Source of the DNA: a virus
DNA: 34,694 nucleotides
Direction: 5' to 3' (one strand)
Virus record (IMG/VR): IMGVR_UViG_3300043431_000259
Span: 1-34,694 of that record
Below the pieces are notes generated by a model. The model ran no database searches. It saw only the letters and a list, made by a program, of their open reading frames with translations, and was not told the DNA's origin. This document shows, piece by piece, positions 1 to 34,694 of the stretch (its first letter is position 1; each line of letters starts with the position of its first letter). The translations under genes and the position numbers were made by a program.

Positions 1-254
1 GGGTATCGTGCCGAGGCGGATGCCGCCGGTGCCATCGACAGGGACGATGATTTTCTCCCGGCTCACGAGCGTCGTGCCGTTGAGCCCGAGCAGCCAGACG
101 GTGGCGCCGTAGTTGCTGTAGATGCTCCCGTAGGCGCTCATCTCGACGATGGTGCCCAGGTCGGTGCTGTCGAAAGTCGCCCACGCGATGTTCTGCCCCG
201 CCGTGCCCAGAGGGACGCCTTCGGTCCCTTCGATCGCGCCGATGCGCTCGTCCG
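1..254. repeat. Terminal direct repeat, left copy
   Basis: These bases recur at 34441-34694 with a single difference: C at 127 against T at 34567. The repeat is the overlap of a circular assembly, or a circularly permuted, terminally redundant molecule, because the large tail gene reads in frame through it with an offset of exactly 34,440. The mismatch changes a glycine codon from GGG to GGA and is silent. This suggests two strain variants were read into the two ends rather than random error, but one sequencing error cannot be excluded. Confidence 0.95.
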
Positions 255-1236
255 ATTTCACAACGGGCAGATGCGTGTAGGTTATGAGCGTCTCGCTTGC
301 CGGCTGTTGCACGCGCGTGGTCGTGCGCGTGATGGTGTTGATCGTCGCGGTGCCGGTCTCGCAAAAGACCGTGAGCTGCACCGGCCAGACATTCCCGAGA
401 TCGAGCGTGTGCAGCCGCGAGGATGCCCCGGCGGCGAGGTACACCATTTCGGTCTTGATCGTCGCGCCGGTGGTGATGTTGCGCGAGGACACCCGCAGCC
501 GCGCGGCGACGGCCCCGGGGTTGGTGAAGGAAACCACGACCGAATCCTCGACGATCGTTCCGGCCCCGGCGCCCGTCCACGCCACCCAATACGATTCCCC
601 GGTCGTGAGCGTCTTCGCAAGCGTGCCCCCGAGCAGGGCAATGTCCGTGCCGTGCCCATCGTCCGTGCACAGGTCGGGGGGCGTGACGACATCCTCGGTC
701 CCGGCACTCGACAAGTTGCGCTGCCGGATGGCCGCCGGATCAACCGCAAAGGCGACGACCGCCTGCCCCGTCCAATCGGCGTGCGCGTCCCCGGCCTGCC
801 CGGTGTAGGCGGTGTAGGTTCCCGGCTCCTGCCTCACGCCATCGACAAAGACTGCCCCAATTGCATCCACCGGCTGATCCGACACCAGATAGACATACTC
901 GGAGCGCACCTCGTAGACCGTGCGCCCTGCAGGGTGCGGCTCGGCATCGGCCGCGCGGGTGATCGAGGAGAGCGTATTGCCGCTGATGGCCCCGACCGTC
1001 ATCGGCTCCCCGCCGATCTGGATCGCGAAAGGAGCGGCGGGGAACACCGACCCGTCGTCAACCGTGATGCTGGTTGCCGCCGCACTCATGACCGCCGCAA
1101 GCCGCGCCGTCTGGCCGGCGACAATGGCCGGGATGCGCACGTCCTCGACGCTGCCGTAGCCGCGACGGGCAACCGTGCCGATCTCTGCCGGGTCGATGCC
1201 TGGATAGTCCGCGCGAGAGAGCGTGAGCAGCGGCAT
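1..1236 (-). CDS. Tail-tip/baseplate hub-like protein, N-terminal part (continues at 34440)
   Basis: The ATG at 1236 lies 6 bp after the stop of the preceding tail gene and opens a frame that runs off the left edge. The same frame resumes at 34440 and stops at 33508, giving one 722-residue protein across the circular junction. This part is the first 412 codons. It is rich in small beta-type segments and has no signal peptide or membrane segment. Its place after the tape measure and two or three small distal-tail genes, and before the lysis genes, is where siphoviruses keep the hub or central tip protein. That role is inferred from position and size; I do not recognise a specific family. The 254-bp repeat falls inside it. 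Confidence 0.8.
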   Translation of the reverse strand, partial: MPLLTLSRADYPGIDPAEIGTVARRGYGSVEDVRIPAIVAGQTARLAAVMSAAATSITVDDGSVFPAAPFAIQIGGEPMTVGAISGNTLSSITRAADAEPHPAGRTVYEVRSEYVYLVSDQPVDAIGAVFVDGVRQEPGTYTAYTGQAGDAHADWTGQAVVAFAVDPAAIRQRNLSSAGTEDVVTPPDLCTDDGHGTDIALLGGTLAKTLTTGESYWVAWTGAGAGTIVEDSVVVSFTNPGAVAARLRVSSRNITTGATIKTEMVYLAAGASSRLHTLDLGNVWPVQLTVFCETGTATINTITRTTTRVQQPASETLITYTHLPVVKSDERIGAIEGTEGVPLGTAGQNIAWATFDSTDLGTIVEMSAYGSIYSNYGATVWLLGLNGTTLVSREKIIVPVDGTGGIRLGTIP

Positions 1237-1242
1237 CGGCGG

Positions 1243-1719
1243 CTAGACACTTTCGCCGACGGTGCGGGTGGCGAGCGAAAAGACGGAATACCCAGACTCC
1301 CCAAATAACAGGCTGATCGTCTGCGCGGCCGTGCTGCTGATGATCAACCGTAGCTCGTAAGGTGCGGCATTGCTGTCGGCCGTGGCGTCGTGCACGAACT
1401 CGGAGATCTTCACGTATTCCGGGGCAGCTGTTAGAGCGTGCGAGCCGATGGCGCCGATGTCCACCCAGCTGGCGCCGCCGCGCTCCCTGATCTGCCATTT
1501 TCCGGTGACAGTGTTGGCGGTCGCCGTGCCAGTAAGCGAAAAATTCATGCGCAACGACAGCCATGAAATGGTGCCATTGAATCCCGGGTTGATAAGCGAC
1601 CGCCAGACTTCGTAGTCCGTGCGGGTCGCTGCGCCGAGCGACAGGGTCTGGGATTGCGCGCCGCTGGAAATCATATATTCGCTTTTCGCTTCCTGGATGT
1701 GCTCGTAAAAGATTGCCAT
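1243..1719 (-). CDS. Small distal tail protein, unknown function
   Basis: A 158-residue protein with no signal peptide or transmembrane segment. The sequence is soluble and beta-rich, with alternating hydrophobic residues typical of jelly-roll or Ig-like virion domains. Its start has a good AGGAGAG ribosome binding site, it lies 9 bp after the preceding gene, and it ends 6 bp before the hub-like gene. Position within the distal tail module is the only functional clue. I do not recognise a family. Confidence 0.75.
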   Translation of the reverse strand: MAIFYEHIQEAKSEYMISSGAQSQTLSLGAATRTDYEVWRSLINPGFNGTISWLSLRMNFSLTGTATANTVTGKWQIRERGGASWVDIGAIGSHALTAAPEYVKISEFVHDATADSNAAPYELRLIISSTAAQTISLLFGESGYSVFSLATRTVGESV

Positions 1720-1728
1720 TGCGCTCTC

Positions 1729-2184
1729 CTATTTGTTGACCTGCGCCGCCCACGCCTCGCGGCAGACGGCCGCGCAGGAGAAGGAAATACCCGTGATCCC
1801 GGCCGGGCTGTCGAGGTTGCCGATAAAAATGACCTCTGGCGTGGTTGGCGTCCCGTCGTCGTCGAGAAAGCACTGCGACAGCGTGACGGCCGCGCCCTCG
1901 ATCGGGTAGGCGTCAACCAGCGCCGAGAGGCAAGCGTAGGGCGAATACGGGTCGTTGCGAAACACCAGGGCGATCTGCGCCGACTCGAAAGCCGCCGTGG
2001 CGCGATAGAGCGTGTCGCCGACGCCAGAGATCGAGGAGAGGTAGTCGCAGTAGGCCCCGGCGGCGACCGTGATATTGCGGTCAGAGAGCCGAAGCAGCGG
2101 TCCGCCGGCGAGCAACTGGATGTCGGCCAGATAGACCGCCTCGGCGCGGCTGCGGTCGCGGGCTTGCGCGGCGGTCAGGGTCAT
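1729..2184 (-). CDS. Distal tail protein, possibly DUF2163-like
   Basis: A 151-residue protein whose start overlaps the stop of the upstream gene by 4 bases. The layout, an opening helix followed by a beta-rich stretch (LADIQLLAGGPLLRLSDRN, then a segment near residues 66-80 and a GITGISF segment near the end), recalls small DUF2163-type proteins that sit between the tape measure and the hub. I regard the family match as tentative. Tail tip assembly is inferred from the neighbours. Confidence 0.7.
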   Translation of the reverse strand: MTLTAAQARDRSRAEAVYLADIQLLAGGPLLRLSDRNITVAAGAYCDYLSSISGVGDTLYRATAAFESAQIALVFRNDPYSPYACLSALVDAYPIEGAAVTLSQCFLDDDGTPTTPEVIFIGNLDSPAGITGISFSCAAVCREAWAAQVNK

Positions 2185-2924
2185 GCGGGAACCTCAAGGT
2201 AGGCGAAGGACGCATCCCAAACACCGGCCCCGACCTCACGAAGATTGAGCGCCGACACCGGCCGCACGTAAAGCCACGCCCCCCAGGGGTCGCACACCCA
2301 GAACGGCTTCGACCCCGCCCACGAGGCCCACAACACGAGCAGCTGGTCCTTCTGCGCCGTCGGCATCCGCGTCAGGGAGAAATTCCCCTGCGCCAAGGAT
2401 GGCCCGTTGACCTCGAATCTGACCCGCGCCGTTGCGGTGACCGCCACCGTGACGTTGTGGACGGGCTCCTGTGCCCCGCCAGGGCGCGCGGCCTCGCGGG
2501 TCCAGGTGTCGGTAGCCGTCAGCCACAGTTCGGCCAAGGAAGGGGCCGCTGCGGGGCTGGTAGCCGTGAAGCGCCAGTAGCGGCGCACGATGCTGGCCCA
2601 TTCCTTGTTGATGTCCCCGGCCACGCCTGTCCAGCCGGCCAGCGCCGGGGTCCAGGTCGAGTTGTCGGGGGAGTGCTCCAGATCCAGATCAACCCCGGCC
2701 AGATTGTGGCCGTCAGGGATCAGCAGCCGGTCAACCGCCTGTGTGCCGCCGGCGCCCTGATCGACGTGGACCGTCGTGGTGGCAGCAGCCGAGCCGACGA
2801 ACGGGCGCCCGATGTCCCTGTCGTAAAGCCGATACAGCGGGTACCCGGTGGCGGCAGTGCCAGCCGTCAGCGTGACGGTAGCGGCCTCCAGCATGTTGAC
2901 GTGCGCGGTCTTGATCAGGGCCAT
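2181..2924 (-). CDS. Minor tail protein with a discoidin-like (F5/8 type C-like) region
   Basis: A 247-residue protein with a strong AGGGGG ribosome binding site ahead of its ATG. Residues about 30-140 follow the pattern of galactose-binding-like tail domains: an opening LYDRDIGRPF, a central VDRLLIPDGHNLAG, a segment describing deviation (SPDNSTWTP) and a closing RRYWRFTAT. The C-terminal third has a WASWAGSKPFWVCDPWG stretch seen in distal-tail type proteins. It has no signal peptide. A role in the distal tail, perhaps touching host surface sugar, is inferred from fold-like pattern and position. Confidence 0.75.
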   Translation of the reverse strand: MALIKTAHVNMLEAATVTLTAGTAATGYPLYRLYDRDIGRPFVGSAAATTTVHVDQGAGGTQAVDRLLIPDGHNLAGVDLDLEHSPDNSTWTPALAGWTGVAGDINKEWASIVRRYWRFTATSPAAAPSLAELWLTATDTWTREAARPGGAQEPVHNVTVAVTATARVRFEVNGPSLAQGNFSLTRMPTAQKDQLLVLWASWAGSKPFWVCDPWGAWLYVRPVSALNLREVGAGVWDASFAYLEVPA

Positions 2925-2932
2925 TTATCCCC

Positions 2933-3397
2933 CTACCAGTAGAACGGGTCCTTGAACATGTCGCGCCACATCTTGGCGTTGTCGGTCTTGGCGACCCAGC
3001 TGAAGTAGTCCCCGGTCCAGAAAAAGGCGTCCGTGAAAACCTTCTCCCACTTCGTGGCGTTCTGCATCCCGTAGGCCGGATTGTGATAGGTCACCCCGTT
3101 GGACATCGTCACGAACTCCACGCTCGGGTCGCAGCCGTAGAGCACCCCCTGCCAGACGAACCCGCGCATCGGGTCGTAAGAAAACCCCGGGGACGTATCG
3201 CCGAGCTTCCACGACCTGCCGACCTGACCCCAATCGCTGAGCTGGAACTGCCCGACGCCCGCACCCGCGCTGCCGGTCTCGATCCCGCCGGCATAGCGGA
3301 TCGTCGCCCCCTCTGCCCCGGCGACCTGTGCGCCCTTGGGCACCGTCAGGATCGCCGGGGTCTTGCTGCGCAGGTTGAGGTACAAGGAGACGGCCAT
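2933..3397 (-). CDS. Tail protein of unknown function after the tape measure
   Basis: A 154-residue protein whose ATG shares one base with the tape measure stop codon. The C-terminal half is rich in aromatic residues (many W, F and Y), as in structural tail parts. No family is recognised. Tight coupling to the tape measure gene suggests a structural or assembly role at the distal end of the tail. Confidence 0.75.
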   Translation of the reverse strand: MAVSLYLNLRSKTPAILTVPKGAQVAGAEGATIRYAGGIETGSAGAGVGQFQLSDWGQVGRSWKLGDTSPGFSYDPMRGFVWQGVLYGCDPSVEFVTMSNGVTYHNPAYGMQNATKWEKVFTDAFFWTGDYFSWVAKTDNAKMWRDMFKDPFYW

Positions 3398-4674
3398 CAG
3401 TACGCCCCGCCCCAGTTGCCGTAGGCGGTGCCGTCAGGGCCGCCGCCGTTGCCAAGAGCGGCTGCGGCCGGCGAGGGGGCGCTTGATGTCGGCGCGCTGT
3501 TTCTCGCGTCGACATAGGTCGTCGTGACCTTTACCTGCACGTTCTTCGGGATCGAGTCGGCGGCGGTCTTGATTTGCTGGAACCCGGCGGCGACCACACC
3601 GGCCTGCGACTGCACCTGAGTCCACGTGCCGTTGATCAGCTGCCACTTTGCGTTCGCCGCGGCGACGGCGGCCGCGTTGGCATCGAGAGCGGCTGCTTGC
3701 TGTGTGATCGCCTTCTCGCTCGTTTTCGCCACTTTATCCACGGACCCGACCGCGCCCGCGAGCTTCATGAATCCATCCGCCTGCGCCGACAAATCGGTGG
3801 CGCTGGCCCACAGATCCTTTGCGACCTGCATCGACGCGGCGGCACCCTTGAAATCGAACGACAAGGACTGAAGCGCCGAGAATGCGGAGGTCGCGGCAGC
3901 AGCGACGCGGGTCAGGGCGGCGGCCAGCGCGTAGAACACCCCCGCCACGCCATAGGCCCCGGTGGTGGCAAATTGGGAGATCTTGAGGGTGAAGTCCGAC
4001 CACTGCGCCTTGGCCTTGTCGATGCTGTCGCCGAGAGACTGGGTGGCCCCGGCCGTGAGCGCCGTCTGCGCGGCGGTCTTGGCCATGATCGCCTCGTAAA
4101 TCGCCCCGGAGTTGGCGGCGTCGTCAACCCCGCTGCCAAGTTCCCGCATCGCGTCCCCGAGGCCCGCCTTGCCGACGATGCTGATCGCCGCACGGGCGCT
4201 GCCCTTTTGCACGGCATCGGCCAGCCGCTCGAACGCCTCGGGGATCGAGACCCCGGCCACGTCGTTGAATGCCGCCGCCGCCTGGGTGAGCCCGATGATC
4301 TGTTCCGGGGTGAGCGAGTTCTTGAGGGCCGACGCTGCCGCTTTGGTGGCCTGCTCAATCGAGAACTGGCCGGCCGACACCTCTTTCATCGCCTGGACGA
4401 TCGCTGTCCCGGTCATACCGAACTGCCCGGCCATCAGATTCAGCTGCTCCTTGACCTCGGCGAACCCGGCGTAACGCTCGATTGCCGCGAACGCCTTGTC
4501 GAGCAGGCCGATGATGTCCGTCACGATGAAGTGCAGGTTCGTGAAGTTGGTCTTGAGCGAATCGAAAGCACTGGAAATCTTTGCCTTGAGGCCGTCGAAC
4601 CCGCTGCCGATGCTCTTGATGACTGCGCTCGCCTTGTCGTCGGCGCTGATTACGATCTTCATTTCAGCTGACAT
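3397..4674 (-). CDS. Tail tape measure protein (short)
   Basis: A 425-residue, alanine-rich, largely helical protein directly after the tail chaperone genes, the standard place for a tape measure. Amphipathic helices fill residues 1-120 and a hydrophobic run lies around 240-270. The C-terminus is low-complexity, rich in Ser, Pro, Ala and Gly. Using the usual figure of about 0.15 nm of tail per residue, the tail would be about 60-65 nm. The start at 4674 has a GGAGG site 9 bases upstream; an in-frame ATG at 4662 is the alternative. It overlaps the end of the frameshifted chaperone by 11 bases. Confidence 0.88.
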   Translation of the reverse strand: MSAEMKIVISADDKASAVIKSIGSGFDGLKAKISSAFDSLKTNFTNLHFIVTDIIGLLDKAFAAIERYAGFAEVKEQLNLMAGQFGMTGTAIVQAMKEVSAGQFSIEQATKAAASALKNSLTPEQIIGLTQAAAAFNDVAGVSIPEAFERLADAVQKGSARAAISIVGKAGLGDAMRELGSGVDDAANSGAIYEAIMAKTAAQTALTAGATQSLGDSIDKAKAQWSDFTLKISQFATTGAYGVAGVFYALAAALTRVAAAATSAFSALQSLSFDFKGAAASMQVAKDLWASATDLSAQADGFMKLAGAVGSVDKVAKTSEKAITQQAAALDANAAAVAAANAKWQLINGTWTQVQSQAGVVAAGFQQIKTAADSIPKNVQVKVTTTYVDARNSAPTSSAPSPAAAALGNGGGPDGTAYGNWGGAY

Positions 4675-5337
4675 CGCCGCGCACCTCCGCCATTGCCGCC
4701 TCGATCACGCAGATCATCTCGACATCCCAATCGCTCGCGCCGAGCCGATCCAACAGCCAGCCGCCCGCGATGTTTGGCGGCAGCGCGGCCAGCCGAGCCC
4801 GCAATTCGAGTGCCCGCCGACCGTCTTCATCAGGTTGCGGGATCGGGCAGCCGCGCCCGTCCTCACAGGCCTTGCTTGCCCCGTCCTCCCGCTCTTCCTC
4901 CGCACATCCGTCACAGTTGACCCCCGGCTGCTCTAGCCGATAGATGACGTGTTCGCGGAGTTTTTTTTCGTGTCTTCGCGCGCGGCGTCCACCAGGCGGG
5001 CGTAATCCGTGCAAACGTCGTTCACGAAGCGCGAGAACTCGCCCCACTTGTTGATCAGCCGATCACACGCCTCGGGGCTGTACGGCAGCGACTCGCCGTG
5101 GTAGAGCGGGAACCCGGACCATCCGGCGACAGCCGCGCGCCCGAGCAGGATGTTGGCCTCGTCGGCGTCGAGCTCCTCGATGGCCTTGTGATCCTTGAAC
5201 GTGCGCTTTGTCGCCTTGCGGGCGATCTTGCGCAGCGTCTCTTGCGACACGTAGCGGATCGACACCGTGGCCCCGGCATCGCCAAAGGGCACGGTGGCGA
5301 TCAGGTCTGTCCCGTCGAGCAGCGCGTCGAGATCCAT
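4664..5337 (-). CDS. Tail assembly chaperone G-T fusion made by -1 ribosomal frameshift
   Basis: The zero-frame chaperone gene carries the heptamer A-AAA-AAC eight codons before its stop. Slipping back one base there reads on in the -1 frame to a stop at 4664, adding 98 residues to the first 126 and giving a protein of about 224 residues. This is the lambda G/GT arrangement, in which the extended form binds the tape measure during tail assembly. The extension has a cysteine cluster (NCDGC near its start, two more further on) that could bind metal. The extension has no good start of its own and its end overlaps the tape measure start. The frameshift is inferred from the slippery site and gene order. 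Confidence 0.85.
4933..5337 (-). CDS. Tail assembly chaperone (G-like, zero-frame form)
   Basis: A 134-residue protein between the tail tube and tape measure genes. It begins with an acidic stretch and a short beta region (TVPFGDAGATVSIRYV) followed by helices, the usual form of siphovirus tail chaperones. Its last codons contain the A-AAA-AAC slippery site that leads into the longer G-T product. Its start codon lies immediately after the tail tube stop, so translation is probably coupled. Confidence 0.85.
   Translation of the reverse strand: MDLDALLDGTDLIATVPFGDAGATVSIRYVSQETLRKIARKATKRTFKDHKAIEELDADEANILLGRAAVAGWSGFPLYHGESLPYSPEACDRLINKWGEFSRFVNDVCTDYARLVDAAREDTKKNSANTSSIG
4960..4966 (-). 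promoter_or_regulatory. Slippery heptamer for -1 ribosomal frameshifting
   Basis: On the minus strand the run of eight A residues (4968-4961) followed by C contains A-AAA-AAC, with AAA and AAC as zero-frame codons. This is a canonical -1 slippery heptamer. It sits eight codons before the zero-frame stop and directs reading into the frame ending at 4664. Confidence 0.88.
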
Positions 5338-5338
5338 C

Positions 5339-6616
5339 CTAGTTCCCCGCCTGCAGCGGGTTGCCGCAGAACGTGTTGACCACCTTGAGCTGCACCGGCT
5401 TGGTCGCCGTCATCCCGGTGGGCGCGGCGGCCGGCTGCATGCACTCGAACTCCAGCTGGTGATCGAGGATCCCGTCCTTGATCGGCGCCTCGGCCAGCGT
5501 GTAGCGCATCAGCGGGATTTCGAAGAACATCGTCCGGTACGAGGCCCCCGAGATCAGCGGCCCGGTGATGGTGATGTCCATCTTCGCCGTGGTCCCCGCC
5601 TCCCACGCGGTCAGGTGCGTGGCGGCCTCGAAGCGCGGCAGGGTGCCCTTGAACGTGATGAGCGCCGGGCCGTCGTTGCTCGGCTCGTCGATCTCGTTGT
5701 CCGTGCTGCCGACCCCGTAGACGCCCTTGAGCGGGCGCTTGGCCGAGAGTTCCGCTTCGGAGAATCGCACGGCGTCCCCGGCGTCCAGCGCGTCGGCGAT
5801 CAGGTTCATGCGGCTGACCAGATGCGAGGTCATGGCGCGCGAGGAATCCAGCGCCGTCCAGGCGGTGACGGCCGTGTTCACCGCGGAGGCGAGGGTCTTG
5901 TCGTTGGCCAGCAGGTCGAGCACGATCTCGATGGGCTTGCCGGTGCCCCACTTGAGCGTGAAGCCGGTCACCTTGCAGCTGGTGAGCTCCTCCATGCTGA
6001 TGCCGTTCCAGACGCATGCGGTTCCGTAGATCCCTTCGAGCGTGTCCGCGAGGGTGTAGGTGCGCTCGGCGATCCCGGCCGAGAGGTTGCCCTGCGTGGT
6101 CGAGGAGGTCGCGAACGGGATGGCCCCCACCCACGTCAGCGTGTCGGCGGTGTTGCTCACGATGCGCCTGGTCTGCCCGACGTTGGTCGGGTTGCCGGCG
6201 TCCGCGTCACAGGTCCAGTACTTCCCGGCGTGCTCGTTGACGGTCCAGCTCGCGCCGGTCTTGAGCAGCGTCGTGGTGCTTCCCGCGCCGGTGCCGTCGG
6301 TGGCCACGGGGTCGGTGTACGTCGGGGTGGTGCTGGCGCCGAAGAAGGCCGCGAGCATCGCGTCGAACCCCTCGTAGCGCATGTACCCCTGCCAGTCGCC
6401 GGCGGCGGTGATTTCGCCCAGGTCGCCGGTGGTGGCGAATCCGCCCGTGCCGAGCGAATCGTCGGTCAGAAACGGCCGGGTCTTCTTGAACCCGAGCGGG
6501 CGGTGAAGCACCTGATCCCGGGCGCCGACGGGGATCGCCGTGCCCCACGGGTAGGTGGCAATCGGGAGCGCCATGCGAAACGCGAACTTGGTATCTACTC
6601 CTGCGGGTCTGACCAT
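5339..6616 (-). CDS. Major tail tube protein
   Basis: A 425-residue protein just before the tail chaperone. The central pattern GDWQGYMRYEGFDAMLAAFF and the beta-rich body around it fit the long tail tube family found in siphoviruses. It has no signal peptide, unlike the six genes upstream of it. An AAGGAG site stands 8 bases before the ATG. Its leader (6625-6679) is shared with the major capsid gene, consistent with very high expression of both. Confidence 0.85.
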   Translation of the reverse strand: MVRPAGVDTKFAFRMALPIATYPWGTAIPVGARDQVLHRPLGFKKTRPFLTDDSLGTGGFATTGDLGEITAAGDWQGYMRYEGFDAMLAAFFGASTTPTYTDPVATDGTGAGSTTTLLKTGASWTVNEHAGKYWTCDADAGNPTNVGQTRRIVSNTADTLTWVGAIPFATSSTTQGNLSAGIAERTYTLADTLEGIYGTACVWNGISMEELTSCKVTGFTLKWGTGKPIEIVLDLLANDKTLASAVNTAVTAWTALDSSRAMTSHLVSRMNLIADALDAGDAVRFSEAELSAKRPLKGVYGVGSTDNEIDEPSNDGPALITFKGTLPRFEAATHLTAWEAGTTAKMDITITGPLISGASYRTMFFEIPLMRYTLAEAPIKDGILDHQLEFECMQPAAAPTGMTATKPVQLKVVNTFCGNPLQAGN

Positions 6617-6624
6617 CTGCTCAT

Positions 6625-6679
6625 CTCCTTCTGCCGCTCTCCTCTACCGGCTCAGTGAGTCGGCACAGGACAACGGCGG
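6625..6679 (-). promoter_or_regulatory. Shared leader element with hairpin, tail tube copy
   Basis: These 55 bp lie between the stop of the 749-residue gene and the tail tube ATG. They closely match 15769-15827, ahead of the major capsid gene. On the plus strand both share CTCCTTCTGCC, TCTCCTCT and ACAGGACAACGG, the first of which carries the ribosome binding site. Between the blocks the sequences differ, yet each can fold into a hairpin ending in CCGG, here with a CTC/GAG inner stem. A conserved structured leader is likely; whether it acts on promoter activity, RNA stability or translation is unknown. Confidence 0.8.
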
Positions 6680-6686
6680 CTGGTGG

Positions 6687-8936
6687 TTACTTCCTCAGAT
6701 CCTCGATTATGTTCAGCGTCCCCGATTCTGCTGTGGACGGGTTTGCCTCCGTGGTCGTATCGCGTACCTCGATCTCGTAGAGGTATTGCCCCGCCGTCGC
6801 GGTTTCGGCGGCGGTCAGCGTGATCGTGCAGGTGCGATTCGGGACGCTCGTGATGGTCATCGCGCGGTTGACGATGGCGGTCGTGTTCGCGTCGGCCTTG
6901 CGCTTCTGGCCGATGAAGTAGACCGTGCGGCCCGTCAGCGGGAAGTCGGCCCCGAGCGTCGTGCTGATCGTGTAGACATCGCCGCGGGGGACGTTGATGA
7001 TCCCGTCGCGGTTGACGAGCGGGTAGGTCGTCCCCCAGGTGACGCCGAATTGCGCCAGCACGGTGGCCTCTGCGGCCCTGGTGACCAGCGCGGCCCCGGC
7101 AGTCCCGTCGGCGTAGCTGCCCGGCAGCGGGGTGCTCCACGGGTCCCCTGCGCTACCAGCACCCGCGAGCGCAGCCCCGGCCGACCCGACACCAGCATGG
7201 CTTGCCAACGTCTCATCCCAGACCGCGTCCGCGATCTCCCCGGCGGTTGCGCCGCCCCCGCCTGCAGGCGCATTGACCAGCGCCGCCGCCGTGAACTCTG
7301 CGCCAGCGCCAGATGTCGTCGGCGCGGTGCGAGCGGTGAACTCCGCGACAGTTGGAATATCCGCGATGGCGGCGGTGTGGTCGGCGCTCTGCACCGTCCC
7401 CAGATCCGACACGATGGTGTAGTCAGCAGCGACGAGCGACCGTGCGTTGAACTCGGATACCGTGGGAACAGCGTCAACCGCCGCCGGGATCGTTGTGCCG
7501 AGCATGAGCCCTGTCGTCCCGGCCGTGGAGTGCCCCGTGAGGGCTTCGTCCCAGATCGCGTCTGCCAGCACCGAGGGGTCAACCCCACCCGAGGATGCCG
7601 TCGCCAGCGCAAGGCCAGCCGTGCCGGCGGCAGAGTGCCCGGAAAGCGCCTCGTCCCATACCGCGTCAGCCACGGTCGCAGCCGAGGGCGCGGAAGCGGC
7701 GTCAAGGATCAGGTCGAGCCGCCCGCCGTTGGCCCAATCGGTTTGCAGCACGTCGGTGTCAGCAAGAACATCCTCAACCGCCTGCCCGTAGGTGCCAGCC
7801 CCACCGTAGGATGCAACAGCGGCATTCAGCACCATCGCGGCTATTTCGGCGTCAACGTCAGCGGCGAAGGTCGCGGCGTCGATCGCCCCAGCCGCAACCG
7901 CCGCCGCGTTAATCGCCCCCGCCGCAAACGATCCCGCGACAATCGCCCCGGTGTGAACCACGCCGACCTCGACATCCCCAAGCGGCAGGATGCTGTACTT
8001 GCTGGCCCCGTTGGGCTGTGTTGCCCATGCTTCGGTGAGGGTTGCGACTTTGGTCGCCCCGACATAGCTGGAGATGATCCGCGACTGACCCGCCCCCGTG
8101 CCGGTGAGAATCTGCACGATTGCGCCGTCGTAGTAGTTGTTCGTCGCCGCCGCGTCCCCATCGAGCGTGATGGTGGACGCCCCTACCCCCGCGACTGTGC
8201 CGTGCGCCAGCGGGTGGAACATCAGCCCGTAGGTGTCGTCGGTGGCGTGCCCGGTGTAAGGTTCGTCCCAGACGCCATCCGCGATAGTAGCGGGGGTCAG
8301 GCCGGTTACGCTGCCAACCGCTCCCGTGACAGACCCCACGGCCCCCGTCACGCTGCCGACGCTGCCAGAGAGGTTGCCAGTGATGTTGGCGGTCTGGTTT
8401 CCAAGGCCCGTGGTCGCGGTCAGGGTGTAGCCCGTCTTGCTGGCGGCTGCGACCACCACCCCGTCCGTGCCGGTGTCCGCGAGGATGTCCGCAACCTCGG
8501 TGTCAATGAAGTTGTCCAGCGTCACCAAATCGGCGGCGATGGACGCCCCCGCAGGAGCGCCAAGGCGGGCGTAGGCGTCCCCGGTCTGCGGCTCGGTCGT
8601 GACGTAGGTCTGCAGCACAGGCACGGCTCCAGCGTTGAGCCAGAGCAGTTTCACCGTGTCGTTGTTCGTGGCGGTCTGCGATGGGGATATGCACCACACC
8701 CCGTTCGCGGAATGCGTAGCCGTGCCGTCGCTGGTCTGGGTCGTGCCGGTCGGGTGATAATAGACGGTGGTCGTGCCGCTGGTGTGCGCGGCCCCCGCCG
8801 TCGTGAGCAGCAGGGCGCAGACTTGTTCCTGCGAGGCGACATTCTTTCGCAACCCCCACGCGGGCAGGGTCGCGAGGGTGAACAGGGCGAGAAGTGCAAG
8901 AGTGCCGACCCACGGGACGCGCTGGCGTGTGCTCAT
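6687..8936 (-). CDS. Large repeat protein with N-terminal signal/anchor and BppU-like C-terminal domain
   Basis: A 749-residue, alanine-, glycine- and threonine-rich protein. Residues 8-28 form a hydrophobic signal peptide or anchor. A short repeat GSVTGAV runs near 194-212. The motif WDE-x4-5-H, usually followed by a Gly/Ala-rich tail, recurs near residues 223, 427, 462 and 573; this motif is familiar from phage tail and fibre proteins. Residues about 330-360 are Ala-rich AGAI-type repeats. The C-terminus (about 650-735) resembles the Ig-like N-terminal domain of baseplate upper proteins (BppU). It looks like a virion adsorption protein, yet the N-terminus would send it to the membrane or periplasm. 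The start overlaps the previous stop. Confidence 0.8.
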   Translation of the reverse strand: MSTRQRVPWVGTLALLALFTLATLPAWGLRKNVASQEQVCALLLTTAGAAHTSGTTTVYYHPTGTTQTSDGTATHSANGVWCISPSQTATNNDTVKLLWLNAGAVPVLQTYVTTEPQTGDAYARLGAPAGASIAADLVTLDNFIDTEVADILADTGTDGVVVAAASKTGYTLTATTGLGNQTANITGNLSGSVGSVTGAVGSVTGAVGSVTGLTPATIADGVWDEPYTGHATDDTYGLMFHPLAHGTVAGVGASTITLDGDAAATNNYYDGAIVQILTGTGAGQSRIISSYVGATKVATLTEAWATQPNGASKYSILPLGDVEVGVVHTGAIVAGSFAAGAINAAAVAAGAIDAATFAADVDAEIAAMVLNAAVASYGGAGTYGQAVEDVLADTDVLQTDWANGGRLDLILDAASAPSAATVADAVWDEALSGHSAAGTAGLALATASSGGVDPSVLADAIWDEALTGHSTAGTTGLMLGTTIPAAVDAVPTVSEFNARSLVAADYTIVSDLGTVQSADHTAAIADIPTVAEFTARTAPTTSGAGAEFTAAALVNAPAGGGGATAGEIADAVWDETLASHAGVGSAGAALAGAGSAGDPWSTPLPGSYADGTAGAALVTRAAEATVLAQFGVTWGTTYPLVNRDGIINVPRGDVYTISTTLGADFPLTGRTVYFIGQKRKADANTTAIVNRAMTITSVPNRTCTITLTAAETATAGQYLYEIEVRDTTTEANPSTAESGTLNIIEDLRK

Positions 8937-9943
8937 TGAATCACCTCGTTGGATTGAATCCAGATGCTCGGGGCGACGGCGGGTGCGCCCGCTTCGGGGT
9001 ACTCGTCAAAGCCGATGTCCCAGGTGCCGCCCGTGCGATCCTCGCCGTCGATGTCATCAGTGGGCATGCTCGTGCTGGTGCCGTAGTCCCGCGCCTCGGC
9101 ATCGTTGGACGCGAGGTGAAAGTCGTTGCCAGCGGCGTTGACGAACGCGAACGTCTGCGAAACACGGTTGCCGGTGCCACCATTGTCGTCGGCGGTCGCG
9201 TCGGTGGAGGCGTTGTAGTTGGCTGTCATCGTGCCGAGGAAATCGAAATAGGTCACGCCGTCACCGTTGCTGTACGCGAGGCAGTTGGTGGCCGTAACAG
9301 TTCCCGAGGTTACGCGACCAAACCCGTTGCGGGCGCATTCGGCTGCGGTGCAGTTTTTAAACGCCACGGTGGCGGCTGAGATTTCAAACCCCGCCCGCCC
9401 GCACCTGTATGCCAGCGTATTCTGAACCACAAGCCCGTTCGCGGAAGAGCTGTCCGTGGACAACCCGTTCCGACCCGTCCCTTTTACTAGGCACTTGTCT
9501 ATCAATACGTTGCCGCCGCTGACGTACACTCCATGACTTCCCGTCGATACCACATGCAGCCCCGTCACCCGCGTGTAAGCCCCGGCAATCGTCAGTAGCG
9601 GCGACCCGCTGCCCGAGAGCAGATACCCGCCCGCGTTCGGCGTGCCGTCGTGCCGCTCGGCCACGGGTACGACGATGTTGATGTAGTAGTCCGCGCTCGT
9701 GGTGTAGCCGGTTCCGGTCGTCGCGGTCGTCGTGTCGGTGAACTCGTAGCACTCGATGGTCAGCAGTCGCGCGGCGGTCACAAGATCAGCCGACTCCCCG
9801 GCCAACGCAGCGTTCAGCGTGGGATAGTCCCCGCCGCTACTCCTGACCGTCACCGTGCAGGGGCCAGTGCCCGTGCAGACAATCGCCGCGACCGGCGCGG
9901 GAAACAGCGCCAGCAGCGCGACGACGACCAGAGCGCGAAGCAT
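8933..9943 (-). CDS. Secreted right-handed beta-helix protein
   Basis: A 336-residue protein. The ATG at 9943 shares a base with the stop of the FN3 gene. Residues 1-18 are a Sec-type signal peptide with an AXA-like end (PVAA). From about residue 90 the protein shows beta-helix coils: repeated short strands with G, N and V ladders. The C-terminus (DYGTSTSMPTDDIDGEDR, then GTWDIGFDEYPEAG) matches the end of choice-of-anchor type parallel beta-helix proteins. Such domains bind or cut polysaccharide. No catalytic residues can be assigned. Either a host-glycan depolymerase or adhesin, or an exported surface protein. Confidence 0.8.
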   Translation of the reverse strand: MLRALVVVALLALFPAPVAAIVCTGTGPCTVTVRSSGGDYPTLNAALAGESADLVTAARLLTIECYEFTDTTTATTGTGYTTSADYYINIVVPVAERHDGTPNAGGYLLSGSGSPLLTIAGAYTRVTGLHVVSTGSHGVYVSGGNVLIDKCLVKGTGRNGLSTDSSSANGLVVQNTLAYRCGRAGFEISAATVAFKNCTAAECARNGFGRVTSGTVTATNCLAYSNGDGVTYFDFLGTMTANYNASTDATADDNGGTGNRVSQTFAFVNAAGNDFHLASNDAEARDYGTSTSMPTDDIDGEDRTGGTWDIGFDEYPEAGAPAVAPSIWIQSNEVIQ

Positions 9944-10320
9944 CACTCCACCCGCACCGTCACGGTAACGCGCACGCTCTGCGGGGCAGCGGGGGCGGTG
10001 GCATCGCTCGTACTGCACACCTCGTTGCTATACCCGCTCTCGTTGCCGATGGTGTCTCGTGCCGTGAGAACCCAGCAGCGCAGCCCGTCAGGCAGGCCGG
10101 GGACGGCGGTCGTGGTCACAAGGCCGAGCGTCTGAATCGCGGTGTACGGGCCACCAGCCGCAGGGCTTTCGTAGAGGCGATAGCCCGCAAGGTCAGGCTC
10201 GGTGTTCGCGTCCCATGCGAGGGTGACGGTGGTGGTCGCCGCCTCGGCTACGATCACCCAGCAGCATAGCGCGGCGACGATGGCGAAACAGAGGATTGCG
10301 ATGTTGCGATAGCGGGTCAT
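9943..10320 (-). CDS. Small secreted fibronectin type III domain protein
   Basis: A 125-residue protein with an N-terminal signal peptide (hydrophobic residues 7-24, AEA end) and one FN3 domain. The FN3 signature is clear: TVTLAWDANTEPDLAGYRLY in the first strands, then a CWVLTARDTIGNESGYSNEV stretch in the last strands. FN3 modules on phages usually sit on tail or capsid surfaces and may bind carbohydrate. Here the signal peptide suggests export instead. It ends in a short Thr/Val/Arg tail. The gene is directly followed by the beta-helix gene. Confidence 0.82.
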   Translation of the reverse strand: MTRYRNIAILCFAIVAALCCWVIVAEAATTTVTLAWDANTEPDLAGYRLYESPAAGGPYTAIQTLGLVTTTAVPGLPDGLRCWVLTARDTIGNESGYSNEVCSTSDATAPAAPQSVRVTVTVRVE

Positions 10321-10324
10321 GCCG

Positions 10325-10669
10325 TTAGTCCGCGTTCTCGTCCAGCGCCCTGACCTTCCACGCCCGCCGCGCCTTGCGGTAGAGGTTCGTGGTCGTGGTC
10401 GGGTTGATGTTGTACGGAGCGGCGAGGTAGACGGGATCGTCCGTGCGGAACTGGAGTGTCTCCTGCTGCCTTGCGCCCCCGGCAGAGTCCAGCACGGTGC
10501 CGGTGGTCGTGACCATGAACACGCAGTCGCCCGTGGTGCCGCAGAGTCCGATGGGTTCCAGGCTCACAGTGACGTTGCTGTACCCGTTGAGCGTGATGAC
10601 AATGGCGGCAGAGGCTGCGCCAGCGGCGAAGATCAGCAGTGCGGCGATGATGGCGAAGTAGCGTTTCAT
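10325..10669 (-). CDS. Small exported protein of unknown function
   Basis: A protein of 114 residues if it starts at the ATG at 10669, which has AAGGAGG 7 bases upstream; an ATG at 10675 is too close to that site. Residues 1-20 form a signal peptide ending ASA. The mature part is beta-like and has two cysteines (GLCGTTGDC) that could form a disulphide bond. It lies 5 bp from the FN3 gene and 12 bp from the large fibre-like gene. No family is recognised. Confidence 0.75.
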   Translation of the reverse strand: MKRYFAIIAALLIFAAGAASAAIVITLNGYSNVTVSLEPIGLCGTTGDCVFMVTTTGTVLDSAGGARQQETLQFRTDDPVYLAAPYNINPTTTTNLYRKARRAWKVRALDENAD

Positions 10670-10681
10670 TTTCATGCCTCC

Positions 10682-12118
10682 TTAGTTAGCCGAGCGCGAC
10701 ACTTCGCGCCATGTGGTGGTGTTGCCGTAGCGCAGCGTTATGCAGTCGTCCACATTCGATGCAAACGCTCCTGCAAGCTGAGTCACGCCCGCTGTGTCCG
10801 CGAAGTTCACCGCGCCCGCCGTCACGCTCACGATACAGATCGTCACGGCTGATCCGACCGACATTCCCGTCTCGGCCATCGTTACGTCACAACCTTGAGC
10901 GTCGGCGCTGGCGACTTCGATGTAGGATGAGGTCGGAGTGATAGTGACAGCGGCATTCGTGCCAGCGGCATCGTCGGCGCAGGTCACGGCCTGCGCGTAT
11001 GACGTGATTAAGCCGCCACGAGATACCTTGAACTTCTCGACCTCGGTTGTGTAATCGTTTGCAGTGGTGGACAGCACCATGAGATTCTGCGCACCGCTGC
11101 CGCCACCGCCCGCTGTAGTCTGCTCTGCTACTTGGAGGTGGATTCCATTATACCCAGCGGTAGATGTCTGAAGCATTTCCCCGCGAAGATTGAGAATATC
11201 CTGGATGATGCTTGAGCCGGTGTATTCGTAACTTGTAGTATCGGCGTATGCTCCGAGTTTGAATCCAAATGAATTTGAGTTCGTAAGGTCGCCCGTCAGC
11301 CCTATGGTAAGCGGCGGCGCGGACACAGACGTGTACCACCATGCGCCACCTGATTGGTTAAGGGTAGAAAAGTACGGTGTAGACAAATTCCCCAAAGTGT
11401 TCACAACAAACACGTCTACCCCACCCGCCCTCCCCACAATCAGACTCTCTGAACCCGCCCCCGCCGTGCCAACGTAATTCAGCCCCAAGATTACTTTGTT
11501 ACCCGCTGCGCCGGTCTGGTTGCCGGTGACGTTGAGTGCGGTTTCGTTTGCGGTGGCGTTGGCGAGGTCTTTGTAGATGGAGACGGGGCCGGAGGCGGGG
11601 GTGATGGTCGAAGTCACAGCCTTAAGGCTCACATCGTCAATGTCAGCCCGAAGCCCCGTAACCGGCGTGAACGTAAGCGTAGCCGTCGAGACTGCCGGGG
11701 GCGCGTACATGCAGAACGTGCCGTCTGCGGCGGGGAGCGTACTCGCCTGAAACGTATTGCCGCCGAACGCGATGGCCGTGCCTGCGACGGACCACGCTGA
11801 GACGGTGTAGCAGAATTTATAGACCGTGCCGATTTCTGCCACGAGCGCGACGGCGGGAACGAGTGTTCCGGTTCCGGCGGTGTGCTGCATCTTTGCGGAT
11901 GCGATAGCCCAACCAGCGCCTTCGGTCCAGTTCGCGGAGTCGGTGAAGCCGCCGTCTACGACGAGTTCCGGCCCGAGGGTTTCGCTGATGACGCCGGAGG
12001 AGGAGATGAGGGAGCCTGCGTCCACGCTCACCCCGGCGAGAGCAGGCGCGGCGAACGCAAGGGCAGCGGCGAGCACGAGCGCGGCGAGGAGTCGGGAGCG
12101 GCGAAGGATGGCGGTCAT
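10682..12118 (-). CDS. Secreted lectin-like / fibre-like protein
   Basis: A 478-residue protein with a textbook Sec signal (arginines, then an Ala/Leu core, ending PALA at about residue 28). Residues about 45-170 look like a carbohydrate-binding module: VVDGGFTDSANWTEGAGW, a beta-sandwich pattern and a closing DIDDVSLKA. The middle is beta-rich and fibre-like. The last 60 residues (VTICIVSV to TTWREVSRSAN) resemble the C-terminus of the protein at 13846-14334. Bases about 11.1-11.5 kb are AT-richer than the rest of the window, which suggests recent acquisition. Start chosen because it begins the signal peptide and follows the previous stop by 11 bp. Confidence 0.8.
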   Translation of the reverse strand: MTAILRRSRLLAALVLAAALAFAAPALAGVSVDAGSLISSSGVISETLGPELVVDGGFTDSANWTEGAGWAIASAKMQHTAGTGTLVPAVALVAEIGTVYKFCYTVSAWSVAGTAIAFGGNTFQASTLPAADGTFCMYAPPAVSTATLTFTPVTGLRADIDDVSLKAVTSTITPASGPVSIYKDLANATANETALNVTGNQTGAAGNKVILGLNYVGTAGAGSESLIVGRAGGVDVFVVNTLGNLSTPYFSTLNQSGGAWWYTSVSAPPLTIGLTGDLTNSNSFGFKLGAYADTTSYEYTGSSIIQDILNLRGEMLQTSTAGYNGIHLQVAEQTTAGGGGSGAQNLMVLSTTANDYTTEVEKFKVSRGGLITSYAQAVTCADDAAGTNAAVTITPTSSYIEVASADAQGCDVTMAETGMSVGSAVTICIVSVTAGAVNFADTAGVTQLAGAFASNVDDCITLRYGNTTTWREVSRSAN

Positions 12119-12129
12119 CGCGTCACCGC

Positions 12130-12498
12130 TCACTGCCGCGCCACGGCGTAGAGGGACACCGTGCTGGTTTCCGCCGCCGAGCAGATGATGCCGACGATGG
12201 CCGAGCGGGAGCCGGTCGTCGCGACCGTGGCGAACTCGATCTCGTCGAAGCAGACCGTCACCCCGGGGCCGATCTCGTTGACCCCGGCCGTGGCGACGGC
12301 AGCCACTCCGAAGGCGTAGAAGACTTCGTTGGCCCCGGAGTTCGCGATACACACGCTGCGCACGTCGGCCGCGAAGTCGGTTGTGGTGTTCGTCGCTGTC
12401 GCCGCGACCTTGACGCCAGGTTGCGTCGTGCTGGTGGCGTGGGCGGGCGCGCAGATGGCCAGCGCCAACGCCAGCGAGAGGAGCAGATTCTTTTTCAT
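12130..12498 (-). CDS. Small exported protein of unknown function
   Basis: A 122-residue protein starting at the ATG at 12498, which has an AAGGGA site, rather than an upstream ATG without one. It has a clear signal peptide: MKKN, a Leu/Ala core, and an AHA cleavage site near residue 21. The mature part is Ala/Thr-rich with three cysteines (SVCIANSGAN, TVCFDEIEF, IICSAAE). It is the first gene of the run of six signal-peptide genes after the tail terminator. No family is recognised. Confidence 0.78.
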   Translation of the reverse strand: MKKNLLLSLALALAICAPAHATSTTQPGVKVAATATNTTTDFAADVRSVCIANSGANEVFYAFGVAAVATAGVNEIGPGVTVCFDEIEFATVATTGSRSAIVGIICSAAETSTVSLYAVARQ

Positions 12499-12524
12499 GG
12501 TTCCCTTCTTTCTGTGTTGGCGGC

Positions 12525-12977
12525 TCATGTCGGCCACTGGTATTCCTGATCCATCGCCACGGAAAATCCGAACGAATACACCTGCACCGTCGCGTCCGAT
12601 ATCTCCAGACGTGTCGCGCCGGGCTCCACCGGCTGCAGGTTCTCGGCGAGGCGGGCGTTGGTCAGTCGTTGCCTCACCGCCAGGATGAGCGCTTCTGATT
12701 GCTCGTTCAGATCAACGGCGCCGCGCAACGAGTGCACGAACACGCCGACCTCGAACTCGGGTGCCTCGTGGTAGTTCGGCCCGTCAATCAGCCCGGGGGG
12801 CGGCTCGCCGACGTAAGCCACCGTGAGCAAGTTAAACCGCGCAATGCGCCCCTCGATGGCGTCGGCGATCTGTCCGGCGTAGGGCTCGATTGCCTTGACG
12901 CCGGGGATTGGGGGATCCGCCTCGAGGGCGGCGATCGCCAGGGCTCGGATGTCGCCGAAGTGGCGCGCGTCGCTCAT
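12525..12977 (-). CDS. Tail terminator-like protein (Mu gp37 / DUF1834-like)
   Basis: A 150-residue cytosolic protein with a start overlapping the stop of the gene before it. Its opening (alternating helix, then an IADAIEGRIARF stretch) and its position after a virion morphogenesis protein match the Mu gp37-like family, which acts at the head-tail joint or tail end. It is the last typical head-tail gene before the secreted-protein run. Confidence 0.72.
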   Translation of the reverse strand: MSDARHFGDIRALAIAALEADPPIPGVKAIEPYAGQIADAIEGRIARFNLLTVAYVGEPPPGLIDGPNYHEAPEFEVGVFVHSLRGAVDLNEQSEALILAVRQRLTNARLAENLQPVEPGATRLEISDATVQVYSFGFSVAMDQEYQWPT

Positions 12978-13441
12978 CGCTGCGACTCCGCGGCCTTGAC
13001 CAGCTTGCGGACGTAGTCGTCGGCGAAGGCCCGCAGGCTGGAGCTATCGCGCGGAGAGATGCCGAAGAAGGGGCGCTTGGGCGACTTGACCTTGCCCTTT
13101 TTCGTCTTCGTCCCGTCCTGCGCCCACCAGGCCTTCTTGGCCTCCGTCATCGAGCCGAACCCGATCACCGCGCGGTCCTTCGTCGCCGAGAGCACGCGCA
13201 TCGAGCCGAGCATGTGACCCTTGTCCGAGAGCGTCTGCCCGCCGTGCAGCTTCACGCGGCGGCTGGGGATCAGAGCGCGGTCGTTCTCGTCGAGCCCCTC
13301 GAGGGTGCGCACCTTGATCAGCGCTCGGGCTTCGTCGGCCAGCATTCTCAGCGTGCTCTGGCGCGTCATCCCGTCCTTGATCAGCGAGAGCGAGCGCAGC
13401 ACGGCGCCCTTGCCCTTGAACTCGACGTTGAATTGGATCAT
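12974..13441 (-). CDS. Virion morphogenesis / tail completion protein (Mu gpG-like)
   Basis: A 155-residue basic protein. The ATG at 13441 overlaps the preceding stop (ATGA). The pattern of a helical N-terminus, then GHMLGSMRVLSATKDRAVIG and near the end a PKRPFFGIS motif is that of Mu-type virion morphogenesis proteins, which complete the head or tail connector. Lysine-rich KTKKGKVKSPK lies just before the PFFG motif. Confidence 0.8.
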   Translation of the reverse strand: MIQFNVEFKGKGAVLRSLSLIKDGMTRQSTLRMLADEARALIKVRTLEGLDENDRALIPSRRVKLHGGQTLSDKGHMLGSMRVLSATKDRAVIGFGSMTEAKKAWWAQDGTKTKKGKVKSPKRPFFGISPRDSSSLRAFADDYVRKLVKAAESQR

Positions 13442-13824
13442 CCGAGCACCACGTAGCCGCCGCCGGTCGCGGGGGGGTCGTCGTCTTCGAGCAGCGTCGT
13501 CACGATTGGTACCGCCGCGAGGGCCGCGGAGTAGGCGTCGGACCAGAACTTCACCGCGACCATGGCCTGCTGCGGATCGCGCGAACTTGCGAGACTCGGG
13601 CGAAAGAGCAGGTACATCACGTAGCAGCAGGAGGGCTTGACCAGGGCGTCCAGGGTCTCCTGCGTCAGCGCCGCCAGGTCTTCGGCTTCCCACTCCATCG
13701 CCACCAGGTCGCGGTTGATCTGCGCGAACGCCTCTTCGTGCAAGGGCGCGAGGGTGTCGGGAAGGGCGCTGGCCGACGGGAAATAGACGGGGACCAGGTC
13801 TTCGTCGTCGCTGTAGGTTGCCAT
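13438..13824 (-). CDS. Head-tail connector protein (Mu gp36 / DUF1320-like)
   Basis: A 128-residue acidic, helical protein without a signal peptide. Its layout (helices from about residue 20, an LTQETLDALVKPSCCYVMYLLF core, and a helix that carries FWSDAY) resembles the small connector proteins of Mu-like head modules. Gene order supports it: capsid, connector, morphogenesis protein, terminator. Confidence 0.7.
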   Translation of the reverse strand: MATYSDDEDLVPVYFPSASALPDTLAPLHEEAFAQINRDLVAMEWEAEDLAALTQETLDALVKPSCCYVMYLLFRPSLASSRDPQQAMVAVKFWSDAYSAALAAVPIVTTLLEDDDPPATGGGYVVLG

Positions 13825-13845
13825 GGTCCCGTCTCCCCGTATCGC

Positions 13846-14334
13846 TTAGTTGTTGCTCAAGAGTGCGGTGATCTGCCGCCAGGTGGTGCCATCGCAGCAG
13901 AACGTCACGGCGTCCATCGCTGTCACCGCGAGGTTCCCGGTGCCGACGTTGTCGGTCAGGGTGTTCTCGTCGATCGTGATCGTGTCCGTGTCGTCGGCGT
14001 TGAAGACCACCATGCAGCAGCCCGAGAGCGCGGCCGACGGAGCGGTGAAGCTGTTCGTGGTGTCGGTGGTGCGCGCCGCGGTGGCCGAGATAGCTTTCAC
14101 GCCCCCGCAGGCGTCGGCGGTGATGGTGCCGCCTGCGCCGATCACTTCGGTCGCGGGCGCGGTGGATGTCAGGTTCCCGGTCACGACGAGTGCGCCGGCA
14201 AAGGTGTAGTCGGCATTAAGAGTCGTCGGGAGCATGTTGCCCTGGACGGTGTAGTCGGAGGCGGCGTGGGCCGCGAGGGCCGTGAAGCCGCAAAGAGCGA
14301 GCGCGGCGACGAAGAGCTTGAGCGCCTTGAGCAT
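13846..14334 (-). CDS. Exported protein beside the capsid gene, with a domain shared with the 478-residue protein
   Basis: A protein of 162 residues if it starts at the ATG at 14334, which lies 8 bases after GGAG; an ATG at 14340 is the alternative. Residues 1-25 are a signal peptide ending AAHA. The C-terminus (VVFNADDTDTITIDENTLTD, then CCDGTTWRQITALLSNN) has the same layout as the end of the protein at 10682-12118. It sits where head decoration proteins are usually encoded, which makes the signal peptide surprising. Function not known. Confidence 0.78.
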   Translation of the reverse strand: MLKALKLFVAALALCGFTALAAHAASDYTVQGNMLPTTLNADYTFAGALVVTGNLTSTAPATEVIGAGGTITADACGGVKAISATAARTTDTTNSFTAPSAALSGCCMVVFNADDTDTITIDENTLTDNVGTGNLAVTAMDAVTFCCDGTTWRQITALLSNN

Positions 14335-14336
14335 GA

Positions 14337-14477
14337 TCATTTCTCCTTTTTCTCGTCCGCGCCCTTGTGCGGGGGCGGATCGTCAACCTTCGTGTGCGCC
14401 TTCGGGTCGAAGTCCCGCTCGTTGATCACGAGCGAGCCGTGAATCTTGTGCTTCACCTTGATCGTCGGTATTGCCAC
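14337..14477 (-). CDS. Small basic protein downstream of the capsid gene
   Basis: A 46-residue protein with GTG start and strong AAAGGAGG site. It is short, charged and helical at the end (KGADEKKEK), with a central RDFDPKAHTK. Small proteins of this type often follow phage capsid genes. Its stop overlaps the start of the exported protein. No family name can be given with confidence. Confidence 0.7.
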   Translation of the reverse strand: MAIPTIKVKHKIHGSLVINERDFDPKAHTKVDDPPPHKGADEKKEK

Positions 14478-14498
14478 TTTCCCCTCCTTTGAGAGAGC

Positions 14499-14531
14499 GC
14501 CCGGGGCCAGCCGCTCGAAGCCGCCCCGGGC
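14499..14531 (-). terminator. Strong GC hairpin after the capsid gene
   Basis: A 9-bp perfect stem, GCCCGGGGC paired with GCCCCGGGC, with a 15-base loop lies 14 bp after the major capsid stop. It lacks the run of U expected of a full intrinsic terminator. It more likely reduces read-through or protects the capsid mRNA 3' end. Confidence 0.55.
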
Positions 14532-14544
14532 TGCCCTCTACGCT

Positions 14545-15762
14545 TTACGCCCAGGGCGTCCTGATGATCCGGCCCGCGTAGCGCGGCACCGCCATGACCG
14601 CGCCCGCGTTGATGTCACAGGCCCAGTTGTTCTGAAGGTAGCCGCCGAAGTTGGTGACGCGGATGTCCAGGTTCAGCTCGGCATCGGAGACGTAGGACTC
14701 GACGTAGCCGGCGCCCTGCTCGGGCAGGCGGCGCGAGGCGGTGACCAGCGCCATCGGGTGCATTGCGAGTCCGCCGATCCCGTGGGTCGCGAGGAAGGTC
14801 AGGGCGGCGTCGTTGGGCAGCAGGGCCGGCAGCGGCGGGTAGACGTTCACGTCCTGCGCCGCGCCGTTTACCAGCGTGACATCCGCGAAGCTCTGCTCGC
14901 CGATCAGTCCCGTGCTCGCCACGGAGAGCTTGCCGACGATGCGGTGCTTCTGCGCACTGCCCGCGATCGTGAAGACAGCTCCCTTGACCACGGTTCCGGC
15001 GCCGGCGGCGGTCACCAGGGAGAGCACGTGCGCGTTGGCCGCGTGCTCGCCGTTGAGCTTCACGCCCGTCGCGGTGCCCACGGTGTGGTTGACGTTGGAG
15101 AAGTACGAGGACTCCTTGATCGTCCCGAAGCCGTGCATCGGGATGAGCTGGCCGGTGCGCAGGGCCTCCGCGCTGCCGACGTTCGAGAACCCGACGATCG
15201 CGGCGGTGTTGAGCAGGCTGCCGTAGACCGTGGAGTCGACCAGCATCACGCGCGAGCCGTCGTCCGGGGCGTAGCAGCCCTGAGCGCGGTCGCCGATCAT
15301 CGCGCGCCCACCGGTGATCACGGTCCCGTCGTTCGGCACCGCGTTGACCGCGCCGTAGTAGTTGAAGGTCGAGTTGATGATGTCCGGGAGCATGAGCGCC
15401 TGGAGCTTCTCGAACACGTTGGCGGCCATGATCCGCACCACCATCGGAATGTCGCCGGTCTTCATCGCCTGCGCCACGGTCTGGTTGTCCAGCTGGATCG
15501 CGTCGTCGACGTGATGCATCGGCACCAGGCCGGAGGTTTTCTTGAGCTTGCCGGTGGGCGGCGTCCCGGCGATCGCGATGGCGCGCGCCGAGGTCATCGG
15601 CTCGTAGAACTCGACCATCGCGCCGGCGTGCGGATCGGTGCCGCCGAGCTTCATCGCCGGCTGGCCGGCGTACCGGGTGATCGGATTGAGACCACGAAGC
15701 ACGCTCGCCACGGAGAGCGCGAGATACTTCGCCTGTACTTTGATGTCGCTGACGTCTGCCAT
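14545..15762 (-). CDS. Major capsid protein (P22 coat-like)
   Basis: A 405-residue protein directly after the scaffold gene. It contains GVKLNGEHAANAHVL and VVKGAVFTIAGS, reminiscent of the insertion domain of P22-type coat proteins. The HK97-fold body is inferred from size and position. The start follows a strong ribosome binding site and the shared hairpin leader at 15769-15827. An abundant product is expected. Confidence 0.8.
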   Translation of the reverse strand: MADVSDIKVQAKYLALSVASVLRGLNPITRYAGQPAMKLGGTDPHAGAMVEFYEPMTSARAIAIAGTPPTGKLKKTSGLVPMHHVDDAIQLDNQTVAQAMKTGDIPMVVRIMAANVFEKLQALMLPDIINSTFNYYGAVNAVPNDGTVITGGRAMIGDRAQGCYAPDDGSRVMLVDSTVYGSLLNTAAIVGFSNVGSAEALRTGQLIPMHGFGTIKESSYFSNVNHTVGTATGVKLNGEHAANAHVLSLVTAAGAGTVVKGAVFTIAGSAQKHRIVGKLSVASTGLIGEQSFADVTLVNGAAQDVNVYPPLPALLPNDAALTFLATHGIGGLAMHPMALVTASRRLPEQGAGYVESYVSDAELNLDIRVTNFGGYLQNNWACDINAGAVMAVPRYAGRIIRTPWA

Positions 15763-15768
15763 TTCCTA

Positions 15769-15827
15769 CTCCTTCTGCCCCCTCTCCTCTGCCGGCACGT
15801 CGAATGCCGGTACAGGACAACGGGCGG
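15769..15827 (-). promoter_or_regulatory. Shared leader element with hairpin, capsid copy
   Basis: These 59 bp precede the capsid ATG and match 6625-6679 ahead of the tail tube gene. The hairpin here is a 6-bp stem, CCGGCA with TGCCGG (15792-15797 and 15805-15810), with a 7-base loop. Flanking blocks CTCCTTCTGCC, TCTCCTCT and ACAGGACAACGG are the same in both copies. The arms differ in sequence but still pair, so the folded form seems to be what is kept. Confidence 0.8.
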
Positions 15828-15841
15828 TTCATGCGGTGCGC

Positions 15842-16471
15842 TCAGGCGAGAGAGTTTTTCCCCGCCTTGATGCCCGCCCTGTTGGCGTCGAAGGCCGCGA
15901 CGTCGTCACCGGCGACGAGGTCTTCGCTCTTGATCGTGTTCCCGTTGCCCCGGCCCGCCTGGTCGTTCCCCGGCGATCCGGTGCGCTGCTCTCCGACGAA
16001 CTCGGGGTAGCTCTTGGCGATCGTGCCAGCGGCCTCGTCGAGCCCGGCGAACGTCCCGGCTGCCTCGTCGTAGGTGAGGCCCTTGGTGTCCACGAGACGG
16101 ACAGCGGCGTCCATGCGATCGGCTCGCACCCCGGCCTTCGCCAGAGCGCCACGCAGACGCGAGTCCCGGCGCTCGCTGACGAGGGCCTGGCGATCCTTCT
16201 CGCGCTCGGCCCGCACCTCGGCCAGCTGCTCGGCGGCGGTCTTCTCGCCCTCGGCCGCCGCCTTGCCCTTGGCCACGAACGGCTCGGCATCCTTGAGGGC
16301 CGTCTTGAGCGTCTGTCGCTCGGTGATGCCCGTCTGCACCTCGCCGTTGAGGAATGCGTTCTCGGCCTCGAGGCCCGCGATCTTGCCGAGGACGTCGGCC
16401 TCCGCCTCCGTCTTGCCTGCCTTGATCGCGTCCGCCTTCGCCTTCGCTGCCGCTTCGTCTCTGATCTTCAC
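15842..16471 (-). CDS. Capsid scaffolding protein
   Basis: A 209-residue, highly charged, helical protein with a GTG start that overlaps the stop before it and has an AAGGAG site. Residues about 25-110 are a predicted coiled coil (LEAENAFLNGEVQTG, then a long E/A/K-rich helix). Length, composition and position just before the coat gene fit a GP20-like scaffold, removed or cleaved during maturation. No protease is encoded next to it. Confidence 0.75.
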   Translation of the reverse strand: MKIRDEAAAKAKADAIKAGKTEAEADVLGKIAGLEAENAFLNGEVQTGITERQTLKTALKDAEPFVAKGKAAAEGEKTAAEQLAEVRAEREKDRQALVSERRDSRLRGALAKAGVRADRMDAAVRLVDTKGLTYDEAAGTFAGLDEAAGTIAKSYPEFVGEQRTGSPGNDQAGRGNGNTIKSEDLVAGDDVAAFDANRAGIKAGKNSLA

Positions 16472-16809
16472 TTGCCTTGCTCCTTCCCGGACTCCACCGG
16501 GGTTTCGTGACCGGACTCCACCGGCCGTTGTGCTGCTGTGCGCTCGGCCTCCGCCGTGGCGCTCTCTTGATCGCTCGGGCCTCCGCCCGGGCGTGGGGTG
16601 ATCGCTTCCGTGGGGCGGTAGCGCATCTCGGTAATTGCCCGCCCGAGGGCGGCGACGCGCAGCTCGTTTACCATGTAGCACTCGACGGTAACCGACGGCA
16701 TCATGCCCGCCGCGATATGCACCGTGACGGACTTCACCGGTACATCGGCCAGGCCAAGAGCGGCGAGGACTTTCTTCTCAAACTCGCGGCGGGCGCTGTC
16801 GGGGCTCAT
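16468..16809 (-). CDS. Small protein between MuF-like and scaffold genes
   Basis: A 113-residue protein with ATGA overlap at its start. The first 60 residues hold a helix then strands (VKSVTVHIAAG, SVTVECYMV). The last 45 are low-complexity with a repeat PVESG. At the DNA level CCGGACTCCACCGG occurs twice at 16487-16500 and 16511-16524. The position suggests a head-assembly role; no family is recognised. Confidence 0.65.
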   Translation of the reverse strand: MSPDSARREFEKKVLAALGLADVPVKSVTVHIAAGMMPSVTVECYMVNELRVAALGRAITEMRYRPTEAITPRPGGGPSDQESATAEAERTAAQRPVESGHETPVESGKEQGK

Positions 16810-17600
16810 GCCGCCTCCTTCAGTGCCGCCCGCTGCTTCGCGCCCCACGCTTCCATGCGCTTCGTCGCCGGGCTGTCGGCGTTGCGCACGGGGTCGAACG
16901 CATGACGACATTGATGATGAAGGCCCCAGATCAGAGCATCCTTGCGGATCGCGTTCCACTGCTTCTCGGTCTTCACCTGCCCGACGTGCGCCGCGCAGAT
17001 CGCCGAGGTGCGCGAGTCCATCGGCCCGGTCATCTGAAACAGGTCGATCTCCTCGGCGTTCGCTGCGGCAAAACTCGTCTGACGGTAGACGCCGAAGGTC
17101 TCGTTTCGGGCGATCATGTCGGCGCGGGCCCGGTCGATCAGGCCGCCCTCGACCTGCACGCGCGCCTCGATTGCTTTGCTCATCTCGCGCAAAGAATCCC
17201 CGCGGATCATCCCGCCGGCGACGATGTCCTGCACGGCGGCCACGCCCGTATCGAGCACGCCCTTGATCTTCCAGCCGGCGTTGTAGAGCGCGGCGTCGAT
17301 CTGAGGCTTGGACAGGGCGAAGGCGGCACCCGGGACAGACTCGGCCCCCAGGGCAGCCGCGTTGACGAGCAAGCGGCCCCACGGCCCCTGCACGATGCGC
17401 ACGCCGTACTCGCGCGCCAGGTCATCGAGCGCCAGCGTCATCTGCTCGAGCACGCGCCGGACGCCCTCACGTCCTGCCTGTGCGAGGTAGCGCTGTGCGA
17501 GCAGCTCCATCTCGGCGGACGCCTGCTCGATGGCGGCCTGGACGATCTTCGAAGCGCGTTCCTCGTTGGCGGTGAGGATCTTGATGTGGTTGCTAGGCAT
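16806..17600 (-). CDS. Minor head protein, Mu F-like (head morphogenesis)
   Basis: A 264-residue protein whose C-terminal half carries the MuF-like head morphogenesis signature: ARNETFGVYRQTSF, then SRTSAICAAHVGQV, and a closing WGLHHQCRHAF with Cys and His. The N-terminal half is helical. It starts within the portal gene (8-base overlap), the typical place for this protein. Confidence 0.85.
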   Translation of the reverse strand: MPSNHIKILTANEERASKIVQAAIEQASAEMELLAQRYLAQAGREGVRRVLEQMTLALDDLAREYGVRIVQGPWGRLLVNAAALGAESVPGAAFALSKPQIDAALYNAGWKIKGVLDTGVAAVQDIVAGGMIRGDSLREMSKAIEARVQVEGGLIDRARADMIARNETFGVYRQTSFAAANAEEIDLFQMTGPMDSRTSAICAAHVGQVKTEKQWNAIRKDALIWGLHHQCRHAFDPVRNADSPATKRMEAWGAKQRAALKEAA

Positions 17601-19026
17601 CGGCGTCCTCGTCCTGGTCCTCGTCGGCGGGCGGCGTCACGTCCTTGCGCTGCCCGGGCGCGAAGGCCGGCAGTGGCCGCAACCCCTGCAGGCGCTGCGT
17701 CTCGGCAAGGTTGTCCTCGATCTTCTTGAGCGCCGTCGGCCTATCCATGCTCGGGTTGCGTGAAACCATCTCGTCAACCGCGGTCGCCAGCCCGATCTTG
17801 ATGGCGCGATCCCAATCCATGCGCCGCTCCGCGCTCATCGGCTCCTGCGGCAGCTGGTAGGCGATGCTCGGCGCCGGCACGTCTTCCCAGCGCGGGCGCT
17901 TGCCGTCGTGGATCGCCTTGACGAACAGTTCCATGCGGATCAGCTCGCGCTCCCAGGGACCGAAGAGGCTCGCGCGATCCTTGCGATAGTCGCCCAGCGC
18001 GGTCTGGTCGGCCACGATCTTGATGCCGCTCTCGCCGGACTGCACGGCCGCGATCGCGTTCTCGGGGATCCGGCGCGACATGAAGAACATGCGCAGGTAG
18101 AGGTTGATGCTCTCGACCAAGGAGGCGACTTGCGGATCCGCCTCGATGAACCCGGCCTCGCCGCCCTCGCCGAGCTCGAAATGCGCGTCCGGGCCGACCT
18201 TGACCGGCCCCTCGCCTTTCTGGAGATTCTTCGTCCAGAGAATCGACCCGCTCAAGAGCATGCGGTAGTGGTGATCCGTCATCTGCCGGTTCACGGTGCG
18301 GTTGATCGCCACCAGGTCGGTGATCGGCTCGCCCATGAGCGACCAGCGCGGCTTGCCGTTGTGGAACAGCACGTGCGGGATGCGGCCGTACTTGTGTTGG
18401 CCGCCAGGATAGGCGAGCTGGTCCGCGGCCGTGAACTTGCGCTCGCCGTTGACCAGGCGCTCGTAGGTGCTCGCGGTCCAGAGCTGCTCGACCAGGCCCA
18501 TGTCCTCCTCGAGGCTGGTCCGAAAGGACAGGATCAGGCGCGCGATCTTCAGTGGCCTGCTCGGTGCCGGGTCGTAGTCGAGCTGATCGCCCGTGTAGAG
18601 CGCCAACTCCATCGGCGCGCCGGGGCCGTCGACCATCGGCCGCGCGGAGACGACGCCCGAGGCAAGCGTGAAGCGATCGACGTCCGACATCGTGCTCCAG
18701 TGCTCGTCCTTCCACTCGGCGAACATGTCCGCCCAGGACTTGTCTTTCTCCTCGAACGTGTAGGTCGGGCACTCGCGGTAGAGCCCGCAGAGCGCGTCGA
18801 CGGTCGGCTCGACGATCTTGAGGCAGACCTTCGGGCGCCGGCGCCACTTCTCGACGTTGTCGTGCAGCGGCTCATAGACCTTGGTCAGATCCTCGACCAT
18901 GGCGCCGTACTCCTCGAGGTACCTGATCGCCATTTCGGCGTCGAGCTGGCGCTGCTTCGTCGCGTTGTTGACGGCGCGGCGGGCGGAGGCTTTGATTTCG
19001 AGGGCGGCGCGCGAGGAGGGGGTCAT
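17593..19026 (-). CDS. Portal protein
   Basis: A 477-residue protein right after the large terminase, overlapping its stop by four bases. It has the length, helical architecture and charged C-terminus (acidic DEDQDEDADA tail) of SPP1 gp6-type portals. Twelve copies would form the DNA channel and bind terminase. Recognition rests on gene order and general pattern; no single diagnostic motif is claimed. Confidence 0.85.
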   Translation of the reverse strand: MTPSSRAALEIKASARRAVNNATKQRQLDAEMAIRYLEEYGAMVEDLTKVYEPLHDNVEKWRRRPKVCLKIVEPTVDALCGLYRECPTYTFEEKDKSWADMFAEWKDEHWSTMSDVDRFTLASGVVSARPMVDGPGAPMELALYTGDQLDYDPAPSRPLKIARLILSFRTSLEEDMGLVEQLWTASTYERLVNGERKFTAADQLAYPGGQHKYGRIPHVLFHNGKPRWSLMGEPITDLVAINRTVNRQMTDHHYRMLLSGSILWTKNLQKGEGPVKVGPDAHFELGEGGEAGFIEADPQVASLVESINLYLRMFFMSRRIPENAIAAVQSGESGIKIVADQTALGDYRKDRASLFGPWERELIRMELFVKAIHDGKRPRWEDVPAPSIAYQLPQEPMSAERRMDWDRAIKIGLATAVDEMVSRNPSMDRPTALKKIEDNLAETQRLQGLRPLPAFAPGQRKDVTPPADEDQDEDADA

Positions 19027-20462
19027 CCTTGGACTCCTACGGTCATCGGCTTCGGCCCGATCGTATTGGCGTACACCACGCCCTCGAGCTCGTCCGGGCT
19101 CATCCCCGTGCGCGCCTTGAACGCCTTCTTGGTCTCGACCTTCGGTCGCCCGTTGTTGTCGGGCTCGAATTGCAGCGCCATGAATTGCTCCCTCAGTCGC
19201 GCGAGCGTCTTCTCCTCGCCCTCGAAACAGGCGATCCGGTCCTTCATTCGATCGCGCACGGCCCAGAACTGCTCGGTGCGAAAATCAACGTACTTCTCGG
19301 GCTTGCGCGGCTTGTGCCTGGTGTCGACCTTGACCACCTGGTGCGGGGGGATGGGCGTGACGCCGTCGCGATCCAGGCGCGGCTTCGCGAGGTACTCGCC
19401 GTTGGGGGCGCCAAGGCCGCCGGCGTCGTAGCGGATCGGGAAGCGCCCGAACTTGCGCGTCACGTCGTCGACGAACCACCCGAGCTCCGGGCCGGTCGTG
19501 CGCGGGCGGCTGTGCACGGCGAAGCGGGGGCCGCGCTGGAAGGTCAGGCTCGCGTTGTCGGAGCCGGTGCCCGCAGGGTCGAGCCCGTAGCGCCCCGGCT
19601 CGCTCGTGTCGAAGGGCAGATCCAACTCGAACGCCAGATCCACGAGGGCCTGCGGGTACACGTAGTTGTCGCCCTCTTGCGTGAAGATCCAGAGCCCCTT
19701 GATGTACTTGAGCTTCCACGACTCGGGCATGTCGGCGAAGCGCTCGAAGTACCCGGGCGCCAGGCCGAAGTTGTTCGTCGGGTCGAAGTGCCAGCGCTGA
19801 TGATCGAACGGCATCGGCCCGCGGATGAACGTCGTGTGCACCCAGCCGGGCTCGGGGTTGCTGTCGCAGAAGCCGCGGTAACGCATCGCGGCCGGCGCGG
19901 TCCCGGGCGGAATGAAGCGCAGCGTCTGCTTCAGCGCGTCCCAGAAGACCTTGCGTGACTGCGAAGCCTCGTGCAGGTAGAACCCGCCCAGCTCGAGCGA
20001 TTTCAGTCCGTCGATGTAGTGCTGAATCGCGGGCTCACTCTGCAGGGTGTTGCCCGAGAGCCCGCTGTAGAGCAGCTCGCTCCCGTTCTGCATGATGTAT
20101 TTTCGATCCGTGGCCCGGTGCTCGCGGATGTAGTCCGGCGGACAGACGGCGAGGAACGACGGGATCGTGGTCTTGACCAGGTCATCGTACTTCTGCCGGA
20201 ACATCATGAACTTGTTGCCGCTGAATTCCATAAGCAGCCGGACGATCTCACCGCAGATCGCGCGGGTTTTCCCGCCGCCCTTGGGGCCTTCGCAAAGGTT
20301 GAACGTGAAGGGCGATGCGTGGAACGCGAGCCCGTCGAGGGTCGGGCGGTAGGTGTCGGCGAGGGAGTAGATCCGCGCGTTGGACGGGATCGCGGCGGCG
20401 TCAGCGACGGGCATGAGCGCCACCACCAGAGCGAGGACGACGAGCCGCGCGGCGCGCATCAT
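19023..20462 (-). CDS. terL: Large terminase subunit (packaging ATPase and nuclease)
   Basis: A protein of 479 residues counting from the first ATG. The ATPase Walker A is EGPKGGGKT near residues 58-66. The Walker B-type segment GGFYLHEASQ has His where Asp usually stands, with the catalytic Glu at 165. A coupling motif SNPEPG follows near 201-206. The nuclease domain has Asp at 295 (YGLDPAGTGSD) and Asp at 346 (RYDAGGLG). The first 24 residues look like a signal peptide (Arg-rich, then a Val/Leu/Ala core), unusual for a cytosolic motor. The ATG at codon 17 (20414) may be the true start. Confidence 0.88.
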   Translation of the reverse strand: MMRAARLVVLALVVALMPVADAAAIPSNARIYSLADTYRPTLDGLAFHASPFTFNLCEGPKGGGKTRAICGEIVRLLMEFSGNKFMMFRQKYDDLVKTTIPSFLAVCPPDYIREHRATDRKYIMQNGSELLYSGLSGNTLQSEPAIQHYIDGLKSLELGGFYLHEASQSRKVFWDALKQTLRFIPPGTAPAAMRYRGFCDSNPEPGWVHTTFIRGPMPFDHQRWHFDPTNNFGLAPGYFERFADMPESWKLKYIKGLWIFTQEGDNYVYPQALVDLAFELDLPFDTSEPGRYGLDPAGTGSDNASLTFQRGPRFAVHSRPRTTGPELGWFVDDVTRKFGRFPIRYDAGGLGAPNGEYLAKPRLDRDGVTPIPPHQVVKVDTRHKPRKPEKYVDFRTEQFWAVRDRMKDRIACFEGEEKTLARLREQFMALQFEPDNNGRPKVETKKAFKARTGMSPDELEGVVYANTIGPKPMTVGVQG

Positions 20463-20974
20463 GCACCGGAGCCCTCGGGAGCGGGGTTCGCGACGGGCGC
20501 AGGCAGGCCGGGGACGAAGTACATCGGGCCGTTGATCTTCGCGTCGAGCTTGACCTTGTCCGCCACCTTGCCCGCGACTTCGTCTTTGACGATCATCACC
20601 GCCTTGAGCCGATCGCCCGCCTCTTCCGCCGGCGAGAGCGCGACGTTCACGGCCACCTGCAGCACCTGCTCGAACAGGGGGTGAAAGACGCGCCGCTTGG
20701 CTGCGTCGATCTCCTCGTCGGTCAGGCAACCGCCGATGCCGGCAGCAGCGGCCTGGAGGCGGGTGCGCTCCTCGGCCTCCAGCTTCTCGACCAGGCGCAG
20801 GGCGGCGTCGCGCTCGCGGCGGATGGCAGCGATCTTGGAGCACTTGAGGCAATCGGTGACGGGCGGGGCGGGCTTGAGCTTGCGGGGGCGGGGGGGCTTT
20901 GAGGGTTTTGGGGCGTCAGCAGATCGGCGAACGGCGCGTGCCGCTTTCGGTTGTGTGCCGCGCTTCAGCCCCAT
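20459..20974 (-). CDS. terS: Small terminase subunit (likely)
   Basis: A 171-residue protein with a basic N-terminus, a central coiled coil (residues about 50-75, with a CLKC pair just before), and a helical rest, immediately before the large terminase. No strong motif was recognised, so the call rests on position and layout. No ribosome binding site precedes its ATG; CCTCCTC stands there instead. The overlap with TerL suggests coupled expression. Confidence 0.65.
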   Translation of the reverse strand: MGLKRGTQPKAARAVRRSADAPKPSKPPRPRKLKPAPPVTDCLKCSKIAAIRRERDAALRLVEKLEAEERTRLQAAAAGIGGCLTDEEIDAAKRRVFHPLFEQVLQVAVNVALSPAEEAGDRLKAVMIVKDEVAGKVADKVKLDAKINGPMYFVPGLPAPVANPAPEGSGA

Positions 20975-20986
20975 GCGAGGAGGGTT

Positions 20987-21217
20987 TCACGCTGTTTCTG
21001 ATTCTCCTACGGGTTGTTTACGGTTAATTACGGTTCCTTCCGGGTGTTCACGGGTGTTTATTTTCGTCACGACGAACCAGCGGTGTCCGCCCTCGTCCTT
21101 TTCTGCCGCGACCTTGCCCTTTTCGATCCAAAGCCACACGGTTTCGGTGCTCACCCCCCGCAGCTTCGCGAACTGGTGCACACGCAGGCGCACGACGGTA
21201 GCCGCGCCGTCGGTCAC
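20987..21217 (-). CDS. Small HTH DNA-binding protein before the terminase genes
   Basis: A 76-residue protein with a GTG start that overlaps the RusA stop and has GGAGG 8 bases upstream. Residues about 11-50 form a MerR/excisionase-type winged HTH: VHQFAKLRGVSTETVWLWIE, then EKDEGGHRWFVV. Its size, fold type and place next to TerS resemble small DNA-recognising terminase components (lambda Nu1 has this fold). A regulatory role is also possible. The five 10-bp repeats lie inside its 3' end. Confidence 0.72.
   Translation of the reverse strand: MTDGAATVVRLRVHQFAKLRGVSTETVWLWIEKGKVAAEKDEGGHRWFVVTKINTREHPEGTVINRKQPVGESETA
21010..21060. repeat. Five helically phased 10-bp repeats
   Basis: Units start at 21010, 21021, 21031, 21041 and 21051: CGGGTTGTTTA, CGGTTAATTA, CGGTTCCTTC, CGGGTGTTCA and CGGGTGTTTA. 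They share CGG-K-T and usually an end TTA or TCA. The spacing is one helical turn. They sit in the 3' end of the HTH gene and 36 bp before the small terminase start, so they are candidates for a cos/pac recognition site or an operator. Confidence 0.6.
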
Positions 21218-21735
21218 CGGGCCGTCCTCCGCCCGCCGCACGTCAGCGCGCCGCGGAACTCCTGGCTGCACACCGCCGACTCGTCGACGATGAACGACCG
21301 TTGCCCAGCCCCGACCTCCCGCAGCACGATCTCCGTCCGCGGCGTCACGCAGTAGCGCTTGCGCACGAGCACGTCCGTGATCTGGCAATCATCGCCATAG
21401 AGCACCCCGTTGAGCGCGTCGCAGGCGAGCTTCCCGAGGTTGTCCCAATCCGGTGCCCCCACGGGCCGCAGGATGCCCGCCAGCTTAAGTGCGCGGTCCT
21501 TGCGCGAGCACTTGTTCTGCACCGCCCGGTAGAACACCAACTCGGCCTCGATAGCGCCCTCGAGCTTCTTCGCCATGCCGGCCCGGAGCATCTGCTGCGC
21601 CACCTCGCGGATACTCGCCTCTCCCTCAACGGTTTCCTCCGGCGTGTACGACTGCATGAAGGCCCCGCGCCTACGATGGCGGGCCCGCTGCTTGGCGACC
21701 GGGTTGCCGTAGACGATCAATCGCACCTCGCTCAT
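21214..21735 (-). CDS. rusA: RusA-family Holliday junction resolvase
   Basis: A 173-residue protein with the RusA pattern: the opening YGNPVAKQRARH, and the catalytic aspartates in GAPDWDN (96 and 98) followed by VLYGDDCQI (115 or 116). RusA proteins cut four-way DNA junctions. In phages they resolve replication or recombination intermediates before packaging. The C-terminal 35 residues extend beyond the usual domain. The start overlaps the stop before it. Confidence 0.88.
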   Translation of the reverse strand: MSEVRLIVYGNPVAKQRARHRRRGAFMQSYTPEETVEGEASIREVAQQMLRAGMAKKLEGAIEAELVFYRAVQNKCSRKDRALKLAGILRPVGAPDWDNLGKLACDALNGVLYGDDCQITDVLVRKRYCVTPRTEIVLREVGAGQRSFIVDESAVCSQEFRGALTCGGRRTAR

Positions 21736-22244
21736 GCAACCACCTCCTCGAACGCGCCCTTCTCGATCTTCACGGCGAACAAGGGGGTTTGCTCCAGATC
21801 AGCGTCAAGCTCATCAACGATCCTCCCGCCCCACTTCCTGCGCACCACGGTCCCGTCGCCCTCGCGCAGACTGGCCTCGGCACACCCAAGAATCGCGTTC
21901 CTCCGCGGGTGATCTTTCGTCCCGCAAATCTCCATCATCCGTTTGAGCCGGTGCAGATTCTGGAACGACTCTTCCGGCGTCCATTCGGCGCCCGTGTCGG
22001 GGTTGATGAACGTCTTCTGCGACTGCCCGGAGCTGCGGTCGACGTAGGCCAACACGGCGCGCGGGAGGTTGCGCGGGAAGGCGTCCAGATCGTTCACCAG
22101 CGATTGAACGATCTTCGTCCACTTCGGGCCGGGGATCTCGGCTAGATGCCCGTACCATGCATTTGCCACGGCCTCTTTCGGGTAGTTCGACGAGAGCGAA
22201 TCGCAGAGGTGGGACAACCCGGAATCAAACGCGGTGCGGTTCAT
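21732..22244 (-). CDS. Protein of unknown function in the replication module
   Basis: A 170-residue soluble protein coupled to the DUF1376 gene by a four-base overlap. Segments such as AWYGHLAEIPGPKWTKIV and DAFPRNLPRAVLAY recall helicase loader or lambda P-like helpers that accompany an initiator, but I cannot place it in a family. It may assist origin loading. Confidence 0.65.
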   Translation of the reverse strand: MNRTAFDSGLSHLCDSLSSNYPKEAVANAWYGHLAEIPGPKWTKIVQSLVNDLDAFPRNLPRAVLAYVDRSSGQSQKTFINPDTGAEWTPEESFQNLHRLKRMMEICGTKDHPRRNAILGCAEASLREGDGTVVRRKWGGRIVDELDADLEQTPLFAVKIEKGAFEEVVA

Positions 22245-22999
22245 TCGACCACCTTCCTTTTCGGGAAAAACGCAGCCTTTTCCTCGGGGGTGACCTTCGG
22301 GCCTGTCGCTGCCGGTGGCTCGTCAGTCCAGAGCCGGTCGAAGAGATACTTCTCGGCGCTCGGGACGAACTTGCCCTCGTCCTTTGTCCACTGATCGCTT
22401 TCGAGTTGCCACGACAGGGCCTCGAAGATCCTCGCGGCATCCCCGTTTTGGACCATCGAAACCCATGCCCGACAGGCGGCGTCACGGCCTGATTTGCGGG
22501 GGTAGATTTTCCAGAAATCAGGGAACTCTCCCCCTGTAGAGGGGCTGGTGGGGGGGGTGGTTGGTGGTGGTAAAGGTGGAGGTGGAGGTGGAGGGTTGAC
22601 TTCCGGTACCCCATCCGGTTGCAACCGAAAGTCAACCGCTGTTGAACCACGGTTGAACCGCTGTTGGCGTTTGGCTTCAGCCGAAAGCCTACCCTTGCGC
22701 GACTGATCGGCGATGAACTCATCGCGCTTTTCGATCTCACGGTCACACCTTGGGTTGTGCCGAAACCCGTCCTTGGAAACCTTGAAAAACTCGTCGGCGA
22801 CAACCGCCACGGCGTCACGCTCGAGCTTGGTCTGGCACCCGACCATCCGCACGAGCGCCGGAAGGTCGGCCGGCAAGGGCTTCCCGGTGGCGTAGTAGCA
22901 GTCCATCAACAGGTTGTAGGCCCCGTGCTGCGTCACGGTCAGGTGTGCCGTGTCGCGCCTGTAATCGCCGGGATACTTGGCGTACCAGTTGTCGCCCAT
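22241..22999 (-). CDS. Replication initiator-like protein (DUF1376)
   Basis: A 252-residue protein with an N-terminal DUF1376 domain (WYAKYPGDYRRDTAHLT, then QHGAYNLLMDCYYATG). A proline-rich linker follows at about 135-160. The C-terminus (FWKIYPRKSGRDAACRAW, EGKFVPSAEKYLFDRLW) is the one found in phage replication organisers. The iteron-like repeats lie inside the gene, as in the lambda O gene. It has no ATPase motif and may recruit the host helicase. Confidence 0.82.
   Translation of the reverse strand: MGDNWYAKYPGDYRRDTAHLTVTQHGAYNLLMDCYYATGKPLPADLPALVRMVGCQTKLERDAVAVVADEFFKVSKDGFRHNPRCDREIEKRDEFIADQSRKGRLSAEAKRQQRFNRGSTAVDFRLQPDGVPEVNPPPPPPPLPPPTTPPTSPSTGGEFPDFWKIYPRKSGRDAACRAWVSMVQNGDAARIFEALSWQLESDQWTKDEGKFVPSAEKYLFDRLWTDEPPAATGPKVTPEEKAAFFPKRKVVE
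22548..22666. other. Candidate replication origin: iterons next to a G-rich tract
   Basis: On the plus strand AACCGCTGTTG occurs at 22634-22644 and 22656-22666, 22 bp apart (two helical turns). CGGTTGCAACCG at 22616-22627 is a perfect palindrome. The half-site AACCG/CGGTT appears five times within about 45 bp. Next to it, 22548-22595 is a run of GG and GGG tracts that could form a G-quadruplex and encodes the proline linker on the other strand. The arrangement resembles the lambda origin inside O. No AT-rich unwinding element was seen. Confidence 0.5.
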
Positions 23000-23007
23000 C
23001 CGAGCCC

Positions 23008-23697
23008 CTACCCCTTCGCCCCAACCGCAATCATCACGTCCGAGTCGCTCTCGGCCGCCCGGATCACCGCCAGCATCGTGGCCATCTTCCGGCAGGTCAC
23101 CAGCAACCCGACCTCAGCGGCCCCCAAGGAGAAGGCGAGGTCGCGCGCGGTGAGCGGGACGAAGGTGCGGCCGGTGGGATTAGGAACATTGGTCATGGCC
23201 CACGATCCGACCTCCTCGTGCTTGCCGTCGAGCCTGAGGCCTGACAGGGGGTCACGTGCGGGCCCCGGCTTGGCGATCACCTTCTCAGCCTTGCTCGCCC
23301 CCGCACTCTTCGCCTTCGCCGCGTCGTGGGCCTTCGTGGCGCTCTGCTGGCCGGCGCGCTTCGCGTTGAACGCCTTGTTCATCGCCGCCTTGTTGCACTT
23401 CTTGCAGTAGGCGCCCGGATGGCTCTTGCTCTGGTAGAGTTTCTCTCCTTCTCCACCGCATTTCTGACACTTCCCGATCTCTGCTGGTTGTCCTGCGGCC
23501 ATCGTCTTTCCCTCCTCGCGCGCCGCCGGTGGCGCTGCTGGTTTCGCGGTCTTCCTCCCCGGCTTCTGGTAATTCCCCGGGCGCCCTGTCTCGTTGCTCA
23601 GATCAACCGGCCCAGAGCACCCCTCGCCGCAAGAGGCAATCCCGGGCGTGCCGGGGCCGTAGCAGTCCACGCGCGGCTCGTAGCGGCAGACGCTCAT
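23008..23697 (-). CDS. Zinc-ribbon protein of unknown function
   Basis: A protein of 229 residues from the ATG at 23697, or 164 from the ATG at 23502, which has a stronger AGGAGGG site. In the long form the first 30 residues contain four cysteines. Near residues 78-100 a zinc-finger type pattern CQKC-x17-CKKC is visible. The middle is Ala/Lys-rich. The C-terminal 90 residues have no recognised motif. Both starts may be used. Confidence 0.68.
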   Translation of the reverse strand: MSVCRYEPRVDCYGPGTPGIASCGEGCSGPVDLSNETGRPGNYQKPGRKTAKPAAPPAAREEGKTMAAGQPAEIGKCQKCGGEGEKLYQSKSHPGAYCKKCNKAAMNKAFNAKRAGQQSATKAHDAAKAKSAGASKAEKVIAKPGPARDPLSGLRLDGKHEEVGSWAMTNVPNPTGRTFVPLTARDLAFSLGAAEVGLLVTCRKMATMLAVIRAAESDSDVMIAVGAKG

Positions 23698-23906
23698 GAG
23701 GCGCACTCTCCACGGCACACAAGCCGTCCCCTCTCCTGCCGCGTCTCCCCCGGCCCCCGCTCGGCCCTGCACCTGCAGCAGATCGCCACCGCAGGCTCGC
23801 GGCGCGCCCCAGGTGCCGCAGGTGCGCTCTGGCGCGCGGGACGGGTCGAGGGGGCGTCCGGGTGCGGACGGGCGGCGCGGTGGCGGCGGTCTCGAGGGGC
23901 GCTCAA
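23694..23906 (-). CDS. Small Cys-rich protein
   Basis: A 70-residue protein joined to both neighbours by ATGA overlaps, which is the main reason for calling it. The end holds a zinc-binding type pattern CCRC-x16-CRGEC. The first half is rich in Arg, Pro and Ala. A small zinc-ribbon regulator or nucleic-acid binder is plausible. Confidence 0.6.
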   Translation of the reverse strand: MSAPRDRRHRAARPHPDAPSTRPARQSAPAAPGARREPAVAICCRCRAERGPGETRQERGRLVCRGECAS

Positions 23907-24133
23907 AACGGAGCCTCCCCTCTCGCCACCTCGTCATAACTCGGCACGCTCTCGCCCTGCCCATCGCGCGGCTTGCTCGCCTTGAGCTCGATCCGCTCCG
24001 ATCCGTTGGCCGAGGTGCGCGGGAAGCCGACGACCTCCTGGCCGTTGAGGGTGCCGGTGTAGTAGGTCTTTCCGCCCTTGCTTTCCTTTTTGAAGAGGAC
24101 GCCGATCTCGTCTGGGGATTTCTCGAAGGCCAT
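23903..24133 (-). CDS. Small OB-fold-like protein, possible ssDNA-binding
   Basis: A 76-residue protein just after RecT. The pattern IGVLFKKESKGGKTYYTGTL, then EVVGFPR, is that of small phage proteins (DUF736-like) with an OB-like beta structure. In this setting it may bind single-stranded DNA with RecT and the YqaJ exonuclease. Function is inferred from layout and neighbours. Confidence 0.65.
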   Translation of the reverse strand: MAFEKSPDEIGVLFKKESKGGKTYYTGTLNGQEVVGFPRTSANGSERIELKASKPRDGQGESVPSYDEVARGEAPF

Positions 24134-24137
24134 GGCG

Positions 24138-25127
24138 CTACTTCGCCTCCTCGGCCTTCACCAGCTCCTTGAGCGACTCCACCAGAGAGCGCAGCGCCGG
24201 AGCCCCCTCGCGCATCGCGGCGTTTGCCTTGTCCTCGCAAGCGCGGGTCGGGCGGCCCAGCTTCTCGCCCAGGGCCACGGCTTCGTCCCACAGGTTGTCG
24301 AGTTCGGGGTCGGGCTCGGGGGTCGGGCTCGCCTTCACCTTGAGTTTGTCGAGCACCTTCTCGACGGCGTTAGGGCCGGGATTGCCGTCCGTGACCTCCT
24401 CGGCGTCGAGGTACTCGGGCTCCGCGTCCAGTTCCATGCGGCTGCTCTGGTCATTGATCGCCGCGGCCTGCATCTGCACCGACATCGGCCCCCAGGTCTG
24501 GAGCGCGTTCTTCACGACCGTCTTGAGGCACATCTCGTCCTCGTGCGTCTTCCATGGGGAGTTGCCCTGCCTGACGCTCTGGCTGTACCGCTGCGCGTGC
24601 GCAAGGCACTTCTCGCGGCTCCAGGCCACCACCTTCTTGAATCCGTTTTGCAGCTCCCACGCGACCACGAAGGCCACCCCGGGCTTGCTGTCGTCGATTT
24701 CCGAAACGTCGAGCACCGGCTCCCCGAACTCATCGAACCCCTTGAGCGCCTCGGCGTTGACGCGGAAAGCGTTGAGGCGGCGGTACTGACCAGAGCGCAG
24801 GGCAAGCTGCACGATCCCTTTCCACCCGATCTGGAACGAGCCGACGCCCTTGTAGGGGACGACGAAGGCGAACCCGAGGTTCTTCTGAATCGGCAGGTCG
24901 AGGGTCGCGGCGACGAAGGCGGCGGCGAGCACCGACTTCGGGTCACAGGCGGCGAGGTACTTCTCGGCGGTCAGGGCGGTCAGGCTCCCGAGGAACGCGG
25001 CGGCCTTGTCGCGCCCCAGAACGTCATCGAACCGCTGACGATACCCGGGCATGGCAACGAGGGACTTCACGGTTTCGCGCTTGGCGACTGCGGTTTCCAT
25101 TTCCTTCACGGCGTCGGTCATGGTCAT
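24138..25127 (-). CDS. recT: RecT-family single-strand annealing protein
   Basis: A 329-residue protein. The RecT core is clear: residues 64-115 read SVLAAAFVAATLDLPIQKN, then GFAFVVPYKG and FQIGWKGIVQLALRSGQYR. With the exonuclease next to it, this is a two-part recombination system (exonuclease trims, RecT anneals). The C-terminus has an acidic low-complexity stretch. The ATG at 25121 has better spacing to GGAGG than the one at 25127. Confidence 0.92.
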   Translation of the reverse strand: MTMTDAVKEMETAVAKRETVKSLVAMPGYRQRFDDVLGRDKAAAFLGSLTALTAEKYLAACDPKSVLAAAFVAATLDLPIQKNLGFAFVVPYKGVGSFQIGWKGIVQLALRSGQYRRLNAFRVNAEALKGFDEFGEPVLDVSEIDDSKPGVAFVVAWELQNGFKKVVAWSREKCLAHAQRYSQSVRQGNSPWKTHEDEMCLKTVVKNALQTWGPMSVQMQAAAINDQSSRMELDAEPEYLDAEEVTDGNPGPNAVEKVLDKLKVKASPTPEPDPELDNLWDEAVALGEKLGRPTRACEDKANAAMREGAPALRSLVESLKELVKAEEAK

Positions 25128-26056
25128 TTCCTCCCGTTTGAGTTCGAGAAAAGGAACCGGCGGCTGCCGGCCTTGGTGGTCGTGTGCGCGTCTGCGATTG
25201 CCTGTCCATCAGCCCCGAGGAGTTCGATCATGTGAGCCCCGGCAGCCTTCCAATCGGTGGCGCGGGTGTCCTTCGCTTTCTTCCAGGTGGCGACGCCCTT
25301 GATCCCCTCGGCGTCACCGATCATCTGCATGAGTTGGCTCTTGAGCGTCTCCATGTCGCCCTCGGCCGCGTCGAGGCGTTGTTTGATCGCGGGATAGAGC
25401 GAGATCAGTTCCAGGGCTTCGGGTGTCGGCTCGAGCAGCGGCTTTCGGTTCTCGGGGAACTGCTGCCGCAACCACGCCCGCGAGGACTCGCTCCCGTCCA
25501 CGGCCGGCGGGCGCTGCGGGATGATGTGGTCACGCCAGAACTTCTCGGCCATCTCGCGCAGGGCTTCGTACAACTCGGAGGAAAACCGAAGCGGGAAGAT
25601 TTCGATGTTCGCCCCGATGGTCGCGGCCAGATCCCACCGCTGCCGCTTCGTCAGACCCATGTACCAAGTGCATTGCACAAGGTGCGGCTCGGGAACCTCG
25701 TCGGTCCCTGGCTCCCCGTACCCTGTTGCGTAGAGCGGAGCCTTTGCCTCGACGCCGCGCTCCCCGCCGACAACCAGGCCGTCAGGAGTGCCGCCGCAGA
25801 TGCCGTCCGTGAACAGCGTGAAGGGTGGCAGCGTCTCGAGTTCGACGCCCTCGCGCTCGGAGTAGACACGCAGGATCTCCGGCTCCAGGGCGCGGCCGCG
25901 GGCCATGTTCCAGTTGTCGGGCTGCTCGGGAATCAGGCCGAGTTTGTCGAGGTACACGTCGAGCGGGCCGCCGTAGGGCGACAAGCCGGCGATCTTGGCG
26001 ATATCGCTCCCGCCGACGAGCATTTTTCTGCGAGCGAGCCATTCGGCGCGGGTCAT
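25124..26056 (-). CDS. YqaJ-family exonuclease (phage recombinase)
   Basis: A protein of 310 residues from the ATG at 26056, which overlaps the upstream stop. YqaJ/lambda-exonuclease motifs are in order: GGSDIAKIAGLSPYGG (15-30), ALEPEILRVY with Glu 60, GGTPDGLV with Asp 92, GVEAKAP with Glu 103 and Lys 105, and a Gln at 128 in HLVQCTWYM. These make the two-metal nuclease site. The enzyme degrades one strand of duplex DNA and hands it to RecT. A helical C-terminal part (about 225-285) follows. Confidence 0.9.
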   Translation of the reverse strand: MTRAEWLARRKMLVGGSDIAKIAGLSPYGGPLDVYLDKLGLIPEQPDNWNMARGRALEPEILRVYSEREGVELETLPPFTLFTDGICGGTPDGLVVGGERGVEAKAPLYATGYGEPGTDEVPEPHLVQCTWYMGLTKRQRWDLAATIGANIEIFPLRFSSELYEALREMAEKFWRDHIIPQRPPAVDGSESSRAWLRQQFPENRKPLLEPTPEALELISLYPAIKQRLDAAEGDMETLKSQLMQMIGDAEGIKGVATWKKAKDTRATDWKAAGAHMIELLGADGQAIADAHTTTKAGSRRFLFSNSNGRK

Positions 26057-26169
26057 GACTTCCCCGCCATCTGCGCCCACACCCACCGCATCACCGGGCA
26101 GCGATTGAGCGTCGGCTGCGGGATGCTCGGCTCAAGGGCGCTCCAGTAGCCGAGGTATCCGTCGTTCAT
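26053..26169 (-). CDS. Very small protein (38 residues) before the exonuclease
   Basis: Its start has a long GGAGGAGGAGGAG site 4 to 8 bases upstream and its stop overlaps the exonuclease start. It has several tryptophans (GYWSAL, RWVWAQM) and is hydrophobic in its second half. No family recognised. Good site and coupling make it likely to be real. Confidence 0.55.
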   Translation of the reverse strand: MNDGYLGYWSALEPSIPQPTLNRCPVMRWVWAQMAGKS

Positions 26170-26228
26170 GGCTGCTCCTCCTCCTCCTCGCGCAGGATGG
26201 CGCGGGATATCTCGTAAACATCATCCAT
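26166..26228 (-). CDS. Possible 20-residue microprotein
   Basis: It starts inside the end of the 88-residue gene and ends in an overlap with the 38-residue gene. The acidic tail EEEEE is encoded by the GAG repeats that form the next ribosome binding site. It may be only a coupling leader rather than a functional protein. Confidence 0.3.
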   Translation of the reverse strand: MDDVYEISRAILREEEEEQP

Positions 26229-26487
26229 CGCGCGGCCCCCTGCCCTCCATCGCCGCGACCTCTTCAACCTCGTCGTGATAGACCAGTGCGTGGTCACAGC
26301 GTTCGTCACCAGGCGGGAACGATCTGCGGTTCACGGGCAGCGGCTCCCGCGTCTTGATCCACGCCTTGTCCCCTCTGGAGCAGACGCGCACCACATGGCC
26401 GACCATCCCGTTCATGTCGGGGAACGATTGATGCGCGACGATACGCAGCGTCTGCCCGTTGAAGAATCTCAGACGGCGTCTGGTCAT
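26221..26487 (-). CDS. Small early protein, unknown function
   Basis: An 88-residue basic protein joined by a four-base overlap to the gene before it. A segment with alternating strands (LRIVAHQSFPDMNGMVGHVV, then KAWIKTREPLP) suggests a small beta-barrel of the KOW or SH3-like type. This is a fold impression only. Confidence 0.6.
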   Translation of the reverse strand: MTRRRLRFFNGQTLRIVAHQSFPDMNGMVGHVVRVCSRGDKAWIKTREPLPVNRRSFPPGDERCDHALVYHDEVEEVAAMEGRGPRDG

Positions 26488-26771
26488 GGCCCCGGCCTCC
26501 TGTTGAGATACGCCAACTCGGCTTCCTTGATCTCGTTCAGCCGCGCGAGGTCTTTGCGGCAGTCCCCAAGCCGCGCATCAACCGCCGCAACCGCCTCGGC
26601 CCGCAACCGCTCGTCGTTGGCACACCGCCACGTATCCAACCCCCAACCGATCAGCACCGAGACAGTCAGCGCCAGAGCGCAGCCGATGGCGGCTCCGGCC
26701 ATTGCGGCCTTGCGCTTGCCGGAGCGGATCGCGCCCTCGGTGGTGATGCGCACGGCGTCGTGGCGGGTCAT
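26484..26771 (-). CDS. Small membrane protein with coiled-coil C-terminus
   Basis: A 95-residue protein. Residues about 22-44 (AAMAGAAIGCALALTV then SVLIGWG) are a single transmembrane segment and the rest is a charged helix likely to face the periplasm or cytoplasm. The layout resembles an inner-membrane spanin or an exclusion protein, but its place is in the early region, far from the lysis genes. Overlaps both neighbours. Confidence 0.6.
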   Translation of the reverse strand: MTRHDAVRITTEGAIRSGKRKAAMAGAAIGCALALTVSVLIGWGLDTWRCANDERLRAEAVAAVDARLGDCRKDLARLNEIKEAELAYLNRRPGP

Positions 26772-27022
26772 GACTCTTCCTCAAGAGCCGCCAGTTCTTC
26801 CCTGAGCGCCTTGATCCGCTTCTTCTTGTCCCGCTCTTCCTCCAGGTCGCTGTTGTCCTCGAAGAACTTCTTGAGGTATTTGAGAACGTCGCTGTCGGAG
26901 TAGGTGTCGCGGCAGGAGTTGAAAACGAGCAGTCCGTCCGGGCACGAGTGATAGCCGTTGTTTGGGTTCTCGGTGGCAACAAATCCGTTCTTGGTTACGG
27001 AGATCAAGATGGACTTGCTCAT
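26768..27022 (-). CDS. Small early protein with coiled-coil end
   Basis: An 84-residue protein whose ATG overlaps the stop of the upstream gene. The first 40 residues look beta-like with two cysteines (HSCPDGLLVFNSC). The second half is a long charged helix (KKFFEDNSDLEEERDKK). No family is recognised. Confidence 0.65.
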   Translation of the reverse strand: MSKSILISVTKNGFVATENPNNGYHSCPDGLLVFNSCRDTYSDSDVLKYLKKFFEDNSDLEEERDKKKRIKALREELAALEEES

Positions 27023-27417
27023 GCCGCCGCCCCTTCCCCGATCCCCGGCAGGGCGGGAGCGTTGGGCGTAGGCTTGGTGGCGGGCTTGGGACTGATCCCG
27101 GCGAGTTCTCGGAGGTTGTCGTGCTCGATTGAGCTGCCGATCTGCATCCTGTTCTCGCGGAACAACGAATAGACGATCGCCGCCAGCTCCTTGCACCGGC
27201 ACACCGCAGCCGGCGCGACGGGGGCGGGCTTGACGATGTTCAGGTTCCTCTTGGCGGTCAAAATGTTCGAGGCCGTCACGCCGAACCCGAGCTGATCCGC
27301 TGCCCGAACCGCGCACTGCTGCGCCGTCGCGTCTGAGCACCAGTCGCGCTCCTTGTCCAGCCACGAGTACAGGGCGGCGATCTTCATGTCCGTGAGGCTG
27401 TTGTTTTTTCGTCCCAT
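27019..27417 (-). CDS. Early protein of unknown function
   Basis: A 132-residue protein from the ATG at 27417, which has an AAGGAT site; an upstream ATG has none. The first 60 residues (KIAALYSWLDKERDW, then GFGVTASNILTAKRNLNI) look like a winged helix. The last 25 are Pro/Ala-rich. Its position between regulators and recombination genes suggests an early control role. Confidence 0.62.
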   Translation of the reverse strand: MGRKNNSLTDMKIAALYSWLDKERDWCSDATAQQCAVRAADQLGFGVTASNILTAKRNLNIVKPAPVAPAAVCRCKELAAIVYSLFRENRMQIGSSIEHDNLRELAGISPKPATKPTPNAPALPGIGEGAAA

Positions 27418-27442
27418 TCGCGTTATCCTTTCGTTTGACGGT

Positions 27443-27703
27443 TCACTTCTTTGGCCTCGCGGGATTCGCACTCTCGCGGGGCCGCTGTTTTTCCGGGACT
27501 GCCGCCGGAGCGTCCACAACACATGGCCGGTTAGCAGTCGGCACCTGGTTGTTTCTCCGTGCGGCGGCTCTTCGGGCGCCCGGAACGCCCGTCAAAATCA
27601 GATCCTCCCCCGGCCACGGCTCGCGCAGGCAGTCGAGGGCGGCATTAACAAGTGGCGTGAATCCAGCGCAGAGCTTAGATTCCCTGCATCCATCCGTGGC
27701 CAC
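27443..27703 (-). CDS. Weak candidate gene in the 27.4-27.7 kb gap
   Basis: An 86-residue frame with GTG start fills most of an otherwise empty 309-bp stretch between two early genes. It has no clear ribosome binding site and no recognised motif. The codon pattern is not strongly protein-like. The stretch may instead be untranslated leader. On the plus strand I see nothing convincing here. Confidence 0.25.
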   Translation of the reverse strand: MATDGCRESKLCAGFTPLVNAALDCLREPWPGEDLILTGVPGARRAAARRNNQVPTANRPCVVDAPAAVPEKQRPRESANPARPKK

Positions 27704-27726
27704 CTTGGGGAGAAGTGTCCATGCGA

Positions 27727-28059
27727 CTACCGCACCGCCGCACTCATCAGCCGCAACGCCTCGGCCAAAGTCGCCCGCCTCTCGGCCCCCGCCGCGCTCT
27801 CGGTGGCCCCCCTGGGCCGATCCGCGACGTACTCGCACAGCGCCTCGGCCAGATCGGCGGCGATGCGCTCGGCGTGCAGGAGCAGGATGTTTTCTTCGGC
27901 GCGCTGGAGTTCGTCGACGGACTCGAGCAGTTCGCGCTGCTCGGCGATGTGCGCTTCGGCCACGGCGAGGAACGTGGCGGTCGGGACTTTGTTGACCAGC
28001 CAGCCGTGATAGGCGTCGGAGAGATCGACGGCGAGGGCGGGGAGGGTTGCGGGGGTCAT
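27727..28059 (-). CDS. Early protein, helical, unknown function
   Basis: A 110-residue, mostly helical, alanine- and glutamate-rich protein whose ATG directly follows the stop of the gene before it. A central helix (EQRELLESVDELQRAEENI) is amphipathic. No family is recognised. Confidence 0.65.
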   Translation of the reverse strand: MTPATLPALAVDLSDAYHGWLVNKVPTATFLAVAEAHIAEQRELLESVDELQRAEENILLLHAERIAADLAEALCEYVADRPRGATESAAGAERRATLAEALRLMSAAVR

Positions 28060-28239
28060 CTAGGCCACCACCGAGCGAGTAATGTCGTTGCCGGCCATGA
28101 AGTCGGCGAAGACCGCGTCGAGCTTCCTGTCGTGGTCCAGCTTGCAGTCCGGGCACATCAGTTCTTCCAGCGCCCATTCAGCGTCGAGGGGAATTTCGCA
28201 TTCGATGCAGCAAGCTACGGGAGGTCCGAGAATGGTCAT
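28060..28239 (-). CDS. Small zinc-ribbon protein
   Basis: A 59-residue protein with an AGGAGG site. It carries two cysteine pairs, CCIEC near residue 10 and CPDC near residue 29, a zinc-ribbon type arrangement. Start follows the upstream stop without gap. Small zinc proteins of this kind are common in phage early regions and often modulate transcription. Confidence 0.68.
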   Translation of the reverse strand: MTILGPPVACCIECEIPLDAEWALEELMCPDCKLDHDRKLDAVFADFMAGNDITRSVVA

Positions 28240-28446
28240 CTACACGCCTCCTTTCATGACCTGGCGATCGAGCGCCTTCAGGTCAAAGAGTTCCGTGTCG
28301 CCGAACTGGAAGCCCTTGACGACACCCTTGTCTTTCCAGCGCTTGAAGGTGCGGGGCGAGACGTTGCCGAGGTAGACGCGGGCCTGACGGGCGCGGACCC
28401 AGCGAAGGGGGACGATTGCGGCGACGGCGGGGAGGGAGGGCATCAT
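28240..28446 (-). CDS. HTH protein, excisionase/AlpA-like
   Basis: A 68-residue protein with a MerR/excisionase-type HTH: ARVYLGNVSPRTFKRWKDKG, then GFQFGDTELFDLKALDRQV. Second gene of the leftward early operon, overlapping the first. Candidate excisionase or early activator. An excisionase would act at the attP about 1.5 kb away. Confidence 0.72.
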   Translation of the reverse strand: MMPSLPAVAAIVPLRWVRARQARVYLGNVSPRTFKRWKDKGVVKGFQFGDTELFDLKALDRQVMKGGV

Positions 28447-28676
28447 GCCACCCGTGCCGGTTCCGGCTTCTGGATGTCACTCAACCCGACGCCCAACACG
28501 GATGCCAGCGCCGACGCCTGCGAAGAAAGCAGGTCGAGCGCCAGCCCTTCCTCGACGCGCCGGATCTGCTCGTGCGAAATACTGACCCCGTGTTCATCCC
28601 ACACGCACGCCGCCGTTGCGCGCAGGGACAAGCCCGCGGCCTCCCTCAGTGCTCTAATTTTCTCCGCGTCAAGCAT
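28443..28676 (-). CDS. XRE-family HTH regulator (Cro-like)
   Basis: A 77-residue protein from the ATG at 28676, chosen because AGGAGG lies 6 bases upstream; an ATG at 28694 lies before that site. Residues 3-62 form an XRE HTH: KIRALREAAGLSLRATAA, then HGVSISHEQIRRVEEG. It is the first gene of the leftward operon, facing the rightward repressor candidate, as Cro faces CI. Confidence 0.78.
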   Translation of the reverse strand: MLDAEKIRALREAAGLSLRATAACVWDEHGVSISHEQIRRVEEGLALDLLSSQASALASVLGVGLSDIQKPEPARVA

Positions 28677-28709
28677 CTCGTTCCTCCTGTTCATCTCGGT
28701 GATGCATGA

Positions 28710-28738
28710 ACCATAATGCCTGCATGACCGATTGTCAA
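28710..28738 (-). promoter_or_regulatory. Leftward early promoter
   Basis: On the minus strand TTGACA (28738-28733) is followed by a 17-bp spacer and TATGGT (28715-28710). A transcript would start near 28703 and lead the Cro-like gene with a leader of about 27 bases. TGCATGA occurs at 28703-28709 and 28721-28727 on the plus strand, near the -10 and inside the spacer, as possible operator half-sites. Confidence 0.75.
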
Positions 28739-28745
28739 TACCCTG

Positions 28746-28773
28746 TTGACGATTTATTTCGATGGGGTAAAGT
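28746..28773 (+). promoter_or_regulatory. Rightward promoter for the lysogeny operon
   Basis: TTGACG (28746-28751), a 16-bp spacer and TAAAGT (28768-28773). A transcript from it would begin about at the ATG at 28781, so translation would be leaderless or nearly so, as for lambda cI from PRM. It is divergent from the leftward promoter; the -35 boxes are back to back, GTCAA (28734-28738) and TTGAC (28746-28750), separated by 7 bp. Confidence 0.65.
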
Positions 28774-28780
28774 GATCGAA

Positions 28781-29125
28781 ATGGACGAGCCGAAGACCGC
28801 CGGGCAGATGCTCGACTACCTCAAGGCGCGCTACGATACGGCTGAATTACAGGCTATTTCTCACGCCGCGCACATCAGCAGGACAACGCTCGACTCATGG
28901 GCGGCCAGGCCCGAGGCGCCCATGCGGAAGATCGGCCGCGACCACTACCGAAGAATCTTTTCAGCCGCGGAGGCGAATCCTCCCCCCGACCTCGCCGCCA
29001 TCGACGCCCGCCTCGCCCGAATCGAGCAACGCCTCGACAGCCTGCTGACTTTGCGGGCCGAACCGGATAGGATCTCCCAAATGGTCAGGTCAAGGGCAAG
29101 GGCGAAGGCTGGAGGTGCGGCATGA
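28781..29125 (+). CDS. Repressor candidate with HTH and coiled coil
   Basis: A 114-residue protein from the ATG at 28781; an upstream ATG at 28706 would lie before the promoter. Residues about 20-45 hold an HTH (LQAISHAAHISRTTLDSWAA). Residues about 73-90 form a coiled coil (AAIDARLARIEQRLDSLL) for oligomer formation. It lacks a LexA/CI peptidase domain, so RecA-driven self-cleavage is not expected. It heads the rightward operon. Confidence 0.72.
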   Translation: MDEPKTAGQMLDYLKARYDTAELQAISHAAHISRTTLDSWAARPEAPMRKIGRDHYRRIFSAAEANPPPDLAAIDARLARIEQRLDSLLTLRAEPDRISQMVRSRARAKAGGAA

Positions 29126-29268
29126 CGCACCAAAAGTTCTCCGAAACAATCGGTATCGCGTCTATGCTTTTCAGCGTCCCGTGCTTCTTTCTCGGGTATT
29201 TCCAGGCGTCTCTCGGCTTGTTCGTTACGGGATCGGCGGCATTCGTTTATTCAAGGGTCGCGTCGTGA
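29122..29268 (+). CDS. Small membrane protein in the lysogeny operon
   Basis: A 48-residue protein with GGAGG 6 bases before its ATG and overlaps with both neighbours (ATGA and GTGA). Residues about 9-43 are hydrophobic and make one or two membrane segments. It is predicted to be made in the lysogen. A role in superinfection exclusion is a reasonable guess from its setting. Confidence 0.65.
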   Translation: MTHQKFSETIGIASMLFSVPCFFLGYFQASLGLFVTGSAAFVYSRVAS

Positions 29269-29642
29269 AACGGGTCGCGGTGGCCACGGTGCTTCTTTTC
29301 CTCCCAGCTGCATCGCTTGCCGGCCAGTACCCGGGCATCAACGGCAGCGCCTGCGCCGAGGGAATCAACTGCATCGCCACGAAGATGGACATGACCGCGG
29401 TGAGCGCCGATTCTCCCGGCGCCTCGGAGGCATCGTATTTCAAGCACGGAAAGCCAAGCGACGAATCGGCCAAGGAGTGGATCGACATCATGCTCAAGAC
29501 GAAGTGCGATCTGGATGGCACTACGGCCTGGTTTGAAACGAGCGTCCCGGGCCGGCTGGCAAGAGGGGCCAAGTGCCGCGACGGCTCCCAAGTTGTTGTT
29601 GCGGTCGGCGACGGGTTCGTGATCTTCAGTCCCGTGAAGTAG
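29265..29642 (+). CDS. Sec-exported four-cysteine protein in the lysogeny operon
   Basis: A 125-residue protein from the GTG at 29265, which has AAGGG upstream and overlaps the previous stop. Residues 1-19 are a signal peptide ending SLA. The mature part has four cysteines (ACAEGINC, TKC, AKC) suited to two disulphide bonds in the periplasm or outside. Position in a lysogeny operon suggests a lysogenic conversion or exclusion factor. No family recognised. Confidence 0.72.
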   Translation: MKRVAVATVLLFLPAASLAGQYPGINGSACAEGINCIATKMDMTAVSADSPGASEASYFKHGKPSDESAKEWIDIMLKTKCDLDGTTAWFETSVPGRLARGAKCRDGSQVVVAVGDGFVIFSPVK

Positions 29643-29643
29643 A

Positions 29644-29898
29644 ATGGAAAGCACCGTCACCGGCCTGACAGGCACCTACACCGTCCAACACCCCGACCGC
29701 GTCGCCGCCTCCGAGGTCATCGAATTCCTCGAGCAGGCCGGGAAGATCCCGTTTCGCTCTATCACCCGCGGCGGCTTCGGCGTCAGCCTGGCGCTCGGGG
29801 GCGATGGAGTCGAGGTCGTGATCGACGGGGAGCCGTACTCCATCATGATCTTCGGGAAGACCATCGGGGTTCTCCCGGTGCCGCCCGGCGAGGCGTGA
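29644..29898 (+). CDS. Small protein at the end of the lysogeny operon
   Basis: An 84-residue acidic protein starting just after the exported protein's stop. A beta pattern runs through about 38-76 (GGFGVSLALGGDGVEVVIDG). No signal peptide or known motif. It may be a cytosolic partner of the two preceding genes. Confidence 0.62.
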   Translation: MESTVTGLTGTYTVQHPDRVAASEVIEFLEQAGKIPFRSITRGGFGVSLALGGDGVEVVIDGEPYSIMIFGKTIGVLPVPPGEA

Positions 29899-29901
29899 TT
29901 C

Positions 29902-29920
29902 CTTCCGCACATCTTCCGCA
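29902..29920 (+). promoter_or_regulatory. Integrase arm-type repeat pair, left
   Basis: CTTCCGCA at 29902-29909 and again at 29913-29920, start points 11 bp apart. The same pair (CTTCCGCA and TTTCCGCA, also 11 bp apart, same orientation) occurs at 30131-30149 on the other side of the core. This is the layout of integrase arm sites. Confidence 0.7.
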
Positions 29921-29933
29921 GGCAAAGGCGTTT

Positions 29934-29960
29934 CATGACACACCATGACATTCCGCGACA
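29934..29960 (+). repeat. 10-bp phased repeats in the attP left arm
   Basis: CATGACA at 29934-29940 and 29944-29950, with a weaker copy CGCGACA at 29954-29960. One helical turn separates each. They are likely sites for an accessory factor such as excisionase. Confidence 0.5.
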
Positions 29961-29974
29961 GTTCCACGTGGAAC
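29961..29974. promoter_or_regulatory. Perfect 14-bp palindrome resembling parS
   Basis: GTTCCACGTGGAAC is a perfect palindrome. It matches the core of the bacterial parS consensus (TGTTNCACGTGNAACA) at 14 positions; only the outermost base on each side differs. It may bind host ParB or another CACGTG-binding protein. I saw no other copy in the window. Confidence 0.5.
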
Positions 29975-29984
29975 GCTCCCGCCC

Positions 29985-30105
29985 CGAGAAAACAAGCGCG
30001 AAACACGAATGCCCGTAATTCAGGCCGGATTCGTGAAACCAGAGAAATCCCGTCTCTTCGGGTTCGAGTCCCGTCGGCCCCGCCAATTCTTCTCGAGAAA
30101 ACAAG
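29985..30105 (+). repeat. 12-bp direct repeat flanking the attP core
   Basis: CGAGAAAACAAG occurs at 29985-29996 and at 30094-30105, on either side of the tRNA-like core. It may be a second class of arm or bending site. Confidence 0.55.
30059..30085 (+). other. attP: attP core: 3' end of a tRNA gene
   Basis: The stretch reads as the T arm and acceptor arm of a tRNA: GGGTTCGAGTCCCG, then CGGCCCC, G and CCA (30083-30085). The T-stem base pair 49-65 would be T with T, so identity to the host tRNA probably starts at about 30059. No matching 5' half is present, so this is an integration core and not a gene. Integration here would rebuild the host tRNA. The amino acid cannot be told from this fragment. 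Confidence 0.85.
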
Positions 30106-30130
30106 GCCCGAAGTGAGACGGGTCGAATTT

Positions 30131-30149
30131 CTTCCGCAGATTTTCCGCA
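30131..30149 (+). promoter_or_regulatory. Integrase arm-type repeat pair, right
   Basis: CTTCCGCA at 30131-30138 and TTTCCGCA at 30142-30149, mirroring the left pair with the same 11-bp spacing. The pair ends just before the integrase ATG, so integrase may also repress its own gene by binding here. Confidence 0.7.
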
Positions 30150-30153
30150 AACG

Positions 30154-31143
30154 ATGCCGAGCCTAAGAGAGAGAAACGGCCGCTGGTACCTCTCGGTTAG
30201 CCGTCACGGCAAGCGCCGGGAGGTGGCAGTCGGGAAGGACGAACGCCTGGCTGGTCTGCGCCTGGCCGAAGAGACGGCCGCGATTGAACGGCAGAAGTCC
30301 GGATTCTTCGTCGAGCGCCCCGCCACCCTGCAGGAGTCCATCGACCGCTGGCTCGCCACCCGCGGCGCCACCCTGGCCCCCTCGACCCTCACCCGCTCCC
30401 GGATCTACGCCGACAACGCCCTGCGCCTGCTCGACGGCGATTGCCCCCTGCAGGCCGACGACGTGCGCCGGTACCAGGGGGCCCGCCTGCAGGCCGGGGC
30501 CAAGGCCAAGACGGTCAACAACGAAGTGGCGTGGCTGCAGCAGGTCGTCAGGCGCGAGGACGGGACGCTGCCCTGGGGGCGGCCGGTGAAGAAACTCAAG
30601 GTGCGCGATGCCCGGCCGATCCGGTGGCTGACGAGCGAGGAGGTGCGCCGGCTGTTGTCCGCGGCGATCCCCCGGGCCCGCCCCTACCTGCTCGGCTACC
30701 TGTTCACCGGCGCCCGCCGGGAGGAGTTGCTCGCCGTGCGCTGGCGCGACGTGGACCTGGTGCGCGGGGTGATCCGGCTCTCGAGCGCGAAGACGGCCGG
30801 CAGGACCGCCGGGGACTCGCACCGCACCGTCCCGGTCCACCCCGACCTGAAACCCGTCCTGGAGGCCGCCAGGGCCGCAGGGCAGTCCTCCCCGTGGCCG
30901 GCGCCAACGGATCAGCACAGGGTAAGGACGTGGGTGGTGACGGCTGCCGAGCGCGCCGGGATCCGACCGCGGCCGACGCTGCACGATCTGCGGCACACCT
31001 TCGCCAGCCATCTGGTTCAGGCCGGGGTGTCGCTCTACGTGGTCGGGCGGCTGCTGGGGCATACCAACCCGGCGACGACGGCGATCTATTCTCACCTGGC
31101 GGTGGAATCGCTGGATCGGGCCGTCGGCCTGTTGCGGTACTAA
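30154..31143 (+). CDS. int: Tyrosine integrase
   Basis: A 329-residue site-specific recombinase with an N-terminal arm-binding domain (NGRWYLSVSRHGKRREV), a helical core-binding domain (about 58-150) and a catalytic domain. Catalytic residues are visible: Arg 188 (TGARREEL), Lys 213 (SSAK), His 277 and Arg 280 (LHDLRHTF), His 303 (LLGHTNP) and Tyr 312 (IYSHL). It catalyses integration at the tRNA 3' end via the adjacent attP. No clear ribosome binding site precedes the ATG, which suggests low expression. Confidence 0.95.
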   Translation: MPSLRERNGRWYLSVSRHGKRREVAVGKDERLAGLRLAEETAAIERQKSGFFVERPATLQESIDRWLATRGATLAPSTLTRSRIYADNALRLLDGDCPLQADDVRRYQGARLQAGAKAKTVNNEVAWLQQVVRREDGTLPWGRPVKKLKVRDARPIRWLTSEEVRRLLSAAIPRARPYLLGYLFTGARREELLAVRWRDVDLVRGVIRLSSAKTAGRTAGDSHRTVPVHPDLKPVLEAARAAGQSSPWPAPTDQHRVRTWVVTAAERAGIRPRPTLHDLRHTFASHLVQAGVSLYVVGRLLGHTNPATTAIYSHLAVESLDRAVGLLRY

Positions 31144-31240
31144 CGCCCCCGGGATCCCCCGCGCCTGGAGGATTGCCGGGGGAGGAGGAACCGGCTGCAG
31201 GAGGCCCCGGGGAGTCGTCAAGTAATCCTTGACTACTGCC

Positions 31241-31582
31241 CTACCCCTCGTCCGGCGTCGCGTCCATCCACGGCATGACCAGCGGCCCGACCGTCTTGAT
31301 CTCGTGCAGCCGGGTGTAGTCGCCGCTCGTCTCGGCCTCGTTCTTGATCGCGGTGTACTTGGCCTGAATCTCCACGATGCCCGCGTCGATCTTCTCCTTG
31401 CGCTGCCCAGGCGGGAGCGACTGCGCCCCGTAGAACAGGCAGATCACCCAACCGTCGATCTGCGTCCCCATGATGACCGGCGTGTCGATCATCTCGGAGA
31501 GGTTGAGCGCCAGCCGCTTGACCATCGGCTTGTCAGCGAACGCGAACACTGCGGCCAGAATTGCCAGAATCGGAATCGCCAT
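31241..31582 (-). CDS. Small membrane-anchored or exported protein, possible lysis helper
   Basis: A protein of 113 residues from the ATG at 31582, which has GGAGG 9 bases upstream. The first 16 residues (AIPILAILAAVFAFA) form a membrane segment or signal. The remainder is charged and helical. It is the last gene of the late operon. Between its stop and the integrase (31144-31240) I see a small palindrome GTCAAG-TAATC-CTTGAC (31217-31233) but no clear terminator. Confidence 0.6.
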   Translation of the reverse strand: MAIPILAILAAVFAFADKPMVKRLALNLSEMIDTPVIMGTQIDGWVICLFYGAQSLPPGQRKEKIDAGIVEIQAKYTAIKNEAETSGDYTRLHEIKTVGPLVMPWMDATPDEG

Positions 31583-32025
31583 TACCATGCACCTCCAAAT
31601 ATCCTGACTGCCCGGAACGCCACACGCGCCCTCCAGGGGCGCACCTTGTCGGCCAGCATCAGCCGGTAAAACAGTTCATCGGTCGTGCCCCGCTCGATCC
31701 GCATCCACGGCCATGCCCAGGCGCGATCCCTGTTGCTCGGGTCGCTCGGAGGCGGGTAGGAAATGTCCCCGTGCTGTCGGTAGATCGCATCGTGGATCAG
31801 CGGGGCCACGCACCCGAGATCGTCGCGGTTAACGATCCATGCCGGGATGATCTCGGGAATCGAGGCGCGGTTGTAGCGATACCCCGCCGGTACGGTAATC
31901 GAGCCGGGAGCGCCGTCGAGCGCCACGCGCACCTCGTAGTCCTCCATTACCGCCCACCACGGCGAACCGCCATCCTGGCGCACGTAGAGGCCCGGGAGCG
32001 GGTCGCTGACGATGACGACCTTCAT
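31582..32025 (-). CDS. DUF1353 family protein
   Basis: A 147-residue protein with DUF1353 hallmarks: VPAGYRYNRASIPEI, then CVAPLIHDAIYRQHG and DELFYRLMLADKV. The function of this family is unknown; in phages it sits near lysis genes. It overlaps the lipoprotein gene before it. Confidence 0.8.
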   Translation of the reverse strand: MKVVIVSDPLPGLYVRQDGGSPWWAVMEDYEVRVALDGAPGSITVPAGYRYNRASIPEIIPAWIVNRDDLGCVAPLIHDAIYRQHGDISYPPPSDPSNRDRAWAWPWMRIERGTTDELFYRLMLADKVRPWRARVAFRAVRIFGGAW

Positions 32026-32588
32026 GGCACGACCACCCGCCGAAGCTGCGACCGCTCCTTAACCGTCTCCGCCCCCGCCCGGGCGCACCCGCTCGCCAAG
32101 ACGTAGGCGACCGTGCCTGATCGTGGCCTGAAGGCGTTCAACGCCTCGCCGTGGAAGTTATCCGTGCCATCCCACCGCTTGCCGCCGAACGAGAGCTTGC
32201 CGCGCCCGAGCCACTCGGCCGTCGCGCAATGGATTCGCGCGTCTGTGTGCTCTGCGCAAAGCCACCAATTCCCGACAGTCGGCTTCTCGCCCCCGTCCTG
32301 GCGCACCGGCCACGCCTCTGTGCCTGTGAGCGATTCGACCTCGACGCCGTCGCCTGCCCAGCGGGGGGTCCCGAGGGTCGCGGTGCATGCCCACGCGCCG
32401 ACGTCCCCGGCGGGCTCGTCCCACACGATGCCGGCAGGGTCGATTTCGTCAGGGCAGACGGCGGTCACCGGCGGCGGCGCGGGCGGGCCCTGCTGCTCGT
32501 TCCACCAATCGGCGGCGCTCTGGAGCGTGGCGCAGCCGGCGAGAGTGGTCAGGGCAAGGACGGCGAGAAAGTGTCTTAGGTGTCTCAT
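32022..32588 (-). CDS. Lipoprotein in the lysis region
   Basis: A protein of 188 residues from the ATG at 32588, overlapping the stop before it. A signal with lipobox LAGC makes Cys 20 the lipid-bearing residue; a proline-rich stretch (GPPAPPPV) follows. The mature part has several further cysteines (AVCPDE, GAWACTA, WWLCAEH, IHCATAEW). It may be an outer-membrane lysis protein (o-spanin role) but is larger than usual. Confidence 0.68.
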   Translation of the reverse strand: MRHLRHFLAVLALTTLAGCATLQSAADWWNEQQGPPAPPPVTAVCPDEIDPAGIVWDEPAGDVGAWACTATLGTPRWAGDGVEVESLTGTEAWPVRQDGGEKPTVGNWWLCAEHTDARIHCATAEWLGRGKLSFGGKRWDGTDNFHGEALNAFRPRSGTVAYVLASGCARAGAETVKERSQLRRVVVP

Positions 32589-32773
32589 GGCGTCACCCCT
32601 ATCTTGGCGGTCTGTTCCGACTCGAACGCGCCGCACCAATCCGTGTTGAGGACAAGCGGCCATCCGGAATCGCCAGGGGTGTTATGGCGGCATTCCATCG
32701 CCTCGACCATTTTCCCCGAGACGTTCGACCACCGCATGGCTTTCCCGAAGAACCGACATTCTGTGCAGGTCAT
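32585..32773 (-). CDS. Small zinc-ribbon protein next to the endolysin
   Basis: A 62-residue protein from the ATG at 32773 overlapping the endolysin stop. It holds cysteines at TCTECRFF, MECRHNTP and DWCGAF, a typical small phage zinc-ribbon layout. No function known. Confidence 0.68.
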   Translation of the reverse strand: MTCTECRFFGKAMRWSNVSGKMVEAMECRHNTPGDSGWPLVLNTDWCGAFESEQTAKIGVTP

Positions 32774-33204
32774 ACAATCCCCTCCTTTTCGAGCACCTTC
32801 CACGCGACGATGAACGGGACGTATCTCCCGGCCATGTGTCCCCACCGCTCCCGCCCGGGCCGCGTGTCGAGGTGGATGAAGCCCTTGTCGAGGTAGATCC
32901 CGATCCCGCCCTCGTTGAACGGCTTGACCTTGCAGGCGGCGAAGTAGAGTTGTGGCAGCGTCATCCCCGGCACACGCACATCCACCGCGTCACAGGCCCG
33001 CAGGCCGTTCGTCAGGTGCCGCGAATGCTCGGCCCCGCCCACGTCGGCGTTGTGCTGCGGGCAGCGGCAGCCGGAGAGGACGAAGACGGGCTTGTCGCCG
33101 ACCTCCGTGCGGTACTGCTCCAGCGCTTCGACCAGATCTGGATCGACGTTGGAAATAGAGCAGCACGGGCAGGCGAATTCCTTCGGCTTGAAGTTGCGGC
33201 TCAC
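32770..33204 (-). CDS. Endolysin, M15 peptidase type
   Basis: A 144-residue enzyme with a GTG start overlapping the stop before it. It cuts peptide cross-links of the cell wall. The opening FKPKEFACPCC, a SGCRCPQHNADVGG segment, zinc ligand His 63 in HSRHLTNG with Asp 72 or 75, and HLD at 111-113 fit the D-Ala-D-Ala carboxypeptidase (M15) family. It has no signal peptide, so a holin is needed for release. Confidence 0.87.
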   Translation of the reverse strand: MSRNFKPKEFACPCCSISNVDPDLVEALEQYRTEVGDKPVFVLSGCRCPQHNADVGGAEHSRHLTNGLRACDAVDVRVPGMTLPQLYFAACKVKPFNEGGIGIYLDKGFIHLDTRPGRERWGHMAGRYVPFIVAWKVLEKEGIV

Positions 33205-33464
33205 GGCCCGACCTTCACGCCGAGCACCGCCGCGACAAACCGCACAGCCCGCTCCCCGCCGAACCCGGTGCCGATGGCGAGCCCCACGGTCACGGCGTAG
33301 TGTAGGCGCGACATGACGACAATGCCTTTTTCCGAGAGTTTCGAGTCGAGCGCCTGATTGACGGCGTTTTGGAATTTCTCCGTCAGCAGCTCGTGGCAGT
33401 CGTCTTTGTGCCCCTCGCAATGATCTTTGAGGGCGGACCAGGTTACGGGCGTTTCGTCTGCCAT
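33201..33464 (-). CDS. Possible holin or hemolysin XhlA-like membrane protein
   Basis: An 87-residue protein with a His/Cys-rich N-terminus (DHCEGHKDDCHELL), a helix, and one hydrophobic stretch near the C-terminus (about 54-82). Its position directly before the endolysin fits a holin or lysis helper. The single weak membrane segment makes the call tentative. Confidence 0.6.
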   Translation of the reverse strand: MADETPVTWSALKDHCEGHKDDCHELLTEKFQNAVNQALDSKLSEKGIVVMSRLHYAVTVGLAIGTGFGGERAVRFVAAVLGVKVGP

Positions 33465-33507
33465 GTCGTCAGCACTCCAAGAGGGTGAGGGTTGCTCCTG
33501 TGGCCAT

Positions 33508-34694
33508 TTACGTCCACCATTCGCGCGCGGTGAAGGCGCACGTGAATTTGTTGGGCCGCTGTAGCCGTTCGATCCACCACGAGCGACCGGTGTAGATGTC
33601 GTCGGTGATCGTGATCGTCTGCCCGACCTGCAAATCCCCGTGCTGCCAGAACGTCGAAAAAGTCACGGTCAGCAGGGGCGTTGCCACCTCGAGCAGCAGA
33701 TGCGCCAGAACGTGCGCCGCCATCGTTGCAGAGCGCACGCATGGCAGGTTGTAGGTCGTCGCGTAGGTGCCGTACTTCGCGACACTGGCCGCACTGGTCG
33801 CCGCAGCCGATGCGAGGTAACCGCTAGACACCTCGCGGGCCGAGTTGCCGGAATAGTTTGGGGAGAACAGCGCCGTCAGGTCGTTGAAGACGCTGCGCAT
33901 CGAGTCCTTGGCGTAGACGTACCGCGAGCCCTCGCCGGCCAGATCGTCGCGCGTGAGCGTGCGCACCGCTGTCGGGGCGGCATCCGGCGTGTAGTGGTGG
34001 TAATACTTTCCACCCAGGAACCGCGTGGTCGAGCGCGAGCAAAAGCCGATAGTCTTAAGCGTATCGTGGTTGCTCTGCTGCGGAACGATGAACCCGAGCT
34101 TGTACCCGCCGGAGATCGCCGCGGCGTGCAGCGTCCCGGCAGCGGCGAACGAGGTGTCATCGATCTCGGCAAGGGTCGCGCCCAGGTAATTGACCAGGAA
34201 GTGCTTGATGACCCAATCCGGCCGTTCGATCAGGTTGCCGGCGCCACCGTACTCGCCGTCGGGGTCGTAGTGCCACGCCGCGCTCACACAGACGCGCTCG
34301 CCGATCGCCACGCGGGCGGTGGACTTGCCGCCCGAGTCGTTCGCGTTGTCAGCCAACACCGACACCCGCCGCTCGATGTATTCGAGGTTGGCGTCTCCCG
34401 ATTCCACGACAATGGCGAGATGGGTCGCCCACGTCCCGCCGGGTATCGTGCCGAGGCGGATGCCGCCGGTGCCATCGACAGGGACGATGATTTTCTCCCG
34501 GCTCACGAGCGTCGTGCCGTTGAGCCCGAGCAGCCAGACGGTGGCGCCGTAGTTGCTGTAGATGCTTCCGTAGGCGCTCATCTCGACGATGGTGCCCAGG
34601 TCGGTGCTGTCGAAAGTCGCCCACGCGATGTTCTGCCCCGCCGTGCCCAGAGGGACGCCTTCGGTCCCTTCGATCGCGCCGATGCGCTCGTCCG
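33508..34694 (-). CDS. Tail-tip/baseplate hub-like protein, C-terminal part (begins at 1236)
   Basis: The C-terminal 310 residues, read from 34440 to the stop at 33508, complete the 722-residue protein whose N-terminus is at 1236. An internal ATG at 34581 begins a shorter frame and is not the real start. Near the middle, PDWVIKHFLVNYLGA is a helix pattern found in tail-tip hub proteins, and the last part is beta-rich (VGQTITITDDIYTGRSWWIE). It is followed by the lysis genes. Confidence 0.8.
   Translation of the reverse strand, partial: DERIGAIEGTEGVPLGTAGQNIAWATFDSTDLGTIVEMSAYGSIYSNYGATVWLLGLNGTTLVSREKIIVPVDGTGGIRLGTIPGGTWATHLAIVVESGDANLEYIERRVSVLADNANDSGGKSTARVAIGERVCVSAAWHYDPDGEYGGAGNLIERPDWVIKHFLVNYLGATLAEIDDTSFAAAGTLHAAAISGGYKLGFIVPQQSNHDTLKTIGFCSRSTTRFLGGKYYHHYTPDAAPTAVRTLTRDDLAGEGSRYVYAKDSMRSVFNDLTALFSPNYSGNSAREVSSGYLASAAATSAASVAKYGTYATTYNLPCVRSATMAAHVLAHLLLEVATPLLTVTFSTFWQHGDLQVGQTITITDDIYTGRSWWIERLQRPNKFTCAFTAREWWT
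34441..34694. repeat. Terminal direct repeat, right copy
   Basis: This is the second copy of bases 1-254, with one silent difference at 34567. Joining the copies gives a circle of 34,440 bp. The repeat lies wholly inside the coding sequence of the 722-residue tail-tip protein, so it is not a specialised end such as a cos site. Confidence 0.95.

Follow-up and report, generated by a model that had tools for sequence, protein, structure and literature searches.

The six consecutive genes that lie between the tail-terminator-position gene and the tail tube gene of the virus studied here, together with a seventh gene coding for a 164-aa protein, probably constitute an exported fibre cassette whose products would most likely decorate virions at lysis. 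Judged from their sequences, export of these proteins via the Sec route is very probable. That the exported proteins then join the virions is a more tentative proposition, to which we give slightly less than even weight; a role as an envelope coat or receptor mask has almost the same likelihood.

The window, i.e., the entire stretch of DNA that was analysed, is a 34,694-bp virus record with a direct terminal repeat of 254 bp (1-254 = 34441-34694). Because this repeat closes the contig, the genome (34,440 bp) and its gene list are complete. The phage encodes an integrase (phrog_1, 8e-56), RecE/RecT, RusA and primosomal genes. Its late region is located on the minus strand and comprises the genes for the small and large terminase subunits, portal, minor head protein, scaffold and capsid, the 164-aa gene, and the neck genes. 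After the terminator-position gene follow the six genes with predicted signal peptides, the tail tube gene, a tail assembly chaperone gene, a tape-measure-position gene and the tail-tip genes (Table 1). One tail-tip gene spans the contig ends; it resumes at position 34440 and continues down to 33508, across the 254-bp terminal repeat. The six cassette genes are tightly packed, all on the minus strand, and occupy 5.8 kb, or 17% of the genome; their coordinates, strand and lengths had been given correctly in an earlier note on this DNA. With the exception of the tail-tip gene, no fibre- or adhesin-type genes other than these six and the 164-aa gene are recognisable in the complete genome. Relatives of the capsid or terminase were not found in viral contigs, nor were relatives of the portal in genome contigs.

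Table 1. Cassette genes and virion genes of the late region (SP, signal peptide; a slash marks the predicted cleavage site)
Feature	Position	Strand	Basis
Tail-tip gene, first part; ~722 aa in all, no SP	1..1236	-	phrog_1101 0.0015
Tail tube gene, no SP, downstream neighbour of cassette	5339..6616	-	PF18906 3.3e-13, phrog_290 8.5e-15
749-aa fibre-type protein, SP ..LPAWG/, N-terminal domain, AVWDE..H repeats	6687..8936	-	SP scorer, relatives
336-aa right-handed beta-helix protein, SP MLRALVVVALLALFPAPVAA/	8933..9943	-	PF13229 2.4e-9
125-aa FN3 protein, SP ..WVIVAEA/ and one FN3 domain	9943..10320	-	AF2 and Foldseek
114/116-aa protein, SP ..IFAAGAASA/, two mature Cys (45, 51)	10325..10675	-	SP scorer
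478-aa protein, SP ...LAFAAPALA/	10682..12118	-	N-terminal part related to phrog_30593, 1.9e-6
122-aa protein, SP MKKNLLLSLALALAICAPAHA/ and ~100-aa domain, fold without known match	12130..12498	-	SP scorer
Tail-terminator-position gene, no SP, upstream neighbour of cassette	12525..12977	-	adjoins phrog_26 neck gene; own PHROG match weak
164-aa protein, SP and C-terminal beta-sandwich domain, behind capsid gene	13846..14340	-	SP scorer, family scans
Major capsid protein, no SP	14545..15762	-	phrog_283 9.4e-23

Signal peptides were called with a heuristic scorer, not SignalP, that evaluates a charged n-region, an uncharged h-region and an A-x-A-like site; a Sec/SPI signal was defined by a positive n-region, an uncharged h-region and an A-x-A-like cleavage site within ~15-35 residues. 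By this heuristic, such a signal is present in all six cassette proteins, with scores of 7.7-10.4, and in the 164-aa protein. The background is low, as only 28 of 1429 genes (~2%) score 7 or more in a set of 80 viral loci selected without regard to signal peptides. These data bear out the Sec-type signals that the earlier note had read from all six genes; its list had missed the 164-aa gene and an SP-like N-terminus of the terminase, the only other cases with a score of at least 7 among the head, neck and tail genes. When lambda served as a control, Lom, Bor, Rz, RexB and one small ORF were flagged, and zero virion genes. Among the non-gene ORFs of the window, 11 of 162 pass loosely, one of them with a score above 9. 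A passing score under the loose pattern is retained in 8-52% of shuffles of a protein's own first 45 residues, and part of each single score is consequently due to composition; it is the run of six and the conservation of these predicted signals that carry the case.

Hydrophobic N-termini that arise by chance in a GC-rich genome, or starts called upstream of the true ones, might in principle produce such a picture. The outcome of the shuffling is in line with this notion, and so is the fact that a Shine-Dalgarno sequence is unclear at several of the six starts, two of which overlap the stop codon of the preceding gene. Nevertheless, we regard it as scarcely credible: the six signals stand in a row against a background of 2%, they are conserved in relatives (those of the 164-aa and FN3 families already contradict an error of this kind), and the trait is common to adjacent genes (P = 5e-7).

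The signal peptides could also be translated without being used for export, in which case the proteins would remain cytoplasmic, or anchored in the inner membrane with the signal uncleaved, and be assembled there into virions. Two proteins that act in the cytoplasm indeed possess SP-like N-termini as well. One is the terminase, which begins with MMRAARLVVLALVVALMPVADAAA and whose start codon forms an ATGA overlap with the stop codon of the gene upstream; the other is a phrog_399 head structural protein of another locus (L139), matched over residues 38-223, with a Shine-Dalgarno sequence at the SP start only. Fibre export does not explain these two N-termini. We still consider non-use of the signals improbable in view of the cleavage-site patterns of the cassette proteins, the onset of sequence conservation right at the cleavage site, and the strict pairing of cysteines in the SP-bearing 164-aa family.

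The FN3 domain and the beta-helix listed in the earlier note were confirmed, in the 125-aa and 336-aa proteins, respectively. An AF2 model of the former (pLDDT 93) adopts an FN3 sandwich fold, and its Foldseek matches in the PDB are FN3 domains, with Pfam fn3 not being matched by the protein as a single sequence; the latter exceeds the gathering score of Pfam Beta_helix (37.4 bits vs 25.9). Relatives of the FN3 protein occur in 55 viral loci, and about 26 of the 32 small full-length relatives across viral contigs carry a signal peptide. They often reside beside other SP genes, as in L092 with a run of five and in L097 with a run of three. Most of the callable FN3-domain relatives in genome contigs, which stem from Desulfobacterota, Nitrospirota and other phyla, are SP-bearing as well. 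In L084, a phage whose portal is 74% identical to that of the window and whose head and neck genes have the same order, an FN3 gene follows the terminator-position gene, and a 164-type gene is located just behind the capsid gene. Comparison of the two FN3 proteins reveals a poorly conserved SP region, with good conservation setting in at the predicted cleavage site and extending over the mature part. The AF2 model assigns Cys82 and Cys102 of the 125-aa protein to strands F and G; one further family member has both cysteines at the same columns.

Two scans recovered 12 further phages with the 164-aa family, resulting in 13 proteins from 13 phages. All 13 possess a signal peptide; their lengths vary from 134 to 1016 aa, and the common domain is always C-terminal. 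Cys78 and Cys108 are present in 13 of 13, with Cys78 having been required by one search pattern. In addition, four proteins contain the pair Cys109/Cys148, five the pair Cys113/Cys144, and four neither pair; a lone partner occurs in none (exact P values of 0.0014 and 0.0008, relatedness ignored). The positions of both pairs sum to 257, equivalent to one antiparallel register, and the AF2 model of the 164-aa protein (mean pLDDT 64, better in the C-terminal domain) has strands at residues 109-114 and 144-149. As far as sequence and model can be taken, these alternative pairs fit cross-strand disulfides and point to an oxidising compartment. Disulfide formation is thus likely in this family, and the likelihood is lower for the remaining cassette proteins. 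Among the cysteine data, the strict pairing in the 164-aa family is the one strong signal. Cysteine enrichment as a general test of export proved weak: the overall increase is small (for the window, 1.51% vs 0.75%, P 0.008; for all loci, 1.09% vs 0.84%), and the test failed in the beta-helix family, in which SP-bearing members have fewer cysteines than SP-less ones. The pair Cys40/Cys82 in the fibre domain is unique to the window and uninformative. The Phage_depo_C family (PF25692) gave 13.5 bits with the 164-aa protein of the window and 23.1 bits with its counterpart in L084, below the cut-off of 25 bits.

For the 122-aa protein, there were zero family matches above cut-off; in two loci (L228 and L230), a 164-type gene is followed by small SP proteins that resemble it, with uncertain homology. 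The 478-aa protein, the middle of which is encoded by DNA of lower GC content and the C-terminal part of which ends with ..TTTWREVSRSAN, contains six mature cysteines. One weak relative was found, and matches in Pfam, NCBIfam or the PDB were not; the lectin-like domain listed in the earlier note could not be confirmed. Homology between its C-terminus and the domain of the 164-aa protein was unsupported in a profile comparison. An enzyme domain was found in none of the six proteins, and the earlier suggestion of glycan degradation is without support.

Signal peptides come and go in the families of the beta-helix and fibre-type proteins. They are present in 11 of the 60 beta-helix relatives on our tree, and the SP-less relatives begin right at the beta-helix domain. 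Eight changes are needed to account for the SP label on this tree, of which at least six are forced by supported branches, albeit in a quick tree with long branches. Genes that adjoin an SP-bearing beta-helix member are themselves SP-bearing in 11 of 20 cases, compared with 4 of 87 next to an SP-less member. As neighbours share it in this way, the trait belongs to the cassette and not to single genes. The N-terminal domain of the 749-aa protein starts at residue 31, following the signal peptide; in most SP-less relatives, its start falls among the first ~10 residues. This domain is common to 17 SP-less relatives, whose presumed role is in the virion, and at least two changes of the SP label are required on its tree. 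In L022 and L060, a beta-helix gene is positioned just upstream of a fibre gene, with no signal peptide on either, and the pair in L022 is embedded in the virion module between head and tail genes. From this position, we infer that the SP-less beta-helix and fibre relatives are virion proteins. Among the SP-bearing proteins of other loci, there are matches to tail fibre and spike families as well as to Kelch, laminin-G, fn3, beta-helix and OMP-barrel domains. Related cassettes are thus present in further uncultivated phages, and export appears to be gained or lost by a cassette as a whole. Because they are made with or without signal peptides in similar neighbourhoods, the cassette families should act outside the cell, on particle or cell surfaces. 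The idea of a cassette unrelated to the virion, which the earlier note had raised, finds no support, given the SP-less beta-helix and fibre relatives in the same order in virion modules elsewhere, and the lack of any other recognisable fibre-type gene, the tail-tip gene aside, in this complete genome.

Export itself, which the earlier note had likewise proposed, is well supported by the SP run, the divergence of the signal peptides ahead of conserved mature proteins, the paired cysteines of the 164-aa family, the SP-bearing cellular FN3 relatives, and the sharing of the trait by the whole cassette. These data lend themselves to the following model. The cassette genes would be expressed along with those of the virion from the late operon, and their products would be translocated across the inner membrane by Sec, with removal of the signal peptides. 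The mature proteins would then fold in the periplasm or at the surface, partly with disulfides, into fibre- or adhesin-type proteins with an extracellular function. Once the holin opens the inner membrane at lysis, the exported fibre proteins would meet the virions and decorate them.

The evidence for export is identical if the proteins stay on the host envelope and its debris and never join the virion, a possibility that we hold to be real though secondary. They would then represent a late coat or receptor mask, Llp/Cor- or Lom-like, that prevents adsorption of progeny to the dying cell or keeps other phages out. In the case of T5, the gene for Llp, which like Cor is an exported lipoprotein that blocks the receptor and thereby excludes superinfecting phages, adjoins the receptor-binding gene (PMC9586334). 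A function on the envelope would also agree with the mostly SP-bearing cellular FN3 relatives and with the OMP-barrel, laminin-G, Kelch and fn3 domains encoded by SP-bearing genes of other loci. A lipobox with its Cys at +1, as in Llp/Cor-like exclusion lipoproteins, is however present in none of the six sequences, nor in that of the 164-aa protein. We favour attachment to the virion at lysis over a host coat or mask because the families reside in virion modules, the 749-aa protein keeps the N-terminal domain that leads its SP-less fibre relatives, and few other candidates for fibres exist in this genome. Among the alternatives that the earlier note had offered, virion attachment after export consequently fits best, followed by a surface coat or exclusion system.

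The coat proteins of filamentous phages are virion proteins with Sec signal peptides that are processed before assembly, and in this respect they resemble what is predicted for the cassette proteins. Their virions are extruded through the membrane, however, whereas the phage studied here is a tailed phage with capsid, portal, terminase and tail tube. To our knowledge, no tailed phage matures its fibres through Sec. Lambda Lom is SP-bearing, and its gene adjoins tail-fibre genes in the late operon, but Lom is a single outer-membrane protein and neither a fibre, an FN3 nor a beta-helix protein. Llp and Cor are phage-encoded exported proteins as well, yet they are single small lipoproteins, in contrast to the six or seven SPI-type proteins of the late module described here, several of which are large and fibre-like. 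PblA and PblB of the streptococcal phage SM1, tail proteins of a temperate phage, are parts of the virion and also surface adhesins; they reach the outside by holin/lysin-dependent release and subsequently bind to the cell wall (PMC7600539). As far as the published description permits a comparison, the likeness lies in virion tail proteins that are also present on the bacterial surface, and the difference in the route, as each cassette protein has its own signal peptide. Our searches of the literature did not bring up any description of an SP-bearing fibre cassette for a tailed phage. When 50,697 isolated phage records were searched with tblastn, the FN3, 478-aa and 336-aa proteins had no match, nor did the 164-aa family, represented by its L142 member; the 749-aa fibre had one partial match. 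The lack of matches for the FN3, beta-helix and 164-aa queries in isolated phages may be why the cassette went unreported.

Assembly of tailed phages is taught as a wholly cytoplasmic process. Our sequence-based findings suggest that, in some tailed phages, the maturation of fibre proteins takes place outside this compartment. It is conceivable, if still doubtful as a complete account, that a group of uncultivated tailed phages adds Sec-exported, disulfide-folded fibre precursors, and in one contig possibly a head-neck protein, to otherwise complete virions at lysis, with cassettes that switch routes in the course of evolution. Switching at the level of the cassette makes the question testable through the comparison of sister phages. 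A late, extracytoplasmic maturation step with access to disulfides would exist if a whole block of fibre-type proteins is exported and yet serves the particle. If the proteins remain on the envelope, about 17% of a 34-kb genome would be devoted to surface proteins made late in infection.

Runs of at least four adjacent genes with predicted Sec-type signal peptides occur in three further uncultivated phages (L223, L227 and L092), and their products include large fibre-like and beta-helix-like proteins. Behind the capsid gene of another, L139, seven genes in a row carry a signal peptide or lipobox; one product of this run, a 245-aa protein, matches the head structural protein family phrog_399 (2.9e-13), with the match beginning at residue 38.

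The relative L084 and the window have the portal (74%), scaffold, neck and signal-peptide genes in common. The L084 terminase, preceded by additional small genes, is unmatched and a different protein from that of the window, and lacks a signal peptide-like N-terminus. In the window, the large subunit of the terminase has an N-terminus that resembles a textbook signal peptide (MMRAARLVVLALVVALMPVADAAA); its start codon overlaps the small-subunit stop codon, and its TIGR01547 match starts at residue 55.

A perfect direct terminal repeat of 254 bp shows that the window record is a closed and complete genome; the tail-tip gene is divided between the two ends of the record. A putative lipoprotein (LTTLAGC) encoded near the endolysin gene weakly resembles Rz-like spanins.

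Positions of the features discussed
Feature	Locus	Position	Strand
Terminal repeat	window	1-254; 34441-34694	
Terminase signal peptide-like N-terminus	window	20400-20462	-
Putative lipoprotein	window	32022-32588	-
Middle of 478-aa gene	window	10970-11550	-
Seven-gene run	L139	9491-16656	
Signal-peptide run	L223	11924-16009	
Signal-peptide run	L227	1993-8309	
Signal-peptide run	L092	7285-12140	

Within the signal-peptide cassette, the middle of the 478-aa gene has a GC content of 53-55% and a GC3 below that of the gene's ends and of all neighbours, which suggests that this segment was acquired recently.

Follow-up and report, generated by a model that had tools for sequence, protein, structure and literature searches.

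Tailed phages need their capsid and tail tube proteins in amounts far above those of the operon neighbours, and how such unequal yields arise from one late message is often unexplained. In T7, whose late mRNAs have intergenic RNase III hairpins, the gene 10 leader places a hairpin upstream of the capsid gene and its strong ribosome site within a late polycistronic message. Ribosomal protein leaders and the translational operators of phages (T4 gp32/gp43, MS2 coat) are systems with a known regulator, which usually covers the ribosome site. The Cluster K mycobacteriophages carry repeats at start sites, termed SAS and ESAS, whose function is unproven (PMC3203893, PMC12699233). The SAS is a 13-bp GGGATAGGAGCCC found at start codons (PMC3203893). 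There are 11-19 sites per genome, limited to the non-structural half, and half of them are immediately preceded by imperfect 17-bp inverted repeats around a variable spacer, which makes them ESAS (PMC3203893, PMC12699233).

The stretch of DNA analysed here (the window) is the whole of a 34.7 kb virus record, with the structural genes on the minus strand. The initial annotation had proposed that two of these genes share a leader, and both leaders were found where it had placed them, on the minus strand. The features are as follows; R2 is a model of the element that was built without the window sequences.

15769..15827, minus strand: structured leader of the major capsid gene (about 56 nt; helix 15825-15777; model positions 1-56), matched by R2 at E 1.3e-8
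15769..15774, minus strand: AAGGAG, the Shine-Dalgarno sequence of the capsid gene, left unpaired by the predicted fold
14545..15762, minus strand: gene of the major capsid (head) protein, 405 aa (PHROG 283, E 9.4e-23)
6625..6680, minus strand: structured leader of the tail tube gene (about 56 nt; helix 6677-6633), matched by R2 at E 2.6e-17
6625..6630, minus strand: AAGGAG, the Shine-Dalgarno sequence of the tail tube gene, left unpaired by the predicted fold
5339..6616, minus strand: gene of the tail tube protein, 425 aa (PF18906 Phage_tube_2, E 3.3e-13; PHROG 290)The window is a temperate phage carrying its own recombination genes, with a tyrosine integrase, a RusA resolvase, RecT, a RecE/YqaJ exonuclease and a DUF1376 primosomal protein encoded at 30154-31143 (plus strand) and 21214-26086 (minus strand). 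Its ends (1-254 and 34441-34694) form a direct repeat of 254 bases, such as is seen when a genome is circular or circularly permuted; the repeat was 100% identical in one comparison, and an exact-string test failed.

The two leaders have in common CCGTTGTCCTGT, AGAGGAGAG and GGCAGAAGGAG, 32 bases in all, together with CCG, which agrees with the at least 31 identical bases in three blocks that had been counted before. Identity between the capsid and tail tube elements was 0.88, compared with a maximum of 0.71 among 100 shuffles; identities computed for the flanks allowed free end gaps and were given no weight. The hairpin noted in the initial annotation was present as well, although its extent had been greatly underestimated: only the inner stem had been recognized, whereas the flanks also pair with each other (UCCU/AGGA and GCCGU/GCGGC), so that the shared blocks make up the two sides of a single long hairpin. 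Its outer helix has six pairs, its middle helix four and its inner stem nine, with one G·G mismatch on either side of the middle helix, giving 19 pairs in a helix of 21 positions whose length is nearly constant across copies. The loop of 3-5 nt is free in sequence, and so is the inner stem, which including the loop keeps a length of 20-23 nt. Folding z-scores against dinucleotide shuffles were -4.3 and -4.2 for the two window leaders. A strong Shine-Dalgarno sequence lies a few bases 3ʹ of the hairpin, and in most copies about 13-17 nt separate the end of the helix from the start codon, a distance that corresponds to the neighbourhood of the 5ʹ edge of an initiating ribosome. In the window leaders, the element begins about 2-6 bases past the upstream stop codon and extends to the Shine-Dalgarno sequence, and therefore fills the intergenic gap.

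A search for the element in related phages, as the initial annotation had suggested, recovered it in three further IMG/VR records. A first pattern scan of IMG/VR revealed the same leader at the tail tube genes of two other records, the capsid genes of which also carry it, and a scan with the two middle pairs left free added a ninth copy, at the capsid gene of record G005, with the middle helix UCCC/GGGA. Each of the seven further copies precedes a capsid or tail tube homologue, so that the nine copies in four virus records account for the leaders of five out of five capsid genes and four out of five tail tube genes of the set. The tail tube gene of G005 lacks the hairpin (L062, 1440-1494), although the capsid gene of G005 carries one. 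Model scans of the whole records (window, G001 and G002) placed a single copy ahead of every capsid gene and every tail tube gene and none before any other type of gene; the remaining matches were reverse-strand shadows and two weak ones near E = 1. Capsid identity within the set falls to about 23% in the alignment, and that of the tail tubes to about 40%.

Record G002 (IMGVR_UViG_3300042876_000365, 59 kb) contains two capsid and two tail tube genes and a single terminase match. Its first ~590 bases hold the end of a portal gene that is 93-96% identical to the portal near 38 kb (L016 1-587 against L063 7707-8256), and the record could have arisen by the joining of assemblies, from tandem prophages or by true duplication. 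A TGA reported inside its terminase gene turned out to be a stop codon upstream of that gene.

The window capsid as a single-protein query found no relative in IMG/VR, tblastn with the capsid and tail tube proteins found nothing in the phage collection, and the leader DNA matched nothing in the phage and plasmid collections. When the capsid was searched for in two phyla, that to which a Neorhizobium belongs (398 genomes) and that of a Geodermatophilaceae MAG (396 genomes), one distant relative only was obtained. Sixteen matches in a scan of bacterial and archaeal genomes were rejected, as they were without the fold and the gene context and had model scores at or near chance; L001, L010, L011, L020, L021, L024 and L056-L059 were likewise chance matches. 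The element was absent from the distant capsid relatives L066-L082 and L086. One of these, L070 (about 25% identical), has another upstream hairpin at 1591-1665, with arms TTCTGGG/CCCAGAA and unrelated in sequence.

Compensating changes in the arms had been claimed from the two window copies, which on their own are thin evidence; the seven further copies established them. In a nine-copy alignment fitted to the structure, 93.6% of the pair cells were standard pairs. Both sides had changed in 9 of the 19 pairs, amounting to 18 such cells, against a shuffle mean of 4.8; none of 500 shuffles reached the observed count, but since the copies are kin these counts are not probabilities, and the control with slid partners (at most 7 both-side-changed cells) and the held-out test are safer guides. 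An independent MAFFT alignment of eight copies gave the same picture of covariation, and RNAalifold predicted the same fold from it without a structure being supplied. In addition to the two window leaders, R2 matched the leader of G005 (E 1.3e-10), and its sole other match was the shadow that the tail tube leader casts on the reverse strand. The relatives thus keep the pairing, the loss of which had been named beforehand as evidence against the element. A fold with covariation in relatives, the general mark of a structured cis-regulatory mRNA leader, is present here, and the covariation, the held-out model and the relatives strongly support the proposal that the capsid and tail tube genes begin with a structured RNA element. 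We consider it almost certain that a conserved RNA leader exists. That the similarity is due to chance or to a recent duplication of the leader would be in keeping with the window holding two copies only, but the E-values of the independent model speak against this explanation and it is already refuted by the relatives, with capsids as low as about 23% identical and different arms, and we regard it as having practically no chance of being right.

The inverted repeat with conserved arms, present at two gene starts, could also be expected of an element acting at the DNA level, such as a promoter, an operator or a recombination linker. However, G·U wobbles were kept at two pairs in 7-8 of the 9 copies, the sense strand folded better than the antisense strand in all nine, and the orientation of the element and its position relative to the Shine-Dalgarno sequence were fixed, which together argue that it acts as RNA and not as DNA. 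On the coding strand, the leaders showed neither a promoter-like nor a terminator-like site; instead of the GC hairpin and following T run of an intrinsic terminator, the stem is followed by the purine-rich AGAAGGAG. A role at the DNA level is accordingly very improbable.

All nine copies share UGUCnnGU on the left arm and AGnnGAGA on the right, both G·G mismatches included, while the nn pairs of the middle helix vary with complementarity kept. Three types of middle helix occur, all complementary: UCCU/AGGA, UCGG/CCGA (two copies) and UCCC/GGGA (one copy). The pattern looks as though what is recognized were a helix of fixed length whose middle is marked. Masking of the Shine-Dalgarno sequence through alternative pairing with UCCU, as in a switch, was considered and rejected, as the alternative fold is not conserved: UCCU is replaced at this place by UCGG/CCGA in two copies and by UCCC/GGGA in another.

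It is likely that the leader has a general role in raising or setting how much capsid and tail tube protein is made, whereas no single mechanism is given more than about an even chance. Among 23 starts of the window, the two leaders had the most stable upstream 61 nt (-30.6 and -30.7, the others -9.3 to -25.8), and they were among those with the stronger Shine-Dalgarno sequences and the most open start regions. The predicted folds are compatible with an exposed ribosome site. The mechanism that we favour, with roughly even confidence, is that of a cis-acting structured leader in the polycistronic late mRNA, which would insulate and stabilise a strong ribosome site, serve a host factor and boost the two proteins. 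A nearly continuous hairpin occupies the gap from the upstream stop codon to the strong Shine-Dalgarno sequence of either gene, and could keep upstream RNA away from the ribosome site and uncouple it from the preceding gene. The host factor served by the hairpin might be the ribosome itself or an RNase that generates a new 5ʹ end and protects it, and the outcome would be yields of the capsid and tail tube proteins above those of their neighbours. No non-structural gene of the window was matched in all relatives by similarity searches of these partial records, which leans towards a host factor of this kind. On the other hand, the tail tube gene of G005 manages without the hairpin, and the conservation of the invariant core UGUCnnGU/AGnnGAGA goes beyond what simple stabilisation or insulation by a stem would require, suggesting that the core is recognized specifically.

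Such recognition would be accounted for if an RNA-binding protein of the phage or the host bound the four-pair middle helix between the G·G mismatches and repressed or activated both genes jointly. G·G mismatches widen the deep groove in known protein sites, for instance the HIV Rev site, and here the G·G positions, the adjoining U-A and C-G pairs and the flanking bases are invariant in nine out of nine copies while the inner stem and loop vary freely. However, the two middle pairs change freely provided that pairing holds, no common gene for a candidate regulator was found in the partial records, and joint autoregulation by two unrelated proteins through one site would be difficult; we therefore hold a protein site to be possible but rather unlikely. 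A bolder version, in which a new class of phage RNA has its two spaced invariant G·G mismatches read by one dedicated factor in both leaders, thereby coupling capsid and tail tube output, appears slightly more doubtful still; if it were true, heads and tails would be made in proportion. About equally doubtful is a site for a double-strand nuclease of the RNase III type, whose cleavage would split the late transcript and release separate messages for capsid and tail tube. As the most specific form of the cis-acting leader that we favour, this reading overlaps with it. The late mRNAs of T7 are cut at intergenic hairpins, and a helix of nearly constant length but free sequence, with 21 positions or about two turns, would fit such a site; the strict conservation of the middle bases, though, exceeds what such sites need.

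A small group of related phages keeps here a real, uncatalogued control element, which probably governs the output of their most needed proteins. An RNA of 56 nt kept across strongly diverged capsids makes the question of unequal yields testable, and it may serve as a portable leader for GC-rich hosts.

No family of Rfam 15 matched the element above its gathering cut-off, and no description of structured capsid-gene leaders was found in the part of the literature that was searched, which lay outside the main structured-RNA survey. The nearest described phage feature is the SAS/ESAS, which resembles the leader in being repeated at the ribosome sites of several genes with inverted repeats upstream. 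However, the start regions of the leaders read AGAAGGAG or AAAGGAG and not GGGATAGGAGCCC, the 17-bp repeats of the ESAS are unlike the leader hairpin, and in place of many sites in the non-structural half there are two leaders per phage, at the capsid and tail tube genes only. The T7 gene 10 leader has the same placement of a hairpin and a strong ribosome site; no relation in sequence was shown, and it is not shared with a tail tube gene. Ribosomal protein leaders and the T4 gp32/gp43 and MS2 coat operators have in common with our leader a conserved irregular hairpin by the ribosome site, but, in contrast to these systems, the ribosome site of the leader stays open in the predicted fold.
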